DNA of 64,000 bases from positions 124,001 through 188,000 of the forward strand of contig NZ_FZOF01000011.1 in assembly GCF_900188405.1 (NCBI RefSeq). The letters are read 5' to 3'. The notes beneath the pieces are model-generated. The model had not been told where the DNA came from, ran no database searches, and saw only the letters and a program-made list of their open reading frames with translations. Origin of the DNA: Actinacidiphila glaucinigra (GTDB lineage: Bacteria > Actinomycetota > Actinomycetes > Streptomycetales > Streptomycetaceae). Below are positions 1 to 64,000 of this stretch, piece after piece (the first letter of the stretch is position 1; each line of letters starts with the position of its first letter). The position numbers and the translations under genes were made by a program.

Positions 1-2096
1 TGGGAGAGGAGGGGCCGCAGGCCGAACAGTTCCCAGCGTGCGTCGAGCTGACGGCGCAGCACGGCCTCGGAGCCCACATCGTCGGCGGGCCGGATCCAGC
101 CCCGCCGGGGGATGCCGGGTTCGCCGTGCTTGCGGCGCAGGATGATGCGGTCCTGTCCCTCGCTGCGGACCACCTGCGCCTGGACCCCGCGGGTGCCGGC
201 GTCCTTGCGGTCGCTGTCGCCGCCGTACAGCTCGACGTCGGCGCTGCCGCCCTCCTCGCTCTCGAGACGGCCGAAGAAGTCGCCGAAGTCGGGGCGCAGG
301 TCGGGGTGGCGGGCGTACTTGGTCAGGAGGGGCTGGCGGAAGATGCGGTCCTGGTCCCGGCGGCGGTCCCAGGACACCAGCACCTCCACGTCGTTGTCGC
401 CCGGTGCGTGCGGGTCGAGTTCGTAGGGGTACCGGCGGGCCTGGAGTTCGACGCCCTGGAACTCCAGCAGCCAGTCGATGGCCCGCTGGTAGTCCAGCTG
501 TGCGGTCGTCGCGCCGCCCACGGGGCGTATCGCGTCGATGACGGCCGCCCATGAGGGCCTTCCCTGCCGCAGAGCGGTCAGCCGTGCCCGCGGCATGCGG
601 TGGTCGACGACCTGGACATCGGGCAGGCGCCGACTGCGGGAGAGCGACTGCAGGTCGTCGAGGCGGGCCTCCATTCCCGGCGCGTCGCGCTGCGCGACGT
701 ACTTGACGAGCAGGACCTCGCGCAGCGGCGTACCCAGCGCCTGCCCTTGCACCGGGCGCATCAGCTGCCCGAACCACAGGGCCCGCCGCCCCACCAGGAC
801 GGTCGTCGCCTCGCGTTTGGCGTCCCTTGTCCCGCCGCCGACATAGGGGTCGGCGCCCTCCTGGGAGAACAGCACCTGTGTCCCGCGCAGTTCACCGGTC
901 AGAAGATCGGCGATCTCCCGCACCCCCTCGGGGCTGACGGCCTCGTTCTCCAGCCATCCCCACCGCCCGAGGGTCTCCTCGCACCTCTCGGGCATGAAGG
1001 CGACCAGGAGCGGGCGGCTGCTGCGTTCCTGGCCGAGCGCCACCACGTTGTCCTCGTGGTTCTCGCTCAGCTCGTTGACGACCTCCGCCGCGGTGGGCCG
1101 CTGCGCGGGATCCTCGTCCAGCATCCGGCGCAGCACGGACGCGAGGGCGGGTGGCAGGTCGGTGGTACGCAGCGCTCCCCGCATGTGCTCCCCCAGGCGC
1201 CGCAGCTGCCCGCGGGTCTCGGCCACGGCCGCCGGGTCTTCGGGCACCCGGTCCGGTACGAGCTCCGGGGGGAAGGAGCCGACGAACCACTCCCAGGCGA
1301 TGGCCGCCAGCCCGTACACGTCGGCTTGCACGGACTCGCTGCGGTTGGACTGCTCGCCCTCCATCGGCAGCAGGTGGCGGACACGTTCGGGCGGCAGGTA
1401 CGGCAACGGCTCGGGGCCGCCGAGCGTGAGCCGGCGCAGGTCCTCCGGCGCCGCGGTGGAGTCCACGGTGGCGGCGTCCAGGAGGCTGGAGACGAAGGCG
1501 CTCATCTCGAACCGTGCCAGTCGCAGGTGGGTCTCTCCCGGTCCGGCCCGGTACTCCGGCACGACGTCGATCGTCTCCGGTGACAGGTTGCGGTGGGCCA
1601 GCCGCAGATCGTGCAGGACGGCCAGGCCGTCGGCGAGGTGCTCGAACTGCCGCAGTGCCTTGACCGGGGCGCGCCGGTACGGTTCGGGCCCCTCCTCGGC
1701 GAGGGTGTAGTCGGAGCCCTCGGTGGCGACGAAGGCCACGCCGTCGACGTCGGCGCCCGCCTCCCGTACCGTCTCGGTGTCCTGGTAGCCGCCGGCGAGC
1801 AGCTGGGGCAGGGCGGGATGGTCCAGGCCGGACAGCCGGGAGAGCGCCCGGATCTCCTGGTCCCACAGCAGACCGCCGAGGCTGGAGAGCCCGAGGTAGA
1901 CATCGACGTTGATCATGCGGGCCGAGACGTCGTCGCCCTCGAGCAACTGGCAGGTGTACATGCGCCCGTCCAGCAGTGCCTTGCAGGCCGGTTCGCCGTC
2001 CGGGTCGAGCGGGACGTACGGCCCGTAGCGTGCCGTCTCCTCATCGCAGCAGAAGTACGTGACCATCCGCTGCGCGATCTGCGTGTCCCCCGCCAC
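1..2096 (-). CDS. Protein kinase-fold protein lacking catalytic residues (pseudokinase), 3' end beyond window
   Basis: The frame is open for 698 codons from GTG 2096 to the left edge, so the C-terminus is missing. The GTG is preceded by a GAGGGG ribosome site about 7 nt upstream. Residues about 45-330 read as a kinase fold: a helix-C Glu (E81 in DQEIRALSRL) followed by LDHPALPQLL, a catalytic-loop-like LAHRNLSPETI (H168-R169-N170), an APE-like LPPER ending at E237, and the subdomain IX Asp (D259 in ADVYGLAAIAWEWF). The HRD aspartate is Asn, the DFG position reads R195-F196-E197, and no glycine loop or VAIK lysine is visible, so phosphotransfer is unlikely. The second half (from about residue 350) is a conserved-looking region I do not recognise. 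It is transcribed away from the CATRA/CHAT operon, 360 bp distant. A sensor or scaffold role in that system is inference; an atypical active kinase is the alternative. Confidence 0.8.
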   Translation of the reverse strand, partial: MAGDTQIAQRMVTYFCCDEETARYGPYVPLDPDGEPACKALLDGRMYTCQLLEGDDVSARMINVDVYLGLSSLGGLLWDQEIRALSRLSGLDHPALPQLLAGGYQDTETVREAGADVDGVAFVATEGSDYTLAEEGPEPYRRAPVKALRQFEHLADGLAVLHDLRLAHRNLSPETIDVVPEYRAGPGETHLRLARFEMSAFVSSLLDAATVDSTAAPEDLRRLTLGGPEPLPYLPPERVRHLLPMEGEQSNRSESVQADVYGLAAIAWEWFVGSFPPELVPDRVPEDPAAVAETRGQLRRLGEHMRGALRTTDLPPALASVLRRMLDEDPAQRPTAAEVVNELSENHEDNVVALGQERSSRPLLVAFMPERCEETLGRWGWLENEAVSPEGVREIADLLTGELRGTQVLFSQEGADPYVGGGTRDAKREATTVLVGRRALWFGQLMRPVQGQALGTPLREVLLVKYVAQRDAPGMEARLDDLQSLSRSRRLPDVQVVDHRMPRARLTALRQGRPSWAAVIDAIRPVGGATTAQLDYQRAIDWLLEFQGVELQARRYPYELDPHAPGDNDVEVLVSWDRRRDQDRIFRQPLLTKYARHPDLRPDFGDFFGRLESEEGGSADVELYGGDSDRKDAGTRGVQAQVVRSEGQDRIILRRKHGEPGIPRRGWIRPADDVGSEAVLRRQLDARWELFGLRPLLS

Positions 2097-2455
2097 GGTG
2101 CCCCCTCACAGAGATCCGTGTGTACCTGCCTCGCAGTATGCCCAAGTATGCGTCAGTGCAGTGGTGATACGCACTATGTCTACGGCCGGTCGCGGCAACC
2201 GCGCCAGAACCCCGCCGACGTCGTCATCTGCATCCGTTCGGAACGCGTCCGCCGGCACCGCGCATGAGTGAGCGACGGCCGCCGGTGACCCCGGTGGGAA
2301 TCAGCGGAGGCCAGGGGTCCCACGCCGCGCCGGATGCAGCAACTGCGCGCCCCGATCGCCGAGTCGGGAATTCCAGCCGCGGGCGGGCGCCGAGCGATAT
2401 CCTTGGGCCCTCATTCCGGGAGCGGACACGGGAAAGCAGCAACGGGGGGCCACCG
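2097..2455. promoter_or_regulatory. Divergent intergenic region between pseudokinase and CATRA operon
   Basis: These 359 bases separate two outward-facing starts and must hold promoters for both directions. A reading frame from ATG 2264 runs into the downstream small-protein gene, but its first 64 codons have mixed third positions and no family-like sequence. I therefore treat it as leader, not protein. No clear operator palindrome was seen. Confidence 0.45.
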
Positions 2456-2791
2456 GTGGATGCGGAAGTGAGGCGGCGTGCCGTCAACCGACTGCGGGCG
2501 CTCGACGACTGGCTCCTGTCGGCCGAAGGATGGGCCCGCGTGGAGGAAGTGCTCGGGGAGCTGAACGAGGCAGTGGCCGCCGGCTCCAACGACGCGATCG
2601 ACAAGAGCCTCGCCGGTCTGCAGGCAATGGAGTCCGCCAATCGGGCCCGGACCCTGCCCGGCGCCCGGAAGACCCCCATCCCCGCGGACCGGCGCGAACA
2701 ACGCAACGTCCTGGTCGGCAGGCTCACCCTCGACCTGAACGGTCCGGACGGACCGCGCGACCAGAGGGGCACGCACCCCGCGACCGACTGA
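2456..2791 (+). CDS. CATRA system-associated small protein, 111 aa
   Basis: This is a small, charged, soluble helical protein, with no signal peptide or membrane segment. The helix-rich stretch RAVNRLRALDDWLLSAEGW is followed by a tail ending RGTHPATD. GTG 2456 was chosen because GGGGGG lies about 9 nt upstream and the family-like sequence begins there; an upstream in-frame ATG at 2264 would add 64 low-quality residues. Its place directly before a CATRA membrane protein (37-nt gap) matches the 'CATRA-associated small protein' that accompanies CATRA and CHAT genes in actinobacteria. It probably binds the membrane or protease component. Family assignment is from memory of gene order and sequence character, not from a search. 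Confidence 0.65.
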   Translation: MDAEVRRRAVNRLRALDDWLLSAEGWARVEEVLGELNEAVAAGSNDAIDKSLAGLQAMESANRARTLPGARKTPIPADRREQRNVLVGRLTLDLNGPDGPRDQRGTHPATD

Positions 2792-2828
2792 GCGCCATTC
2801 GCCTACGTCTGGAATCGGGTGACGCCTG

Positions 2829-4376
2829 GTGCAACGGTTCGTCAAACCGTCGCTGATCATCACATGCTTCGTACCGGCCACGCCGGAGGCGGAAGACACC
2901 GCCGCCCACGCATACCTCGCACGCCTGTGGGACGCGTGCGGCCTGCTCGGCATCACCGAGGCGTTCGGCGGGCTGCCGTCACGCGAAGAACCCGCCCCCG
3001 AATCCGACGCCGTCGCCGCGGAGTTCACCATCCTCGAAGCGGCGACGCGGGAGGACGGCCCGGGCATCCATGCCGCGTTCCGGTTCGCCGAGCACGATGT
3101 ACGGGGGCTGGTCGCGCTGCTGGCGCCGAACGACCTCGACACGGGACTCGGGCAGTGGAACACCTTGCTGGACCAGTGGTCGACGGCCCTGACCGCCGCG
3201 GGGGTCACCGACCCCCCACCGGACGGAATCCTCGGCGAGTTCCGCGTGTTCACGGCGCTGCACCCGGCAGGGACACCCCGGTCGCAGCCGCCCGTGGCCG
3301 AATCGGTCCGACGGCACGCACCGCCGTCCGGCGCGGACGATGACACCTGGTGGCGTGGGCACGACGTCACAGAGCACGGGTTCTCGGTCTGGCGCACCGG
3401 CCCGGGAGACCCGAGGGACGTGGTGACGGACTTCTGCGTCCTCGCCCCGCTCCGAGCGGAGGGCGCACTGGACGAATGGGTCTGGGCGAGGGAGGGCGAG
3501 AACGGCTTACGGCCGCTGACCCGCTACCTGATGCACGCCGCCAAGGCCGGCTACGAGGCTCGCCGGTACCACACGCTCGCCTCCGAGAAGCCCCTGCACA
3601 AGCGCCGGGCCGCCAGCGACCAGGAGAGCCGCGCCCTGCTGCGTGCGCTGCAGCCCGGTGCCTCCGGCGAACCGGTCAGCCTCAAGGACGTCCTTGCGGC
3701 GGCCGCCATGCTCGACCAGACCCAACTCGGGCCCCACGGAACACTATGGGCGATCACCCAGCATCGCGACCTGGCCCGCACGGTGAACATCGCCGTCACG
3801 AACATGCGCCTGCACACGCCCCGGCTGCGGCGCGTCGGAGCCGGTCCGTCCTGGCCCGAGCGCGATCTGGCCGCGGCCGAGAACCTGATCGCCCAGGTCC
3901 AGAACGATGTGGAATACCTGTCGACCGCCCGCGAACGCGCCGAGGCGGCGCGCACCGCGGCCACCGCGGTCACCGACCGGGCGTTGAACGAGTACCGGAA
4001 CCGGCTGAGCCTGGTGCAGACCTCGACACTGGGGTCGCTGCTCACCGCGCTGACCGTGGTGCAGTCCCTCGACTACGACCTTCCGCTCCCGAAGTCCGCC
4101 CAGTTGCCGACCATCCTCGTCCTCGCGGCCGTCGCGCTGCTCCTCCCGCTGGTCGTGCTCAGGCAGGCCGCGGTATCCGCGGCCTCGCTCCCCTACCGCT
4201 GGATCGACTCGGCGGCCGCGGGCCTGCTCGGATCCTCGGTGTGCTGGCTGGCGCTGACACTGTGGCGCCTGCACCTCGGGCACGCCCCGCCGACGCCCGT
4301 CATGACAGTGAGCGCATGCGCGGCCGTCGGCCTGGCCGTCACCGCGGCGGTCCATCGGGCGGCCCGCCGCCGCTGA
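2829..4376 (+). CDS. CATRA conflict-system CASPASE/TPR-associated membrane protein
   Basis: The protein has 515 aa. The N-terminal 260 residues form a soluble domain opening RFVKPSLIITCFVPATPE. A long helical, coiled-coil-like stretch (about 330-420, rich in Ala, Glu and Arg) comes next. Three hydrophobic helices (about 430-448, 458-477 and 490-508) then end in VHRAARRR. This architecture and its place between the small protein and a TPR-CHAT protease fit the CATRA (caspase and TPR repeat-associated) family of predicted NTP-dependent or death-like conflict systems. The helical region followed by membrane helices suggests an oligomeric membrane sensor or effector; that function is inferred. 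Start GTG 2829 has only a weak ribosome site (GGAATCGGG), which may suggest translational coupling to the upstream gene. The gap to the CHAT gene is 47 nt. Confidence 0.7.
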   Translation: MQRFVKPSLIITCFVPATPEAEDTAAHAYLARLWDACGLLGITEAFGGLPSREEPAPESDAVAAEFTILEAATREDGPGIHAAFRFAEHDVRGLVALLAPNDLDTGLGQWNTLLDQWSTALTAAGVTDPPPDGILGEFRVFTALHPAGTPRSQPPVAESVRRHAPPSGADDDTWWRGHDVTEHGFSVWRTGPGDPRDVVTDFCVLAPLRAEGALDEWVWAREGENGLRPLTRYLMHAAKAGYEARRYHTLASEKPLHKRRAASDQESRALLRALQPGASGEPVSLKDVLAAAAMLDQTQLGPHGTLWAITQHRDLARTVNIAVTNMRLHTPRLRRVGAGPSWPERDLAAAENLIAQVQNDVEYLSTARERAEAARTAATAVTDRALNEYRNRLSLVQTSTLGSLLTALTVVQSLDYDLPLPKSAQLPTILVLAAVALLLPLVVLRQAAVSAASLPYRWIDSAAAGLLGSSVCWLALTLWRLHLGHAPPTPVMTVSACAAVGLAVTAAVHRAARRR

Positions 4377-4423
4377 CTCCCCCGACCACCCCGTCCTCAA
4401 CAGAAGCGGGAGCCGAACAGGCC

Positions 4424-7099
4424 ATGCCCCAGTCGACGAGCCCACAGCCGGAAGACTCCGTCTCGGCCATTCTCGCTCTCATCGGCCAACTGGACGTCGA
4501 GGACGTCATCCTCCGATTCGACGTGGACTTCGACGTTCCCATGCGACAGGACGACGCCCTGCGCCTCCTGCGGCTGGCCGGGGAGTCCGGCCACGGCCGG
4601 CGGAACGACATCCGGGACACGGCGCGCCGGGTGGGCGCCCACTGGTGCGAGATGGTCCACGCGGACGTGACGTACAAGCTGTTCACCGGCCTGCAGCTGA
4701 TCAAGGCTTCACGAGCCGACGCCCGGCTGCTCCACGATCTCCATCTCCGCGGTGAGCTGCCGGCGGATGACCCCTTCGCCGCCTACGCGGCCGCCCGGTG
4801 GTTCGACGGGGAAGGCCGGATCCGGTACCGGCTGGGCAGCTTCACCTCCGCCCGCATCTCCTTCGGCACCGCCGTGGACATCGCTCAACAGGCCGGACTG
4901 TGGTGGGCATTGCCGGATCTGCGCAGCAACCGCGAACGCGCACGGTTCGAGGAGCGCGGGCAGGCGATGCGGGACGGTGGAAAGGCATCCGCCACGGGCG
5001 AGTTCGTCATGGAACTCGAGGCGCTCCTGGAGGAGATGGAGGAACTGGCCCACCTCCATGGTGTCGACGTCGCCCGTCCCCCGACTCCCGAAACTCCCGC
5101 CCGCCACCGCGAGTTCCTCCGCGGCCATTCCAACGTCCTCCACAACCTCGCCACGGCGCTCCGCGAGGCAGGACAACCCGCACGGTCGCTTGCGGCCACC
5201 TCACGCTCCCTGGCCATCTCCGAAGGCCTCGCCGACGTCTACCGGGTGGCGCAGTCACACACCAATCAGGCGCTGTGCGACCCGGAGAACGCCCAGCGGC
5301 ACTTCGAGGAGCTGCTGACCCTCCCGTGGCCACGCGGAAGGGCCATCGCCCGGCAGAATCTCGCGCTCCGCGGCGGCGGCGGCCCGGGGCTGGCGGAGCT
5401 GAGGCGACTCCTCGACGAGATCGAGCAGGACGACTCCGCGGACGGACACCACGCTGCGCTGGACGTCGACTTCTACGCCTACACCGTGCGCGGCTACCAG
5501 CGGACCGCCGAAGCCATGCCGCCCGACAGCCGTCCGAAGGACGTCCTCACACGGCGGCTGGGCCTGGCACGTTCGGTCCGATCGGCCATCGCCCTGCCCG
5601 CCTACAAGCGGACGTACGCCCGTCACATGCGACCGGCGTTCCTGCACGCCATCGCCGAAGCCGTCGTCCGCGGGCACGACGCGCAGGCGGACCAGGAGAA
5701 GGTCCTGTCCCTGGTCGAGGAATCCGCAGGCCGTGAACTGCTCGACCTGCTCGGCTCCTCGCATCCCTCGTCGCTCAGACCGCCCGCCCATCGCATCGCC
5801 GGAGCCCCCTCACCCGAAGCCTCCGACACAGGTCCCGGTCCCGCTGTGCGCGCCGCGCTCCGGGCCGCTTCGCCCGAACTGACGCAGGCCCTGCGCGAGG
5901 TGCTGGCCGAACGCGAGCGGGAGTACGAAGAGCACTTCCTGGACGCCCCGTTGAACTCCGTTCCGCACGACGAGGACATCGCGCACCGCCTCGTCCAGTA
6001 CACCCTCAATCACCCGGGCTCCTGCGTGGTGCGCTACTTCCGCTACGCCGCACCCGACGGCGTCACGGGCGGCGCCGGAGCCGTGTCCGACTCCCTCGGC
6101 ATCATGGTCTGCCGGGACGGACGTCTGACGACCGTGCCGGGCATCGCCTACGAAAAGGTGGCGGGCCTGGCCGATCAAGTGTGGGCCGACCTCTCCGACC
6201 CCGACTCACCGTGGCCGTCGGAGGCGACCTGCCGCCGCGTCTGGGACCTCCTCCTCGCACCCGTCTGGGACCGCGTCGACGACGGTGGCACCACGACCCA
6301 TCTCACGTTGATCCCCACGGACCACGTCTTCGCCATACCGCTCCACGTCGCGGTGGGACCCGGCGACACACGTCCGCTCGCCGCACGGATCCCGCTCTCC
6401 CACTCCGTCAGCGTGGCCGCCTTCGTCACGCAGGGACGCCACCTGCTCAAGCGCCAGCTCATGGAACAGGACGACGACCTCACGGCCCTGCTGTCCACCG
6501 ACGCCGACGCCTCGGGCCGCGAACTCGTCGGCACGGGCTGGCACCCCGACAAGGTCTTCGTGGCCGGCCCGCCTCCCGAGGGACTGGAGTACGCCGAGCC
6601 GGCCCACGCCGCCGACTGGGACGGTCTCAGCGCACTCGTGGCCAAGGAACCGGAGTTCTTCGTCTACGCCGGCCACGGCACCTACCTGGACGGCCAGGAA
6701 GCCGCCGGTCCGCTGCTCCACCTCGGCAGCCACGACGTGCTGACCCAGTTCGACCTCGCCCTGCGCGTCAGCCTGCCACGCAACAAGCTGACCGTCCTCG
6801 GTGCGTGCGTGGCGGGACAGGGCATGCGCTCCGACGGGGGCGACGTCCTGGGATTCATGCGCTCGCTGATCATCAGCGGCGCCGGAGCCGTCTGCCTGCC
6901 CCTCTGGTACGTCCTGGACATCGCACTGGTGCAGACCGTACGCGCGCTGCTCCGCAAGAGCAGAAGCGTCCTGGGCGATGCCGACAGCGCGCCCTTCGAT
7001 GTCGTCCAGGCCCTCCACGAGCACTACCTCACGGTCCTGGACGACTATCCGAACCTGGCCGGCCGCATCCAGCACACCCCGCTGGCCCTCTATTTGTGA
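4424..7099 (+). CDS. TPR-repeat CHAT-domain caspase-like protease
   Basis: The protein has 891 aa. ATG 4424 lies about 9 nt after GGGAG; the open frame extends upstream to 3350, but that part overlaps the CATRA gene. Residues about 180-470 are alpha-helical TPR-like repeats (for example EAGQPARSLAATSRSLAISE). The C-terminal third is a CHAT domain of the caspase/separase clan. The catalytic His is H751 in FFVYAGHGTYLDG and the catalytic Cys is C795 in LTVLGACVAGQG, followed by GDVLGFMRSLIISGAGAV and a closing IQHTPLALYL typical of CHAT C-termini. It is expected to be a cytosolic cysteine endopeptidase that stays inactive until its TPR part receives a signal. Being in one operon with CATRA genes argues for control by the membrane component. 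Its substrate, possibly a partner encoded nearby, is unknown. Confidence 0.88.
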   Translation: MPQSTSPQPEDSVSAILALIGQLDVEDVILRFDVDFDVPMRQDDALRLLRLAGESGHGRRNDIRDTARRVGAHWCEMVHADVTYKLFTGLQLIKASRADARLLHDLHLRGELPADDPFAAYAAARWFDGEGRIRYRLGSFTSARISFGTAVDIAQQAGLWWALPDLRSNRERARFEERGQAMRDGGKASATGEFVMELEALLEEMEELAHLHGVDVARPPTPETPARHREFLRGHSNVLHNLATALREAGQPARSLAATSRSLAISEGLADVYRVAQSHTNQALCDPENAQRHFEELLTLPWPRGRAIARQNLALRGGGGPGLAELRRLLDEIEQDDSADGHHAALDVDFYAYTVRGYQRTAEAMPPDSRPKDVLTRRLGLARSVRSAIALPAYKRTYARHMRPAFLHAIAEAVVRGHDAQADQEKVLSLVEESAGRELLDLLGSSHPSSLRPPAHRIAGAPSPEASDTGPGPAVRAALRAASPELTQALREVLAEREREYEEHFLDAPLNSVPHDEDIAHRLVQYTLNHPGSCVVRYFRYAAPDGVTGGAGAVSDSLGIMVCRDGRLTTVPGIAYEKVAGLADQVWADLSDPDSPWPSEATCRRVWDLLLAPVWDRVDDGGTTTHLTLIPTDHVFAIPLHVAVGPGDTRPLAARIPLSHSVSVAAFVTQGRHLLKRQLMEQDDDLTALLSTDADASGRELVGTGWHPDKVFVAGPPPEGLEYAEPAHAADWDGLSALVAKEPEFFVYAGHGTYLDGQEAAGPLLHLGSHDVLTQFDLALRVSLPRNKLTVLGACVAGQGMRSDGGDVLGFMRSLIISGAGAVCLPLWYVLDIALVQTVRALLRKSRSVLGDADSAPFDVVQALHEHYLTVLDDYPNLAGRIQHTPLALYL

Positions 7100-7172
7100 C
7101 GTCCCAGCAGCGGCGCACAACGAACGCAGCACGAGACCCAGACGGCACGAACCGGAAGAGACGAGGCGACAG

Positions 7173-7934
7173 ATGACACAGGCCGGATCCGAGGACAACG
7201 CGGTGCGCGAACGCAGGGACGCACGCCTGAGGGCCTACGCCGTCCTGCAAGAGCAACGGCCGGAGCTCTTCGTGAACCCCCCGGGGACCGCGTACGAGAT
7301 CCTGCTCGACCGCGCCGACCAGGACCACGTGACACGCGAAGTGGAGAAAGTAGCCGTCGCGTTCGGCTTCCCCGAGGACTGCGCGGACATCGGCGTCGTC
7401 TACCGCGACCCCTACGTCTGCATGGTCCGCGACGCCGTGCGCTTCCGCTCCGGGCGCGTCAACACCTACATCCGCTTCGTCCCCGAGGGCCCGGGAGGAG
7501 GGGCCGCGGTCCTACCGGTCCTGGACGACGGCAGGATCGTCCTCCTCCACCACTTCCGGCACGCCGACCGCGACTGGCACTGGGAGATCCCCCGGGGCTT
7601 CGGTGCGCGGGACGAGGAGAGTTCCACCACCGCGCGCCGCGAACTGCTCGAGGAACTCGGAGGCGAGGTGACCGAGATGATCCATCTCGGCGAGCTCACC
7701 TCCGACACGGGGATGCACAGCGTCCGCGACCAGCTCTACCTCGCGCGGCTCGCCACGTCCTCGTTCCCCGAGACGCCCGGCCCCGACGCGCGTGAGGAGG
7801 GAATCGACGCCTTCCGGGCCCTCACCCCCGACGAGATGCGTTCCGAGCTCGCCAAGGGACACATCCACGACGGTTTCACCCTTGCCGCCTGGGCCCTGGC
7901 CACGGCCCGCGGGCTGCTGCCGTCGGCCCCCTGA
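7173..7934 (+). CDS. NUDIX hydrolase (ADP-ribose pyrophosphatase-like), last gene of CATRA/CHAT operon
   Basis: The protein has 253 aa and starts at ATG 7173, 73 bp after the CHAT stop. The complete NUDIX box spans residues 142-164: G142, E148, R156-E157, E160-E161, G163, in the spacing G-x5-E-x7-R-E-x2-E-E-x-G. The preceding WHWEIPRGF is the usual entry strand of ADP-ribose/NDP-sugar pyrophosphatases (here PRGF instead of PGG). About 90 N-terminal residues (ELFVNPPGTAYEILLDRADQ) precede the fold and are not part of a minimal NUDIX enzyme; this extension is seen in NUDIX proteins of conflict loci, as far as I recall. The enzyme should hydrolyse a nucleoside diphosphate linked to another moiety. 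A role in making, removing or limiting a nucleotide signal for the CHAT system is inference. Confidence 0.85.
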   Translation: MTQAGSEDNAVRERRDARLRAYAVLQEQRPELFVNPPGTAYEILLDRADQDHVTREVEKVAVAFGFPEDCADIGVVYRDPYVCMVRDAVRFRSGRVNTYIRFVPEGPGGGAAVLPVLDDGRIVLLHHFRHADRDWHWEIPRGFGARDEESSTTARRELLEELGGEVTEMIHLGELTSDTGMHSVRDQLYLARLATSSFPETPGPDAREEGIDAFRALTPDEMRSELAKGHIHDGFTLAAWALATARGLLPSAP

Positions 7935-7961
7935 GGCGCACGCCGGAAGGGAAGGCGGCTC

Positions 7962-8546
7962 TCAGGTCAGGACGACGGGGCAGCCACGCCGGATGGAGTG
8001 CTGGGCGGCGCGCAGGAACAACGCGACGTAGAAGGCCGCGTCCAGGTCCTGGCTCCACAGTCCTGTTCGAGTGGTGGCCAGGTCCCTCGCCTGGTGCCTG
8101 AACCACGTACTCAGGTCGAGGTTGTCGCATGTCTCCGGGGTGTCGCGCGGCAGCTCGATGGCTGCCGCCAGCTTCTCCGCAAGCGGAAGTACCTGGGGAG
8201 CACCGACGACCACGGTCGACTCGCAGTAGCCGGAGTCGACGGGCAAGCAGATCTCCTCGTCGAGCGAGAAGGGTACGAGCACGCTCCAGCCGCAGAGGGT
8301 CTCCGACTCCTCGTGCGACAGGTGCGTCTGGCACAAGGCGTCGAAGCCCGTCATGGATGGGGTCAGCTTCTCCTCGAAGGCCTGCCCTGAGCCGGCCACG
8401 AAGTCCGTCTCCAGGGGTACGTCCTCGTAGGGCGGCAGGCTTCGCCGCCCGAGTTCAGCGTTGAGCGCCGAAGCGACTTCGCCCCATTCGTCCTCCTCCT
8501 CACCGAACCATTCCTCCGCGCCGACGCTCACCAGGTACACACCCAT
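7962..8546 (-). CDS. Conserved hypothetical protein, possible immunity-type
   Basis: This is an acidic soluble protein of 194 aa starting MGVYLVSVGAEEWFGEEED. It has no signal peptide or membrane segment. Codon use is normal for the genome (third positions almost all G or C). The start ATG 8546 gives the family-like N-terminus. It converges on the NUDIX gene with a 27-bp gap, so it is outside the CATRA operon. Streptomyces genomes carry many such orphan acidic proteins next to SMI1/Imm genes. I do not recognise a Pfam family and assign no function. Confidence 0.75.
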   Translation of the reverse strand: MGVYLVSVGAEEWFGEEEDEWGEVASALNAELGRRSLPPYEDVPLETDFVAGSGQAFEEKLTPSMTGFDALCQTHLSHEESETLCGWSVLVPFSLDEEICLPVDSGYCESTVVVGAPQVLPLAEKLAAAIELPRDTPETCDNLDLSTWFRHQARDLATTRTGLWSQDLDAAFYVALFLRAAQHSIRRGCPVVLT

Positions 8547-8647
8547 GCGGGGAAGCTACAGCGGGCATCCGACATCGATCAGTGAGCCGGGCGGAGGCCG
8601 TCGCCGGAACCGTGCCGGCTACGGAGGCCAAGAGTGCCGCAGGTGGG

Positions 8648-9394
8648 TCAGAAGGGTGGGTCTTCGCAGTAGCCACCGGTCCACGAGTGGCGTTCCGCCA
8701 TGCGGCGGGCGCGAAGTCCTCGGGCTTCGGCCTCGTCCGCGTTATCCAGGCTCCCGGTGTCGTGACCCCATGCCTTCATGGCGTCGAGGACACGGTATCG
8801 ACGGCGGCGGTGCGTGCTGGTGGCCAGCAGACGGCGGGCGTGGTCGACCAGTTCGGTGCGGTACAGGGTGAGAACGGGGTGCTCTGCGAGGGGAATCGCA
8901 GCGACGAGGGCCGCGTCGCGTACGTCGGCGTCGTCGTGGCCGAGAAGGGGATGGACGCCGGAGAAGACAGCCGGGCGCACGTCTCGGAACTCGCGCATCT
9001 GCCTGCAGCACTCGTCGCGACACCCCTCGTCGCAACAGCGCTCGGCGATGGCGACGCACGCGTCGTCGGCGTCGTAAGCCGTGTCGCTGAGCCACTCGAG
9101 GAGTACCACCAGGGTCGGACGGTGCGCTGCCATGCCGGCTACAGGGTGGCCGAGGACGGCGGCGACGTAGAGCGCCACCGGCACGGTGGCTTCGTAGATG
9201 GTGTTCTGGTGGGTCACTGCCCCGAGCGCCATGCGAGTGGCAGCCGACCTCGCAACCGGGTCGGAGCTGAGGAGTCCCTTCAGCGCGGCCGGGAGGGATT
9301 CACCCGTTCCGCGTACCGTGGCGAGCGACGCCCAATCCGCACCGTCCAGGAGCGCTTGGTGATGAGGCAGCTCGTGAAGGCGTGGATTGGTCAC
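8648..9394 (-). CDS. HEAT-repeat-like helical protein
   Basis: The protein has 248 aa and looks all-helical. It has regularly spaced helical pairs such as DPVARSAATRMALGAV, DADVRDAALVAAIPLAEHPV and HARRLLATSTHRRRRYRVL, which resemble HEAT/armadillo repeats. A cysteine-rich loop (CCDEGCRDECC) sits in the middle. There is no signal peptide. Proteins of this kind are common in polyimmunity islands, where they act as binding scaffolds; that role is inferred from the neighbourhood. It lies 101 bp from the upstream end of the 7962-8546 gene and on the same strand. Confidence 0.75.
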   Translation of the reverse strand: MTNPRLHELPHHQALLDGADWASLATVRGTGESLPAALKGLLSSDPVARSAATRMALGAVTHQNTIYEATVPVALYVAAVLGHPVAGMAAHRPTLVVLLEWLSDTAYDADDACVAIAERCCDEGCRDECCRQMREFRDVRPAVFSGVHPLLGHDDADVRDAALVAAIPLAEHPVLTLYRTELVDHARRLLATSTHRRRRYRVLDAMKAWGHDTGSLDNADEAEARGLRARRMAERHSWTGGYCEDPPF

Positions 9395-9684
9395 GGCCGG
9401 AGGCTACAGCCTCTACGACGGCGCCTCGATCGCGGTCGGTGTCGGCCGGGAGGGAGCGCACTCCGAAGGGCGTCCCTGCGGCGCGCTCGCACCTGACTCG
9501 CCATATCCGCCGTGCGCCCTGGCCCCGGGTCGACGGGTGGGCGTCGACGAACGGCCACACTTCCCGCAGCACGGACCACACCCCGCACTCAAAGCCGAGT
9601 GGAGGAAAACCTCCGCTTTACTCTCGGCCCACCATACCTTTCGGGCGACGCCAGGTCCTCTCCGGCAGGGTGTACCGCCTTGAT
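9395..9684. other. Non-coding stretch
   Basis: These 290 bases separate two leftward genes. Short open frames exist on both strands, but none has both a ribosome site and consistent G/C third positions. It probably contains the promoter of the 8648-9394 gene. No repeat or RNA gene was seen. Confidence 0.4.
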
Positions 9685-10143
9685 TCAGTCGTGCCAGCAG
9701 TAGAGGCCGAGGGCGCCGCGGGAGGCGTCGGCCGCCGCCGCGAGCTCGGCGATCCCCTTCAGAACCGTCGGAAGGTCGTCGTCGGTCATGTCGTCACCGT
9801 CTTCTAGCCTGAGCCTCGCGGTCCAGCGGGCGGCAAGTCCTTCCAGCAAGGCGGGAGTCGCGTTGGCGAGCGCGCTGGTGAGCCGCGCAGAGAGCACGAA
9901 CACCCCGACCCCGTCGTTCAGAATCGGGGCGACGTAGCGGGGCCAGTCCCTCTTGTTCAGCTCGTGCTGCGGTGGGAGACGGGTGGACGGTGCGTCCATG
10001 TACATCTCCCATTCGACGACGGCATCGTCCGCGGTGACGTCATGACACACCACCGATGTCAGCGCCGGCCCGGGGCCCTTGAGCCGGGTTCTGGCGGCGG
10101 TCTCGTCGTCGGGAGCGAGGAAGAAAACGATGTCTGCGGCCAC
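9685..10143 (-). CDS. Hypothetical soluble protein, 152 aa
   Basis: GTG 10143 starts the sequence VAADIVFFLAPDDETAA; an extension to 10227 is open but Arg/Gly-rich and not family-like. The chain is acidic and soluble. The core VVEWEMYMDAPST is followed by WPRYVAPILNDGVGVFVLSA and the tail GALGLYCWHD. It resembles other small single-copy Streptomyces proteins in immunity-type islands. I cannot name the family. The start is uncertain because no good ribosome site precedes it. Confidence 0.65.
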   Translation of the reverse strand: MAADIVFFLAPDDETAARTRLKGPGPALTSVVCHDVTADDAVVEWEMYMDAPSTRLPPQHELNKRDWPRYVAPILNDGVGVFVLSARLTSALANATPALLEGLAARWTARLRLEDGDDMTDDDLPTVLKGIAELAAAADASRGALGLYCWHD

Positions 10144-10337
10144 CTCGGCATGATGGCAGGTGACGGGCTGACGCGCGTCGCCGCCGCGGCGTCGTGCGTC
10201 ACGGCCCCCGGGTGGTGAGCGGTGCACTCGACGCGGCGGGCGGGGATCCGGAGGCCGGATGCCGGCGCAGCGATGATTTAGCCGGCGCCCGCCGGTCTAC
10301 CTACCGACCGAGCCGACCGACTCATCGGGAGTAGACC

Positions 10338-10982
10338 GTGGGCCTCATCCACATCGAACTGTTCGCGACCCTCGACCTCGTCGGGCAGGCGCCCGGCGGC
10401 CCCGACGAGGACCCGGCGGGCTTCCCGTTCGGCGGCTGGCAGGCACCCCTGCTGGACGAGGTCTCCGGGGCGCAGGTCGGTGCCGCGTACGAGGGCACGG
10501 ACGCCCTCCTGCTCGGCCGGCGGACGTACGACATCTTCGCCGCCTACTGGCCGCACCAGAAGGGCGGCGAGGACGGCGAGATCGCCAAGCTCTTCAACAG
10601 CGTCCCGAAGTACGTGGCCTCCCGCGGCAAGCCCGACCTCTCGTGGGCCGGGTCCACGCAGCTCGGCCCGGATCTCGCCGGCGCGGTGCGCGAGATCCGG
10701 GACCGGCACGAGCGCGTGAAGGTCGTCGGCAGCCTGGACCTGGTCCAGACACTCCTGCGCGAGAAGCTCTTCGACCGTCTCGACCTCTGGGTGCACCCGA
10801 TCGTGCTCGGCGTCGGCAAGAAGGTGTTCGACGGCGGCGCGGTGCCCACGAACGTCACCCTCCTCGAACCGCCGGCGGCCAGCCCGACGGGCACCGTGTA
10901 CCTGCGCTACGGACTCGCCGACGGCACGCCCGGGACCGGCGACATGAGCGCACCCGATCGCGGCGTCGGGCGCGACGACTGA
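10338..10982 (+). CDS. Dihydrofolate reductase family protein (RibD C-terminal-like)
   Basis: The protein has 214 aa. GTG 10338 has GGGAG 9 nt upstream. It begins GLIHIELFATLDLVGQAPGG and carries ALLLGRRTYDIFAAYWP (the NADPH-binding 'L.GR.TY' element), KVVGSLDLVQTLL, LDLWVHPIVLGVGKKVF and a C-terminal YLRYGL. These are the marks of the RibD_C/DHFR-like family common in actinobacteria. These proteins are NADPH-dependent reductases of mostly unknown substrate and do not substitute for FolA. The last 25 residues (after GLADG) are low-complexity. It stands alone, with no operon partner. Confidence 0.88.
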   Translation: MGLIHIELFATLDLVGQAPGGPDEDPAGFPFGGWQAPLLDEVSGAQVGAAYEGTDALLLGRRTYDIFAAYWPHQKGGEDGEIAKLFNSVPKYVASRGKPDLSWAGSTQLGPDLAGAVREIRDRHERVKVVGSLDLVQTLLREKLFDRLDLWVHPIVLGVGKKVFDGGAVPTNVTLLEPPAASPTGTVYLRYGLADGTPGTGDMSAPDRGVGRDD

Positions 10983-11204
10983 GCGCCGCCTTCCATCGGG
11001 AGGATCCTTGTCTCCGGCGAGCAGGCGGGACCCGAGGCGTCGTCGGCGTGCACCACGTCCGGCCTGTGGCCAGGAAGCACGTCGGGGCCCATACCCGGTG
11101 CACGAGCCGTGCGCCCGCGGCCGGGTCGGCAAGACCTGGCTCCCCTCCCCCGACAGCATCGCAAGGTGCCCCTCGTGATGGGCACCCACGCCCGCACCGG
11201 GTGC

Positions 11205-11263
11205 GATGTCAAGGAAACTTGACATCCGGGGAGCGGCTTGTAGCGTGTCAAGTGAACTTGACA
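11205..11263. promoter_or_regulatory. Promoter with two perfect inverted-repeat operators
   Basis: Two near-identical palindromes lie 39 bp apart centre to centre: GATGTCAAG-GAAA-CTTGACATC (11205-11226) and TGTCAAG-TGAA-CTTGACA (11246-11263). A TTGACA (11219-11224) inside the first and TAGCGT (11241-11246), 16 bp on, form a plausible sigma-70-type promoter. The operators thus cover the -35 and the region after the -10. The XRE repressor encoded two genes downstream is the obvious ligand. GGAGGAAGGA at 11271-11280 is the ribosome site of the next gene. Confidence 0.75.
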
Positions 11264-11285
11264 TCGCTCCGGAGGAAGGACACCC

Positions 11286-11684
11286 GTGCAGGCACACAGC
11301 GAGATCAAGGCGACCGCTCGGCTCGCACTCTGGACAATCGCCTGGGCCGCGACCCTCGCCCTGGCCAAGTTCGGTCCCCGGCACCTGTGGGATCCGCCGC
11401 AGGAGGTGGCGAGCTGGGCCGCCGTCGCCGTCAACCTCGTCGTCGGCATCGGCTGGATCGTCGCCTTCACGCGCTTCCTCCGCGCGGTCGATGAGCTGCA
11501 GCGGAAGATCATGCAGGATGCGCTGGCGATCACCCTCGGCGTGGGGTGGGTTATCGGATTCGCCTACGTGGTCGCGGACGCGGCCTATCTCGCCACCCGC
11601 GATGTCGACATCGCCGTCCTCCCCGTGCTCATGGGAGTCGTCTTCGTGATGGCCTTCGCCTTCGGCAAGCTCCGGTACCGATGA
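11286..11684 (+). CDS. Four-helix membrane protein paired with XRE regulator
   Basis: The protein has 132 aa. GTG 11286 is 5 nt after a strong GGAGGAAGGA. Four hydrophobic helices occur at about residues 10-28, 42-62, 78-98 and 106-126, with no signal peptide. Its stop overlaps the start of the XRE gene (ATGA), so the two are translated together. Such 'membrane protein plus 60-70-aa XRE' pairs are widespread in bacteria; they resemble transporter-like or stress-sensing pairs and not classical toxin-antitoxin units. The function is unknown. Confidence 0.82.
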   Translation: MQAHSEIKATARLALWTIAWAATLALAKFGPRHLWDPPQEVASWAAVAVNLVVGIGWIVAFTRFLRAVDELQRKIMQDALAITLGVGWVIGFAYVVADAAYLATRDVDIAVLPVLMGVVFVMAFAFGKLRYR

Positions 11685-11875
11685 AGAACCGCATCACCGA
11701 CCTCCGCGGCGAACACGGTTGGACGCAGGCCGAACTGGCCCGGCGTGCCGGTGTGTCCAGGCAGACGATCAACGCCATCGAAACGGGGAAGTTCGACCCG
11801 AGCCTCCCCCTCGCCTTCCGCCTTGCCAGGCTCTTCGACCAGAGGATCGAGGAGCTCTTCCTCGACGATCAATGA
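11681..11875 (+). CDS. Small XRE-family HTH transcriptional regulator
   Basis: The protein has 64 aa and is almost entirely one Cro/C1-type helix-turn-helix: WTQAELARRAGVSRQTINAIE with recognition helix SRQTINAIETGKFDPSL, then LAFRLARLFDQRIEELF. It overlaps the membrane-protein gene by 4 nt (ATGA). Proteins of this YozG/YgzD-like size usually repress their own promoter. The two palindromes at 11205-11263 are the likely binding sites (inference). Confidence 0.88.
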   Translation: MKNRITDLRGEHGWTQAELARRAGVSRQTINAIETGKFDPSLPLAFRLARLFDQRIEELFLDDQ

Positions 11876-12003
11876 AGCGCTCCCGATGGCGTGTAGCCGC
11901 ATCATGTGAAGTCGCCGAGGCAGGCCCGATCCCTCGGGAACTGACCCGGCGCGGAAGGCCACACCTGAGGGCCGCCGACCGGTCGGGCACGCGCCGGGAT
12001 GGC

Positions 12004-12050
12004 GACGGCCCCTGCGGGTGAACGGCAGTCGTTCACCCGCAGGGGCCGTC
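12004..12050. terminator. Perfect 20-bp stem, bidirectional terminator
   Basis: The arm at 12004-12023 is perfectly complementary to 12031-12050, with loop GGCAGTC. It lies between the XRE gene and the 3' end of the GH92 gene, so it can end transcription from both sides. The 20-bp perfect arms make it one of the longest stems in the window. Confidence 0.85.
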
Positions 12051-12132
12051 TTCGGTGCGGCACTTCTCGAGGATCAGCCGGACCCTGCCGCGGCCTCACG
12101 GGACGCGGCAGGACCGGCGGTCACGTGGCGCC

Positions 12133-15100
12133 CTACGACATGGGGATCCACATGGGGTTCGCCCACTCCGTCGACGGCGCCCAGAATCCGGCACCACCCG
12201 CGGAGCCGGTTCCGTTGCTTCCGCGGCTGAGCAGGTCGGCGACCGCGGCAGTGCGGTCACCGCCGTTGCCGCCGGCCGCGACCGGACGGTCGTCGTGGTC
12301 CGTGGGCTGGAACCCGACCGTGTAGGTCCGGGTGACCGAACCGTTGGCCGAGGTCACCTTGATGGTGCGGGTGGTGAACCGGTGCCCGGTCGACGACAGG
12401 ACCGAGCTGCCGTCGGTGACCTTCACCCGCGCGCCCGACTGTGCCGGTACGGCGGAGAGGGCCGGGATCTTCCTGTTCTTCGGCCAGTCGACGACGTACG
12501 TGGACACGGCCGGGTCGAACCCGTCGATCGCGACGCCTCCCACCGTGATCGCCTTGGCGTCGGCCACGGCGGCCTTGGTGGCGTCGGTGTGGTTCGTCAC
12601 CTTGACCGAGCCGTCGGCGCCCACGACCACCTTGGCCGCCATCGCGGCCGCCAGGTTGATCCGCTCCCAGCTCGCTCCGCCGTCCGCGGTGAGGTCCAGC
12701 GGGGAGCCGGAGTCCGTCGCGGTCTGCTCGAGGATCTGGGTGCGCTGCTCGGTGGTCAGGTCCGGGAAGGCCGTGGTCAGCAGGGCCGCCGCGTCGGACG
12801 GCGCCTTGAGGGCCTGCCCGGACTTCCCCACCTGGGAGAACCCGTAGTCCAGGCGCTGCGTGTACAGGTCGACGTGCTGCGCCGTGTTCAGGCCGGCGTA
12901 GGAGTCGCCCCCGCAGGCCTCGAGCGTGTCGCCGTAGCCCTCCTTCTCGCACTGCGCGAGCAGCACGTTCTCCATCTCGGTGTGGGCCTGCGTCAGCAGC
13001 TTCGCGAAGTCGGGGTCGGCCCAGCGGTGCGCGACGGTGGCCTGTGCGGCGATGCGGCCGCCCATGACGTCCAGCGGGTAGTGGAACCCGAGGACGATGC
13101 GGTTGTCCCCGTACTCCGAGGTGCGGGCGAGGATCGACGGTGCCAGCTCCGGGAGGAGCGTGGCGAGGATGGTGCCCGCTTCGTAGCCGCCGTAGGTGTG
13201 GCCGCTCGGGTACGAGCCGCTGGTGGTGAGGCTGCCGTAGGAACCGTCCTGCGACTCGTAGATCTGACCGCCGTCGCCGACGAACCCGAGGCGCACGTAC
13301 GGGCGCTGGTAGCCGTAGTGGTCCTTCGCCGCTCCGCCCTTGTCGAGGCCCTGCGTGACGCGGGAGAACAGCGCGCCGGTCTTCGGCAGCCGCCCGCCGT
13401 TCAGCGCGTCCAGGTAGATCTTGCCGAGCCGGGAGCCCAGGCCGTCGGCCATCGTGACGGTGGAGCTGTTCGTGGCGTCGACCTCGGCCCGGTCCACCTC
13501 CTTCTGCGTCGCCGCGTTGTTGATGCGCACGGCGATCCGGTCGTTCTCGGCGGTGAGCAGGGTGCCGGAGGGCACCTTGGTGTTGGCGGCGAGGATGCCG
13601 GAGTCGAGGTCCTCGAATCCGTTGAGCAGGCCGTAGAAGTAGTCGGTCCCGTCGCCGGTGCCCGGCCACTTGTCCGACGCGTAGGTGGCGTTGAGCGTGT
13701 CGTCCGGGAAGGGGGACGGCTCGTACGCCGGGTCGGAGGCCTCCGCCGCGGCGGTCGCCGAGGTGGTCACCGGGACGGTCGCGGTGGAGTCGTCCGAGGT
13801 GCCGGCCAGGGTGACCGCGGTGACGGTGGCCGCGTGGGCCTTCGCCTTGCCCGTGGTCGTGAGCAGCGCCGTGCCCGCGGTGGCGGGAACGTGCGCGGTC
13901 GTTCCGTCGTCGAGGGCCACGGTGTAGCCGACGATCGGGAATCCGCCGTCGCCGGCCGCCAGCCAGGTCACGCGGACCTGCTTGCCGTCGGTGATCACGC
14001 CCGTGACGGCCGGCTTCTGCGGCTTGCCGCCGCCGGTGACCACGGGTGCCGTGGCGGCACTCTGCTGCGAGGTGCCGACGGAGTTCACCGCCTGGACGCG
14101 TGCGGTGTACGACCTGCCGGACCGCAGCCAGGTGAAGGTCGCGTTCCGGCTGTCCGCATCGTCGATCTTGATCTGGTGGCCGTCGCTGAGGGTGATCTTG
14201 TAGCCGGTGACCGGTGAGCCGCCGGTGTCCTTGGGTGCGGACCAGGCGACGGTCACGCTCGTGCCGGACGAGGTCGCCGACACCGCGTCGGGCGCGGCCG
14301 GCACCGTCTTGGGCTTCGTGGTGAGCGCGGCCATGGCGTGGCGGAGGGCGTCGTAGCGGGCGGTGAGGGCCGCGTCCGTGGCCGCGTCGTCCGCGACCGC
14401 GGTCTTCGCCGCGGCGAGTGCCGCGGTGAACGCCTTCCACGACGCGTCCGTGTAGCGGTCGTTGTCGAGGGCCGAGGCGGTCGCGACCAGGTCCTCCAGC
14501 TTCAGCCGCGGGAGCGGGACCAGCTGGCCCGCGGCCAGGGTGAGGCTGCGCGTCTGCGTGTCGACTTCGAGCTGGGTCGCGTCGTCGGCGGCGACGAGGG
14601 TGCGTGCGGCCGCGAGTTCACGTCCGTACACACCGAAGTCGATCGCGTCGTAGCGCTTCGCGTCGGCGGAGAGCCCCTCGTACTGCTCGATCGCCTTCCG
14701 CAGGGCGGACTTGTCCGTGACGGCGGGCGTCTCGACGTGGTTGAAGGTGATCCGGCCCAGGTTCGCGACGTACGGGTGCGAGGAGTCCGGGGTGGTCGTC
14801 AGCCGCAGGTAGACGGTGTGCTTGCCGGTGATCGCCTTGGGCAGCGTCAGGCTCGTCGCCCCGCCGGACGACCACGCGGAGCCCGTGACGGGCAGCGGCA
14901 CGGTCGCGTACGGCGTGCCGGGGTTGGCCGTGTCGAAGGAGTCCAGGTAGAGCTGGACGGCGGAGCCGGTGCCGCAGCGGGCGGAGTTGTTGACGTAGGT
15001 GATCGTGACGGTGCTCTTCGGGGAACCGCCGAAGTCGATGTCCCCGTAGTTGACCCAGGCGCCGTTGTAGGTGCCGCCGAGGTCGGTGGTGGAACCGGAG

Positions 15101-18100
15101 CCGGTCCAGCCGACGGGCTCGCTCTTGAGGCCGCCGCCGCTGTTGGAGCGCCACGCGGTGGCGTCGAAGCCCACGGGGGCGTCGGCCGTCTGCGTCAGGG
15201 CCAGCGAGTAGACGTTGCCCACGTAGGGCTGCGAGGCGGTCTGCGTGCTGGAGACGAACGCCGCGTACACGTCCTGGACGCCGGTGAAGACGCTCGGGTC
15301 GAGGTGCACGCTCGTGGTGGCGATGGTTCCCCAGCCCGAACCGCTGTAGTCGAGGGGTATGTCGACGCTCTTGGCGCCGTCCTTCGAGCCGAGGTGCAGC
15401 TCGATGTGCGAGTCCGACGCGGCCCGCGACTGGGGCTTGTCGTAGCGGACGGTGACGGTGTCGGCGCCGTTACGGAGGTCCGTGTCCTTCCACTGCGCCC
15501 ACGCACCGTTCGTCACGTTCTCGAAGATGCCGTTGCCGAGGTTGAGCGGCAGCGAACCGTTGCCGGTCGTGGTGCTGTTCACCGCGGTCAGCGTGGCGAG
15601 CGTGGTCGTGGGGGACGTCGAGACCTCGTACGGCGAGAACTGGTACCAGTCGAAGTTCGACACCCACTGCTGGCCCGACGGGGCGTGGAACACGAACGTC
15701 GCGCTCTTCGCGCCCAGCAGGGCGTCCGGGTCGGTGACGGCCGCCTGCACCGTGTTCCAGTACTGCCAGCCGCCGGTCCCGGGAAGCGAGACGCTGGCGA
15801 CGACGGGCCCGTCGGCCGCGCCGGCGTGGATGTCGACGCTGCTGGGCTTGGCATTCGTCGGCTGCGAGTTGGCGTAGCGGACCGAGACGGTCCGCGGGGC
15901 GACCCCGCCGAAGTCCAGCTTGGTGAACCGCTCCCACGATCCCTCGGTGACACCACCGAGGTTGCCGTCCGAGTTGTTCCGCTCGCTGATGAGGCTGGGG
16001 CCCTCCTTCTGGTCGGGGTCCTCGGCCTGCAGGACGGCGTAGCCGCCCTCGTCGATGGTCAGCCCGTCGATCGCGGTCTGCAGCGCGTCCTGCGCCGCCA
16101 TGATCGTGCCCGTCGCGGAGCCGGTGTCCGCGACTACGGTCCGCGCCCGCTCGAGGGCCGACCGGAACAGGTTCCAGGAGCCGTCGGAGTAGTTGGCGCT
16201 GCGCACCACGGACGCCTGGTCGACGAGTGCGCCGAGGGCCTTGCGGTGCACGGCGGCTGCGGAGATCAGAAGCGGGTCGGTCGGGGATATCCCGGTGCCG
16301 CTCACCGTCGAGGCCCGTACGCCGTGGGCGAAGGCCGCGTCGCGGAAGGTGATGCCGAAGCGTGCGTCGACGTCGGTGGTGCCGGTGAGGGACAGCGTCG
16401 CCGTCCGCTTGTCGCTGACGCGCAGGTCCGCCGTGACACCCTTCGGCAGGCCGGTCACGCTCGCCGCCCCGGTCTTGGTGAGGCTGGTTCCCTTGTGCGC
16501 GGCGAAGGTCGCCGGGCCGGACAGGGTGAGCTCCACGCTGTCGTGGAGGGTGCCGTCCTCGTCGGTGTCGACGGTGCCCGGGCGGGCCGAGACGACGGTG
16601 TCGCCCTTGTCCGTACCCGTGTCGCCGTCACCCGTGTCGCCGGAGTCGGTGTTCAGCGAGTACGCGGGCTCGGTGTGGGCGCCCCACTGGGAGGGCTTGG
16701 AGCCCATGGTGAAGTCCAGGGTTCCGCCGGCGATGATCTGCGAGTAGTCGAGCCACGTGTTGTCGAACCGCTTCCCGTTGAGGGTCGCGCTCTGCACGTA
16801 GTAGTTGCTCGGGGACACGCCGTCGGCCTTCACCGTGAACCGGCTGCCGTTGGCGTAGCTGATCGTCGTGGAGTCGAAGAACGGGCTGCCGATCTGGAAC
16901 TGGCTCGAGCCGGCGGTCACCGGGAACAGGCCGAGCGCCGCGCCGACGAACATGGTCGACATGGTGCCGGCGTCGTTGTCCATGGTCGGCAGGAAGCCGT
17001 TCGGGGACAGCTTGTAGACCTGGGTCTTGATCGGCGGGGTGAACTGGCCACCGGAGCTGGGGGCCTCGTTCGTGGAACCCGTCGCGATGTAGCGGTTCCA
17101 GGTCGTGCCGGTGTAGATGGCACGCACCCACTTCTGCGTCAGGCTCGGCTCACCGACGTAGTTGAAGAGGTAGGGGGCCTGCAGGTCGATCTCGTTCGCG
17201 TTGGAGTGCAGCATGGTCGAGCCGTCGTCGACGGTCGAGTCCTCGCCGAACATGTGCTTGACCGCGGCCTTGCCGGCCTTGTCGCCGCCCATGGCCTCGA
17301 TGAGGCCGCCCATGTTGTACGCGTCGTACCAGTGGTACTGCCAGAGCGTGCCCTGGTAGAGACCGGCCGCCTCGAACTTCTCGTAGTCGGCGCTCTGCCA
17401 GTCGCCGTTCCCGGCGCGCGGGGTGAGCAGACCGACCTTCGTGCCGTCGGCCGCGGTCCAGGCGCCGGACTTCACGAGGTTGTCGATCGCCATCGTCGAC
17501 TGCGTACGCAGCTTCTCGGCGTCGTCCTTCTTGCCGAGCGCGTCGGCGATGACGGACAGCGCCCACTGGTCGTAGCCGCGCTGCACGGTCGTACCGGGGT
17601 CACCCGTGATGTAGCCCTGCCGCAGCTGCGCACCCGTGTAGTAGCCGGAGTACGACAGCAGCGCCGGGTACGCCTCGTCGAGCCGGTCGAAGTTCTTGAA
17701 GCCCTTCGACAGCGCGTCGGCGACCAGCACGGCCGAGCGCTCCCAGCGCACGGTCGGAACCGAGTGGGTCAGGCTCCCGAGGCTCTTGCCGGAGGTCCGC
17801 GCGTCGGCGAAGAGCACGATCAGCGACTGGATCATGTCCCGGTAGGTGGCCGGGTCGATGTAGGCCTCGACGGAGTACTTGCGGAAGTCGTCCCAGGTGG
17901 ACCATCCGTCGTAGTACGTGAAGCCGTTCGCCTTGTGCACCGCTCCGTCCGCGCCGCGGTACGTGCCGCTGGTGCTGGTGGCGTTCACCGGCAGCGCGTA
18001 CATGCGGTACAGGTGCGTGTAGAACTCCTTGGTGAGCGTCGACCCGGGGTCGGACTTCGCCGAGGCGCGCACGTCGACGGCGCCGAGCGCGCTGTTCCAC

Positions 18101-19146
18101 TCGGCCTTCGTCCTCGCTCGGGCCTGGTCGAAGGTGAGGTCGCCCACCTCGTTGCGCTGGTCGGTCGCGGCCTGCTCGGCGCTGATCGGCGACAGCGTGA
18201 TGCGCAGCTCGATGTCGTCCCCGTGGGACTTGTCGAAGCCGAGGACGGCGCCGGTGTCGGCGCCGTCCTGCGCGGTCGCGTCGCTCAGCTTGCCGTCGGC
18301 ACCCCAGCTCTTCAGGGAGGTCACGGGGACGTTCGTGGTGGCGTCGTAGTACAGCTTGTAGGAGGCGCCGTTGAACGAGCCCGCGATGAGGCCGCTGATG
18401 GACGTCGTCCCGTCCGGGAGCGTCGTCGCCTTCATCGTCGAGCGGGTGCGGCTGGTGAAGTTGTTCGCGAGGTCGAGGACCAACTCGGGGTCCGACCCGG
18501 CGGGGAAGCTGAACCGCTCCAGCGCGGTGCGCGTGGTCGCGGTCACCTCGGCCTTGATGGTGCCGGGGTCCTGCGTCACCGCGGACCCGGTTCCGGAGAT
18601 GGCCCCGAGGCCCACCTGGTAGTAGCCGGGCGTCGCGGTCTCGTCGTCGTGGCTGTACGCGTGCGCGTACGTGCTGGGGGCCGGGCGCTTGTCGTACCGC
18701 ACGGAGGTCGGGACGACCAGCAGGTCGCCACCGCCGCCCGAGCCGCCGACGCCGTCGAGGTTCGTCGCGGTGAACCCGGCGATGTGGTCCTCGTTGTAGT
18801 CGTACCCGGGGTGGTTGCGGTTCGGCGTGGTCAGCGGGCTGACCTTGGCCAGACTGTGCGGCGCCTGGGCGCCCGGCAGGTCGTTGCCGTCGTCGCCGGC
18901 GGTGGCCACGAACGGGTCGACCAGCTTCGTGTAGTCCGTACCGCCCGAGCTTCCCGCGGATCCCGAGGATCCCGCGGAGGTGGTCGAGCCGGGCGCGGCC
19001 ACGGCCGCGCCACCACCCGCGAGCACGCCGAGGCCGAGCGCCCCGGTCAGCAGCGCGGCAACCGTCGCCCGCAGGGGGCTGCGACGGTGACCCGATGTTC
19101 TCGGATGTGTCACACGGGGCAAGGGCGGATGGGATCTGATGGACAC
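12133..19146 (-). CDS. Secreted GH92 alpha-mannosidase fused to PAP2-type acid phosphatase
   Basis: The protein has 2,337 aa. GTG 19146 follows GGAGAGG by about 5 nt. A Sec signal peptide (ATVAALLTGALGLGVLAGGG, then AVAAPGS) opens it. Residues about 70-825 are GH92 (DYTKLVDPFV, GWSTWDDFRKY, E652 in SNANEID, D723-N-D725 in MDNDAGTMS), the calcium-dependent exo-alpha-mannosidase family. Next come FIVAR-like and three CBM6/beta-sandwich-like regions (about 970-1470), further FIVAR repeats, and two fibronectin type III domains (about 1612-1790). Residues about 1850-2060 are a PAP2/class A acid phosphatase with the full motif set: K1941-x6-R1948-P1949, P-S-G-H1983 and R2016-x5-H2022-x3-D2026. A small Ig-like tail closes it. 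Removing mannose and phosphate from phosphomannan in one polypeptide is the inferred role. A frame joined from two genes is unlikely because no stop interrupts it. Confidence 0.88.
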   Translation of the reverse strand: MSIRSHPPLPRVTHPRTSGHRRSPLRATVAALLTGALGLGVLAGGGAAVAAPGSTTSAGSSGSAGSSGGTDYTKLVDPFVATAGDDGNDLPGAQAPHSLAKVSPLTTPNRNHPGYDYNEDHIAGFTATNLDGVGGSGGGGDLLVVPTSVRYDKRPAPSTYAHAYSHDDETATPGYYQVGLGAISGTGSAVTQDPGTIKAEVTATTRTALERFSFPAGSDPELVLDLANNFTSRTRSTMKATTLPDGTTSISGLIAGSFNGASYKLYYDATTNVPVTSLKSWGADGKLSDATAQDGADTGAVLGFDKSHGDDIELRITLSPISAEQAATDQRNEVGDLTFDQARARTKAEWNSALGAVDVRASAKSDPGSTLTKEFYTHLYRMYALPVNATSTSGTYRGADGAVHKANGFTYYDGWSTWDDFRKYSVEAYIDPATYRDMIQSLIVLFADARTSGKSLGSLTHSVPTVRWERSAVLVADALSKGFKNFDRLDEAYPALLSYSGYYTGAQLRQGYITGDPGTTVQRGYDQWALSVIADALGKKDDAEKLRTQSTMAIDNLVKSGAWTAADGTKVGLLTPRAGNGDWQSADYEKFEAAGLYQGTLWQYHWYDAYNMGGLIEAMGGDKAGKAAVKHMFGEDSTVDDGSTMLHSNANEIDLQAPYLFNYVGEPSLTQKWVRAIYTGTTWNRYIATGSTNEAPSSGGQFTPPIKTQVYKLSPNGFLPTMDNDAGTMSTMFVGAALGLFPVTAGSSQFQIGSPFFDSTTISYANGSRFTVKADGVSPSNYYVQSATLNGKRFDNTWLDYSQIIAGGTLDFTMGSKPSQWGAHTEPAYSLNTDSGDTGDGDTGTDKGDTVVSARPGTVDTDEDGTLHDSVELTLSGPATFAAHKGTSLTKTGAASVTGLPKGVTADLRVSDKRTATLSLTGTTDVDARFGITFRDAAFAHGVRASTVSGTGISPTDPLLISAAAVHRKALGALVDQASVVRSANYSDGSWNLFRSALERARTVVADTGSATGTIMAAQDALQTAIDGLTIDEGGYAVLQAEDPDQKEGPSLISERNNSDGNLGGVTEGSWERFTKLDFGGVAPRTVSVRYANSQPTNAKPSSVDIHAGAADGPVVASVSLPGTGGWQYWNTVQAAVTDPDALLGAKSATFVFHAPSGQQWVSNFDWYQFSPYEVSTSPTTTLATLTAVNSTTTGNGSLPLNLGNGIFENVTNGAWAQWKDTDLRNGADTVTVRYDKPQSRAASDSHIELHLGSKDGAKSVDIPLDYSGSGWGTIATTSVHLDPSVFTGVQDVYAAFVSSTQTASQPYVGNVYSLALTQTADAPVGFDATAWRSNSGGGLKSEPVGWTGSGSTTDLGGTYNGAWVNYGDIDFGGSPKSTVTITYVNNSARCGTGSAVQLYLDSFDTANPGTPYATVPLPVTGSAWSSGGATSLTLPKAITGKHTVYLRLTTTPDSSHPYVANLGRITFNHVETPAVTDKSALRKAIEQYEGLSADAKRYDAIDFGVYGRELAAARTLVAADDATQLEVDTQTRSLTLAAGQLVPLPRLKLEDLVATASALDNDRYTDASWKAFTAALAAAKTAVADDAATDAALTARYDALRHAMAALTTKPKTVPAAPDAVSATSSGTSVTVAWSAPKDTGGSPVTGYKITLSDGHQIKIDDADSRNATFTWLRSGRSYTARVQAVNSVGTSQQSAATAPVVTGGGKPQKPAVTGVITDGKQVRVTWLAAGDGGFPIVGYTVALDDGTTAHVPATAGTALLTTTGKAKAHAATVTAVTLAGTSDDSTATVPVTTSATAAAEASDPAYEPSPFPDDTLNATYASDKWPGTGDGTDYFYGLLNGFEDLDSGILAANTKVPSGTLLTAENDRIAVRINNAATQKEVDRAEVDATNSSTVTMADGLGSRLGKIYLDALNGGRLPKTGALFSRVTQGLDKGGAAKDHYGYQRPYVRLGFVGDGGQIYESQDGSYGSLTTSGSYPSGHTYGGYEAGTILATLLPELAPSILARTSEYGDNRIVLGFHYPLDVMGGRIAAQATVAHRWADPDFAKLLTQAHTEMENVLLAQCEKEGYGDTLEACGGDSYAGLNTAQHVDLYTQRLDYGFSQVGKSGQALKAPSDAAALLTTAFPDLTTEQRTQILEQTATDSGSPLDLTADGGASWERINLAAAMAAKVVVGADGSVKVTNHTDATKAAVADAKAITVGGVAIDGFDPAVSTYVVDWPKNRKIPALSAVPAQSGARVKVTDGSSVLSSTGHRFTTRTIKVTSANGSVTRTYTVGFQPTDHDDRPVAAGGNGGDRTAAVADLLSRGSNGTGSAGGAGFWAPSTEWANPMWIPMS

Positions 19147-19529
19147 GTAACCTCTCCAGCGTCGCGATACGCACGCACAGTTCGGCCTCACCAGAAGACA
19201 ACGTTGTCAGCCCGGACGCCGGGCGTGCAACCCAGAGCGAGACGGCAATGGACGGGCGGGAGCGTACCCGCCGCGTTCACAGCCGTCTGTCATCAGATAC
19301 GGAGAAGGCGTACGGGAAGCGAACAGAATGCGCACAGCAGGTACGTGTCGGATGCCGTATCCGGGCACCGGCCACATTTCCTCCACCTTCCGGCACGCAT
19401 CACGCATCTGACGCGTTTTCGCGGGGCAGTGTGGTGGGTGCGCCATCCGGTCGGCGAGCCCGGAGCGGCGGCCGCGGAGACCCAGGGCGGGGGGCGGGGC
19501 GGGGCCAGCGTACGGAACCGCGCGGCGCC
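19147..19529. promoter_or_regulatory. Upstream region of the GH92-PAP2 gene
   Basis: These 383 bases hold the leader and promoter of the leftward GH92 gene (ribosome site CCTCTCC at 19151-19157 on the minus strand) and the 3' side of the next leftward gene. Frames crossing it have poor codon character. No clear operator was identified. Confidence 0.4.
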
Positions 19530-19937
19530 TCACAGCGGTCGAAAGCCTGCCACGATCTGGTGCGCGTACTGATCCTCCGGGCCAAGGTCCTGGGCCACGC
19601 GATCGGCCTCCTGGACCCGATCGCTCTCGCACAGCAGCCGGACGAGGACGTAGAGAGCATGACGGTCGCCGTCTTCGGCGCGGCTGCGCAATGCCGCTGT
19701 CATCCCCCGCTCGCCGAGTGAGCTGTTGAGTCTCCGGCGTGCGTGGACATCCGTGCGCGCGAGTTCCGCGAGCTCCGAGAACCGCTCCGCCCGAACGAGC
19801 AGATGCATGTGCCACAGATGGTTGTTGTGCCTGTAGTGATCGCGGGAGTAGCACTCGGCGTGGGCACTCGCCAACGCGATGGCCGCATCCCAATCGCGGG
19901 CCTCTTCCGCTGCCCGGGCCTGCTCGAACCACTCCAC
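19530..19937 (-). CDS. TPR-like helical hypothetical protein
   Basis: The protein has 135 aa from GTG 19937 (VEWFEQARAAEEARDWDAA). It is all-helical with pairs such as EEARDWDAAIALASAHAECY and RHNNHLWHMHLLVRAERFSE, the spacing of degenerate tetratricopeptide repeats. Open sequence extends to 20159 but is Arg/Pro/His-rich and overlaps the DUF1963 gene, so the shorter start is preferred. No function can be given. Its neighbour suggests membership of the immunity-type island. Confidence 0.7.
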   Translation of the reverse strand: MEWFEQARAAEEARDWDAAIALASAHAECYSRDHYRHNNHLWHMHLLVRAERFSELAELARTDVHARRRLNSSLGERGMTAALRSRAEDGDRHALYVLVRLLCESDRVQEADRVAQDLGPEDQYAHQIVAGFRPL

Positions 19938-20020
19938 TGGGCCAGTGTCGCGCAGGTCCGCGCCGTGCGGCGTGGCGGTGCCCGTCCAGGTAGGAAGGGG
20001 AGCCACCGGACAGGCGCACG

Positions 20021-20812
20021 TCAGTGCAGGTCCACCTGGAACCCGTGGCGGTGGTCGGCGGGGCAGGTGAAGATGCGCAGGTCCCCCCACCGGCCGACGA
20101 CAACGCCTGTCTCGTCGTCGCTGGCCACGGTGAACATGAGTGTCATGGCCGTGCCGCACTCATCGCAGGCGAAGACCATGGGGTGCGTCAGGTGCCAGGT
20201 CGGCCAGCCGCCGAGCTTCCAGCCGGCGAGGCGGGTGATGACGTCACCGCCGTCACCGGTCTCGCGGACCAGTTCCTCCAGGCGCGGACGGAGCTCCGCC
20301 GGCAGTTCCTCCCGGAAGGGGAAGTCGGTCACACGCTCGGCCGTGATGGCGCACGCCTGCGGCAGGTAGCCGTCCTCGTCGAACCGTGTGGGCGACGGCG
20401 GCGGAGTCGTCGTGGGGCTGAGCACGGCGGCGGCACGGCGCCATCGCACCTCCAGCACGGGGCTCACGTCGGCCTGAGGGGCCGGAGGATCCCAGTGTTC
20501 ATTGGGGCACCAGAGAATCTGCAAGAGGTCGATGCCGGCGGGCCACCAGGAGCCCGGCACGTCGCGTCGGAAGATCTGCGCAACCGGCACCATGGCCGTG
20601 GCAGGCGAGCCGGCATCGTCGTTCACGTCGGGCAGGGAGCACTCGGGCCACGGTTCGTCACTCGGCCACAGCAGTGGTCCGCCGATGGAACTGCTCCAGT
20701 GGTCGGGCTCTGCACGCTCGGGATGCAAGATGACCGCGTCGCGCGCGTGGGACGCGAGTTCGGGCATCGCGGCGAGTATCGCCTCAGCCGTCGGACGGGT
20801 AGTGCGGGTCAT
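20021..20812 (-). CDS. DUF1963 (YwqG-like) protein
   Basis: The protein has 263 aa from ATG 20812. Family signs are SSIGGPLLWPSDEPWPEC near the N-terminus, MVPVAQIFRRDVPGSWWP, GIDLLQILWCPNEHW, and KLGGWPTWHLTHP followed by ACDECGTAMTLMFTVAS. The last has the two cysteines (CDEC) often seen in this family. DUF1963 proteins are beta-rich, cytosolic and frequent in toxin-immunity arrays; their biochemical role is not established. The start is followed by a normal MTRTTRPTAEAILAAMPELAS segment. Confidence 0.85.
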   Translation of the reverse strand: MTRTTRPTAEAILAAMPELASHARDAVILHPERAEPDHWSSSIGGPLLWPSDEPWPECSLPDVNDDAGSPATAMVPVAQIFRRDVPGSWWPAGIDLLQILWCPNEHWDPPAPQADVSPVLEVRWRRAAAVLSPTTTPPPSPTRFDEDGYLPQACAITAERVTDFPFREELPAELRPRLEELVRETGDGGDVITRLAGWKLGGWPTWHLTHPMVFACDECGTAMTLMFTVASDDETGVVVGRWGDLRIFTCPADHRHGFQVDLH

Positions 20813-20899
20813 CGTGCCTTCCGGTCATCAGGTCATGGAGCGCTCGCAGCGTATAGGCCGGCTGTGACAGTCGCCCCTCGATGACGCCCGTCAACGCGC

Positions 20900-21163
20900 T
20901 CAAGGGCTGCAGAGTGGTGGCGACCCGCTACGACGAGGTGAGCTGCCCAGCCGAGCGGGGACGAGCACGAACTCGTGGAACCGGTCGTCCACACGTACCC
21001 AGTCGTGAATCGCCTCATCATCGAGCGCGCTGAGGCAGTGGACGCCGTCAGCGGCACGCAGGCGGTTGAACACCTCCCATTGGAGACTTGCCTCGCGCGC
21101 GATGGGCTGGCCCAGTGCGGATCCACCGACTCGCGCAGCGATGTCAAGCTGTGTGCTTGTGCA
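20900..21163 (-). pseudogene. Decayed coding fragment, unknown family
   Basis: A coding-looking leftward frame (STQLDIAARVGGSALGQ, then FNRLRAADGVHCLSALDDEA and FHEFVLVPARLGS) runs from just after a stop at 21164-21166 to the stop at 20900. It has no ATG or GTG before V-F-N-R-L and no ribosome site. Codon positions look genuine, so this is most likely the C-terminal remnant of a lost gene. A short gene from an internal GTG cannot be excluded. Confidence 0.5.
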
Positions 21164-21569
21164 TCACGTCGAGGTAGTGCCGATCACGGTGCGGCACGTG
21201 GTTGTCCCGTCCGGGCAGGCTGAAGACCGCGCAGACGTCAGCGGGCTGGGTGAGGATGCTCGACTGCTCGCCGAATGTGAGAGTGCTGTTGACCGCATGC
21301 TGGCAGCCAGCGCCGTCGAGGGCGGCGACCAGTTCCTCGCGGAGGACGGTGGCCTCGTAAGCCTCGGAATCAGGCAGGACGAGGGGCGGAAGTTTGGCGG
21401 TCGAACCGGGCCAGAGGTTGATCCGGATTCCGCTGACGGCCTGCTGAGTGACCACCAGTTGCAGCCCGTCCCAGGAGTAGGGGTAGCCGTCGACATCGGG
21501 CCCCTTCAGGCGGTGGGCCGGGTGCGGGCGCCCCGGGCCGAGAAGGTCTTCAGCCGCGGCCAGGGACAT
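21144..21569 (-). CDS. Hypothetical protein, 141 aa, overlapped by truncated upstream gene
   Basis: ATG 21569 starts MSLAAAEDLLGPGRPHPAHR, followed by GYPYSWDGLQLVVTQ, GIRINLWPGSTAK and the tail HYLDVMHKHTA. It appears to be a beta-rich soluble protein. The frame stays open up to 21857, but that part is only the shadow of the 21506-21823 gene. The 64-nt overlap with that gene in another frame suggests that a deletion fused the two loci. I recognise no family. Confidence 0.55.
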   Translation of the reverse strand: MSLAAAEDLLGPGRPHPAHRLKGPDVDGYPYSWDGLQLVVTQQAVSGIRINLWPGSTAKLPPLVLPDSEAYEATVLREELVAALDGAGCQHAVNSTLTFGEQSSILTQPADVCAVFSLPGRDNHVPHRDRHYLDVMHKHTA

Positions 21570-21823
21570 TCCGCAGAACAGGAAGCGATGGCTCCCGCCG
21601 CCGACAGCACCCCGCCCAGGTTCTCCGAGCCGGCGGCGGTCGCGATCTCGGCCAAGCGCGGAAGTGCTGCGAAGCTGGCGGTGAAGGCAGTGTCCAGCTG
21701 CGGACACAAGTGGTCCATCAGTTCGGACCACACACCGCTGGGATCGGCCTCGAACCGGTCCAAGAGAGCAGGCACGTGCCCTGCTGAACCATACGCGTCG
21801 ATGAGTGTCGACCAATCCGTCAT
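21506..21823 (-). pseudogene. Truncated SMI1-neighbour type helical gene
   Basis: ATG 21823 begins MTDWSTLIDAYGSAGHVPAL, with FEADPSGVWSELMDHLCPQL and FTASFAALPRLAEIATAAG, a HEAT-like pattern I have seen in longer Streptomyces proteins. After about residue 80 (GAIASCSAECPWP) the chain becomes low-complexity and stops at 105 aa inside the next gene, which points to a lost 3' part. It may still encode a short protein. Confidence 0.5.
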
Positions 21824-21922
21824 GCGTTGATCCAACCAGTCGACTCCGGACGGCCACACCTGGCCTTCGGAACGAGGCGTCTCACGACCTCGCCGAACGG
21901 GTGCACTCCTTGACGCCGGTCC

Positions 21923-22840
21923 CTAGCCGATCAGGCGGCGGCGCCAGTCCAGGGGCGTGACGGTGATGGCTCGGCCGGGATCACGGTCCCACTCGGCGTG
22001 GAGGTCGACCGCTTCAAGGGCGGCCACGACCTCGTGGCCAATCGCTGCGGTGGTCTCGGTCGAGCCGTCGAAGCCGCCGTAGAGGAGCATCAGTCCGTGG
22101 CCGGCCGCGGCGGAGTCCGTGCACTGGGTGTGGAAGTAGACAAAACCGCGGGCATCGGGCTTGCCTTCGCCGCCGATCTCGGACTGTCCGCAGTTGCGGC
22201 AGCAGCTGAAGTGCTCGCGGGCTGTGATGCCGGTCTCCTGCAGGGCGGTGAACGCGCGGGTGAGTCGCTCAGGGTCGGTCTCGCCCTGCCATGCGGCTTG
22301 CTCCGCGACCCGCTCCAGCCACAACCGGTCGGCCAGCGCCTCGGCCTGGTCGCACGAAACCGGCCGGCGGTCCTCGGTGACCAGGTACTCCTCGGCGAGT
22401 TCTGCCAGTTCGGCACGGGTGACGTAACCGCCGACCAGCACCGCGCGGACGCACTTCTCCAGCTCCACGCGCTCGTCTTCGTCGAGGTCGAACGGCGGCA
22501 CCTCGCGGGCGGGACCCATGTCCAGCAGCGACCAGGCCAGGCCACCGTCCCAACCGGCCTCCTGGCGGGCCCAGCCGGTGATCGCCGCGATCGCGGCTTC
22601 GGGTCCGCCGGTCATGGCCTCGAAGTGTCGGTCGGCGGCACCGTCCCGGTACTCCAGCGTGTAGTCACCACCGGACTGGTGCCAGACCTGGGCGAAGACG
22701 TCGGGCAGGTCGGGTATCCGCTGGATCACCAGGAACCGGTCACCCTCACCACCGATACGCCGAACCAACCCGGCCAGCTCTTCGGCGGGCACACGCACGT
22801 GCCGCTCCCGGTTCTCCGTCTTCACCACGATCTCGAGCAT
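21923..22840 (-). CDS. DUF6891 family protein
   Basis: The protein has 305 aa from ATG 22840 (MLEIVVKTENRERHVRVPAE). The C-terminal part holds a treble-clef-like C-x2-C (HFSCCRNCGQSEIGGE) followed by RGFVYFHTQCTDSAAAGHGL and MLLYGGFDG. This is the typical core of the DUF6891 family, cytosolic proteins common in immunity arrays of actinobacteria. The N-terminal 130 residues form a separate domain (FLVIQRIPDLPDVFAQVWHQ). The function is unknown; Zn binding by the cysteines is a guess from their spacing. Confidence 0.78.
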   Translation of the reverse strand: MLEIVVKTENRERHVRVPAEELAGLVRRIGGEGDRFLVIQRIPDLPDVFAQVWHQSGGDYTLEYRDGAADRHFEAMTGGPEAAIAAITGWARQEAGWDGGLAWSLLDMGPAREVPPFDLDEDERVELEKCVRAVLVGGYVTRAELAELAEEYLVTEDRRPVSCDQAEALADRLWLERVAEQAAWQGETDPERLTRAFTALQETGITAREHFSCCRNCGQSEIGGEGKPDARGFVYFHTQCTDSAAAGHGLMLLYGGFDGSTETTAAIGHEVVAALEAVDLHAEWDRDPGRAITVTPLDWRRRLIG

Positions 22841-22954
22841 GCGCAGACTCTGGCACACCCCTCTGACTGCAGACCTCCCGGGACCGGCCCGCCTCGAACC
22901 CGGGTGATCGGTGTGCAGCTCCCGCGGCTGCGCCGGAATCGTGCACCGGGCCTG

Positions 22955-23215
22955 ATGCCATGCTGGCAGGCTTGGTTCGTGGATCTTTCCGAGGGCTTGC
23001 CAGACTGGACGGACTGGGACGGTGCCGCCTTCGTGGTGGGCTGTTCACTGGGGATCTTCGGCGAGTCCGAGGCCTTCACCCGGATCAAATGGGTGTTCTG
23101 GACGGACAACCCGTTGGGGAATGCCCTGCATGAGGTTCTTCTGCACCTGGCCACCGCGGGAGTGCTGGAGCGTCGGGAGGAACCGGACGAGCAGTTCCGG
23201 TGGTCGATACAGTGA
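22955..23215 (+). CDS. Small conserved acidic protein
   Basis: The protein has 86 aa. ATG 22955 gives MPCWQAWFVDLSEGLPDWTD, then GCSLGIFGESEAFTRIKWVF and NALHEVLLHLATAGVLERRE, ending EQFRWSIQ. Close relatives are common in Streptomyces, usually next to similar one-copy proteins. It is acidic, with no signal peptide. The function is unknown. It diverges from the DUF6891 gene with a 114-bp gap. Confidence 0.72.
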   Translation: MPCWQAWFVDLSEGLPDWTDWDGAAFVVGCSLGIFGESEAFTRIKWVFWTDNPLGNALHEVLLHLATAGVLERREEPDEQFRWSIQ

Positions 23216-23244
23216 CGTCGGACAGGTGGGCGGCCGCCCCGCGC

Positions 23245-23574
23245 TCACGGCGTGATGGAAGCGCCCGTCCCGCCGCGCACGGTCGCCCAGGCTCTGAACA
23301 GTGTGAGGGCCTCGGTCAGGTTGCCGGGCCCACAGGCGGCGTGGAACACCTTCCCGGAGGTCCAAGCCATTACCCAGTCATGGTCACTCCGAATGACCTG
23401 CCGTCGGGGGTACTCCCGATCCGCCAGGTCGGTCTCCTCAAGATCGATCTTGATGGACCAGCCCGGGTTGTCGAGCGTCCCGATCGCCACGCCCCATTCG
23501 TGCTCCCAGTCACCATCGCACTGCGAGCCATACCAGCGCTGCACCCAGTCAAGAACGTGCTCGGATCCGGACAT
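23245..23574 (-). CDS. Immunity protein 53 (Imm53) family
   Basis: The protein has 109 aa from ATG 23574. The Imm53 signature is complete: LDWVQRWYGSQCDGDWEHEW, then GVAIGTLDNPGWSIKIDLEE and a C-terminal NLTEALTLFRAWA helix. Imm53 proteins neutralise toxins of polymorphic or contact-dependent systems. No cognate toxin gene is present in the window, so this is an orphan immunity gene. It converges with the small gene at 22955-23215. Confidence 0.85.
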   Translation of the reverse strand: MSGSEHVLDWVQRWYGSQCDGDWEHEWGVAIGTLDNPGWSIKIDLEETDLADREYPRRQVIRSDHDWVMAWTSGKVFHAACGPGNLTEALTLFRAWATVRGGTGASITP

Positions 23575-23849
23575 GGACGCAGGCTATGCGAACAGCCGGT
23601 GAACCGAGGAGCCGGTATGCCTTCACGGTCACCGTTGCAGGTGGCAAAGCAGGACGTATCTCACGACCGCGGCGAGTGAGCGATCAGTCGGCAACGAGGA
23701 CGGCGGAAAAACTCACAACGGGGCAGCCGCCGAGCATGCGTGCCAACGCGCACCGCTGGCGCCCGGTCGAGCGGCGGTCGTATGAGGGCTTGGCTGGCCA
23801 GCTCGGCAATCAGGGTGGGTAGCGTCTGCCCCCGTGGCATGATGACGGT

Positions 23850-24291
23850 GTGATCCTGATCCGAAAGGGCGATGCCGCGTAGGTCGCCCGGCGCGTTGCG
23901 CGCCCAGACGCAGTCGGTCCGGGGTGATTCCCGGCGGTTCAGTCAGATATCCGACCTTGGGCGTAGTGCTCAGGGTGCTGTCCGGCGCCTGGAGGCCGAG
24001 CGGTTCTGGCCAGGTTGCCTGCGCGATTCCCTCAACCAGTTCGAGCAGTTCCTTCGGCGCCCCGGGCGTTGGCTCTATGTGCCACTCGCGGACTGTCCGT
24101 GCCACGATCCGCTGGCCGGCCGGGACAACGTCGAAGCGATCTTGGAGGCCTTGCCTTTGCGCGCCCGCCGTGAGCTTCGGCAGATTGTCGCGCTACTCGA
24201 CGAGGAATTCGAGCGGCGGACGCTGCCGGATCCTGCGGCGCCCGTCAGATTCGGGGCTGGCTGGTGGCACCGACGTCTGACAGGACGGTAG
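23850..24291 (+). pseudogene. Frameshifted conserved Streptomyces gene
   Basis: GTG 23850 begins ILIRKGDAA and meets a stop (TAG) at once. Another frame, open from 23872, carries the family-like C-terminus: CPCHDPLAGRDNVEAILEAL, RARRELRQIVALLDEEFERR and a last GWWHRRLTG. A short insertion or deletion around 23880 would join the two. The middle (WPGCLRDSLNQFEQFLRRPG) also looks decayed. An independent gene starting in the second frame is the alternative. Confidence 0.5.
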
Positions 24292-24540
24292 CCGATGAGC
24301 GGGCTCCCATGCATACGAGGCCGGAGCGGCTTTGGTCTGTGGCCTGGCGGTGGCGTCGAGCGCCAGTTTGGAAGATTGAGGCTGCAACCCCTGGGCGGAC
24401 GTTGACCTGCGGCAGAGTGACCCCGTCACCGGTTCCCGTAAGTCCCCGTTCGGCACCGCCTCACTTGGCACGGGTGTGGCACGCCCGTCCTCCCAATGTG
24501 TTCTGTGGGCGGCACGGCCATTGCAGCCTGCTCGACCGAT

Positions 24541-24855
24541 CTAGTGGTGCGGAGGTCCTTGCTGCCATGAGATCGGGCCGGGAACGGTGGCTTCTGCTGA
24601 AGCAACTGCCTCCGCGAGCGTGTGGAACCCTTCTGTGGCCGGCCAGAACGGCTGGTCGCAGGCAGGCTGGCCTGGCAGATGCTGGACGTAGTAGAGGCGG
24701 CCGTCCTCATTCAAATCCGGTGCCTCTCCAGGCTGCAGGGTTCCGTCCGCCTCGCCGATGGCGTACCAATAGTCGTAGTCCAGCATCCCTATGCGGACTG
24801 TCGTTGGCACCGTGCCGTCGTATAGCCATACGCCCATTGCTACGACTGACTTCAT
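24541..24855 (-). CDS. Hypothetical protein, 104 aa
   Basis: ATG 24855 gives MKSVVAMGVWLYDGTVPTTV, then DYDYWYAIGEADGTLQPGEA, LYYVQHLPGQPACDQPFWPA and a C-terminal AEAVASAEATV helix. It is a small soluble protein with many aromatic residues. The frame is open to 24945, but the extra residues are not family-like. Its function is unknown. It lies in the decaying part of the island, yet the frame itself is intact. Confidence 0.65.
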   Translation of the reverse strand: MKSVVAMGVWLYDGTVPTTVRIGMLDYDYWYAIGEADGTLQPGEAPDLNEDGRLYYVQHLPGQPACDQPFWPATEGFHTLAEAVASAEATVPGPISWQQGPPHH

Positions 24856-25094
24856 GCGGTGATCCTCAACGCATCGGGATTGACCGCCTGCGGTCGTTTC
24901 GGGGCTGCGCGAACAGTTCGTCTGGAAGTGGTGAGCTGTGCTCACGACCTGGGCCGATGCGCAACACGCGGCCCGCGACCTATGTCGTTGTGATCGTTGA
25001 CTGCCATTGTTTGGTCAACGTCGGTTGTCCTCGGACGACCCAGGGACGGCCCGGCTTGGGGCGCGCGCAGCCATCCCGGTGCGCACCTTGGACG

Positions 25095-25610
25095 CTACGG
25101 CCGCTGAGGTCCCTCGGTCTGGTCAGCAGATCGGGCGCTGATGTCAGGGATCGAGCTTCCCTGTATCCGCATCGCGGTTCGTAGTGCTTCGAGCTCGGTT
25201 CGCGGGAACGAGCGGCCCCACTGAGCAGCGTAGCCTTCTTCGCCCAGCTCATGCGCGACTTGGTCGAAGGCATGCACAGCCGACCGCGACAGGGCCGAGA
25301 TCGAGTGCCGCCCCGACCACAAGACGGCACCCGATGCATCCGGCGCCTCGCGGTCTTCAGCCATGGCGAGCCGGATGTCGACCTCGGAGCCGTCTCGATG
25401 GAAGAACCACCGGTAGGCCGTTGGTTCCCCCTCGAACTCAGCACGCGTGTACGCATCGCCTTCCACGAGCCTGCAAATCGCGTTCAAGAACTGCTCGGGC
25501 CCATCGGTGATGTCAGAGGCGATGACCTTTGATTCGCCTTGATCGTCAGCAACCTTCACGTGGGCCCAGCCTTGGTAGCGCAGGGTCCAAGTGATCGTGA
25601 GAGAAGCCAT
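25095..25610 (-). CDS. Hypothetical protein, 171 aa
   Basis: ATG 25610 starts MASLTITWTLRYQGWAHVKV, with ITDGPEQFLNAICRLVEGD and RWFFHRDGSEVDIRLAMAED. The N-terminal two-thirds look like a beta-sandwich similar to several uncharacterised immunity-type proteins. The C-terminal third is a helix (SRSAVHAFDQVAHELGEEGY). It has no signal peptide. No family name can be given. Confidence 0.7.
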   Translation of the reverse strand: MASLTITWTLRYQGWAHVKVADDQGESKVIASDITDGPEQFLNAICRLVEGDAYTRAEFEGEPTAYRWFFHRDGSEVDIRLAMAEDREAPDASGAVLWSGRHSISALSRSAVHAFDQVAHELGEEGYAAQWGRSFPRTELEALRTAMRIQGSSIPDISARSADQTEGPQRP

Positions 25611-25974
25611 CTCACCCCCTAAGAGACCTGCACCTTAGTCCTCGGGTCGGTGTAGCGGCTTTGGGCAGGAGCCGCCATGGGGCGAGAGATCGGGGCCCGT
25701 ACGCTGGCGGCGAATCGGGCTGACTCCTCGCCTGCCCGCAATAGCCCGAGGTGGGTCCCGATCTTCGAGGCTCGCCCCACGCTGGCTGCGTAAAGCCGCG
25801 GAGCCGACCGCCCGGACCACAGCGGGTTTCTCCTCGGCAACCCCTTCGCCGTCTGACGGGCGGCCGGCGGCCGGGGCGGGGCAGAGACGGGAGCGCGGCC
25901 CGAGCCGCAGGGCCGCGCGCCATCGCGCTGTGGGCGGCGGGGTAGAGAAACCTGTAACAGGCCTGGTCGGGCGG
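25611..25974. other. Non-coding or fully decayed stretch
   Basis: Of these 364 bases no frame shows steady G/C third positions. A 73-codon leftward frame (25619-25840) has some coding character but no ribosome site or recognisable sequence. The stretch lies beside the transposase and SMI1 remnants and is probably debris of the same rearrangement. Confidence 0.4.
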
Positions 25975-26193
25975 CTAGGCGGGTCCAGCAGAGCTATCCA
26001 GGCCCCGGTGCAGCCAGTCCGACGTCTGTGTCCATCGGGTCTGGGCAGAGTGCATCCAGTCGGGAGTGGGGTACACGCCGCTGGCCATGGAATGAAAGAA
26101 CCGGACCATGCCCGAAGTCGAACCGAAAGGTAGTGGCCGGTCCGCGCGCCCACATGACGACTGGCCATGCATCCGGGTCGTCGCCATCGATCA
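25975..26193 (-). pseudogene. SMI1/KNR4 (SUKH) family C-terminal remnant with frameshift
   Basis: Reading leftward from about 26193, LIDGDDPDAWPVVMWARGPA and TTFRFDFG match the middle of a SMI1/KNR4 domain. Beyond that the frame must shift by one base at about 26109-26118 to continue as MVRFFHSMASGVYPTPDWMH, the usual 'FG-MV-F' closing helix, ending at 25975. The 5' part is missing and replaced by transposase sequence. SUKH proteins are a main immunity superfamily. Confidence 0.55.
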
Positions 26194-26215
26194 GCATGCA
26201 GCAGGTCCTGCATGC
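26194..26215. repeat. Inverted repeat at the IS/SMI1 junction
   Basis: GCATGCAG (26194-26201) and CTGCATGC (26208-26215) are perfect inverted repeats separated by CAGGTC. They lie exactly where transposase homology ends. They may have promoted the rearrangement or may be chance. Confidence 0.4.
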
Positions 26216-26375
26216 CGTCCGGGCTGGCGTCGCCTGCGTGTTCGGCCAGGGTCCAGCAGTTCTTGCGTGGCAGGTCCGACAGGAGCCCGAGTACCAACCG
26301 CCGTACCCGGCGACGTGGTTCGACCCTGGCGAACCGGCCTGCTATCCGCCTCATCAGACCCTCGAACGCTTCCAT
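26194..26375 (-). mobile_element. IS701-type transposase N-terminal remnant
   Basis: ATG 26375 begins MEAFEGLMRRIAGRFARVEP, then RRRVRRLVLGLLSDLPRKNC, WTLAEHAGDASPDGMQDLL. This is the conserved opening of DDE transposases of the IS701 family ('RFARVEPRRR...WTLAE.AGD..PDGMQ'). The match stops at about residue 55, where SMI1/KNR4 sequence begins in another frame. No catalytic DDE residues remain and no terminal repeats were found, so the element is dead. Confidence 0.72.
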
Positions 26376-26455
26376 CGGGCGGGTACTACGCTGTCGCCCG
26401 AGGCCGCCGCGTGATCATTGGATGTCCACACAACACCTAATGATCATCGGCGGCC

Positions 26456-26908
26456 TCACCTGCTTGGACGCCACCGGAACCAGTAGTCGAGCCCCTCGAC
26501 CCGGTAGCGAGCACCCGCGTCGAGCCGCAGTTCGCCCACAAGCCGACGCGCGTCGTCCGGTGCCTGGCGGTGCGGGGCCAGTAGCAGTGTCAGTTCGTCG
26601 TAGCGGGCATCGATTCCCCCGTGGCCCGGATGACTCTCAGAGGTGACCGTCCCGGCCTCATAGCGCTGGTTTCACCGGGCGAAGATCGCCCATTGCTCGC
26701 GCTCCAGCTCCACCGCGGCCTCGTCGGCGGGCCAGGCACGGTACTCGTTGGCTTCGTGGGCGTGGTCGTAGTCGTCGTTCTGAAAGTAGTGGGGCTTGCC
26801 GTCCACGTCAGCGAGGCCGAAGCGGGGGCCGTCGTACCACTCCAACTCGACGTACACACGCTCAAAGCCGTCCGCGATCAGCTGCACTTCGTCCCAGGTC
26901 TCCGCCAC
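26456..26908 (-). pseudogene. Gene split by in-frame TGA, hypothetical protein
   Basis: ATG 26908 encodes 78 aa (MAETWDEVQLIADGFERVYV, then EWYDGPRFGLADVDGKPHYF, ending LEREQWAIFAR) and stops at TGA 26672-26674. The same frame continues without a break for 71 codons with clear coding quality (QRYEAGTVTSESHPGHGG, RYDELTLLLAPHRQAPDDAR, YRVEGLDYWFRWRPSR) to a second stop at 26456. The simplest reading is one 150-aa gene with a TGG-to-TGA change. The 78-aa part may still be made. Family unknown; neighbours suggest an immunity-type protein. Confidence 0.62.
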
Positions 26909-26981
26909 GTAGGCAGACTACCGACGAGCAGCCTCCGCTCCGTGATCACGATCTACGGCTGGAGTACTAGGCTCCGGCGCC

Positions 26982-27332
26982 GTGGACGACGGCGAATCGG
27001 GCGACATGCCTCCGGTGCATCTGGCCGTGGAGATGGACGACCGTGAGGAATTGACCCGCCTGCTGGATGCGGGCGCCGATCCGGACGAGGTCCATGGCTT
27101 CAGCGGCTGGACTCCACTGCTGCGTGCGATCGATGGCGAGGTGGATGGGTCTCTACAGACGGGCAACCCCTTGGATGCGGCAACGACCGCGATTCTCCTT
27201 GCGTACGGTGCGGACCCCGAGCGCCCGTCGCCGGATGGACTGACGCCGATGCATCTCGCGTTCCAGACGCGGCACGACTTGGCTGTCCGCCTTTTGGAGG
27301 CACACATCGCTCGGCGTCGTGCTGATGCGTGA
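26982..27332 (+). CDS. Ankyrin-repeat protein
   Basis: The protein has 116 aa from GTG 26982. It has about three ankyrin repeats: PPVHLAVEMDDREELTRLLD, AGADPDEVHGFSGWTPLLRA and LTPMHLAFQTRHDLAVRLLE. Short ankyrin proteins of this size serve as immunity or scaffold proteins in polyimmunity loci. No catalytic domain is present. It precedes the Sel1 gene by 179 bp on the same strand. Confidence 0.8.
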   Translation: MDDGESGDMPPVHLAVEMDDREELTRLLDAGADPDEVHGFSGWTPLLRAIDGEVDGSLQTGNPLDAATTAILLAYGADPERPSPDGLTPMHLAFQTRHDLAVRLLEAHIARRRADA

Positions 27333-27511
27333 CCGTCTGGCGCCGGCCTTGTGATCGGCAGTCGGCGCACGATCGCGGCCAGTGGCGGGCATACGGGCCG
27401 CTACCAGGCCCCGGAGAGACGCTATGGGGCCATCGCGGGACCTTCCAAGTGACACGGCAGACTGCGGAATGGCGCGGGCGAGCGCCGCCGATCGAGGGCG
27501 AGGAGAATGCC

Positions 27512-28324
27512 GTGACCGCAGGAAGGGCGACGCATGATGCGAAGCACGCCGCCCGGCAGCTGCTGGACCTGGGGGCTGATGCTGCAGGGCGACGGAATGC
27601 CCGCGAGCGCGTTGCGGCCGTGAAGGCCAAGCTCGTTCCTCTCGCGCGCCAGGGCGACGCGCAAGCACAGACCCTGCTCGGTGCGATCGAGCTGGAGCTG
27701 GAAGGCAACCCCCGTGGCGCTCACCCGTGGTTCGAGATGGCTGCTGCGCAGAATGATCCGGCGGGTCAGCGTGGTCTGGGACACCTCTACGCGACGGGGC
27801 TGGGGGTGCCGGCTGACCGGGACCGGGCTGTTGAGCTGTTCACGCAAGCCGCCGCGGCCGGTGACGCCTACGCCATGTACAACCTGGCGTCGGCGAACAT
27901 TCAGGCAGAGGGGCAGTACCTTTCGTTCGACGCCACGGTCACGCATCTGCGGGCCGCTGCGAACCGGGGAATCCCTGCGGCTTGGGCGCGCCTCGGCGAT
28001 CTCTTCTCCGCTGATGACCAGGACGCAGAGGCGCTTGAGTGCTACGTCAAGGCTGCGGAGGCCGGCCACACAGGGGCCATGAACGCCGCTGCGTGCTGGT
28101 ACCGGGATGGAACAGCCGGCCAGGTGGACCTGGTCCAGGCGACTCGCTGGTTCCTGACGATGCTCCGGTACGGCAACGGAGATGGAATCCACGAGATCTT
28201 TCAGTTCGCCTCCCGCATGTCACCAGAGCAGATACGGCAGGCTGCAAGGCTCGCCGGCGACCCTGCGGCAGCCGAGTCGTTCATCAGCGTGCTGGAAGGG
28301 CGCGGCCCGAGAGCGGACACCTGA
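27512..28324 (+). CDS. Sel1-repeat protein
   Basis: The protein has 270 aa; GTG 27512 follows GGAG by a few bases. It has tandem Sel1-like repeats: NDPAGQRGLGHLYATGLGVP, then ADRDRAVELFTQAAAAGDAY, GIPAAWARLGDLFSADDQDA and GHTGAMNAAACWYRDGTAGQ. The repeats form a superhelical binding surface. It has no signal peptide, so a cytosolic adaptor is likely. The open frame reaches back to 27329, but that part has no ribosome site and poor sequence. Confidence 0.8.
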   Translation: MTAGRATHDAKHAARQLLDLGADAAGRRNARERVAAVKAKLVPLARQGDAQAQTLLGAIELELEGNPRGAHPWFEMAAAQNDPAGQRGLGHLYATGLGVPADRDRAVELFTQAAAAGDAYAMYNLASANIQAEGQYLSFDATVTHLRAAANRGIPAAWARLGDLFSADDQDAEALECYVKAAEAGHTGAMNAAACWYRDGTAGQVDLVQATRWFLTMLRYGNGDGIHEIFQFASRMSPEQIRQAARLAGDPAAAESFISVLEGRGPRADT

Positions 28325-28620
28325 CCACCGCGGCGTTGGCACGCTCTATGGCCGGTGGTCTGCCCGGGCTGGGGTCGGGCATGGCCAGGTGGCCATACGT
28401 TGACCGTCAACCGGGCCGGCTCTCACCTGCCCGCGACAAGCTCGATCGGCGCCCTGTTCCCGCACGACACCGGGCCACGGGGACAGGGAGGCCACCGACC
28501 GAAGATCGTGTCGATCTGAGCGGCGAAGTCTTCCGGCCTCACGGCCGCGGTCGGGAGCGTCCCTAGTCCTGCTCACTCCCGCCGGATCCGAGGCCGAACC
28601 ACTCCCGTATCCTCACGGCC

Positions 28621-29154
28621 ATGCCCACCGGTCACGACGCCTGCCACTGCGTTGTCTGCCAGGACAGCCACGGAATGGATCCCCACACCCAGGCGACCGT
28701 CGACGTCATCCATCAGCACGGCTGGCAGGTCATGATGATCCCTGCCGACAACCAGGGACCCGGCTGGGCCTACACGATCGGCATGTGGCATCGCCACCGG
28801 ATGCCCGAGCTTGCGATGTTCGGCCTGGACATCCGCCTGATGCAGACGATCCTCAACGACCTCGGTCGGCGCGCTGTTGAAGGACATCCCCTGGAAGGGG
28901 ACCAGGAGCGGGACGACGTCACGAGCGTCCCCGTCGTGCTCAAGCCCGTCGACTACCGCTGGTACAGGGCGTTCTTCGGCGCCGCGATCGGCTACTACCG
29001 CAAGCCGCCCTTCCCCTTTCTCCAGGTCGTCTGGCCGAACCGCGACGGAGCCTATCCCTGGCAGGCCGGTGGAGAGGACCTCCTCGACCTCCAGCCCCGG
29101 CTGGATCTGCACCCCGACGAGCACCCTGCCGGGGTATGGACACAGGACCTGTGA
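28621..29154 (+). CDS. DUF4262 domain protein
   Basis: The protein has 177 aa from ATG 28621. The DUF4262 core is clear: HGWQVMMIPADNQGPGWAYT, then IGMWHRHRMPELAMFGLDIR and ILNDLGRRAVEGHPLEGDQE. An N-terminal CHCVVC motif and the C-terminal FPFLQVVWPNRDGAYPWQ are also typical. DUF4262 proteins are cytosolic and of unknown biochemistry; they recur in immunity-type islands of actinobacteria. The 296 bp before it contain no gene I can support. Confidence 0.83.
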   Translation: MPTGHDACHCVVCQDSHGMDPHTQATVDVIHQHGWQVMMIPADNQGPGWAYTIGMWHRHRMPELAMFGLDIRLMQTILNDLGRRAVEGHPLEGDQERDDVTSVPVVLKPVDYRWYRAFFGAAIGYYRKPPFPFLQVVWPNRDGAYPWQAGGEDLLDLQPRLDLHPDEHPAGVWTQDL

Positions 29155-29305
29155 ACGACGGGGCCCGCTTGGCTTGTCGTCAAAGGTGGATTCCTACGGC
29201 AGCGCCGCTCCTCGGCGATCCTGATCCCCTACGCTGACCGCGAGTCGCGGACGGGCACTTGGACCGGCGAGGCTGGGGCCGGTCGGACGGACAAGGAGAA
29301 CAGCG

Positions 29306-29782
29306 GTGGCAGCGACCGGCGTGGTGCCGACGGGCCGATTCTGGCGCTGGTACGGCGCGGCCGCCTTGGCCTCGGGCGTGTTTTTCGCCGTGTTCGTGCA
29401 GGGCCTGCTCCAAGCGAAGTGGCAGGTGGAACACCCGGTGGTGATCCCCGGCGACGATTCGCCTGGTGTCGCCGCGAACATGGGAAACCTGATCGCCGTG
29501 CCGATATTCGCCGTCGCCGCGATCGGCTGCCTCCTGTTCCCCCTGCTGTGGGGGATCGCCGCGTTCCGCAGTTGGAGGGGCGCGGTGCTGAAGGATCTGC
29601 CGGCGATCACCACCGTTCTGCAGTGGGTCGCCCTGCTCTTGGCCCTTCCGGCCGCCATGTCTCTGCCCTACAGCTGGGTCGGCGTCACAGCTCTCGTCGC
29701 CGCGGACCTGGTCGCAGTGGGCGTCGTCCTGAGGCCGCGCTGGTCCAGCTGGTCGCGCCGGACAGGCGCTGACCCGGTGTAG
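29306..29782 (+). CDS. Four-helix integral membrane protein
   Basis: The protein has 158 aa from GTG 29306 (ACAAGGAGAACAGC upstream gives a good ribosome site). Helices lie at about 16-34, 60-82, 98-116 and 120-138. The loop between helices 1 and 2 (EHPVVIPGDDSPGVAANMGN) would be extracytoplasmic. No known domain was recognised. It stands alone between the island and the S53 peptidase gene. Confidence 0.75.
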   Translation: MAATGVVPTGRFWRWYGAAALASGVFFAVFVQGLLQAKWQVEHPVVIPGDDSPGVAANMGNLIAVPIFAVAAIGCLLFPLLWGIAAFRSWRGAVLKDLPAITTVLQWVALLLALPAAMSLPYSWVGVTALVAADLVAVGVVLRPRWSSWSRRTGADPV

Positions 29783-30034
29783 CAACTTGGGCCGGCATTG
29801 CCTTGGCGGTGCTGATCGTGGCGGGTCGTGCCGGGCTCGTGGACCTGTCATGCGGGAACGCCTTGGGACGGTCTCGCGGACGCGGCGTGAACACGACACG
29901 CGGCGCCAAGACGCCAACTCCAGCCATTGACCTGGTTGTCGAGTACACGCGATCTTTCTTCGGCAACCGTCACGTCCTCCGACAACGTCATCGGGTACCG
30001 CCCTGTCCACTCCGCCCTCCATCGGAGTCGCCCT

Positions 30035-33000
30035 GTGCTCATACGCCGTCCCTCACGCCTCCTTTCCAGATCCCTCGGGGCCGCCCCCGCCAAGCCGGCG
30101 GGATCCCGGTGGCAACGTGCCACCGGCGCGGCCGCGGCCCTGCTGCTGACCGCGCTCGCCGTCCAACTCCCCCAGCAGAGCCCCGCCGCCGCCGACTCCG
30201 GGCCCGCGGGGGAGTCGGAGTCGCTCTGCGGAACCCCGCAGCCCGGGCACTTCGGGTGCTTCGCGGTGCGGCAGGCGGACGGTGCCGGCGGGCGCAGCGC
30301 GCGGTCCGCCGCTCCCGAGGGGTTCGGTCCGGCCGACCTGCGCTCGGCGTACGATCTGCCGGCAGAGGGCGGCGCCGGGGCGACCATCGCGGTCGTGGCC
30401 GCGTACGACAACCCCAAGGCCGAACAGGACCTGGCCGCCTACCGGGCCCAGTACGGGCTGCCGCCCTGCACCAGCGACACCGGGTGCTTCCGCAAGGTCG
30501 ACCAGCGCGGCGGGACGGACTACCCGCAGTCCAACGACGGCTGGGCCGGCGAGATCTCCCTCGACCTGGACATGGTCTCGGCCGTCGCGCCGAAGGCGCA
30601 CATCCTCCTCGTCGAGGCCGACAGCTCCGCCACGGACGACCTGGGCGCCGCCGTCAACACCGCGGTGGCACTGGGCGCCCGCTACGTGTCCAACTCCTAC
30701 GGCGCCTACTACGACGGCCCGGACCTCGCCGCCCTGGACGCGGCGTACTTCGACCACCCCGGCACCGCCGTGGTGTTCGCCTCCGGCGACTACGGCCACG
30801 GCCTGAGCTACCCGGCCTCCTCCCCGTACGTGACGTCGGTCGGCGGCACCTCGCTCAGCAGGAGCGACACCGGTGAGCGGGGCTGGACGGAGACGGTGTG
30901 GAGCGGCACGGGCTCGGGGTGCTCCGCGTACCAGCCCAAGCCGGCGTTCCAGACCGGCACCGGGTGCGACCGGCGATCGGTGGCGGACGTCAGCGCCGTC
31001 GCCGACCCCGACACCGGCGTGGCCGTCTACAACACCTACTCCGGCGGCGGGTGGGGGGTCTACGGCGGCACCAGTGCCTCCGCCCCGATCATCGCCGGTC
31101 TGTACGCGCTGGCCGGGACGCCGGTCGAAGGCACCTACCCGGCCGCGTACCCGTACCGCTCCCCCGGCGCGCTCAACGACGTGACCACGGGCGGCAACGG
31201 CCACTGCTCCGACGACGCGCCGTGCGACCCGGACGGCCCGCCCGCGTGCGAGCCCGCGAACAGCTGCACCGCGGGCCCCGGCTACGACGGGCCGACGGGT
31301 CTGGGCACGCCGAACGGGGTCGGTGCCTTCCGGCCCGGCCCGCACGGCACCGTGACCGGCAAGGTCACCGACAAGGCCGGCGGCAAACCACTGTCAGGGG
31401 CGACCGTACGGCTGGGCGCGCTTTCGGCACTGACCGGGGCCGACGGCCGGTGGTCGCTGGCGGCGCCCACCGGCACCTACACGCTGACGGTCGACGCCTT
31501 CGGCTACGCCCGGAAGAACCTGGGCGAGGTCACCCTCGCCGACGGCACGGAGCTGACCCGCAACGCCGCGCTCAGCGCAGTGCCGACCGCCACGGTCTCC
31601 GGGACGGTCCGTGACGGCGGCGGACACGGCTGGGGCGTGTACGCCCGGCTGACCGTCGACGGCGTGCCCGGCACCGTCCACACCGACCCGAGGACCGGGC
31701 GCTACTCCGTCCGCCTCGAGCGCGGCAAGACGTACACGCTGCGCGCCACCGGCCTCTACCCCGGCTACCGGCCGGCCGAGACGAAGGTCGTGCTCGGGTC
31801 CTCGCCGAAGACCGCCGACCTCGCGCTGCCCCTGGTCGGCACCGGCGCCCTGCCTCCCGGCTACGCCGTCGAGTACGGCGGTGGCGGCTTCCAGTCCTTC
31901 GACACCGCCGCGAAGCCCGGCGGGTGGAGCATCGTCAACCACACCGACGCCGGGGGCTGGGGGTTCGACGACCCGCTCACCCGCGGCAACCAGACCGGTG
32001 GTGACGGCGGCTTCGCCCAGGTCGACGACTACGCCCTCGGCTGGGGCGCGGTCGACACCGAGCTGATCAGCCCGGAGTACGACCTCTCGAAGGAGACCCG
32101 GCCGGCGCTGGAGTTCGACACCGCTCTGCCGAGTCTGTGGCGCTTCAACGACCCCACGGCCGACATCGACGTGAGCACCGACGGAGGGAACACCTGGGAG
32201 AACCTCTGGCACCACACCGACGTCGTGGAGGGCCCTTCGCACCAGACGGTGCCTCTCAGCGCCTACGCCGGGAAGCCTTCGGTGCGGCTGCGCTTCCACT
32301 TCGCGGGCTCGCTGACCGGCATCTGGCAGCTGGACAACGTGGCCGTCGGCACCCGTTCCCTGGTCACCGTGCCCGGCGGGCTGCTGACGGGCCGGGTGAC
32401 GGACGCCAACACCGGTGCCGGGATAGTCGGTGCGACCGTCTCCGCCGCCAAGGCCCCGCAGGACAGCGGCCGGAGCATCGCCTCGCCGGACGACCCGGCC
32501 GTCGGCGACGGGCTGTACTGGGCCTTCTCCTCCCGTACCGGCCGTCAGGAGTTCACCGCCGGGCTGCCCGCCTTCGGATATCCGGCCGGCACGTCCACCG
32601 TGAAGGTCGTGGCCGACGCCGTCACCTCCGCGGACTTCGCCCTTCGCCCGTCCCGGCTGAAGGCCTCCCCCGGCGCGGTGGGCGTCACCGTCCCCTGGGG
32701 TGAGAAGAAGACCGTCACCGTGAAGGTGCGCAACACCGGCGGCGCCCCGGCCTCTCTCACCGTCGGCGAGCAGGCCGTCGCGGAGACCTCGGCGCGCATG
32801 CCGGGGGCGCCCAGGGAGCGGACGGCCGCCAGGCCCGATCCGCTCGACGTCGCGACGGCCACCACCGCGGCTTCGAACGATGGCACCGGGGCGACCTCCG
32901 GGCAGGCGTGGCAGCCGCTCGCGGACCTCCCGCAGCCCATGACCGGGGGGATCGCGGCCGCGTACGACGGCGTCCTGTACAGCGGTCTGGGCCAGACGCC

Positions 33001-34252
33001 TGACGGCCAGTGGACCACCGCCCTGCGCTCCTACGACCGGGCCACGGCGACCTGGAAGGACCTCGCCCCGGCGATCACCAAGCGCAGCGGCGCGGCCTAC
33101 GGGTTCGTCCGGGGCAAGCTGTACGTCGTCGGCGGCAAGAACCGCGCGGGCACGCCGATCGCCGGCGGCGAGGTCTACGACCCGGCGACCGACACCTGGT
33201 CGCGGATCGCCGACGCCCCGAAGGCGTACGGCAATTCGGCCGCGGCGGCGGTGGGCGACCGCCTCTATGTGATCGGCGGCTGCACCGGCGTCTCCTGCGG
33301 CACGCGCGACGTCCAGGTCTACGACCCGGCAGCCGACACGTGGTCCGCGGGACCGGCCTACCCCCTGCCGACCTCCTGGCAGAGCTGCGGGACCGTCGAC
33401 GGGACGCTGTACTGCGCGGGCGGTGTCCACCAGGGCGACGGGCAGCCTCCGCACGCCACGGCCGCCGGCTACGCCCTGGACCGTGCCGCCGGCCGCTGGA
33501 CGCCGATCGCCGACCCGCCGGTGGACTTCTGGGGTGCCGCGACGGGCGTCGGGGCGGGCCGGCTCATGGCTGCCGGCGGTGTGCTGGTCGGGGCCGGCGC
33601 GGTGACCAACGAGGCCTATGCCTACGATCCGGCCGCGAACGCGTGGAGCGCGCTGCCGAACCTGCCGCAGCCGCTGTACGCGGCGGCGGGTGCGCCCGGC
33701 TGGTCCGTCGTGGGCGGTCAGAGCGCCGACCGGGTGATGCAGACCTCCGCGCTGGAACTGCCCGGCTACGACGCTCCCCACGGGGACGTGGCGTGGCTGG
33801 CGGGGAGGGCGAGTTCCTCATCCGTCGGCGCGGGCAGGACGGCGGAGCTGACCGTCACCGTCGACGCGCGCGCCATGGGGCCGGCCGACGCGGGCGCGCA
33901 CCGGGCGCTGCTGGTCATCGACAGCGACGGGCCGTACGCCTCCGTCACCGTGCCCGTCACCATGACGGTGGTGGCGCCGCGGGGGTGGACGCACCTGAGC
34001 GGCACCGTCAGCGGCGCCGGGCGGCACGGCGGCGGCACGCCGCTGGCCGGAGCCACGGTCCGGGTCGGCAACGGGACGGGCGCCCACACGCTGAGCACCG
34101 CCGTCGACGGCACGTACCGGCTGTGGCTCCCGCCGTCCGGAGGCAGCGTCGCGCTCGCGGTGAGCGCCGAGGGTCACCGGCCTGCCGAGCGCACCGTGCG
34201 GCCGCGCGGTCGCGAAGCCGTCACCGCCGACGTGGTCCTGACCAGGCGTTAG
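30035..34252 (+). CDS. Secreted S53 (sedolisin) peptidase with kelch and carboxypeptidase-regulatory-like repeats
   Basis: The protein has 1,405 aa; GTG 30035 has GGAG 10 nt upstream. A signal peptide (RATGAAAALLLTALAVQLPQ) precedes the S53 domain (about 75-430): E173 and D177 in GEISLDLDM, the oxyanion Asp in FASGDYGHG, and S347 in GGTSASAPIIAGL. This fold cleaves proteins at acidic pH as a serine-carboxyl peptidase. It is followed by two carboxypeptidase-regulatory (CnaB-like) domains, a MAM/jelly-roll-like domain (about 610-775, GGWSIVNHTDAGGWGFDDPL), a third regulatory domain, kelch repeats (about 960-1232, YVVGGKNRAGTPIAGGEVYD and similar) and a final CnaB-like domain. There is no prodomain of usual S53 length, which is odd. 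It is probably a cell-surface or secreted scavenging protease that binds a polymer. Confidence 0.87.
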   Translation: MLIRRPSRLLSRSLGAAPAKPAGSRWQRATGAAAALLLTALAVQLPQQSPAAADSGPAGESESLCGTPQPGHFGCFAVRQADGAGGRSARSAAPEGFGPADLRSAYDLPAEGGAGATIAVVAAYDNPKAEQDLAAYRAQYGLPPCTSDTGCFRKVDQRGGTDYPQSNDGWAGEISLDLDMVSAVAPKAHILLVEADSSATDDLGAAVNTAVALGARYVSNSYGAYYDGPDLAALDAAYFDHPGTAVVFASGDYGHGLSYPASSPYVTSVGGTSLSRSDTGERGWTETVWSGTGSGCSAYQPKPAFQTGTGCDRRSVADVSAVADPDTGVAVYNTYSGGGWGVYGGTSASAPIIAGLYALAGTPVEGTYPAAYPYRSPGALNDVTTGGNGHCSDDAPCDPDGPPACEPANSCTAGPGYDGPTGLGTPNGVGAFRPGPHGTVTGKVTDKAGGKPLSGATVRLGALSALTGADGRWSLAAPTGTYTLTVDAFGYARKNLGEVTLADGTELTRNAALSAVPTATVSGTVRDGGGHGWGVYARLTVDGVPGTVHTDPRTGRYSVRLERGKTYTLRATGLYPGYRPAETKVVLGSSPKTADLALPLVGTGALPPGYAVEYGGGGFQSFDTAAKPGGWSIVNHTDAGGWGFDDPLTRGNQTGGDGGFAQVDDYALGWGAVDTELISPEYDLSKETRPALEFDTALPSLWRFNDPTADIDVSTDGGNTWENLWHHTDVVEGPSHQTVPLSAYAGKPSVRLRFHFAGSLTGIWQLDNVAVGTRSLVTVPGGLLTGRVTDANTGAGIVGATVSAAKAPQDSGRSIASPDDPAVGDGLYWAFSSRTGRQEFTAGLPAFGYPAGTSTVKVVADAVTSADFALRPSRLKASPGAVGVTVPWGEKKTVTVKVRNTGGAPASLTVGEQAVAETSARMPGAPRERTAARPDPLDVATATTAASNDGTGATSGQAWQPLADLPQPMTGGIAAAYDGVLYSGLGQTPDGQWTTALRSYDRATATWKDLAPAITKRSGAAYGFVRGKLYVVGGKNRAGTPIAGGEVYDPATDTWSRIADAPKAYGNSAAAAVGDRLYVIGGCTGVSCGTRDVQVYDPAADTWSAGPAYPLPTSWQSCGTVDGTLYCAGGVHQGDGQPPHATAAGYALDRAAGRWTPIADPPVDFWGAATGVGAGRLMAAGGVLVGAGAVTNEAYAYDPAANAWSALPNLPQPLYAAAGAPGWSVVGGQSADRVMQTSALELPGYDAPHGDVAWLAGRASSSSVGAGRTAELTVTVDARAMGPADAGAHRALLVIDSDGPYASVTVPVTMTVVAPRGWTHLSGTVSGAGRHGGGTPLAGATVRVGNGTGAHTLSTAVDGTYRLWLPPSGGSVALAVSAEGHRPAERTVRPRGREAVTADVVLTRR

Positions 34253-34271
34253 GCGGGGTCGCAAGCCATGG

Positions 34272-34299
34272 TGGGGCCGGTCCGGTGGGACCGGCCCCA
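34272..34299 (+). terminator. Stem-loop terminator of the S53 gene
   Basis: The 12-bp stem TGGGGCCGGTCC / GGACCGGCCCCA (loop GGTG) lies 20 bp after the stop. It should end transcription of the peptidase gene. Confidence 0.8.
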
Positions 34300-34673
34300 T
34301 CGTGCTTGGCGGGTCGTGACGGACACGTGCGGCGGCAGGCGGCCCGGGCCCACGGCAGTGATCGACGGATGCCGCGGGGAGGACCCCGCCGCCCGGCCCG
34401 GATGGCCGGCCCCTCATGCCGAAAGGCGTGGGGAAGAGCTTCATCGGCGCCGGGCGGCACGACCCGCGCCGGCTCCTCCCCCGAGCCAGGCAGTGGCCGT
34501 GGCGCTCGAGGCGGGTCACGTACTCCGCCTCGGCCGGCTGTGACGGCAGGCCTCTCGCGGGGCACTGGCTACGCCCACTCGACGACGTCCACGGCGTCTC
34601 GGCAGGTGCGTCCCGCCGTCGCCCAGACGCGCTCCCCTGCGGCGACGCCAGGGAGAACGCGGCAGACCACTAA
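34300..34673. other. Non-coding stretch
   Basis: Of these 374 bases no frame shows coding character or a family-like product. It may be remnants of a lost gene. No repeats were seen apart from the flanking terminator and operator. Confidence 0.4.
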
Positions 34674-34689
34674 GTCTACGGCTGTATAC
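34674..34689. promoter_or_regulatory. Candidate TetR operator upstream of the SDR gene
   Basis: GTCTAC-GGCT-GTATAC is an inverted repeat (one mismatch) 62 bp before the SDR start. A nearly identical site precedes the TetR gene at 36362-36377. The shared sequence suggests joint control by that regulator. Confidence 0.6.
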
Positions 34690-34751
34690 TTGCTCCCATA
34701 GCACCACCTGCCCGTGCTGCGGCACGGGAGCAATCCGCATGGGAGCAAGGA

Positions 34752-35552
34752 ATGAACCTCAATCTCGAGGGCAAGCGCGCTCTGGTCACCGGTTCGAGTG
34801 CCGGCCTGGGCAAAGCCACCGCGAAGATGCTGGCGGCGGAGGGCGCCGCGGTCGTGATCCACGGCCGGGACAAGGACCGCACGGAGCACGTCGCCGCCGG
34901 CATCCGCCGGGCCGGAGGCACCGCCACCACGGTGCTGGGCGACCTGGCCACGGATGAGGGCGCCGCCGCGGTCGCCCAGGCGGCCACCACCGACGGTCCC
35001 GTCGACATCCTCGTGAACAACGCCGGCTTCTACCGGCATCTGACCTGGGCGGAGGCGAGTCCGACGGAGTGGGCCGAGGCCTACAACGTCAACGTCGTCT
35101 CGGGTGTCAGGATGATCCGGCATCTGGTTCCGGCGATGCGCGAGCGCGGCTGGGGCCGTGTGGTCACGATCGGTGGCGGTCTCGCGTCCCAGCCGATGAA
35201 CACCCATCCGCAGTACAACGCCACGCTGGCGGCCCGGCACAACCTCGCGGTGTCGCTGGCCCGAGACCTCAAGGGCACCGGCGTCACCTCGAACGTGGTC
35301 TCGCCCGGCGCGATCCTCGTCGAAGCGACGAAGGAGTTCGTCACAGCGATCGGCCCCGCCCGCGGGTGGGGTGAGACCTGGGAGGAGGTCCAGCCCAACG
35401 CAGTCGAGGCCCTCATTCCGAACGACCGCGGCCGTTTCGGCAAGCCGGACGAGATCGCCGCTGCCGTGGCGTACCTGTGCAGCGACTACGCCGAGTACGT
35501 CAGCGGAGCCACGATCCGCGTGGACGGCGGACTGATCCGCTCCGCGTTCTGA
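34752..35552 (+). CDS. SDR-family oxidoreductase with altered active site
   Basis: The protein has 266 aa from ATG 34752 (GGGAGCAAGGA upstream). The Rossmann motif TGSSAGLG (residues 13-20), NNAGF and the PG turn (VVSPGAILVEATKE) are normal, and the end YLCSDYAEYVSGATIRVDGG is classical. The catalytic tetrad is not: Y155 is kept in HPQYNATLAAR, but the Lys four residues on is Leu159 and the Ser thirteen residues before is Gly. So catalysis may be weak or different. Expression is probably controlled by the TetR gene 850 bp downstream through the shared operator sequence. Confidence 0.82.
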   Translation: MNLNLEGKRALVTGSSAGLGKATAKMLAAEGAAVVIHGRDKDRTEHVAAGIRRAGGTATTVLGDLATDEGAAAVAQAATTDGPVDILVNNAGFYRHLTWAEASPTEWAEAYNVNVVSGVRMIRHLVPAMRERGWGRVVTIGGGLASQPMNTHPQYNATLAARHNLAVSLARDLKGTGVTSNVVSPGAILVEATKEFVTAIGPARGWGETWEEVQPNAVEALIPNDRGRFGKPDEIAAAVAYLCSDYAEYVSGATIRVDGGLIRSAF

Positions 35553-35572
35553 GAACCGGGGGCACCGAAGTG

Positions 35573-35598
35573 GTCCGGGCGCCCTACGGCGCCCGGAC
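35573..35598 (+). terminator. Stem-loop terminator of the SDR gene
   Basis: A perfect 11-bp stem GTCCGGGCGCC / GGCGCCCGGAC with loop CTAC follows the stop codon by 20 bp. Confidence 0.8.
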
Positions 35599-36361
35599 TC
35601 GGGACACGTGGAGCGGCGGCCCGCACGGCAGGGCGAGCAGGGTAGGAACCGTGCGCCCACCGGGCACGTGGCCGCCGCGCCCGTCGGCACTGCGCCGGGT
35701 GCGGGCCGCCGGATCGACTGAACGCTTGACCTGAAGGCCCGCCGTCCCGGCGGGCGCTTAGAGCAAGGCAGTGAGCGGACCCGCGGAGCGCGAGGCCGCC
35801 GAAGGCAGCACCCGGCACAACGGGTCCGCGGCCGGGCCGAATTCGAGCTGACCGGGGACGTCGACGTCCGCGCTCGCGAGCGGCACGGCGGCTCGGTGAG
35901 CCAGGCCGGCGGCGCCGCGGCGGTGGCCACGTGATCAGCCTGGACCGCGAGGGGCGCAGAACGCAGGGTGAGGTTCAGCAGTCAGGTGACGGCGATCCGC
36001 AGGAACCGGCCGAGCCGGTTCGCGACGTCGGCCCGACTGTGGGCCGGCCCGGAGCCGTCCGGGACCTGCAGGACCTGGATGGGGTTGGCCAAAGGCCATG
36101 TACCGGCCCTGAACAGTGGGAAGCGGGAGTCGTCCCGCCCCATGACCGTAGGCACGGAGTCGGTGCCCAGGCGGCGGCACTCGGGCATTCACAGCGAGCA
36201 CTCGCCCTGCGGGGCGGAGGCAGGGTGGACCATGTCGGCTCGCCACAGGACCTCCGGTGTGGCGGGCGCGCGTTCCGACCTCCGCTGCGGCCGGACGCCG
36301 ACGGCCTCGCCCCGGCGTAAGCGGGGCCGAGACGGTCACACGGGCTATGGAGACCCCGACG
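35599..36361. other. Long intergenic region, mostly non-coding
   Basis: These 763 bases between SDR and TetR hold a second hairpin at 35737-35755 (GCCCGCC / GGCGGGC) and a leftward 68-codon frame at 35982-36188. That frame reads RDDSRFPLFRAGTWPLANPI and ends RADVANRLGRFLRIAVT; it may be the tail of a decayed gene. It has no ribosome site and begins right after a stop. Other frames are poor. Confidence 0.45.
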
Positions 36362-36377
36362 CTCTACGACTGTAGAC
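36362..36377. promoter_or_regulatory. Candidate TetR operator, autoregulatory
   Basis: CTCTAC-GACT-GTAGAC has perfect TCTAC/GTAGA arms 30 bp before the TetR start. It matches the site at 34674-34689 in 13 of 16 positions. Confidence 0.62.
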
Positions 36378-36406
36378 CGTACTTCCGGCCTCACTACACT
36401 TGTGTC

Positions 36407-37078
36407 GTGGAAAACGAATCGCCCCGGCCCGAGCCGCACCCTGCCTCCCCCCGTCGCTCCCGAAACGCGGCTGCGACCCGCGAGGCGATCCTCTCGTCCG
36501 CGGTGGAGGCCTTCACTCGCCTCGGCTACGACGGCGCGGGCGTACGGGACATCGCGAAGGACGCCGGCGTCACCGCGATGATGGTCAACCGCTATTTCGG
36601 CTCCAAGGAACAACTGTTCGCCGAGGTGGTGGACACAACCTTCGCCCCGCGCACCGTGGTGGGCAGCGATCCGGCGACTTTGGTCCACGACGTCGCCAGG
36701 TCGCTGGTGGAGCGCACCGCGCCCGAGGCCGACGAACTGAGCCCTTTCCTGCTGACGCTGCGGTCCGCCTCGAATCCGCGAACGGCCGAGATCGCCCGCC
36801 TGGGCATCGAGCGCCACGTGGAACGGCGCCTCGTCGGCCTGTTGACGGGCGAGAACACATCGGAACGTTCCGCTCTCGCGTTGTCGGTGATCGCCGGCGT
36901 GTGGCTGATGCGGAAACTGATCGGGAACACGGCACTGGTGGAGGCGGATCCCGACGAGTTGGCCGGGCGCCTTGAAGACGTCCTGCGGATCCTGCTGGAG
37001 GACACTCCCCGGGAGGACAGTGACCAGGCCCGCTCCGCGGCCGGGACCCCCATCGACGACTCCAATCGGACGTCGTAG
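36407..37078 (+). CDS. TetR-family transcriptional regulator
   Basis: The protein has 223 aa from GTG 36407. The HTH spans residues about 25-70: ILSSAVEAFTRLGYDGAGVR, DIAKDAGVTAMMVNRYFGSK. A ligand-binding helical domain follows (LVHDVARSLVERTAPEADEL). No ribosome site is visible, so translation may be from a leaderless or near-leaderless transcript. It should repress its own gene and the SDR gene through the palindromes at 36362-36377 and 34674-34689 (inference). Confidence 0.87.
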   Translation: MENESPRPEPHPASPRRSRNAAATREAILSSAVEAFTRLGYDGAGVRDIAKDAGVTAMMVNRYFGSKEQLFAEVVDTTFAPRTVVGSDPATLVHDVARSLVERTAPEADELSPFLLTLRSASNPRTAEIARLGIERHVERRLVGLLTGENTSERSALALSVIAGVWLMRKLIGNTALVEADPDELAGRLEDVLRILLEDTPREDSDQARSAAGTPIDDSNRTS

Positions 37079-37244
37079 TCGAACAGACCGCGACCACTCG
37101 CGTCCCGCGTGCCGGGGGTCCCGACCGTGCGTCGCAGACACAGTGGAACGCACGAGGTACATGTCGGGCGCATCCGTGTTGGTGGACGGGGGGCGAACCG
37201 ACCGCGACGGGTGACCGTCCCCGCTGATCCCGGCGGCCGTCACC

Positions 37245-40058
37245 TCACCCCATCGCCAGCAGATGCGCGGGGGCGATGCGCGACTGGGCGCGGACCGGGA
37301 AGGCCAGGGCGGCGCAGACCAGGGCCACGGCGGCCAGGGTGGCCAGCAGCGCCGCCCCGCCGACCGCCGGAAGGCGTCCGCCCAGCGTGCCCCACCCGAC
37401 CGCGAGGACCGCCGCCAGCCCGGTGACCGCGCCGACGAGGCCGCCCAGCAGGGCGAGCAGGGCGCCCTCGTAGAAGCTCAGCCGGGCGAGTTCCCGCGTC
37501 GTCCAGCCGGTGGCGCGCAGGACCGCCAGATCCGCGGCGCGTTCGCGCATGGACAGGACCAGTACGTCCACGGCGCCCGCGGCTCCCAGCAGTAGCGACA
37601 GGGCGACACTCAGGTAGTCCGCGGTGCGGGCCTGTGCGACGACGGCGTTGCCCAGCAGTGAGCCGGCCACCTCGCCGCGGAAACCCAGGGTGAGGGCGAG
37701 CAGCACGGTGAAGGCCGCCACCGCCAGTGCCAGGCCCGCCGCACCGAGCGCGGTACGGCCGGGGAAGCGCAGCAGATTGCGTACGGCGAGCCCGAGGACC
37801 GAACGGACGGGCGCCGCGCGCCCGGTGGCGGTCACCGGGGGTGTGATCGCGTCCAGTGGCCTCAGGCGGGTGGCGCGCCAGGCCGGGAGCAGCCCGGCGG
37901 TGACCGCGAGGAGCAGTGCGACGGGCAGCACGAGTGCCGCCTTCCACGCGGCGTCGGGGAGCCCGAGCAGCACGCCCAGGACGTAGGCCAGCACGGCGCC
38001 GAGGGTTCCCGCGGCCAGGCCGATGAAGAGGAGTTCACCGAGGATGAGCCGGAGGATCTCCGGTGGGCTCCAGCCCAGGCAGCGCAGGGTGCCGATCTCG
38101 ATGCGGCGTGATCGCACCGACGCCAGGGCGGCCTGGGCGAGGAACAGCGCGCAGACGATCAGGACGAGGACGAACAGCGTCGCGCTCTTGGTGTCGACGG
38201 CCTTGAGGATGTGCAGGGCGACGCCCTTGGCGGTCCAGTTCTCCGTCACATTGACGCCGGGCAGCGCGACGGTCTGCGGCGCCGGCGAACTGCCGATGGT
38301 GATGTCCACCTGCAGTCCGGGGTACGCGGTGCGGATGCGGCCGGCGACGGCGTTGACCCGGGCCTGTGACGCCGCGTCGACGCCGGTGACGCCGGCGACC
38401 CGGATCCGGATGGCGCTGACGGGGGCCTTGTCCTGCACCGTCGGCTGCCGGCGGCTGCCGGTCAGGACGGGCAGCGCGTCCAGGGACGTGAGCATGGTGG
38501 GCGGTGCGGCCAGGTAGCCGCCGAGATTGCGGTCCGGACGCAGCGGCCGGTCGCCCAGCGCCTTCCGCCCGGCCTCGTCGGCGCCGGTGACCTGCGGCGC
38601 GCGGTAGGTCTCCAGCGGCACGGCGGACAGCGAGGACGAGCCCGAGAAGCCGGGGAGCTTGCCGGCGTCGTAGCGGCCGACCGGTTTCAGGTAGGGGATC
38701 GGTGTCCTGCCGAAGTCCTCGTGCTCGCAGTTGGTGGTCCCCCAGCAGGCGGTTCCGGGGTGGCTGACGACCTCCCGGAACTGGGTGCCGGTGTTCTCCT
38801 CCGGCACGAACTCGATGAACTGGCGGTCCTGGTTCGTGCGCCATGCCTCCGGGGACTGGTCCGCGCGGGCGCGGGGCGCCAGGCCCGCACCGGCGCGGCG
38901 GTAGTCGACGGGGCCGACCGTCCAGTAGCTGTCGGCCAGCGGGGCGAACAGGGACGTGCCGGGATAGCCCTGCTCGAGGTCGGCGCTGACACGGCCCACC
39001 GGTGTTCCGCGCAGGTCGTTGACGAAGTCGTGGGCGACGGGGCTGCCGAGCTTGCCGCGCAGGTCCTTGGGGTCGCCCGTGTCGAGGCGTTCCACGGTGG
39101 CGTTCACGGTCCCGGACGTCAGCGGCCGGTCGCTCAGCACCATCGGGACCGTCCAGTAGGACACGTTGGACCAGCCGTCCTTGCGGCCCCAGACGGGCTT
39201 GTCGTTCTCGGTGAGCATGCGGCCGGAGGTGACGGTCTGCCCGAGGCCCACCAGCCGGTCCTCGGCGGCGGGGTCCACCGCCGACAGCAGCACCGGGTAG
39301 GTGACGGGGATCTCGGCGACCGCCTTGCCCCCCTCCGACCGGCAGGTGAGCCAGCTGTTCATGTCGCGGTCGAAGGGCGACGTATCGCGGCGGTCCTCGG
39401 GTATGTAGCCCGGCTTCAGCGGTCCAAAACCACCGTCGTCGGTGTGCGCGATGTGCAGATCGGTCTTGTTGTAGTTGTAGAACCAGCACACCGGATAGGT
39501 CCGGTGGTCCGCGTGCTCCTCCTGCAGTCCGGGGAACGTGGAGTCGGACAACGTCGTGGACTCTTCGATCGGGTTGCGGCTCACGTACAGGTACTGGTCG
39601 GCGGCACGGAAGGTGTCCAGCCCCGCGGTCAGCTGCGGCTTGATCCGCAGCAACTGGGCCTCCGCCGTGCCGTCCACGAACGACGACAGGTCCACCTTCA
39701 GCGTTCCCGGCACCATCAGGTACCCGACGTTGGCGACGGGCGCGGCGACCTCGATCCCGGGCATCCGCTTGATCCGCTCGTACTGGCTCGTCTGGATGCC
39801 GCCGAAGATGCCGGACAGGAAGTTCGCCCCGACCAGTTGATCGCGGCGCTCCAGGGCGGTCTGGCTGCCGTGGGGGCGCACCAGGACGTCGTACGCGGAG
39901 CGGGCGTTCTTCCTGACGGTCTCCGTGGTCCGCGCCTGACTGGTGGTCACCGTCGAGGTGAGCAGGGTGAAGCTGGTGGCGGCCACGAGGATGCCCGCGG
40001 CCAGGGCCAGCGCGCGGGCCCGGTGACGCCGCAGCTGCGACCAGATCATCGCGATCAC
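37245..40058 (-). CDS. FtsX-like ABC transporter permease
   Basis: The protein has 937 aa. GTG 40058 overlaps the ABC-ATPase stop (GTGA); ATG 40049 is an alternative. One N-terminal helix (ALALAAGILVAATSFTLLTS) is followed by a large extracytoplasmic domain (about 40-640). Two blocks of membrane helices come next (about 650-800 and 820-937), each with the FtsX/MacB-type core (RRIEIGTLRCLGWSPPEILR; ERAADLAVLRATGWTTRELA). It works with the ATPase gene before it as an exporter or cell-envelope stress module. The substrate is unknown. The PadR gene that diverges from it is its likely regulator. Confidence 0.87.
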   Translation of the reverse strand: MIAMIWSQLRRHRARALALAAGILVAATSFTLLTSTVTTSQARTTETVRKNARSAYDVLVRPHGSQTALERRDQLVGANFLSGIFGGIQTSQYERIKRMPGIEVAAPVANVGYLMVPGTLKVDLSSFVDGTAEAQLLRIKPQLTAGLDTFRAADQYLYVSRNPIEESTTLSDSTFPGLQEEHADHRTYPVCWFYNYNKTDLHIAHTDDGGFGPLKPGYIPEDRRDTSPFDRDMNSWLTCRSEGGKAVAEIPVTYPVLLSAVDPAAEDRLVGLGQTVTSGRMLTENDKPVWGRKDGWSNVSYWTVPMVLSDRPLTSGTVNATVERLDTGDPKDLRGKLGSPVAHDFVNDLRGTPVGRVSADLEQGYPGTSLFAPLADSYWTVGPVDYRRAGAGLAPRARADQSPEAWRTNQDRQFIEFVPEENTGTQFREVVSHPGTACWGTTNCEHEDFGRTPIPYLKPVGRYDAGKLPGFSGSSSLSAVPLETYRAPQVTGADEAGRKALGDRPLRPDRNLGGYLAAPPTMLTSLDALPVLTGSRRQPTVQDKAPVSAIRIRVAGVTGVDAASQARVNAVAGRIRTAYPGLQVDITIGSSPAPQTVALPGVNVTENWTAKGVALHILKAVDTKSATLFVLVLIVCALFLAQAALASVRSRRIEIGTLRCLGWSPPEILRLILGELLFIGLAAGTLGAVLAYVLGVLLGLPDAAWKAALVLPVALLLAVTAGLLPAWRATRLRPLDAITPPVTATGRAAPVRSVLGLAVRNLLRFPGRTALGAAGLALAVAAFTVLLALTLGFRGEVAGSLLGNAVVAQARTADYLSVALSLLLGAAGAVDVLVLSMRERAADLAVLRATGWTTRELARLSFYEGALLALLGGLVGAVTGLAAVLAVGWGTLGGRLPAVGGAALLATLAAVALVCAALAFPVRAQSRIAPAHLLAMG

Positions 40059-40753
40059 GGACGCAACCCCCCGAGCCGGTCCAGGACGTCGGCCGCCGGC
40101 GTGATGCGTTCGTCGGCCACGACCCGTCCGTCGCGCAGGCGCACGATCCGGTCGCAGCTCGCGGCGACCTCCAGATCGTGCGTCGCGACCAGCAGCGTCA
40201 TCCCGTACTGCCCGGTCAGCGACAGCAGCAGGTCGATGATCTCCCGGCCCGTCGAACTGTCCAGATTGCCCGTCGGCTCGTCCGCCAGCAGCAGACCGGG
40301 CCGGTTGATCAGCGACCGTGCGACCGCGACGCGTTGCTGCTGACCCCCCGACAGCTCCGACGGCAGGGCCCCGGCCCGGTGCGCCAGGCCGACGGCCTCC
40401 AGCAGTTCCATGCCGCGGGCCCGCCGGTCGAAGTCCACCCGGCGGGGCAGCACCGGGGCCAGCACGTTGTCCAGCACCGTCAGGGCGGGCAGGAGATGGA
40501 AGCGCTGGAAGACGAAGCCGATCCGGCGGCGGTGGGCGTCGAGTCCCCCCGGGCCCAGCGTGGTGCCGTCGACCTCCACCGTGCCGGAATCCGGCACGTC
40601 CATACCCCCCACCACGTGCAGCACCGTCGACTTGCCGGCGCCCGACGGGCCGGTCAGGGCCACCGATTCGCCGTCCCCGATCTCCAGGTCGACGCCGTCC
40701 AGCGCCACCACCCCCGGATGCCGGCGGGTCACACCCCGCAAGACCACGCCCAT
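40055..40753 (-). CDS. ABC transporter ATP-binding protein (LolD/MacB type)
   Basis: The protein has 232 aa from ATG 40753. All motifs are present: Walker A GPSGAGKS, Q-loop FVFQRFHLL, signature LSGGQQQRVAVARS, Walker B LLLADEPTGNLDS and the H-loop ATHD. The last motif before the stop is DVLDRLGGLRP. It overlaps the permease start by 4 nt. The start is separated from AGGAGG by 13 nt, a little long; a GTG at 40765 is too near that site. Confidence 0.9.
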   Translation of the reverse strand: MGVVLRGVTRRHPGVVALDGVDLEIGDGESVALTGPSGAGKSTVLHVVGGMDVPDSGTVEVDGTTLGPGGLDAHRRRIGFVFQRFHLLPALTVLDNVLAPVLPRRVDFDRRARGMELLEAVGLAHRAGALPSELSGGQQQRVAVARSLINRPGLLLADEPTGNLDSSTGREIIDLLLSLTGQYGMTLLVATHDLEVAASCDRIVRLRDGRVVADERITPAADVLDRLGGLRP

Positions 40754-40770
40754 CGTTCCGACCACCCCTC

Positions 40771-40789
40771 CTGCATTGCGGCAATGCAG
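40771..40789. promoter_or_regulatory. PadR operator between divergent ABC and PadR genes
   Basis: CTGCATTGC-G-GCAATGCAG is a perfect 9-bp inverted repeat. It sits 17 bp before the ABC start and 33 bp before the PadR start. The position fits repression of both by PadR. Confidence 0.75.
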
Positions 40790-40822
40790 GGGTACATTGT
40801 CACAACACAGAGGGGACGCAAA

Positions 40823-41413
40823 ATGCCACTGCACCACGCGGTGCTCGCGCTGCTGTCCGAGGGACCGAGTCACGGCTACGAGCTCAAGGGCCGTTTCGAG
40901 GAGGCGATCGGCCCGCAGTGGGGCGGGCTCAACATCGGGCACCTGTACCAGATCCTGGACCGGCTCGTCCGCGACGGCCACGTCTTCCGTTCCCACGTCG
41001 CGCAGAACGACCGCCCCGACAAGACCCGTTACACCCTCACCGCCCAGGGACTGGACGAGCTCGACACCTGGGCCACGACGGCCTGGGTCCGCACGGGCGG
41101 CTACCGCGACGAACTCTTCCTCAAGCTCTTCGGCGCGGCCAAGCTGGGCCCCGACGCCCTCGACACCCTTGTGGCAGCACAACGCCAGACCTACCTCTCC
41201 GAACTCGCCGCCCTCACCCGGCTGCGCCGCACCCACACCCACGACCCCCTCGTCGCCCTCCTCATCGACGCCGCCATCGCCCACACCAAGACCGACCTGC
41301 AACTCGTCGACACCGCCACCGAACGGCTGGCGCCGCTCTCGCAACCCGCCGTCCCCTCGCACGAGGCGACCGAGGAAACGGAAACCCAGGAGCGCAGCGC
41401 GACCACGACGTAG
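40823..41413 (+). CDS. PadR-family transcriptional regulator
   Basis: The protein has 196 aa from ATG 40823 (AGAGGGG 9 nt upstream). It has the PadR winged helix: HAVLALLSEGPSHGYELKGR, then NIGHLYQILDRLVRDGHVFR and RYTLTAQGLDELDTW. The C-terminal helices (RDELFLKLFGAAKLGPDALD) belong to the Vir_act_alpha_C dimerisation type. It diverges from the ABC operon and probably senses a drug or envelope stress and controls that exporter. Confidence 0.9.
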   Translation: MPLHHAVLALLSEGPSHGYELKGRFEEAIGPQWGGLNIGHLYQILDRLVRDGHVFRSHVAQNDRPDKTRYTLTAQGLDELDTWATTAWVRTGGYRDELFLKLFGAAKLGPDALDTLVAAQRQTYLSELAALTRLRRTHTHDPLVALLIDAAIAHTKTDLQLVDTATERLAPLSQPAVPSHEATEETETQERSATTT

Positions 41414-41595
41414 CGCGGTCCCCCGGTGCGCGCCTCACCGAAAAGCGCCGACCCGGCACAGGCCACGGGTGGCTGAGCAGAAATGGCCGCCGGAGCGGGT
41501 TCGTGAGAAGACTGGTGCCCGTGGCCTTGCGAGGCCGCGCTCCCGGGAACGGCACAGGCCGCCCGGTGCCGAGACACCTGGACAGGAACCGGATC

Positions 41596-42033
41596 ATGAG
41601 CCTTGAGGTTGCGGTCGCACGCGAAGCGGACGACGAGATGGTCGAGGCGTTCACCCGCCTGCTGCCCCAACTGTCCAGCAGCGCCGCACCGCCCGACCAC
41701 GAGTCGCTGCGCCGCCTCCTGGCCGCCGAGGCGAACACGGTGCTGGTGGCGCGCGTCGACGGCCGCGTCGTCGGGACGCTCACACTCGCGATGTTCCCCC
41801 TGCCGACCGGGATGCGCGCCTGGATCGAGGACGTGGTGGTCGACGAGGCCGCCCGAGGTTACGGCGTCGGTGCCGCCCTCACCGAGGAAGCGGTACGCCT
41901 GGCCGACGCGGCCGGAGCCCGCACGGTGGACCTCACCTCCCGCCCCTCGCGGAAGGCGGCGAACCGGCTCTACGAGCGGCTCGGCTTCCTCGTGCGGGAC
42001 ACCCGCGTCTTCCGCTACACGCTGCAGGGTTAG
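41596..42033 (+). CDS. GNAT-family N-acetyltransferase
   Basis: The protein has 145 aa from ATG 41596. The GNAT motif A is clear: WIEDVVVDEAARGYGVGAAL, with the acetyl-CoA loop R/G-x-x-G-x-G/A. The final ANRLYERLGFLVRDTRVFRY is the usual motif B. The acceptor is unknown. The gene stands alone and in the same direction as the PadR gene. Confidence 0.87.
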   Translation: MSLEVAVAREADDEMVEAFTRLLPQLSSSAAPPDHESLRRLLAAEANTVLVARVDGRVVGTLTLAMFPLPTGMRAWIEDVVVDEAARGYGVGAALTEEAVRLADAAGARTVDLTSRPSRKAANRLYERLGFLVRDTRVFRYTLQG

Positions 42034-42110
42034 ACACCGCCGGTTCCCCGGAGGCCGGACGCCGGGCCGCGGTGAGGAACCGCACGGCCCTGCCTCACGT
42101 CGTACCTCCC

Positions 42111-42638
42111 ATGATCACGCAACCCCTACGGCGCCTGCCCGGTGCCCCGCTGCTCGCCGTCCCGCTCGCGGCGCTTCTGCTCTCGTGCGCCGCGCCGTCG
42201 GACGACGGCTCCGACCGGACGGCCGGAAGCCCTCGCACGCCGGTGTCGGCGTCCGCGTCCGCCTCGGCTTCCGCACCGGCGGACTCCGCGCCCTCTTCGG
42301 ACGGGCAGCCGGAGGTGACGGCGGAGAAGGTGCGCGACGCCTTCGCCACCCTGCAGGCGACCTACCACTCCGGCTGCACTCCCAGCACGTCCGCGGGTGA
42401 GTGCGAGTACTTCCTGACCCGGGTGCGCGACGAACTCGCCCAACTCGACGAGGCGATGAAGGCCGATCCGCAGGGCCCCGGGCACTTCCGCGAACCGCTC
42501 GCGTGGATGGCGGAACTTCGCGACACCCTGGGCACGGACACCTCGTTCGAGAACCTGAAGAAACACCAGGACCAGCTCGTGGCGACCCGTGACCGGATCA
42601 ACCGCTGGATGCAGGGCCACCCGGAGGACTACCGCTGA
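42111..42638 (+). CDS. Lipoprotein of unknown function
   Basis: The protein has 175 aa. ATG 42111 gives a textbook signal: MITQPLRRLPGAPLLAVPLA, then ALLLSC with the lipobox Cys at residue 28. An Ala/Ser-rich linker (ASASASASA) is followed by a helical domain (EVTAEKVRDAFATLQATYHS) holding two cysteines, possibly a disulfide. GTG 42072 is a longer start with no advantage. It should be anchored to the outer face of the membrane. Confidence 0.78.
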   Translation: MITQPLRRLPGAPLLAVPLAALLLSCAAPSDDGSDRTAGSPRTPVSASASASASAPADSAPSSDGQPEVTAEKVRDAFATLQATYHSGCTPSTSAGECEYFLTRVRDELAQLDEAMKADPQGPGHFREPLAWMAELRDTLGTDTSFENLKKHQDQLVATRDRINRWMQGHPEDYR

Positions 42639-42665
42639 GCCTCGGGGCACCGGGCCGTCGGGACT

Positions 42666-42694
42666 GCCCCACACCGAGACGTACGGTGTGGGGC
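42666..42694. terminator. Stem-loop terminator of the lipoprotein gene
   Basis: The 11-bp stem GCCCCACACCG (42666-42676) / CGGTGTGGGGC (42684-42694), with a 7-base loop, follows the stop by 28 bp. Confidence 0.78.
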
Positions 42695-42797
42695 GGTTCC
42701 GTGTGCGGGGCTGCGCCCATCCTGTCGGACCCGGAAGCTCCCACCCCAGCCACCCGAACCAGTACGCCATCGCTTCAGGGCTGCATCTCTTAATTAT

Positions 42798-42826
42798 TTG
42801 CCTAATAGCTTTAGGCAAACTAGCCT
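42798..42826 (+). promoter_or_regulatory. Promoter with MarR-type palindrome before the FBP gene
   Basis: A perfect 8-bp inverted repeat, TTGCCTAA and TTAGGCAA separated by TAGCT (42798-42818), overlaps a promoter-like TTGCCT-17 bp-TAGCCT (42821-42826). The start codon follows the -10 by 7 bp, so the message may be nearly leaderless. A MarR regulator is the likely ligand; none is encoded nearby. Confidence 0.6.
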
Positions 42827-42833
42827 GCCGTTC

Positions 42834-43325
42834 ATGAAGCCATTGACCGAGTCAGAGATCCGCGGCGCCTTCGTGAACTGCAGCAAGGGCGAGGCGAAGC
42901 GCCTGCACGTGCCCCGCGACCTGGCCGAGCGGCCCTGGGACGATCTGGACTTCCTCGGCTGGCGCGACCCCCAGGCCCCCGACCGTTCCTACCTCGTCGC
43001 CGAACTGGACGGCCGCGCGGTGGCACTCGCCCTGCGCTCCTCCAGCGCCGCCGCCGGGCAGGCACGGCTCAGCATGTGCTCCATGTGCCTGACCACGCAC
43101 TCCGGGGGCGTCTCACTCATGGTGGCCGCGAAGACCGGCAAGGCCGGGCAGCAGGGCAACACCGTGGGGGCCTATATGTGCAGCGATCTGGCCTGCCCGC
43201 TGTACGTACGGGGCAAGAAGGACGCGGGCATCGGCGCGCGGCTCCACGAGACGCTCACGCTGGAGGAGAAGATCCAGCGGACCGTCGCGAACCTTGCCGC
43301 GTTCTTCGCCAAGGTGACCGCGTGA
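42834..43325 (+). CDS. FBP-domain (EF-G-binding) protein
   Basis: The protein has 163 aa from ATG 42834. It begins KPLTESEIRGAFVNCSKGEA, with PRDLAERPWDDLDFLGWRDP. The C-terminal treble-clef zinc finger has C-x2-C in LSMCSMCLTTHSGG and C-x4-C in YMCSDLACPLYVRG. This matches the fibronectin-binding-protein-like/EF-G-binding family (FusB-like), which binds elongation factor G and can protect it from fusidic acid. Activity against fusidic acid here is inference. The palindrome upstream suggests that it is induced by a signal. Confidence 0.8.
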   Translation: MKPLTESEIRGAFVNCSKGEAKRLHVPRDLAERPWDDLDFLGWRDPQAPDRSYLVAELDGRAVALALRSSSAAAGQARLSMCSMCLTTHSGGVSLMVAAKTGKAGQQGNTVGAYMCSDLACPLYVRGKKDAGIGARLHETLTLEEKIQRTVANLAAFFAKVTA

Positions 43326-43406
43326 GGAGGTCCGTCGCCCGGCTGCGGTAGGGCAGGCCCTGCCCACACCCAGGGACCCCCGTTCCCGTCCCTCGCCGCT
43401 GCGGCC

Positions 43407-43445
43407 GAGCGCTTCGGCCGGCCCGAGGGACCGGCCGAAGCGCTC
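43407..43445. terminator. Bidirectional stem-loop terminator
   Basis: A perfect 15-bp stem (43407-43421 / 43431-43445, loop of 9) lies between the convergent FBP and AraC genes and serves both. Confidence 0.85.
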
Positions 43446-43475
43446 ACACACGCCCGCCCTGGGGCTTGCGCTTCG

Positions 43476-44342
43476 TCAGCCGCGCTCGGGCTCCACCGGG
43501 AGCCACAGTTCGGCGTCGGCCTCGGTCTTGTCCGGCGACAGGCGGAGGCGCAGGATCTCAGGTCCGGTGCGGCTGCGATACGGATTCGACGGGAACCACT
43601 CGGTGAAGACGTCCCGCCACAGCTCCTGGACGGCCTGCGGCGCGGGCCCGGAGGTGGTGAAGACCGCCCAAGTACCGGCCGGGACGGCCAGCGTGGTTGC
43701 GCCCTCGGGAGCGGCCGCGGAGGTGATCACGCCGTGGTAGTAGTCGAGTTCGGTGCCCTCGGCGCGGCTGGGGTCGAGGTCGTCGCAGACCGCGACGATG
43801 CCGTGCGGCTCCTGGTCCGACAACTTCTCCAGGCGCTCCTGGAGCCGCGGGTCGATGCCGCGGACGAAGTCGATGATCGCCTGGTTCGGTCCCGCGTGCA
43901 CCAGCGGCACCCGGGCCTTGAGTCCGACGACGGCGAAGTCCGCCTTGTCCACAACGCGGTATCGCATGTTGCTGCTCCCTTCGATGGTGAGTCGGAAGGC
44001 CATCCGGGACTGGGAGTTGAGTGCGGCGCCGGTCCGCCGGGCCTCACCCGGCCCGATGCCGTGCATGGCACGGAACGCCCGCGCGAACGCCTCGCCGGAG
44101 CCGTAGCCGTAGCGCACCGCGATCTCCAGCAGCGTCTCACGCCCGGCGAGCACTTCGGCGCCCGCAAGGGTGAGCCGACGGCGCCGGATGTACTCCGACA
44201 GCGGCATGCCCGCGAGTGCGGAGAACATCCGACGCAGGTGGTACTCCGAGGTGGCCGCGATGCGTGCCAGCTCGTCCACCTCGATGTCCTGGTCGAGGCA
44301 GCGCTCGATGTGCTCCATGGCCTGGTTCAGCCGCTCCAGCAT
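43476..44342 (-). CDS. AraC-family regulator with GyrI-like effector domain
   Basis: The protein has 288 aa from ATG 44342. The N-terminal AraC double HTH (VDELARIAATSEYHLRRMFS; LLEIAVRYGYGSGEAFARAF) is followed by a GyrI-like small-molecule-binding domain (about 125-285: MRYRVVDKADFAVVGLKARV; TELDYYHGVITSAAAPEG; GTWAVFTTSGP). This is the Rob/BmrR type of architecture, often sensing drugs. The cognate target is unknown. Confidence 0.88.
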   Translation of the reverse strand: MLERLNQAMEHIERCLDQDIEVDELARIAATSEYHLRRMFSALAGMPLSEYIRRRRLTLAGAEVLAGRETLLEIAVRYGYGSGEAFARAFRAMHGIGPGEARRTGAALNSQSRMAFRLTIEGSSNMRYRVVDKADFAVVGLKARVPLVHAGPNQAIIDFVRGIDPRLQERLEKLSDQEPHGIVAVCDDLDPSRAEGTELDYYHGVITSAAAPEGATTLAVPAGTWAVFTTSGPAPQAVQELWRDVFTEWFPSNPYRSRTGPEILRLRLSPDKTEADAELWLPVEPERG

Positions 44343-44597
44343 GCCCCGGCTCCTTCCTCTTGACGACCACCACGCTAGGCAGCGCCTGCCCTGCCGGACC
44401 CGACATCTCCTGCCCGATCAAGTCGGGTGCACGAGGCAGCCCGAAGGCGAGTTTCAGGAGTTCTCCGTGTGGGGGGCATGGCGGAACGCCGGAGCCGGCC
44501 CACATGGGCACGGGCGACAGTCATGCGTTGTCAGTGGTTCCGCGTACGGTCCGACTATGGCAGATCAGCAGTCGCCCCCTCTGGTGAGAGGTCGCCT

Positions 44598-44807
44598 GTG
44601 AGCGGAATCCGGATGTCCGAAGCAGGAGACCCACGGCAGGCGTGGCGCCGGGTGACCACGTGGCTCGAGCAGCACGGCCCCGACGTTTTCGATCCGCGTC
44701 CGAAGAACGGCCCCGTACGCGTCTGGGTGTGTGCGAACGGCTTCCTCGTCAGCGACCGCGGGCGGATCCCCGCATCCATTCGCGAGGCGTACGAGGCCTC
44801 GCTGTGA
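44598..44807 (+). CDS. Small hypothetical protein, 69 aa
   Basis: GTG 44598 follows GAGAGG by 7 nt. The chain MSEAGDPRQAWRRVTTWLEQ, then HGPDVFDPRPKNGPVRVWVC and ANGFLVSDRGRIPASIREAY, looks globular and well preserved. No family was recognised. The frame is open further upstream, but no start with a ribosome site was seen there. ATG 44613 is an alternative. Confidence 0.6.
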   Translation: MSGIRMSEAGDPRQAWRRVTTWLEQHGPDVFDPRPKNGPVRVWVCANGFLVSDRGRIPASIREAYEASL

Positions 44808-44962
44808 GCGCCGGATCTCCGTCGACCGCGTACCGGGCCGCCTTGCAGTCCTCCCGTCGAAGGGCGGAGACCGCCTGATCGGCCCGTTCCGGGATAGGGC
44901 AGCGGATCCCGCGTCGACGGAATCCGATGGCGCGACGCGGCTCCGGCGTCAAGAATCGCCGG

Positions 44963-45490
44963 ATGCGTGAAGTGAGGCTGTCCGACGGGATCATCGCCCT
45001 GTCCCCGCTGCGGCTGGACGACGCACAGGCGCACCTCGCCGGGGAGGACGAGCCGCTGGTGCGCTGGCTCAGCGGCGGTCGCGGCACACGCGAGGGCGTC
45101 GAGGCGTACATCCGGTACTGCCGGGAACAGTGGGAGTCCGCTGGGCCACTGCGCGCTTTCGGCATCCGGGCGGGCGCCGATGAGACGCTCGCGGGGACGA
45201 TCGACCTGCGGTTCGCGGCAGAGGGCCTGGATCCCGGACAGGTGAATGTCGCCTACGGCCTCTACCCGAACTGGAGGGGGCGCGGCCTGGCAACCCGGGC
45301 GGTCCTCCTGGTCTCCCGGTACGCGGCGCGTGAGGGCGGCAAGGAGGCGGTGATCCGGGTGGAGCCGGCGAACGCCGCATCTGCCGCGGTCGCCCGTCGG
45401 GCGGGGTTCCTCCCCGGCAAGCACACGCACGGTGAGGGCGGGACACGTCTCGACTGGTACGTCCGGGACCTGAGCATCGAAACCTGGTGA
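44963..45490 (+). CDS. GNAT acetyltransferase (RimJ/RimL-like)
   Basis: The protein has 175 aa from ATG 44963; ATG 44927 adds 12 less convincing residues. GNAT features are present: IIALSPLRLDDAQAHLAGED, NVAYGLYPNWRGRGLATRAV (acetyl-CoA loop RGRGLA) and VEPANAASAAVARRAGFLPG. It probably acetylates an N-terminal amino group or a small amine. It is 155 bp after the 69-aa gene. Confidence 0.87.
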   Translation: MREVRLSDGIIALSPLRLDDAQAHLAGEDEPLVRWLSGGRGTREGVEAYIRYCREQWESAGPLRAFGIRAGADETLAGTIDLRFAAEGLDPGQVNVAYGLYPNWRGRGLATRAVLLVSRYAAREGGKEAVIRVEPANAASAAVARRAGFLPGKHTHGEGGTRLDWYVRDLSIETW

Positions 45491-45506
45491 CGACCCCGCT
45501 GCCCCC

Positions 45507-45989
45507 TCAGTCTCCGGAAGATCCGAAGAAACCGACGTGGGTGGGCTGGTCGTCGGCGTGAAGGAGCACATAGACGCCGGTCCAACGCATTTTGTCCTCC
45601 TCCAGCAGGCTTGTGTCTCGATCGTCCCGGCGCCGAGCCCCCATGAGCGTGTAAGAGTGAGCGATTGCGTCCTCGTACTGCTGAACAGTGGGGCGATCCG
45701 TGCCGAAGTGGATCAGGAGCCGGGCGGGAGCCAGCGGCCGCACGGTGAAGTAGTCCTCCGCACAGGACTCCCGGGGCGATTTCGTCGACTCCACGACGCG
45801 ACGAACGTCCAGGATCGAGTGAGTTCCCTCCTCCTCCATGAACTCCTCATCGGCATACAGCTCCTCGATGGTGCTGTACTCCTCGCCATCGCCGTACTCC
45901 TGCGCGAAGACCTCTCCCTGCAGAGCCTCCAGGCTCGCCCCCACACTCCCGCGGTACGGCGTGACATAGCTCCACCCGCTGGCACCCAT
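45507..45989 (-). CDS. Conserved actinobacterial hypothetical protein
   Basis: The protein has 160 aa from ATG 45989. The opening MGASGWSYVTPYRGSVGASL, then EALQGEVFAQEYGDGEEYST and EEEGTHSILDVRRVV, and the middle EDYFTVRPLAPARLLIHFGT are strongly conserved in Streptomyces. It is acidic and cytosolic. The function is unknown; it converges with the GNAT gene (16-bp gap). Confidence 0.82.
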   Translation of the reverse strand: MGASGWSYVTPYRGSVGASLEALQGEVFAQEYGDGEEYSTIEELYADEEFMEEEGTHSILDVRRVVESTKSPRESCAEDYFTVRPLAPARLLIHFGTDRPTVQQYEDAIAHSYTLMGARRRDDRDTSLLEEDKMRWTGVYVLLHADDQPTHVGFFGSSGD

Positions 45990-46085
45990 GCACCCGACTC
46001 CCTTCGCTTCCTCATGGACTCGCGCTCAACCTAGCCCTGGCCTCTGACAGCGCAGAGCGAGGAGATGACGGCGCCGCGGCACCGC

Positions 46086-46841
46086 CTATCCGCGCCCCGG
46101 ACCTGGCCGGGTGGAGTCGTGCGAGGTGGTGGCTGGTTTGGTGTGGAGGACTTCGCGGGCCTGTTCCGCGGCGCGGGTGATGCTTTCGCTGATGAAGTCG
46201 AGGAAACGGGCGATGTTCTCCAGGCGGGCGGCGGCCGGGGTGTCGGGGCCGAGGACGGCCACGCCCTGGCGCGCGGTCGCCACCAGCTGGTCGTTGGCCC
46301 GGGCGCTGGCGATGGTCGCCTGGTAGAAGAGTTCATCGTCGACGAGGTAGCGGTCACGGCGGCGTTCGTCGCGTTCCCGGCGGACCAGGCTCTGACTCTC
46401 CAGGAAGGCGATCGCCTTGGAGATGGAGGCCGGGCTGACCTGGAGGCGCTCGGTGAGCTCGGCCGCTGTCAGACTGCCCGCGTCGGTGGTGAACAGGCAC
46501 GTCAGCACCCGGGCCCCCATCTTGTTCAGACCCGAGGCCATCATGACCGTGGTGAACGTCTCCTCGTACTCGGCCACGGCCTCCGCGTCACGGCCGTGCG
46601 CCTGGGGCGCCGACTGCGCTCCCCTGACGGCGGCGGGCTTGCGCCGGTGGGCCCGGCGCTCGGTGGCCCGGTGGGCCAGGTCGGCGCGGTAGGCGGTGGG
46701 GCCGCCGTTGCGCATCACCTCGCGCGTGACCGTCGAGGTCGGGCGGTCCAGGCGCCGGGCGATCTCGGCGTACGGAAGGCTGTCGGCCAGTCCCGACGCG
46801 ATCTGCTGGCGTTCCTGCTGGGTGAGCCTGCCTCCCGGCAT
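46086..46841 (-). CDS. Regulator with IS30-like HTH plus MarR/GbsR-type HTH
   Basis: The protein has 251 aa. ATG 46841 (GGGAG 6 nt upstream) gives MPGGRLTQQERQQIASGLAD. Residues about 5-50 are an IS30-type HTH (SLPYAEIARRLDRPTSTVTR). Residues about 100-200 are a MarR/GbsR-like winged helix (LTCLFTTDAGSLTAAELTER, LQVSPASISKAIAFLESQSL, VRRERDERRRDRYLV). This two-HTH form is common next to DUF4097 genes. It diverges from such a gene 237 bp away and probably represses it through the palindromes at 46907-46962. Confidence 0.83.
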   Translation of the reverse strand: MPGGRLTQQERQQIASGLADSLPYAEIARRLDRPTSTVTREVMRNGGPTAYRADLAHRATERRAHRRKPAAVRGAQSAPQAHGRDAEAVAEYEETFTTVMMASGLNKMGARVLTCLFTTDAGSLTAAELTERLQVSPASISKAIAFLESQSLVRRERDERRRDRYLVDDELFYQATIASARANDQLVATARQGVAVLGPDTPAAARLENIARFLDFISESITRAAEQAREVLHTKPATTSHDSTRPGPGRG

Positions 46842-46906
46842 CGTGATCTCCCTGGTGATCCCTCGCGACGTCCCCGATTCCCGCACCATAGCGTTCACTT
46901 CCCGAC

Positions 46907-46962
46907 CATTGCAATGATCGGAGGGGCTGACGTTGCGTTATCCTCAGCATCGTTGCAACGAT
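46907..46962. promoter_or_regulatory. Two palindromic operators between regulator and DUF4097 genes
   Basis: CATTGCAATG (46907-46916, part of CCATTGCAATGATC) and ATCGTTGCAACGAT (46949-46962) share the core TTGCAA within similar arms. Their centres are 44 bp apart, close to four helical turns. Both lie in the divergent region. Confidence 0.68.
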
Positions 46963-47078
46963 TTCTCCCATCCCACCTGCAGCGATGGCGACTTGATGCA
47001 ACAGATGCGTTGCCACCACTTGGAAAGCAACGTAGCGTTTCCGGTGTCAGAAACAGTCAGCGAGCACAGGAGAGCACG

Positions 47079-47744
47079 ATGCAGAAGTTCGACACCACCG
47101 CCGCCATCTCCGCCGTCCTGGACATCCCCGCCGGACGCGTCCGGTTCATAGCCGCCGACCGCGCCGACACCACCGTCGAGGTCCTGCCCGCCGACCCCTC
47201 CAAGAGCCGCGACGTCCGAACCGCCGAGCAGACCACCGTCACCTGCACCGACGGCGTCCTGCAGATCCGCACCCCCGAGTCCGGCAACCGGCTCCTCGGT
47301 CCCTCGGGATCCCTGGAGGTCACCGTCCAGCTGCCGACCGGCTCCCGTATCCAGGGCAAGGCCGCGGGCTGCGAGCTGCGCGGCGTCGGCCGGCTCGGTG
47401 ACGTCGACTTCGACGGCGCCTACCGCCAGATCAAGATCGACGAAGCCGCCGGGGTACGCCTCACGGCGGTGGACGGAGACGTGGAGATCGGCCGGCTCAC
47501 CGGCCCCGCGAACATCAGCACGGCACGGGGCGACATCCGGATCGCCGAGGCTGTCCGCGGCACGGTCGAGCTCCACACCCAGATGGGCGACATCACGGTC
47601 ACCGCCGCCGCCGGCGTGTCCGCCGCCCTGGACGCCGGCGCCGGTCACGGCCGCGTCAGCAACGCCCTTAAGAACGACGGCGCGACCGAACTCCACATCC
47701 ACGCCACGACCCCGCACGGTGACATCACCGCCCGCAGCCTCTGA
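47079..47744 (+). CDS. DUF4097-family beta-helix protein
   Basis: The protein has 221 aa from ATG 47079 (CAGGAGAG upstream). It is a repeat-rich beta protein: VEVLPADPSKSRDVRTAEQT, LEVTVQLPTGSRIQGKAAG, VDGDVEIGRLTGPANISTAR, GDIRIAEAVRGTVELHTQMG. This is the DUF4097/adhesin-like pattern. It has no signal peptide and is probably cytosolic. It is likely controlled by the divergent double-HTH regulator. Confidence 0.85.
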   Translation: MQKFDTTAAISAVLDIPAGRVRFIAADRADTTVEVLPADPSKSRDVRTAEQTTVTCTDGVLQIRTPESGNRLLGPSGSLEVTVQLPTGSRIQGKAAGCELRGVGRLGDVDFDGAYRQIKIDEAAGVRLTAVDGDVEIGRLTGPANISTARGDIRIAEAVRGTVELHTQMGDITVTAAAGVSAALDAGAGHGRVSNALKNDGATELHIHATTPHGDITARSL

Positions 47745-47827
47745 GGGAGTTGCGGGAGACGCCCGCCCTCGGATGCTCGCACCGGCTGTCCCGGATCGCG
47801 TTCGAACGACACCCCACCGCGGGTTCA

Positions 47828-47861
47828 CTCCCGCCTCCGGCCGCCGGGCCGGAGGCGGGAG
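47828..47861. terminator. Bidirectional stem-loop terminator
   Basis: A perfect 15-bp stem (47828-47842 / 47847-47861, loop GCCG) lies between the convergent DUF4097 and phosphoesterase genes. Confidence 0.86.
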
Positions 47862-47871
47862 GAACGCCCCG

Positions 47872-49821
47872 CTAGGCCGTGAGGAACTCGTCCGCGGACA
47901 GCGGACGGTTCACGATGCGGATGTCACCGACGTTGCCGTGGAAGACGACGTCGACGGCGCCCGCGTACTCGTGGCCGCCCACCAGCCAGGGCAACCCGAG
48001 CGAGGTGAGGCCCTGCGACACCCGGTTCGGATTGTCGGCGACCGGGGCGCCCTCGACGTACAGCCTCGTGTAGCGGCCGTCGTTGACCACCGCGAGGTGC
48101 CACCACCTGAGCTCCACCAGGCCGTGTCCCCAGTTGGTCGTCGGGTAGGTGGTGTTCTGCGGGTAGTGGTTGAACTGGGGTTCGCGGCCGTTGTTCGTGA
48201 TGGCGAACTGTGCCAGGGGCTCGTTGGGGTCGGTGTTCTTTCCGTGCTTGCCCGCGGCCCCGGCCGAACCCCTGCGGCTGAGGAAGGACGCGTTGCCGTT
48301 CCGGCCGGAGTCCCAGTCGAGCGGCATCATCACGAACGACTCGATCGTGTATCCGGACCTGAACGTCTCGGTGTTCAGCGGCGCCTTCGGCCCGGTGGTC
48401 AGGTACGAGCCGTGCACCGGGTTCCGGCCGCCGGCGAACTTCAGGCTGGCGTGCGCGGGCTGGTCGGGGTGATGGTCGTCGGACCAGGTCAGCGCGTCGG
48501 CGGCCGTGCCCGGCACCGTCACCACGGTCAGGTCGTTGCCCTTGCCGGACAGGTCGCGGATCGTGTCGCCCGCGGCGAGCGCGGTACCGGGCGCGCCCTG
48601 AGCGTCGAAACGCCAGTAGGCCACCGTGCCCTTGACCAGTTCCCGGGCGGCCGGCCGCGCGGGCCGGACCGGGACCGGTATGAAGCCGGAGAAGCGCTGC
48701 TCGAAGTCGATCGGCACCGAGAAGTCGTCGACCGGACCGGTGATCCTGGCGTGCTCGGCCGCCAGCTTGTTGCGGGACTCCGGGTCCTGGGCCAGGATCC
48801 ACGGATTGATCGTCTCGACGTCGATCGTGTTGCGGGCCAGGTCGAAGTGGTAGAGCCGGATCATGCCGCCACCGCCGAAGTAGCGGTTCTGGTAGTTCGT
48901 GATGTGCATGTGCACGTCGTTGCCGGCGGCGTTCTTCCTGGTCGTACGCCCGGACGGCCAGTAGTGGCCGTTGAGGGTCAGGAAGATCTGGTCGTTCTCC
49001 TGGATCAGCTTGTCCCAGATCGTCTGACCGTAGCCGGAGAGCTCGGCGTTGTCCTCCGGGTCGCCGGACTCGTAGGGGAAAACGTTGTCATCGTAGTCCG
49101 AGTAGACGATGTCGTGGGCCGTGAGGATCACCGGCATCTTCGGGTGGTCCTTGATGACCTTGTTGGCCCACGCGAAGCCCTGGTCGGTGGTCCGCCAGTC
49201 CAGCGCGAGCACCAGCCAGGAGAGGCCGGCCGCGTGGAAGATGTGGGCGGTGTTGTAGCCGGTCGGGTCCGCCCCGGCGAACGTCTTCGAGCGCTTGAAC
49301 CGCCGCGGACCCAGGGTCTGCAGGTAGGAGCTGTCGCCGCGGGAGTCGTCGCCGGACACGTCGTGGTTGCCGGCCACCACGCTGTACGCGGCGCCGTGCG
49401 AGTCCAGCAGGGAGAACGCCTTGTCGACCTGCGCGAAGGACGACGGGTCGGCGTCCTGCGTCAGGTCACCGAGGTGCGTCATGAACACGATGTTGTCGGC
49501 GTCCTGGCCGCTGTTGTCGACGATGTAGCGGAACGACTCCTCCTGCGGCGTCCGGTTGACGCTGTCCTGGCTGCCCCAGTAGAGGAACTGGGTGTCCGGC
49601 ATGACCGCGAGGGTGAACTGGAGGGCGGTCGGATCCGGGCTCCAGCTGCCGGTCCTGCCGCTCTGGGTCGCGTCCGCGGCGAAGGCGGGCGTACCGGCGA
49701 ACGCGGACACGCCGGCTCCTGCGGCTGCCGCTCCCGCACCGGCCAACGCGGCGTTGCGCAGGAACCCTCGCCGACTCTGCCCGTCCTGTTCGTGTGACGA
49801 GTGGTCATCGTGAATGCACAT
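47872..49821 (-). CDS. Tat-exported metallophosphoesterase with LamG domain
   Basis: The protein has 649 aa. ATG 49821 (GGAAGG 8 nt upstream) gives a Tat signal with the twin-arginine motif SRRGFLRNAALAGAGAAAAG (R17-R18). The calcineurin-like core (about 70-330) shows LAVMPDTQF, HLGDLTQD, VAGNHDVSG, LTAHDIV and TLNGHYWPSG, the metal ligands of the family. Residues about 425-649 are a LamG/concanavalin-like fold (TIESFVMMPLDWDSGRNGNA). It probably hydrolyses a phosphate ester outside the cell while bound to a polymer. Substrate unknown. Confidence 0.88.
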   Translation of the reverse strand: MCIHDDHSSHEQDGQSRRGFLRNAALAGAGAAAAGAGVSAFAGTPAFAADATQSGRTGSWSPDPTALQFTLAVMPDTQFLYWGSQDSVNRTPQEESFRYIVDNSGQDADNIVFMTHLGDLTQDADPSSFAQVDKAFSLLDSHGAAYSVVAGNHDVSGDDSRGDSSYLQTLGPRRFKRSKTFAGADPTGYNTAHIFHAAGLSWLVLALDWRTTDQGFAWANKVIKDHPKMPVILTAHDIVYSDYDDNVFPYESGDPEDNAELSGYGQTIWDKLIQENDQIFLTLNGHYWPSGRTTRKNAAGNDVHMHITNYQNRYFGGGGMIRLYHFDLARNTIDVETINPWILAQDPESRNKLAAEHARITGPVDDFSVPIDFEQRFSGFIPVPVRPARPAARELVKGTVAYWRFDAQGAPGTALAAGDTIRDLSGKGNDLTVVTVPGTAADALTWSDDHHPDQPAHASLKFAGGRNPVHGSYLTTGPKAPLNTETFRSGYTIESFVMMPLDWDSGRNGNASFLSRRGSAGAAGKHGKNTDPNEPLAQFAITNNGREPQFNHYPQNTTYPTTNWGHGLVELRWWHLAVVNDGRYTRLYVEGAPVADNPNRVSQGLTSLGLPWLVGGHEYAGAVDVVFHGNVGDIRIVNRPLSADEFLTA

Positions 49822-50598
49822 GAGGGGGCCTTCCCGGTTCGATAGTTTCAAACAGCAACGACGTTAGTCAGAAGCAGCACGTGCCGGGCGTACGGGAGAT
49901 GACGAACGACGATCCAGTGCCTGTCCGGAACCGAAATCCCGAGCCGACGGACCCGAGACCGGAGGATTGTGGAATGACGGCTGCCGGCCAGGTCACATGG
50001 CACACGGAAGCCGCCGGTGGGCCCGTTTGACCTCGGTGGATCGGGCGTCAGTCTTGCGCGCAGGGTGAATCATGACAGGCGGTCAGGCCGTCAGCGACCT
50101 CGACTATTCCCGTCGGAGCGGGGCAATCCGAGAGTTGAGGAAGTGATCCTCTTGGCTCGGAATACTCGACGCCGCGGTGGCCGCCTGTGAATGTCCGCGG
50201 CAATTCCTCGCGGACGGCGGCACGAACTCGGCCGATCAATGCCACCCCGGGAAACAAGCATTCACACGCGGGAATCACCGGAGTCCCGGAAGCGCCTCGG
50301 CGCCACGACGGCAGTACCGCGGACGCCGGGAGACGAGGCTGGAGGATCCCCGCGTCCGTCACGGCATCTTGTTTGACGCGTCAAACATCGACTCGGGCTG
50401 AGCCTAGCGACGCAGAGCACCGCAAGCAAGCGGCGTACGGCGGCACGCATCCGCCGTCATCGACCCCCGACTTCGACGCCTCCCCTTCACCTCCGGGACA
50501 TCTCGCGCGGGTGGTTCGGCGCATCGCGTCGTCGCCCAGGCAGCGCCCACGCCCAGAGCGGGCGCCATGCCGTACCCCTGTCCGTGCGGCAGCCCGCT
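49822..50598. other. Long intergenic region with one orphan palindrome
   Basis: These 777 bases contain the promoter of the leftward phosphoesterase and the 3' side of the leftward MFS gene. A leftward 104-codon frame (50048-50362) has less biased third positions than its neighbours and no ribosome site; I do not accept it as a gene. The region is lower in GC than the flanks. Confidence 0.5.
50370..50387. promoter_or_regulatory. 18-bp perfect palindrome
   Basis: TGTTTGACGCGTCAAACA (50370-50387) is a perfect palindrome in otherwise featureless sequence. It looks like a LacI, GntR or TetR operator, but no regulator gene adjoins it. Confidence 0.55.
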
Positions 50599-51795
50599 TC
50601 AGCGGTCGCGCCATGCCGGGGCCAGGGCGACGAGCATCGCGGCGGCGGTGAGCGCGAAGGCGGCCGGGTAGCCGGTGTGGGCCGCCGTCACGCCGAAGGC
50701 GAGGGCGCCCACGCCCATGCCGCCGTCGTAGGCGACGTTCCAGAGGGCGCTCACCGTGCCGTACCCGGACTCCTGGACCCGGGAGTACATGAGCGTGAGC
50801 GTCGCGTTCTGCGCCACCCCGAAGCCGGCTCCGAACAGCGTGACGCCGGCGAGCACCGCCACCGGGCTGCCCGTCGACGCCGTCAGCAGCAGGCCGGCGG
50901 CCGACGCGAGCAGGCCGGGCAGCACCAGGCGGGCCGGGCCGTGGCGGTCGCCGTACCGGCCGGCGAACCAGCGGGCCACGGTGGAGGTGGCGGGCTGGGC
51001 GAACAGCGCGACCGTCACCAGGGCGGACAGCGACGCGGGGACGGCGACCGGCAGGAACGTCACGATGATCCCCGCGCCCAGCGCGGTCGTCGCGAACACC
51101 GCGGTCGGCCGGGCGAGCGCGCCGTCGCGCAGACCCGCGACCACTCCGGCGCCCCGGCCCGCGGACCGTTCCCGCCCCGGCACTCCCGGAACCACCAGGA
51201 CCGCGGCCAGCGCCACCACCCCGCCGGCCACGCACACCGGCGTGAACCCCACGTGCGCGGCCAGCCACACACCCGACGGCAGGGCCACCAGAGACGGTAC
51301 GCCCGACACGATCCCGGCCAGCGCCAGCCCCTCGCCGCGCCGCTCGGCCGGGATCAGCGAGGCCGTCAGAGCGCCGCCCGCGACGACGGTGAGCGCGAAG
51401 CCCAACCCGCGCAGCAGACACATCGCGACGATCCACACCATGCCGTCCCCGGCGGTCAGCACCAGTGCGGGCGCGCCGAGCAGGACCAGCCCCGCCGCCA
51501 GCGCCGTCCGGTATCCGTAGCGGGCCACCAGGCGTGGCGTGGCCAACTCCCCGCCGACGGTGGCCAGCATCAGGGCGCCGGTGGCCAGGCCCGCGTCGCC
51601 GCCGCTGCGCTGGGCGTACAACGGCACCACCGAGAGCAGCAGGAAGAAGCTCGCGGAGGCGCCGACCACGGTCGCGAAGCGCAGCAGCAGCTGACGGGTC
51701 ACCAGTGGGGGGCGGGCGGACGAGGAAGCGGGGTCGGGGAGATGTGCGGTGCCGGCGGCCGTGCCGGTGGGCGGGATGCTGGGTGGCGTGGTCAT
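50599..51795 (-). CDS. MFS transporter
   Basis: The protein has 398 aa from ATG 51795 and about 12 membrane helices. The first (FATVVGASASFFLLLSVVPL) follows a Pro/Ser-rich cytosolic tail; the MFS motif A-like loop is ATPRLVARYGYRTAL. The repeat of the loop in the second half is FAGRYGDRHGPARLV. It is an exporter of unknown specificity. Its divergent partner is the MocR-type regulator gene, 47 bp away, which probably controls it. Confidence 0.85.
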   Translation of the reverse strand: MTTPPSIPPTGTAAGTAHLPDPASSSARPPLVTRQLLLRFATVVGASASFFLLLSVVPLYAQRSGGDAGLATGALMLATVGGELATPRLVARYGYRTALAAGLVLLGAPALVLTAGDGMVWIVAMCLLRGLGFALTVVAGGALTASLIPAERRGEGLALAGIVSGVPSLVALPSGVWLAAHVGFTPVCVAGGVVALAAVLVVPGVPGRERSAGRGAGVVAGLRDGALARPTAVFATTALGAGIIVTFLPVAVPASLSALVTVALFAQPATSTVARWFAGRYGDRHGPARLVLPGLLASAAGLLLTASTGSPVAVLAGVTLFGAGFGVAQNATLTLMYSRVQESGYGTVSALWNVAYDGGMGVGALAFGVTAAHTGYPAAFALTAAAMLVALAPAWRDR

Positions 51796-51842
51796 GCCGT
51801 CGACGTTATGAGCCGGCCGGTCCCCCGGTAAGCTCCATTTCC

Positions 51843-53267
51843 ATGCCGCTCCAGTGGTCCGGTCTGTCGCCCGAACTGCTGCTCGCCGTCGACCGGAACA
51901 GCGCCGAGGGACTGCGCGCGCAGCTGGAGCGCCAGATCCGGGACGCCATACGGGCCGGCCGCCTCCAGGTCGGCGAACGACTGCCGTCCTCCCGTGAACT
52001 GGCCCGCCGCGCCGGGGTCTCCCGCGGCCTGGTCCAGGACTGCTACGCCCAGCTCCAGGCGGAGGGCTATCTCACCGGACGCGTCGGCGCCGCCACCACC
52101 GTCGCCGCCCGTGCCTGCCCCCAGCCCGCGCCCGCCGCGCCCGCCGCGCCCGCCGGGCCGCCACCTGCCGGGCCGAGGCTCCTCGCCGACTTCCGCTCCG
52201 GCGTCCCCGACCTCGCGTCCTTCCCGCTCGCCGACTGGCTGTGGGCGATCCGCGAGGCCGCCCGCACCCTGCCGGCCGCCGCACTCGACTACGGCGACCC
52301 GCACGGCGCGCCCATGCTGCGCGAGGTCGTATCCGGGTATCAGCGCCGGGTGCGGGCCGCGGCCGCCGACCCCGAACGCACCGTCATCTGCTCCGGCTAC
52401 GCCCAGGGCCTCGCCCTGGCCCTGCGCGCGCTGGCCGCCCGCGGTGTGACCACGCTCGCCTACGAGGAGCCCGGCGCGCCCGCGGCGACGTCCCGGGCCG
52501 CCGCGCACGCCGGGATGACGGCCGTACCGGTGCCCGTCGACGAGGACGGCGTCGACGTGCGGGCCCTGGAGGCCACCAGCGCGCGGGCGGTCCTGGTCAC
52601 CCCCGCGCACCAATGGCCGACCGGCGTCGTCATGACCGCCCGGCGGCGGCGCGCGCTGATCGACTGGGCGCAGCGCCGTGACGCGGTCGTCATCGAGGAC
52701 GACTACGACGCCGAGTTCCGCTACGACCGCGACCCCGTCGGCTCCCTCCAGGGCCTCGCCCCCGACCGCGTACTGAACATCGGGACCGTCAGCAAATCCC
52801 TCGCGCCGGCCCTCCGGCTCGGCTGGCTGCTCTGCCCACCGCTCCTCCACGGACCCGTCGTCGCTTTCAAGGCGTCCGACGACCGCGGATCGCCCACGCT
52901 CGACCAGGTCGCACTCGCCCATCTGATGACCTCCGGGCGGTACGACCGTCATCTCCGCCGTATGCGCGCCGAGTACGCCGCCCGGCGCGCCACCCTGGTC
53001 GGGGCACTCGCCGCGCACGCCCCCGGCGTCCGGCTCACCGGCCTCGCGGCCGGCTTCCACGCCGTCGCCCACCTCGGCCCGGGCCGCGACGAGGAACAGG
53101 TCGTGGCGGCGGCGCGCGCCCGACGGGTCGGCCTCTACGGGATGGCCGCTCACCACACGGCACCGGACCCGGCCGGAGGGCCGCGCCTCGTACTCGGCTT
53201 CGGCAACACCGGCCGGCACGCGATCACCGGCGGCATCGCCGCCGTCGGCGATCTCCTCACGGGCTGA
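51843..53267 (+). CDS. MocR/GntR-type PLP-dependent regulator
   Basis: The protein has 474 aa from ATG 51843. The GntR winged HTH (about 25-85: LQVGERLPSSRELARRAGVS, RGLVQDCYAQLQAEGYLTGR) is followed by a Pro/Ala linker and a fold-type I aminotransferase domain (about 115-474). The PLP lysine is in TVSKSLAPALRLGW, and the Asp contacting the pyridine is in VVIEDDYDAEFRYD. MocR regulators bind an aldimine of PLP. The neighbouring MFS gene is the likely target. This gene is not a GABA-type gabR by sequence I can see. Confidence 0.88.
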   Translation: MPLQWSGLSPELLLAVDRNSAEGLRAQLERQIRDAIRAGRLQVGERLPSSRELARRAGVSRGLVQDCYAQLQAEGYLTGRVGAATTVAARACPQPAPAAPAAPAGPPPAGPRLLADFRSGVPDLASFPLADWLWAIREAARTLPAAALDYGDPHGAPMLREVVSGYQRRVRAAAADPERTVICSGYAQGLALALRALAARGVTTLAYEEPGAPAATSRAAAHAGMTAVPVPVDEDGVDVRALEATSARAVLVTPAHQWPTGVVMTARRRRALIDWAQRRDAVVIEDDYDAEFRYDRDPVGSLQGLAPDRVLNIGTVSKSLAPALRLGWLLCPPLLHGPVVAFKASDDRGSPTLDQVALAHLMTSGRYDRHLRRMRAEYAARRATLVGALAAHAPGVRLTGLAAGFHAVAHLGPGRDEEQVVAAARARRVGLYGMAAHHTAPDPAGGPRLVLGFGNTGRHAITGGIAAVGDLLTG

Positions 53268-53304
53268 CGGCGGCGCGACCCCTGTGCCGGCCGCGCCCGG
53301 TGGC

Positions 53305-55494
53305 CTATCCCCGACGGGCCGGTTCCGGGTGCCGGCTCAGGTCGGATCCGTAGAGGGTGGTCATCGTCTGGCCCAGCACCGGTGCGATGGCCTCGGCGTA
53401 GGACTCGGTGAGATGGCTGTCGTCGCGGTAGACGAAGGTGTCCTCCACCACCACGGGGCAGGTGCCGCCGGTGCCGCAGAGCCAGGGCACGGGGTCGACG
53501 ACGGAGACGCCGGTGGCCGCCGCCGCTTCGGTGATCTCCCGCTTCTTGTCGGGATCCCTGACCGCGTGCCCGATGTCGGACGTGCACTGCCGCAGCTCCA
53601 TCGGGTGGTCCCCCGCGCATTCGACCGCGTCCCCGTCGGGCCAGGGGGTGTCCTGGACGGCCAGCACCTCGGCGCCGGACTTCCTCAGTTCGCGGTAGGT
53701 CCGCTCGAAGCCGTCCGTCCACTGCCGGCGCGGGTCCCCGGACGGCCGGGCCAGGTCGGCGGTGTCCGAGGAGGAGGTGACGACCAGCGCGGGGTGCAGG
53801 GACCTGATCCGCGCCAGTTCCTTGGCGCGCCACCGGTCGCAGGACGTGTACGGCCTGCCCTGGTAGACGGTGGTGACGGCGGCGACCTTGCACGAGGCCT
53901 TGGTCAGGGAGACCAGCCTCCAGTGGTGCTCGCGGGCGAGCCGCTCGAGGGCCGGGAACCACTGGGCCGCGTGCGAGTCCCCGAAGAGCACCACCGTCCT
54001 GGACGCCGACGGGTCACCGTAGACGCACGGCGGGGTCGCCGTGCTCTGGTAGCCGATGTGGCAGCCGTCCCGGTAGATCGAGGACGAGGTCGTCTTGATC
54101 TCGGTGAGCGCGGGGCTCAGATTGGCCGGCAGGCTCGGCGGCGATGCCGTCAGCAGCCGGGTCAGGCGGGCCTGCGGGTCGGCGGACGCGGTGAGCACGC
54201 TCTTCAGCTGTGGCGCCGCCAGGCCCGAGCTGATCGGCGGCGGGAAGGCCGTCGCGACCAGTGCCGCCGCCACGGCGCACGCCGTCAGTCCCGCCCCGAG
54301 GCCCAGCGCTCGTACGGGACGGCCACGGAACAGGCGGTGGAAGCGCACCGGGTTCTCCACGAGGTGCAGGGTCCCCCAGGCGGGCAGGAGCGCGAACACG
54401 GCGCAGAGCAGCGTGAGCCCGACGGTCGGCTGCCTGTTCAGCGCCGCCGGGAGGATCAGCAGCGCCGGCCAGTGCCACAGGTACCAGCCGTAGGAGAGGC
54501 CGCCGACCCATGTGAGGGGACGCAGCGACAACAGCCGTCCGGCACCGAACCGGGTGGGCCGGCAGCCGCCCGCCAGCACCAGCACGGCGCCGAGCACGGG
54601 CACGAGCGCGTACCAGCCGGGGAACGGCGTGTCCTCGTCGAAGAGGAGCGCCGCCACCGCAAGCGACACCAGTCCCGTCCAGCTCATGGCCGCGGCCGGC
54701 CAGGCCGGCAGCCGCTCCAGGCTTCCCGCGCAGAGGGCGAGCAGCGCGCCCGCGCCCAGCTCCCACAGGCGGGTGTGCGAGCCGAAGTACCCCCAGGAGG
54801 GCGAGACATCGGTGACCGACACGTTCAGCGCGAAGGAGATCAGGCACAGCACGGCGAGGGGCGCGGCCAGCAGTCCGGTCCGGCGCCGCGCCAGCCTCCA
54901 GCTCGCCCACAGCAGCAGCGGCCAGAGCAGGTAGAACTGCTCCTCGACCGCCAGGGACCAGTAGTGCTGGAACGGCGACGGCGGGCTGTCGGCCCTGAGG
55001 TAGTCGGTGCCGGCGTTCGCCAGCCGGAAGTTCACCAGGTAGACGGTGCTGCTGAGGGCGTCCCCCACGTACTCCTGGAAGCGGACCTTCGACAGGAACA
55101 GCCACGCCCCGCCGAGCGTGACGAGTCCGACGGCGGTGGACGCGGGGAGCAGCCGCAGCGCGCGGCGGGCGTAGAACTGCCGCAGCGAGACGCGGCCGGT
55201 CCGCGCCAGCTCGCGCGAGAGCAGCGAGGTGATGAGGAAGCCAGAGATCACGAAGAACACGTCGACGCCGATGTAGCCGCCCGCCAGCGGCCGGACGCCG
55301 GCGTGCGAGAGCACCACCAGGACCACCGCGAGAGCGCGCAGGCCCTGGATGTCCATGCGCAGCCGGGCGCCGGCGGCCGGCGCGTCCGGGACCGGGGCGC
55401 CGGGCGGGACCGGCGCCTGACCGCCGTGTCCGGCCGGCGGTGGGGGCGCCGGCGCCGGCGTCACACTCTCCGCAGGCCACGACGCACGCACCAC
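53305..55494 (-). CDS. Membrane O-acyltransferase with SGNH domain (OafA/YrhL-like)
   Basis: The protein has 729 aa; GTG 55494 has GGGAGAG 5 nt upstream. The acyltransferase-3 domain (about 45-390) begins MDIQGLRALAVVLVVLSHAG, with VDVFFVISGFLITSLL, RRALRLLPA and HYWSLAVEEQFYLLWPLLLW, and has ten or so helices. A C-terminal SGNH domain (about 470-729) has the nucleophile in VVLFGDSHAAQW and the final D-x-x-H in RDDSHLTESYAE. It should acetylate or acylate a cell-envelope polysaccharide outside the cell. It converges with the MocR gene. Confidence 0.88.
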   Translation of the reverse strand: MVRASWPAESVTPAPAPPPPAGHGGQAPVPPGAPVPDAPAAGARLRMDIQGLRALAVVLVVLSHAGVRPLAGGYIGVDVFFVISGFLITSLLSRELARTGRVSLRQFYARRALRLLPASTAVGLVTLGGAWLFLSKVRFQEYVGDALSSTVYLVNFRLANAGTDYLRADSPPSPFQHYWSLAVEEQFYLLWPLLLWASWRLARRRTGLLAAPLAVLCLISFALNVSVTDVSPSWGYFGSHTRLWELGAGALLALCAGSLERLPAWPAAAMSWTGLVSLAVAALLFDEDTPFPGWYALVPVLGAVLVLAGGCRPTRFGAGRLLSLRPLTWVGGLSYGWYLWHWPALLILPAALNRQPTVGLTLLCAVFALLPAWGTLHLVENPVRFHRLFRGRPVRALGLGAGLTACAVAAALVATAFPPPISSGLAAPQLKSVLTASADPQARLTRLLTASPPSLPANLSPALTEIKTTSSSIYRDGCHIGYQSTATPPCVYGDPSASRTVVLFGDSHAAQWFPALERLAREHHWRLVSLTKASCKVAAVTTVYQGRPYTSCDRWRAKELARIRSLHPALVVTSSSDTADLARPSGDPRRQWTDGFERTYRELRKSGAEVLAVQDTPWPDGDAVECAGDHPMELRQCTSDIGHAVRDPDKKREITEAAAATGVSVVDPVPWLCGTGGTCPVVVEDTFVYRDDSHLTESYAEAIAPVLGQTMTTLYGSDLSRHPEPARRG

Positions 55495-55874
55495 GAAACT
55501 CTCCCTTGATCATCACCGGTGAACGCCGAACCCTGCGACGCCACCGGCCAAGACCTCTCACCATCGGGCAGGGTTGCGGTCATTCCGACCGGTTCGCATG
55601 TTCTTCGCCGACCGCACGTCCGCTGTTGTCCGTTCGTTCATCGTTCGTGGCGTCGATGGGATGCGTGTGCCCGCCCGCGTGTGCCTGCCGTGCCGCGCCT
55701 CGACATCCGTACGGACCCCCTTCCGTGAATTAACGGGCCGTCAACCGTACGTCGCCCCGGATGTCCCCATGCGTTGCGCACACCCGCACAGCATGTCGCT
55801 CGCTCCGGACGCGCTGCGGCCGAGTCCGACACGCGACCCGTCCACCTCCAGCTCCGAGGAACCGCGACTCAACC
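55495..55874. promoter_or_regulatory. Divergent region between acyltransferase and MFS genes
   Basis: These 380 bases must contain promoters for both genes. Frames here (for example from 55519) are Arg/Ser-rich shadows with no start signal. No clear operator was seen. Confidence 0.4.
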
Positions 55875-57128
55875 ATGAGTTCTCCCACGTCCGGCGGCCG
55901 CGATCGACTGCCACGCCCGTTCTACGCCGTGTGGGCTTCGGTGACGGTCTCCGGCATCGGCGACGGCATGCGTCTGGTCGCTCTTCCCCTGCTCACCGCC
56001 GGCCTCACGGACGACGCCCGGCAGGTCACTCTCGTGGCCCTCGCCGGGCAACTTCCCTGGCTTCTGCTGAGCTTGGCGTCCGGTGCGCTGTCGGACAGGT
56101 TCGAGCGCCGTCGCATCCTGTGCCTGGTCGACGTGGCCCGCGCGGCCGTGATGGCCGGCCTGGCACTCCTCACCTTCGTCGACGGCCTGTCCATACCGGT
56201 GCTGGCCGGTGTGGCCTTCCTCCTGGGCTGCGGCCAGACCCTCTTCAACGGAGCCTGGTCGGGCATCGTGCCCGCGGTGGTGCCGCCCGAGGGGCTGACC
56301 AGGGCGAACGCACGCCTGCAGGTCAGTCCGCTGCTCGCCGGCCCCATGCTGGGCACCCCGGTGGGGGCGGTCCTGTTCGCCGTCACGCCTGTGCTTCCGC
56401 TCACCGTCGACGCGGTGTCGTACGCGTGCTCGGCGGGGTTGATCCTGCTGGTGGCGGGGAGCACCCGCGCCCGTCCCGAGGAGGGCGTCCCGATACGGCG
56501 ATCTCTGCGCGCCGACGTTCTCCAAGGGCTGATCTGGCTGTGGAGGCACCGGCTGCTGCGCGAGCTGTGCGCGGTGGCCGCCATGGGCAATCTCGTCGTG
56601 GTCGGTCTGATGTCCGTCCTGGTCCTGTACGCCCGGCGGACGCTGGGACTGGAAGGTCCCGGCTACGCGGTGCTGATGGTGGCCTACGCCGTGGGCGGCA
56701 TCGTGGGGGTGCCGCTGGCGCCCCTGCTGGAGGCGCGGATCGGGGCCCGCCGGGTGCTGCGGATCGGTATGCCGGCCACGGCGCTGCTCTGCGCCGGTAT
56801 CGGTTCGGCCCGGTCCGTCCTGGTGGCGGCGGTGCTGATCGCCGTGTACGGCGCGGTGGGCCTGGCGTGGAACGTGACCGCGGTGTCGCTGCGTCAGTCC
56901 GAGGTTCCGGAAGGGCTGTTGGGCCGGGTCTCGATGTCCTTCCAGATGACCAACATGTGCGCGGGCGCGCTGGGGACCCTGCTGGCAGGTCTGGCCTATC
57001 AGGGCATCGGTCCCAGGGCTCCGTTCCTCGCGGGGGCGGTGCTGCTCTGCCTGTGCGGTGTCTGTTTCCGTCGCCCGCGGGCCGGTGCCCCGGCCGAGGC
57101 GGCGGCCGCCGTCCCGACGTATCGCTGA
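55875..57128 (+). CDS. MFS transporter
   Basis: The protein has 417 aa. ATG 55875 gives MSSPTSGGRDRLPRPFYAVW; the open frame upstream to 55761 is not family-like. About 12 helices are present, and the loop GALSDRFERRRILCLVDVAR is motif A. Motifs resemble the enterobactin exporter (EntS-like) group: GNAWSGIVPAVVPPEGL-like FNGAWSGIVPAVVPPEGLTR and RANARLQVSPLLAGPMLGTP. It may export a product of the cluster that begins downstream, but the 677-bp gap leaves that open. Confidence 0.87.
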   Translation: MSSPTSGGRDRLPRPFYAVWASVTVSGIGDGMRLVALPLLTAGLTDDARQVTLVALAGQLPWLLLSLASGALSDRFERRRILCLVDVARAAVMAGLALLTFVDGLSIPVLAGVAFLLGCGQTLFNGAWSGIVPAVVPPEGLTRANARLQVSPLLAGPMLGTPVGAVLFAVTPVLPLTVDAVSYACSAGLILLVAGSTRARPEEGVPIRRSLRADVLQGLIWLWRHRLLRELCAVAAMGNLVVVGLMSVLVLYARRTLGLEGPGYAVLMVAYAVGGIVGVPLAPLLEARIGARRVLRIGMPATALLCAGIGSARSVLVAAVLIAVYGAVGLAWNVTAVSLRQSEVPEGLLGRVSMSFQMTNMCAGALGTLLAGLAYQGIGPRAPFLAGAVLLCLCGVCFRRPRAGAPAEAAAAVPTYR

Positions 57129-57805
57129 GCCGCGCGCAACCGGGTGCGGCCGCACGGCACTTGACGGGAAAACGTGATCTTCCTCACCGGCTCCGCGGCT
57201 ATTACTCCGCAAAGCGCCGTGCGTAAGATCATTCATGCCCGGCCGGTGCCGATACAGCACTTCAGCCCTCTTGTGAGCCCATTCCGCGGCCCCCGTTCGA
57301 TCAGAGCGGCGAGGGATCAATTCAGGCCGTCGAGGCAAGTGGCGCACCAATCGCCCCGTCTTCGCTCACCCCTATTCTTCGCGCGGACCCCCCTATGTCG
57401 AACCCCGTTTGCGGACCCCTTCGCCGGCACGGTTCCAGAAGACCGCGTTCCGCATTTGAGGTTCTATTGAGGTTACGGTCCCCGCCTTCTCGGTCGTGCA
57501 CCTGTGACCTGCGACAACACACTTCGTCCCCGCCACCCGGCGTCCACCGATTGCTCACTCTGCGGCAATACCCGGACGACAGATTGAGACTTCGTCGGCC
57601 CCAGGACGTTGATACAGTCCGGAACCGGGTCGGAACGAAATGACCGGGGGGTGTCAGTGCGCCTTGTGGGTATCTGCGAGTTTCTCTATGTTACCGCAGC
57701 GTCATTTCCGAGATCACGGACGCCGAACCGCGCGAAGCAGTCGGATATCGGAAAACATGCCCACCGTGGCGCTATTTCACAACGCATCGCGGAGGGTCGC
57801 ACGTC
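57129..57805. promoter_or_regulatory. Long leader region upstream of the LAL regulator
   Basis: These 677 bases are non-coding and lower in GC than the genes. A 12-bp palindrome GTGCGGCCGCAC lies 16 bp after the MFS stop (possible terminator). Direct repeats occur at 57456-57474. The length fits a complex promoter for a pathway regulator. Confidence 0.5.
57456..57474. repeat. Tandem 8-bp direct repeats at 11-bp spacing
   Basis: TTGAGGTT occurs twice (57456-57463 and 57467-57474), separated by CTA. The 11-bp period matches the spacing of heptamer repeats bound by SARP activators in Streptomyces. A SARP gene was not seen in the window. Confidence 0.45.
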
Positions 57806-60700
57806 ATGCTAGTGGAACGAAATGAGCAGATCGCAAGGCTTGTCGCCTTCGCATCCGGTGAGAGCCCCGGCGCGGCCTTCGGGTCCGGCCGGATGGCGGT
57901 GATCAGCGGGCCGGTGGCCTCCGGGAAGACCGCTCTGCTCCACCGCGTCCTGGAGGACCGCGCGGTAGCGGGGCACAGGCTCCTCACCGCCGTCGGCTCC
58001 CCCGCGGAACACGCCATACCCTTCGGTGTGATGGAGCAGTTGCTGCGCGACGCCCGGCAGCCCGCTCCCGGTCCCCTGCCGCCCTTACTCGTCGGCGCGT
58101 CCGTGCCGGGCAACCCGCCCTCGTGCGCGGAACCGGTGGCGACCGAGGTCCTCCAGAGCTTCCACGCCGAACTGGGCAGGACCTCCGCACAGGGGCCGGT
58201 GCTGATCGCCCTGGACGACGTCCAGTACGCCGATCCCCAGTCGCTGCACGTCCTGTCCTACGCGCTGCGCCGGTTCCCCGCGACGGGCGCGGGTGCCGTG
58301 TCCGTGATCGTGACCCTCGGTGCCGACGCGCGGCGGACGCCACCGGGCGCCCTGGAGGAACTGCTGCACCCCACGCGGGGGTTGCACGTGAGGGTCGGCC
58401 CGCTCGGCGTCGCCGGGGTGGAGCGGCTGCTCGTCGAGCGGGCGCGCGGGGGCGAGCCGGGCGAGGACCCGGCCGGCACCGCGCCCGCCGGCCTGCTGGC
58501 CGGTTCGCTGCACGCGGCCACCGGGGGCAATCCCCTGCTCGTCCACGGCCTTGTCGAGGACCACTTCTCCCACGAACGCCCGTCGGCCCATCCCGACGAC
58601 GCGGGCGCCGCGGACGGATCGCCCCACGCGGGCGAGCGGTTCCTGCGCAGCGCCCTGCTGATCGTCCACCGCGTCGGGGCCGACGGCCTGCGCGTCGCCC
58701 AGGGGATCGCCCTGCTGGGCAGCGGGGCACCGCTGCCGCTGCTGGCCCGGCTGGTGGACGTCGAGGAGAGAGTGGTCCAGCAGGTCGCCTCGGCGCTGGC
58801 GGACGCGGGCGTCCTGGACGGCGGCCGGTTCCGGCACGCAGGCGTGCGCGCGGCGGTGGCGGAGAGCCTGGACGACGAGGCGGTGACGCGGCTGCGCCGG
58901 CGCGCCGCTCGGCTGCTGTACGAGGACGGCGCGCCCTCGATGCTCGTCGCGGAGCAGTTGCTAGGGCACGACATGAGCCCGCCCGACGAGGAGTGGGTGC
59001 CCCAAGTGCTGGTGGACGCGGCTCGTGAGGCGATGGCCGCGCAGCGGGTGGGCCTCGCGGTGAGCTGTCTGCGCATGGCCGAGGGCCGCTGCAGGAGCGA
59101 ACGCGAGCGCGCGCAGGTCAGGATCGCCCTGACCAGGATCATCTGGCGGGTCACCCCCTCCGCGTGGCCGCGGCAGGTCCGCTCGCTCGCCGGGGCGGTC
59201 CGGGCCGGCCAGCTGCCGCCGGTGGACGCGCTGCGGCTCGTGGGCGACCTGCTGTGGAACGGCTGGGTGGACGACGCGGTCACCGCGATGCGGCACGTGG
59301 CGGCCGCGGTGTCCCAGCCCGATGCCGAACTCGCCGCGGAAGTGCTGTGGTTGAGGTCGGTCCTGGCGAGCACCTTCCCGGAGGTCCTGGAGCGGGTCGA
59401 GGCGACGCTCTCCCCGCTGCACGTCGGCGCGGCGAAGGTCCCGGTGTCCCGGGCGGACGAGAACCGGCTCGCGGCGGCAGCGGCGCTGCACGGCGTACTG
59501 GCCGGCGGCACGGCAGGGGGTACGGCAGGGGAGGGTACGCCGGAACAGGGGGCCGACTTCGCCGACACCGCGGACCGCATCCTCGCCACCCTCCATCTGA
59601 CGGAGGAGACCGAGCCGACGGTGCAGGCCTGCCTGCTCACCCTCGTCCTCGCCGACCAGCTGGGGACGGCGACGCAGTGGGCCGACCGGCTGCTGGCGGA
59701 GGCCACGGCCCGCTGGCCCGCGAGCTCGACGGCGATCCTGCGGGCCATCCGGGCGCAGATGGCCCTGCGTCACGGCCACCTGGAGCAGGCGCGGCGGCTG
59801 GCCGAGCAGGCCCTGGAGGAACTGCCCCCGCACTGCTGGGGCGTGGGCATCGGCGCCCCGTTGTCGGTCCTGATCGAGGCGAGCACCGCCATGGGCGACC
59901 ACGAGGCGGCCGCCGAACTGGTGGGCCGGCCGGTGCCCGAGGGGATGCTGGGGACCCGCTACGGGCTGCAGTACCTGTACGCGCGGGGCCGGCACGAGCT
60001 GGAGACGGGCCGTCCGTACGCGGCGCTCACGGACTTCACGACATGCGGCCGGCTGATGAGGCGCTGGGGCATGGACCGCTCCACGCTGGCGCCCTGGCGG
60101 GTCGGGGTCGCGGAGGCCTGGCTCGCGCTGGGGAGCCGGGATCAGGTGGAGCACTTCGCGCGGGAGCAGCTGGCCGCTGACGCCGGACCACGGGTCCGCG
60201 GGACCGCTCTGCGCGCGCTGGCGGCGGCCCGGCCCGTCGGCGAGCGCCCACCGCTGCTCTCGGAGGCGGTCGCGCTCCTCCAGGCGGACGGCGACTGGTA
60301 CGAGCTTGCACGGGCGCTGACCGATCTGGGGCAGGCCCACAAGCAGCTGGGCGACCCGGTCCAGAGCAAGCTGCACACCCGCCGGGCGTGGCGGATCGCC
60401 GAGGGCTGCGGCGCCCGGAAGCTGCGCCGGTCCCTGCAGTCCGAGCAGGCGCCGGGCCAGGCCGCGCCGAAGGAGCCGGAGCGGGCGCAGCCGGCTGCGG
60501 CGGCGGCGCTGACGGACGCGGAGCGCCGGGTGGCCTCGCTGGCCGCGCAGGGTTACACCAACCGGGAGATCGGGGCGAAGCTCTTCATCACGGTCAGCAC
60601 CGTCGAGCAGCACCTGACCCGCGTCTACCGCAAGATCAACATCTCTCACCGCCGTGACCTGCCCGTCAGTTTGGACCTCGATGTCGCCCATATCGCCTGA
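57806..60700 (+). CDS. LAL-type LuxR regulator (large ATP-binding)
   Basis: The protein has 964 aa from ATG 57806. The N-terminal AAA-like ATPase has Walker A GPVASGKT (residues 35-42) and a Walker B-like VLIALDDVQYAD. Long helical TPR-like repeats follow. The LuxR HTH occupies the C-terminus: LTDAERRVASLAAQGYTNRE, IGAKLFITVSTVEQHLTRVY, RKINISHRRDLP. Codon 94 is TTA (58085-58087), a rare leucine codon that makes expression depend on the bldA tRNA. Such regulators commonly activate antibiotic clusters. Its stop overlaps the next gene by 20 nt, so it heads the operon. Confidence 0.9.
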   Translation: MLVERNEQIARLVAFASGESPGAAFGSGRMAVISGPVASGKTALLHRVLEDRAVAGHRLLTAVGSPAEHAIPFGVMEQLLRDARQPAPGPLPPLLVGASVPGNPPSCAEPVATEVLQSFHAELGRTSAQGPVLIALDDVQYADPQSLHVLSYALRRFPATGAGAVSVIVTLGADARRTPPGALEELLHPTRGLHVRVGPLGVAGVERLLVERARGGEPGEDPAGTAPAGLLAGSLHAATGGNPLLVHGLVEDHFSHERPSAHPDDAGAADGSPHAGERFLRSALLIVHRVGADGLRVAQGIALLGSGAPLPLLARLVDVEERVVQQVASALADAGVLDGGRFRHAGVRAAVAESLDDEAVTRLRRRAARLLYEDGAPSMLVAEQLLGHDMSPPDEEWVPQVLVDAAREAMAAQRVGLAVSCLRMAEGRCRSERERAQVRIALTRIIWRVTPSAWPRQVRSLAGAVRAGQLPPVDALRLVGDLLWNGWVDDAVTAMRHVAAAVSQPDAELAAEVLWLRSVLASTFPEVLERVEATLSPLHVGAAKVPVSRADENRLAAAAALHGVLAGGTAGGTAGEGTPEQGADFADTADRILATLHLTEETEPTVQACLLTLVLADQLGTATQWADRLLAEATARWPASSTAILRAIRAQMALRHGHLEQARRLAEQALEELPPHCWGVGIGAPLSVLIEASTAMGDHEAAAELVGRPVPEGMLGTRYGLQYLYARGRHELETGRPYAALTDFTTCGRLMRRWGMDRSTLAPWRVGVAEAWLALGSRDQVEHFAREQLAADAGPRVRGTALRALAAARPVGERPPLLSEAVALLQADGDWYELARALTDLGQAHKQLGDPVQSKLHTRRAWRIAEGCGARKLRRSLQSEQAPGQAAPKEPERAQPAAAAALTDAERRVASLAAQGYTNREIGAKLFITVSTVEQHLTRVYRKINISHRRDLPVSLDLDVAHIA

Positions 60701-61625
60701 CCCCGCCGCGCCCCACGCCCCCGCCTCACCGGGCGGCGCCCCGCCTCCGGGCCCGCGGCTGCTCGCCGTGAGCGACCTGCACGTCGGCATGGCCGACAAC
60801 CGGCCGATCACGGAGTCGCTGCGGCCCTCGCACGACGACGACTGGCTGATCGTGGCCGGCGACGTCGGCGAACTCACCGAGGACATCGCGTGGGCCCTCG
60901 GCCTGCTGGCCGGGCGGTTCGCGAAGGTGGTGTGGGCGCCGGGCAACCACGAGTTGTGGACCCCGCGCGAGGACGCGGTGCAGCTGCGGGGCGAGGAGCG
61001 CTACCGCCACCTGGTGGAGATGTGCCGGGGGCTCGGCGTCCTCACCCCGGAGGACGACTGGCCGCTGTGGGAGGGCCCCGGCGGGCCGGTGCGGGTGGCG
61101 CCCCTGTTCCTGCTGTACGACTACACGTTCCGGGTCGCGGGCACGTCGACCAAGGAGGAGTCGCTGGCCCGGGCGCACGAGGCGGGCGTGGTGTGCACGG
61201 ACGAGTACCTGCTCCACCCCGATCCCTACCGCGGCCGCGACGACTGGTGCCGGGCCCGGGTGGCCGAGACCCGCCGGCGCCTGGCCGCGCAGGACCCGTC
61301 GGTGCCGCTGGTGCTGGTCAACCACTTCCCGCTGGTGCGTCAGCCCACGCAGGTGCTGTGGCACCCGGAGTTCGCCCAGTGGTGCGGCACCGTGCTGACC
61401 GCCGACTGGCACCGCAGGTTCACCACCGCCGCCGTGGTCTACGGGCACCTGCACATCCCGCGGACCACCTGGTACGACGGGGTCCGGTTCGAGGAGGTGT
61501 CGATCGGCTACCCGCGCGAGTGGCGGCGCCGGGGCCACCCCAAGGGACTGCTGCGGCAGATCCTGCCGTACACCCCCCAGCAGGAGGCGGCCACGGGGCT
61601 CGGGACGATGGGAGCGCGAAGGTGA
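60681..61625 (+). CDS. Metallophosphoesterase in biosynthetic operon
   Basis: The protein has 314 aa. ATG 60681 overlaps the LAL gene by 20 nt. Metal-binding motifs are LLAVSDLHVGMAD, VAGDVGE, APGNHELW, LVNHFPLVRQP and VVYGHLHIPRT. The protein is cytosolic. The phosphoesterase-PPTase pair recurs in Streptomyces polyketide and NRPS clusters; its role is not clear, possibly removing a phosphate group from an intermediate or a phosphopantetheine product. It overlaps the next gene by 4 nt. Confidence 0.87.
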   Translation: MSPISPDPAAPHAPASPGGAPPPGPRLLAVSDLHVGMADNRPITESLRPSHDDDWLIVAGDVGELTEDIAWALGLLAGRFAKVVWAPGNHELWTPREDAVQLRGEERYRHLVEMCRGLGVLTPEDDWPLWEGPGGPVRVAPLFLLYDYTFRVAGTSTKEESLARAHEAGVVCTDEYLLHPDPYRGRDDWCRARVAETRRRLAAQDPSVPLVLVNHFPLVRQPTQVLWHPEFAQWCGTVLTADWHRRFTTAAVVYGHLHIPRTTWYDGVRFEEVSIGYPREWRRRGHPKGLLRQILPYTPQQEAATGLGTMGARR

Positions 61626-62347
61626 TCGAGGCACTGCTGCCCGGGGTGGCGGCCACCGGCGAGGCCTTCGGGCCCGACGGCTCCGCCACGCTCTACCCGG
61701 AGGAGGCGGCACTGGTGGCCCGCACGCCGGACCGCCGCCGTGAGGAGTTCAGCACGGTGCGGGCGTGCGCCCGGCGCGCCCTCGCGGCGCTCGGACTGCC
61801 GCCGGCGCCCGTCCTGCCCGGGGTGCGCAACGTCCCGCAGTGGCCGGCCGGTGTGGTCGGCAGCATGACCCACTGCGAGGGGTACCGGGCCGCGGCGCTC
61901 GCCCGGGACACCGATCTCGCGATGATCGGCATCGACGCCGAGCCCGACCTGCCGCTGCCCGGCGGCGTGCTGGAGTCGATAGCGCTGCCGGGTGAACTGG
62001 CCTGGGTGCGCGCGGGCGGCAGCCGGTCGCGGGTGAACCGTGACCGGCTGCTGTTCAGCGCGAAGGAGGCGGTCTACAAGACGTGGTATCCGCTGATGCG
62101 CACCGAACTGGACTTCGACGACGCCGACATCACCTTCGTCGAGGACGGCACGTCCGCCCGGCCGCACGGCACGTTCTCGGCGCGCCTCCTGCGGCCGCGG
62201 CGCGCTCCCGACGGCCGCCTCGTGGAACGTTTCTCCGGCCGCTGGCTCGCGGACCGCGGAATCGTGGTGACGGCCATCGCCTTTCCCGCCGTCAAGGCGG
62301 CCGAACGGAAAAGCGGCCCGGACACGGTCCGTTACCAGGGTGGATAG
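61622..62347 (+). CDS. 4'-phosphopantetheinyl transferase (Sfp/EntD type)
   Basis: The protein has 241 aa from GTG 61622, overlapping the previous stop (GTGA). Family motifs are VGSMTHCEGYRAAALA, MIGIDAEPDLPLP (Mg-binding Asp and Glu) and LLFSAKEAVYKTWYPL. It transfers phosphopantetheine from coenzyme A to a Ser of acyl or peptidyl carrier proteins. Its presence predicts PKS or NRPS genes to the right of the window. Confidence 0.92.
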   Translation: MIEALLPGVAATGEAFGPDGSATLYPEEAALVARTPDRRREEFSTVRACARRALAALGLPPAPVLPGVRNVPQWPAGVVGSMTHCEGYRAAALARDTDLAMIGIDAEPDLPLPGGVLESIALPGELAWVRAGGSRSRVNRDRLLFSAKEAVYKTWYPLMRTELDFDDADITFVEDGTSARPHGTFSARLLRPRRAPDGRLVERFSGRWLADRGIVVTAIAFPAVKAAERKSGPDTVRYQGG

Positions 62348-62525
62348 GGGTTGTTGCGCCGTCCGGCGCCGAAATAGCGTGGCGATACCGGCGCGACTGC
62401 GCAGCCGCCGGCCGTGGCGTCCCGTTCTCCGGGCGTGACGGCTCCACGCTGTGATTTCCCGGCTCCGCTCGAATGGTCTCCGGTCTCCTGGAAACGATGT
62501 GGAATCGGCCCGAGAGGTATTCCCG

Positions 62526-64000
62526 ATGACGTCAGTCAGCCCGGCCCCCGTCACCATGCTCGTGCCGGATTTCCCGTTCTCCTACGACGGCTGGCTGCGC
62601 CACCCGGCCGGGCTCGGCGCACTGCCCCCGGAACGCCTGGGCACGCCGGTGGCCGTGGTCGGGGGCGGGATGGCCGGCATGACCGCCGCGTACGAGCTGA
62701 TGCGCCTGGGCCTGCGCCCGGTCGTGTACGAGGCGGAGCAGATCGGCGGCCGGATGCGCTCGGTGCCCTTCCCCGGGCAGCCGGACCGCGTGGCGGAGAT
62801 GGGTGCGATGCGCTTCCCGCTCTCCGCCCGGGCGTTGTTCCACTACGTCGACCTGCTGGGGCTGCGCACCACCCCCTTCCCCAATCCGCTGGCGGCGAGC
62901 ACGCCGAGCACGCTCGTCCATCTCATGGGCGAGCGGCACCGGGCGCGGGTCGCCGACGACCTCCCGGACGTCTACCAGCAGGTGGCCTCGGCGTGGGAGA
63001 AGGCGCTGCAGGAAAGGGCGGAACTCGCCACGATGCGCGACGCCGTCCAGCGGCGTGACACCGAGACCCTGAAGCGGGTGTGGAACCGCCTGGTCCGGGA
63101 GTTCGACGACCAGTCCTTCTACGGTTTCCTCGCCACCAGTTCCGCGTTCCAGTCGTTCCGGCACCGGGAGATCTTCGGCCAGGTGGGCTTCGGCACCGGC
63201 GGCTGGGACACCGATTTCCCCAATTCGCTGCTGGAGATCCTGCGCGTGGTCTACACCGAGGCCGACGACAACCAGGTCGCCATCACCGGCGGCTCCCAGC
63301 GGCTGCCGTACGGCCTGTGGGAGCGGAGGCCGGAGCGGTGCGCGCACTGGCCGGCGGGAACGTCCCTGATGTCGCTCAACGGCGGGTCGGTCCGGCCCAG
63401 GGTGCGGGAGGTCGTCCGGGACGGCGCCGGCTTCCTGGTGACCGACGCCTCGGGGCGCGGCGACCGTTTCGACGCGGTGGTGTACACCCCGCACCTGTGG
63501 ACGTTGCTGAACCGGGTGGAGTGCGACCCGGCGCTGCTGACCGCGCCACTGTGGACCGCGGTGGAGCGCACCCACTACATGGGCGCCTCCAAGCTGTTCG
63601 TGCTGACCGACCGCCCCTTCTGGCACGACCGCGACCCGCTCACCGGCGAGCCGGTGATGAGCATGACCCTCACGGACCGCATGCCGCGCGGGGTGTACCT
63701 CTTCGACGACGGCCCGGACCGTCCCGGCGTGATGTGCCTGTCGTACACGTGGAACGACGACTCGCTGAAGATGGCGACGCTGGACCCGGGCGAGCGGCTG
63801 GACGTCCTGCTGGACAAGCTGGCGCTCGTCTACCCCGGGCTGGACATCCGCTCGCACGTCGTCGGCGACCCGCTCACCATCACGTGGGAGACCGAGCCGC
63901 ACTTCATGGGCGCCTTCAAGGCGAACCTGCCGGGCCACTACCGGTACCAGCGCCGGCTGTTCACCCAGTTCATGCAGCGTGGCCTGCCCACCGCGGAGCG
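62526..64000 (+). CDS. FAD-dependent L-amino-acid oxidase/2-monooxygenase (partial)
   Basis: ATG 62526 (GAGAGG 8 nt upstream) opens 491 codons without a stop to the right edge, so the C-terminus is missing. The Rossmann FAD site is VAVVGGGMAGMTAAYELMRL, followed by VVYEAEQIGGRMRSVPFPGQ and AEMGAMRFPLSARALFHYVD. This is the flavin amine oxidase fold of tryptophan 2-monooxygenase and L-amino-acid oxidases. The enzyme should convert an L-amino acid to an amide or a 2-oxo acid. An arginine 2-monooxygenase feeding a 4-guanidinobutanamide starter unit of a polyketide is one possibility; the substrate cannot be read from the sequence. Downstream PKS genes would fit the PPTase gene. Confidence 0.85.
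   Translation, partial: MTSVSPAPVTMLVPDFPFSYDGWLRHPAGLGALPPERLGTPVAVVGGGMAGMTAAYELMRLGLRPVVYEAEQIGGRMRSVPFPGQPDRVAEMGAMRFPLSARALFHYVDLLGLRTTPFPNPLAASTPSTLVHLMGERHRARVADDLPDVYQQVASAWEKALQERAELATMRDAVQRRDTETLKRVWNRLVREFDDQSFYGFLATSSAFQSFRHREIFGQVGFGTGGWDTDFPNSLLEILRVVYTEADDNQVAITGGSQRLPYGLWERRPERCAHWPAGTSLMSLNGGSVRPRVREVVRDGAGFLVTDASGRGDRFDAVVYTPHLWTLLNRVECDPALLTAPLWTAVERTHYMGASKLFVLTDRPFWHDRDPLTGEPVMSMTLTDRMPRGVYLFDDGPDRPGVMCLSYTWNDDSLKMATLDPGERLDVLLDKLALVYPGLDIRSHVVGDPLTITWETEPHFMGAFKANLPGHYRYQRRLFTQFMQRGLPTAE

Follow-up and report, generated by a model that had tools for sequence, protein, structure and literature searches.

The question raised by this locus, which lies in a 64,000-nucleotide window of the Actinacidiphila glaucinigra genome, is whether four genes encoding CATASP, CATRA, CHAT and NUDIX proteins form one conflict system with the kinase-like gene facing them, as a first-pass annotation had read them, and whether the NUDIX gene marks a distinct subtype. 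CATRA-CHAT is a predicted and already annotated conflict system, in agreement with the type proposed there. The four open reading frames and their single-operon arrangement were likewise reproduced, all genes being co-directional with intergenic gaps of 37, 47 and 73 bp (Table 1).

Components of the four-gene operon

Table 1. Features of the CATASP-CATRA-CHAT-NUDIX operon, in window coordinates
Feature	Position	Strand	Profile or model
CATASP (CATRA-associated small protein), 111 aa	2456..2791	+	PF20271
CATRA protein, membrane type, 515 aa	2829..4376	+	PF20269 + PF20270 + NF038357
CATRA-N domain, aa 9-221, alpha/beta in model	2853..3491	+	PF20269, structure model
CATRA-C domain, aa 229-371, helical, continuing into long helix 342-413	3513..3941	+	PF20270, structure model
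Hydrophobic C-terminal region of CATRA, aa about 393-514, four predicted helices	4005..4370	+	
TPR-CHAT caspase-like protease, 891 aa	4424..7099	+	PF12770
Predicted catalytic His751 of CHAT (YAGHG)	6674..6676	+	
Predicted catalytic Cys795 of CHAT (GACVAG)	6806..6808	+	
NUDIX hydrolase, ADP-ribose-pyrophosphatase type, 253 aa	7173..7934	+	PF00293
Nudix box of NUDIX, aa 142-164, fits GX5EX7REXXEEXG	7596..7664	+	

Searches against Pfam matched CATASP to PF20271 with 86.2 bits (E 1.4e-24; cut-off 29), and the CATRA protein to PF20269 over CATRA-N with 182.8 bits (E 9.5e-54; cut-off 27) and to PF20270 over CATRA-C with 89.2 bits (E 5.2e-25; cut-off 24.6). The CATRA protein also matched NF038357 with 275 bits (cut-off 90), and a 97% relative in A. 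glaucinigra carries the name 'CATRA conflict system'; CATRA relatives in that species range from 89 to 97%. CATASP reaches the PF20271 cut-off in all seven CATRA-NUDIX loci, scoring exactly 29 bits in one. The first-pass annotation had staked its reading on CATRA-model matches to the first two genes and on a conserved gene set; the former lie above the Pfam cut-offs, and the four-gene set is conserved in other genomes. Its three-helix CATRA membrane protein is indeed a CATRA protein, but four hydrophobic helices are predicted. Such helices occur in 19 of 33 CATRA rows, and the same C-terminal slot holds a CAP12/Pycsar-type TIR domain in all five rows of one clade and a GT4-conflict domain in both rows tested of another five-row clade. 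In these comparisons, the predicted membrane helices occupy the position of effector-type domains in other CATRA proteins. A Foldseek search of the CATRA model against the PDB returned CorA or MRS2 chains as its top 23 matches, all weak (best E 0.012); for one of the 23, the title names just a Thermotoga mutant.

The third protein matches the CHAT profile PF12770 with 65 bits (E 1e-17; Pfam cut-off 24), and H751 and C795 are identical in all nine aligned CHATs, so the assignment as a CHAT protein with this dyad stands and the predicted His-Cys protease dyad is intact. The TPR part of the earlier description corresponds to sub-threshold Pfam matches near residues 237-298 (TPR_2, 20 bits against a cut-off of 27; TPR_12, 14.3 against 30.1). 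Of nine candidate partner genes scanned at further CATRA loci, eight encode CHAT.

The fourth protein lies above the Pfam cut-off for PF00293 (E 6.3e-12). Its structure model (mean pLDDT 94.9) finds its best PDB matches among ADP-ribose and nucleoside-diphosphate-sugar hydrolases, and its match to the named subfamily TIGR00052 reaches 17.8 bits, under the cut-off of 79.55; by its model, the protein is thus of the ADP-ribose-pyrophosphatase fold type and outside that subfamily. E157, E160 and E161 are invariant across 83 aligned relatives. With its box intact, the enzyme looks catalytically competent and ADP-ribose-pyrophosphatase-like, and the system may sense or degrade a nucleotide ligand, as proposed at first reading. 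The wider enzyme family is not specific to defence, since relatives outside CATRA operons adjoin an unrelated family of ~500 aa in 17 of 22 loci. PADLOC yielded a weak match for the NUDIX protein (PDC-S07, E 9.2e-5), and none of its models matches the CATRA or CHAT protein of the operon.

The facing Mokosh genes

The facing gene begins 359 bp from the operon, measured between the start codons used, and runs in the opposite direction beyond the window, which covers just its N-terminal 698 residues. When completed (L004:10389-14096, minus strand), it encodes a 1235-aa protein with a kinase-like domain and a UPF1-type (SF1) helicase (AAA_11/AAA_12) that PADLOC identifies as MkoA (E 1.8e-257). MkoB follows (E 7.1e-153; PLD, PLDc_2), succeeded by a HATPase gene here and in seven of 12 other MkoA loci. 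This cluster thus belongs to a Mokosh system, which we take to be of type I. The kinase-like domain is degenerate, with HRN for HRD and RFE for DFG, as first noted; such degeneracy is shared by 11 of the 13 readable MkoA proteins, our own included (a fourteenth was misframed and left out), so it is a trait of this MkoA group and not of this locus. The 'divergent pseudokinase' as a separate protein was an artefact of the window edge, and its recognition as Mokosh removes a false lead.

The first-pass annotation had also placed this protein in the CATRA system, and proposed a survey of how often pseudokinase and NUDIX genes accompany CATRA. A look at 31 further CATRA regions, each up to 20 kb, found no MkoA or MkoB. 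In the four other genomes seen to encode both systems, Mokosh and CATRA occupy separate contigs or are at least about 0.8 Mb from each other. Judged from this genomic distribution, the CATRA-CHAT-NUDIX operon is a system separate from, and independent of, the adjoining Mokosh.

Distribution of the NUDIX gene among CATRA loci

The NUDIX half of the survey gave a different picture: a related NUDIX follows CHAT in all seven members of one CATRA clade, and in none of the 26 remaining CATRA genes compared. This clade is monophyletic with support of 100/100 in a tree of 33 CATRA rows, of which L034 and L036 are doubtful, the latter also on a long branch. The four-gene unit recurs at different genome positions. 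Gene calls at the fetched loci came from a home-made scorer that missed some genes, so the comparison of flanks was rerun by tblastn on the DNA; no further common gene was found in the flanks of the CATRA-NUDIX loci, except in the closely related pair L031/L032.

Conversely, across 394 Streptomycetaceae genomes, seven of the eight NUDIX matches above 270 bits, among the matches listed, sit in CATASP-CATRA-CHAT-NUDIX operons, and the eighth lies downstream of a related CHAT, with no CATRA gene present. Counts from the genome searches are lower bounds because at most the best seven (CATRA-N), six (NUDIX) and two (MkoA) candidates per genome were scored. By an indirect match on identical length of the longest contig, using the best 39 of 120 NUDIX rows listed, 14 of 31 CATRA protein clusters were paired with NUDIX clusters. 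At L063 a NUDIX gene adjoins CHAT without CATRA, and its product falls inside the NUDIX clade; in a second such pair, at L081, the NUDIX sits on a long branch and its box is degenerate, leaving L063 as the one firm case of a predicted CHAT-NUDIX pair without CATRA. The strict linkage within one clade, its absence from the other CATRA genes compared, the reciprocal association (seven of eight) and the scarcity of other common genes argue that CATASP-CATRA-CHAT-NUDIX is a genuine subtype of the predicted CATRA-CHAT conflict system. The distinct subtype suggested at first reading is therefore retained with its NUDIX and loses its degenerate kinase, which belongs to the neighbouring Mokosh.

The subtype shares CATASP, CATRA-N/C, the caspase-like CHAT gene and an effector-type domain at the CATRA C-terminus with the known CATRA-CHAT system, and differs from it in the added, conserved NUDIX gene. 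In the literature searched, we found no description of a NUDIX gene conserved in a CATRA clade, although Burroughs and Aravind 2020, reportedly the defining paper of CATRA systems, may contain it.

Candidate roles of the protease and the NUDIX enzyme

Our preferred reading, held tentatively at a little short of an even chance, is that CHAT acts as the protease hub of a NUDIX-bearing, membrane-type subtype, with the CATRA membrane domain and NUDIX as two outputs. An infection or stress cue would be detected by the CHAT TPR array and/or by CATRA-N with CATASP; activated CHAT would cleave or free its partners; the CATRA helices, to judge by the helices alone, could damage the membrane; and NUDIX, as the second CHAT-controlled output, would hydrolyze an ADP-ribose-like or other nucleoside-diphosphate compound, ending in growth arrest or death. 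This two-output model is supported by the conserved four-gene unit of one clade with its reciprocal NUDIX association, the recurrence of CHAT as a CATRA partner, the swapping of CATRA effector domains and the CHAT-NUDIX pair at L063. Against it count the lack of PADLOC models matching CATRA or CHAT, the wider NUDIX family's pairing with an unrelated family, and the single firm case of CHAT-NUDIX without CATRA. Proteases that activate partner effectors have been shown for Hachiman, AVAST and Canu (PMC12799240). A narrower version, which we consider rather unlikely, makes CHAT-NUDIX a protease-gated nucleotide-destroying effector, in which triggered CHAT would switch on or free NUDIX. The enzyme would then deplete a pool of nucleotides, with CATRA breaching the membrane. 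If true, a caspase-like protease would control a Nudix effector, an arrangement not found described in the literature searched.

It is unlikely that NUDIX is instead an off-switch which, by analogy with NrN, degrades a nucleotide signal that opens a CATRA channel. PMC10600005 describes the NrN phosphodiesterase as degrading SAM-AMP beside CorA effectors in type III CRISPR, a layout that likewise joins a membrane protein to an adjacent nucleotide-degrading enzyme, and the CorA/MRS2 matches of the CATRA model point the same way; the operon, however, has no Cas10, and that fold similarity is weak. Slightly less likely still is a role in protection or metabolic reset, with NUDIX clearing ADP-ribose-type products of other NAD+-consuming defences without direct contact with CHAT or CATRA: its fold and the TIR domains of other CATRA clades would fit, but its own clade bears a membrane CATRA and the linkage is strict. 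A single system of kinase, CATRA, CHAT and NUDIX, favored by the divergent arrangement, is largely contradicted by the identity of MkoA and its absence from the 31 other CATRA regions, and is highly improbable.

Among better-known systems, Canu, protease-HamA, Craspase TPR-CHAT and SAVED-CHAT likewise encode a caspase- or trypsin-like protease with the protein it controls (PMC12799240, PMC9729208 and PMC11229360), whereas this operon has no nuclease, CRISPR or SAVED part and its partner enzyme is a NUDIX hydrolase. Kaur et al. 2020 (PMC7159879) named Nudix as a possible conflict-system effector that acts on ADP-ribose or NAD+; those Nudix domains lie inside vWA-MoxR ternary systems, unlike the separate gene after CHAT seen here. 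The literature searched treats CATRA systems as predicted and yielded no experimental test of one. With its compact four genes, intact predicted dyad and hydrolase and swappable membrane domain, the unit should be easy to clone and mutate. The targets cleaved by a bacterial CHAT protease could then be sought directly, as could the purpose of nucleotide hydrolysis, be it to reset a signal or to act as a weapon. The host is a soil actinobacterium, and the operon a predicted suicide defence.

Composition and conservation of the NUDIX-bearing CATRA operon

The window lies on contig C29 of a host genome of 9.8 Mb in 80 contigs, and the CATRA protein closest to its own, at 97% identity, is likewise from Actinacidiphila glaucinigra. 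In profile searches, the four operon proteins matched Pfam families over cut-off (CATASP, CATRA-N plus CATRA-C, CHAT and NUDIX); TPR matches in the CHAT protein fell under it. With intergenic gaps of 37, 47 and 73 bp and the predicted CHAT catalytic positions H751 and C795 also confirmed, the four-gene description in the first-pass annotation holds. PADLOC has no models for CATRA or CHAT and gave only a weak match for the window's NUDIX. The same genome carries two more CHAT genes, which are not CATRA-linked, since its single CATRA-C match is the window's.

CATRA-N matches over cut-off were recovered from at least 28 of 394 Streptomycetaceae genomes, and our comparison set comprised 33 CATRA genes, the window's own included, five of them from three further genomes of the same order. 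Seven of these form one clade in the tree (support 100/100), and its six other members carry a related CHAT (51–60% identical to the window's) and NUDIX (56–63%) directly downstream, whereas tblastn (E 1e-4) found neither for the remaining 26. This pattern of seven of seven against none of 26 bears out the initial proposal that NUDIX is an operon member, and by genomic context we assign it to the CATRA operon in this clade. CATASP reached or exceeded its cut-off in every one of the seven loci (one score lies exactly on it), and with the start codons chosen here, neighbouring operon genes overlap by as much as 29 bp or lie up to 117 bp apart. Beyond the four genes, blastp and tblastn on DNA detected no common genes in the flanks, except for the pair L031/L032, whose common surroundings reduce the seven loci to six separate contexts. 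A NUDIX search of the 394 family genomes returned at least eight matches above 270 bits, namely the seven clade operons and a further locus, L063; the next among the matches listed scored 179 bits.

CATRA, reportedly defined by Burroughs and Aravind 2020, is already annotated in public databases, and literature term searches, which did not cover that defining paper, found no description of a NUDIX partner; for these reasons, we regard CATRA itself as known and the NUDIX-bearing version, judged on sequence, as a new variant. PMC12657218 names CATRA as a phyletically restricted system, and PMC7159879 had already suggested that Nudix domains could act as effectors in conflict systems of a different class.

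Variation at the CATRA C-terminus

The CATRA structure model (mean pLDDT 80.2) predicts an N-terminal alpha/beta region and a helical region, together with a single helix of 72 residues and a C-terminus that is hydrophobic; its best Foldseek matches against the PDB are weak ones to CorA channels. Family-wide comparison places the variable part at the C-terminus: the five proteins of one clade (L027, L028, L029, L042, L050) all carry a CAP12/Pycsar-type TIR, both tested members of a five-member clade carry GT4-conflict, and 19 of 33 rows have hydrophobic helices (four were given no type). TIR, GT4 and membrane helices interchange at this position. GT4 domains occupy the effector position in caspase-dependent CATRA systems, according to sections of an eLife 2021 paper (PMC8195603). 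Two sister CATRA proteins (L023, L024) lack hydrophobic helices, and in the former about 220 residues follow CATRA-C without a match to other Pfam families; this is possibly a further effector type. GTPase genes lie near CATRA at L042 (DO-GTPase2, sub-threshold) and L043 (Dynamin_N).

Coordinates of the Mokosh system and of additional genes (L, fetched loci, L004 being the window's own extended locus; C, contigs of the window's genome)
Feature	Position	Strand
Mokosh system: MkoA, MkoB, HATPase gene	window 3-2096 and L004:4508-14096	-
Additional CHAT gene	C37:77003-77851	
Additional CHAT gene	C55:301878-302741	
Sister CATRA protein	L023:9801-11531	
Sister CATRA protein	L024:8794-10536	
GTPase gene near CATRA	L042:13848-15008	
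GTPase gene near CATRA	L043:11380-13698	

CHAT and NUDIX without CATRA, and the proposed mechanism

At L063, whose genome (G077) is not one of those in which CATRA-N was found and has no CATASP over cut-off, CHAT (44%) and NUDIX (56%) are separated by 57 bp. This NUDIX is nested inside the clade of eight in the NUDIX tree (99/96; inner fork 91/86), and CATRA was therefore probably lost there. At L081, a CHAT (46%) overlaps a NUDIX that has diverged and whose box is broken; we are unsure of the origin of this pair. The usual neighbour of the wider NUDIX relatives is a ~500-aa family, fam6, present in 17 of 22 loci (14/19 plus 3/3; L065–L077, L080, L092–L094); several members share the motif AQALDNQW, and comparison of the tested ones with Pfam, PADLOC and the PDB gave nothing significant.

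The operon's architecture, conservation and intact active-site residues are established at the sequence level. We propose that CHAT would be the hub of the system, with the CATRA helices and NUDIX as its outputs. PMC12799240 describes partner effectors that are switched on by caspase-like and trypsin-like proteases in the Canu, Hachiman and AVAST systems. Alternatively, NUDIX could be an off-switch of CATRA, degrading a nucleotide signal that would open its channel, for which CorA–NrN offers a good precedent (PMC10600005). We consider this less likely, given that NUDIX stays with CHAT at L063, where CATRA is gone; this one firm case, thin as such evidence is, favours a CHAT–NUDIX tie over the off-switch.

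The facing Mokosh system

The kinase gene facing the operon is truncated by the window's left edge; in full, it encodes 1235 aa, with a degenerate kinase N-terminus and a UPF1-like SF1 helicase C-terminus, and matches PADLOC MkoA at E 1.8e-257. A PLD protein follows (MkoB, E 7.1e-153), and then, overlapping it by 4 bp, an 845-aa HATPase gene. We classify these facing genes as a Mokosh system, presumably type I.

MkoA above 700 bits was found in at least 24 of the 297 Streptomycetaceae genomes scanned for it, the window's own included (394 were scanned for CATRA-N). Neither MkoA nor MkoB had a tblastn match across 31 other fetched CATRA regions (each up to 20 kb; the count omits L020–L022, duplicates of L031, L032 and L044). 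Four other genomes hold both CATRA and MkoA above 700 bits, on separate contigs in G022 and G064; in G031 the two lie about 2.6 Mb from each other, and in G033 about 0.8 Mb. The first-pass annotation had combined the facing kinase with the CATRA operon in a possible subtype; its identity as MkoA and its absence from those 31 regions argue against that, and we exclude it.

Kinase motifs were readable in 13 of 14 MkoA sequences, the window's included (other loci compared: L091, L095, L096, L098–L106). The HRD aspartate and DFG motif are both lost in 11 of the 13, with HRN or HRG for HRD and RFE or GFE for DFG, and both kept in two (L091, L105); in those 11, the window's among them, the kinase part is a conserved pseudokinase within a defence helicase. 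Of 12 further MkoA loci from Streptomycetaceae, one of them truncated by a contig end, 7 have a HATPase relative behind MkoB, and the HATPase gene may therefore be a third Mokosh component.
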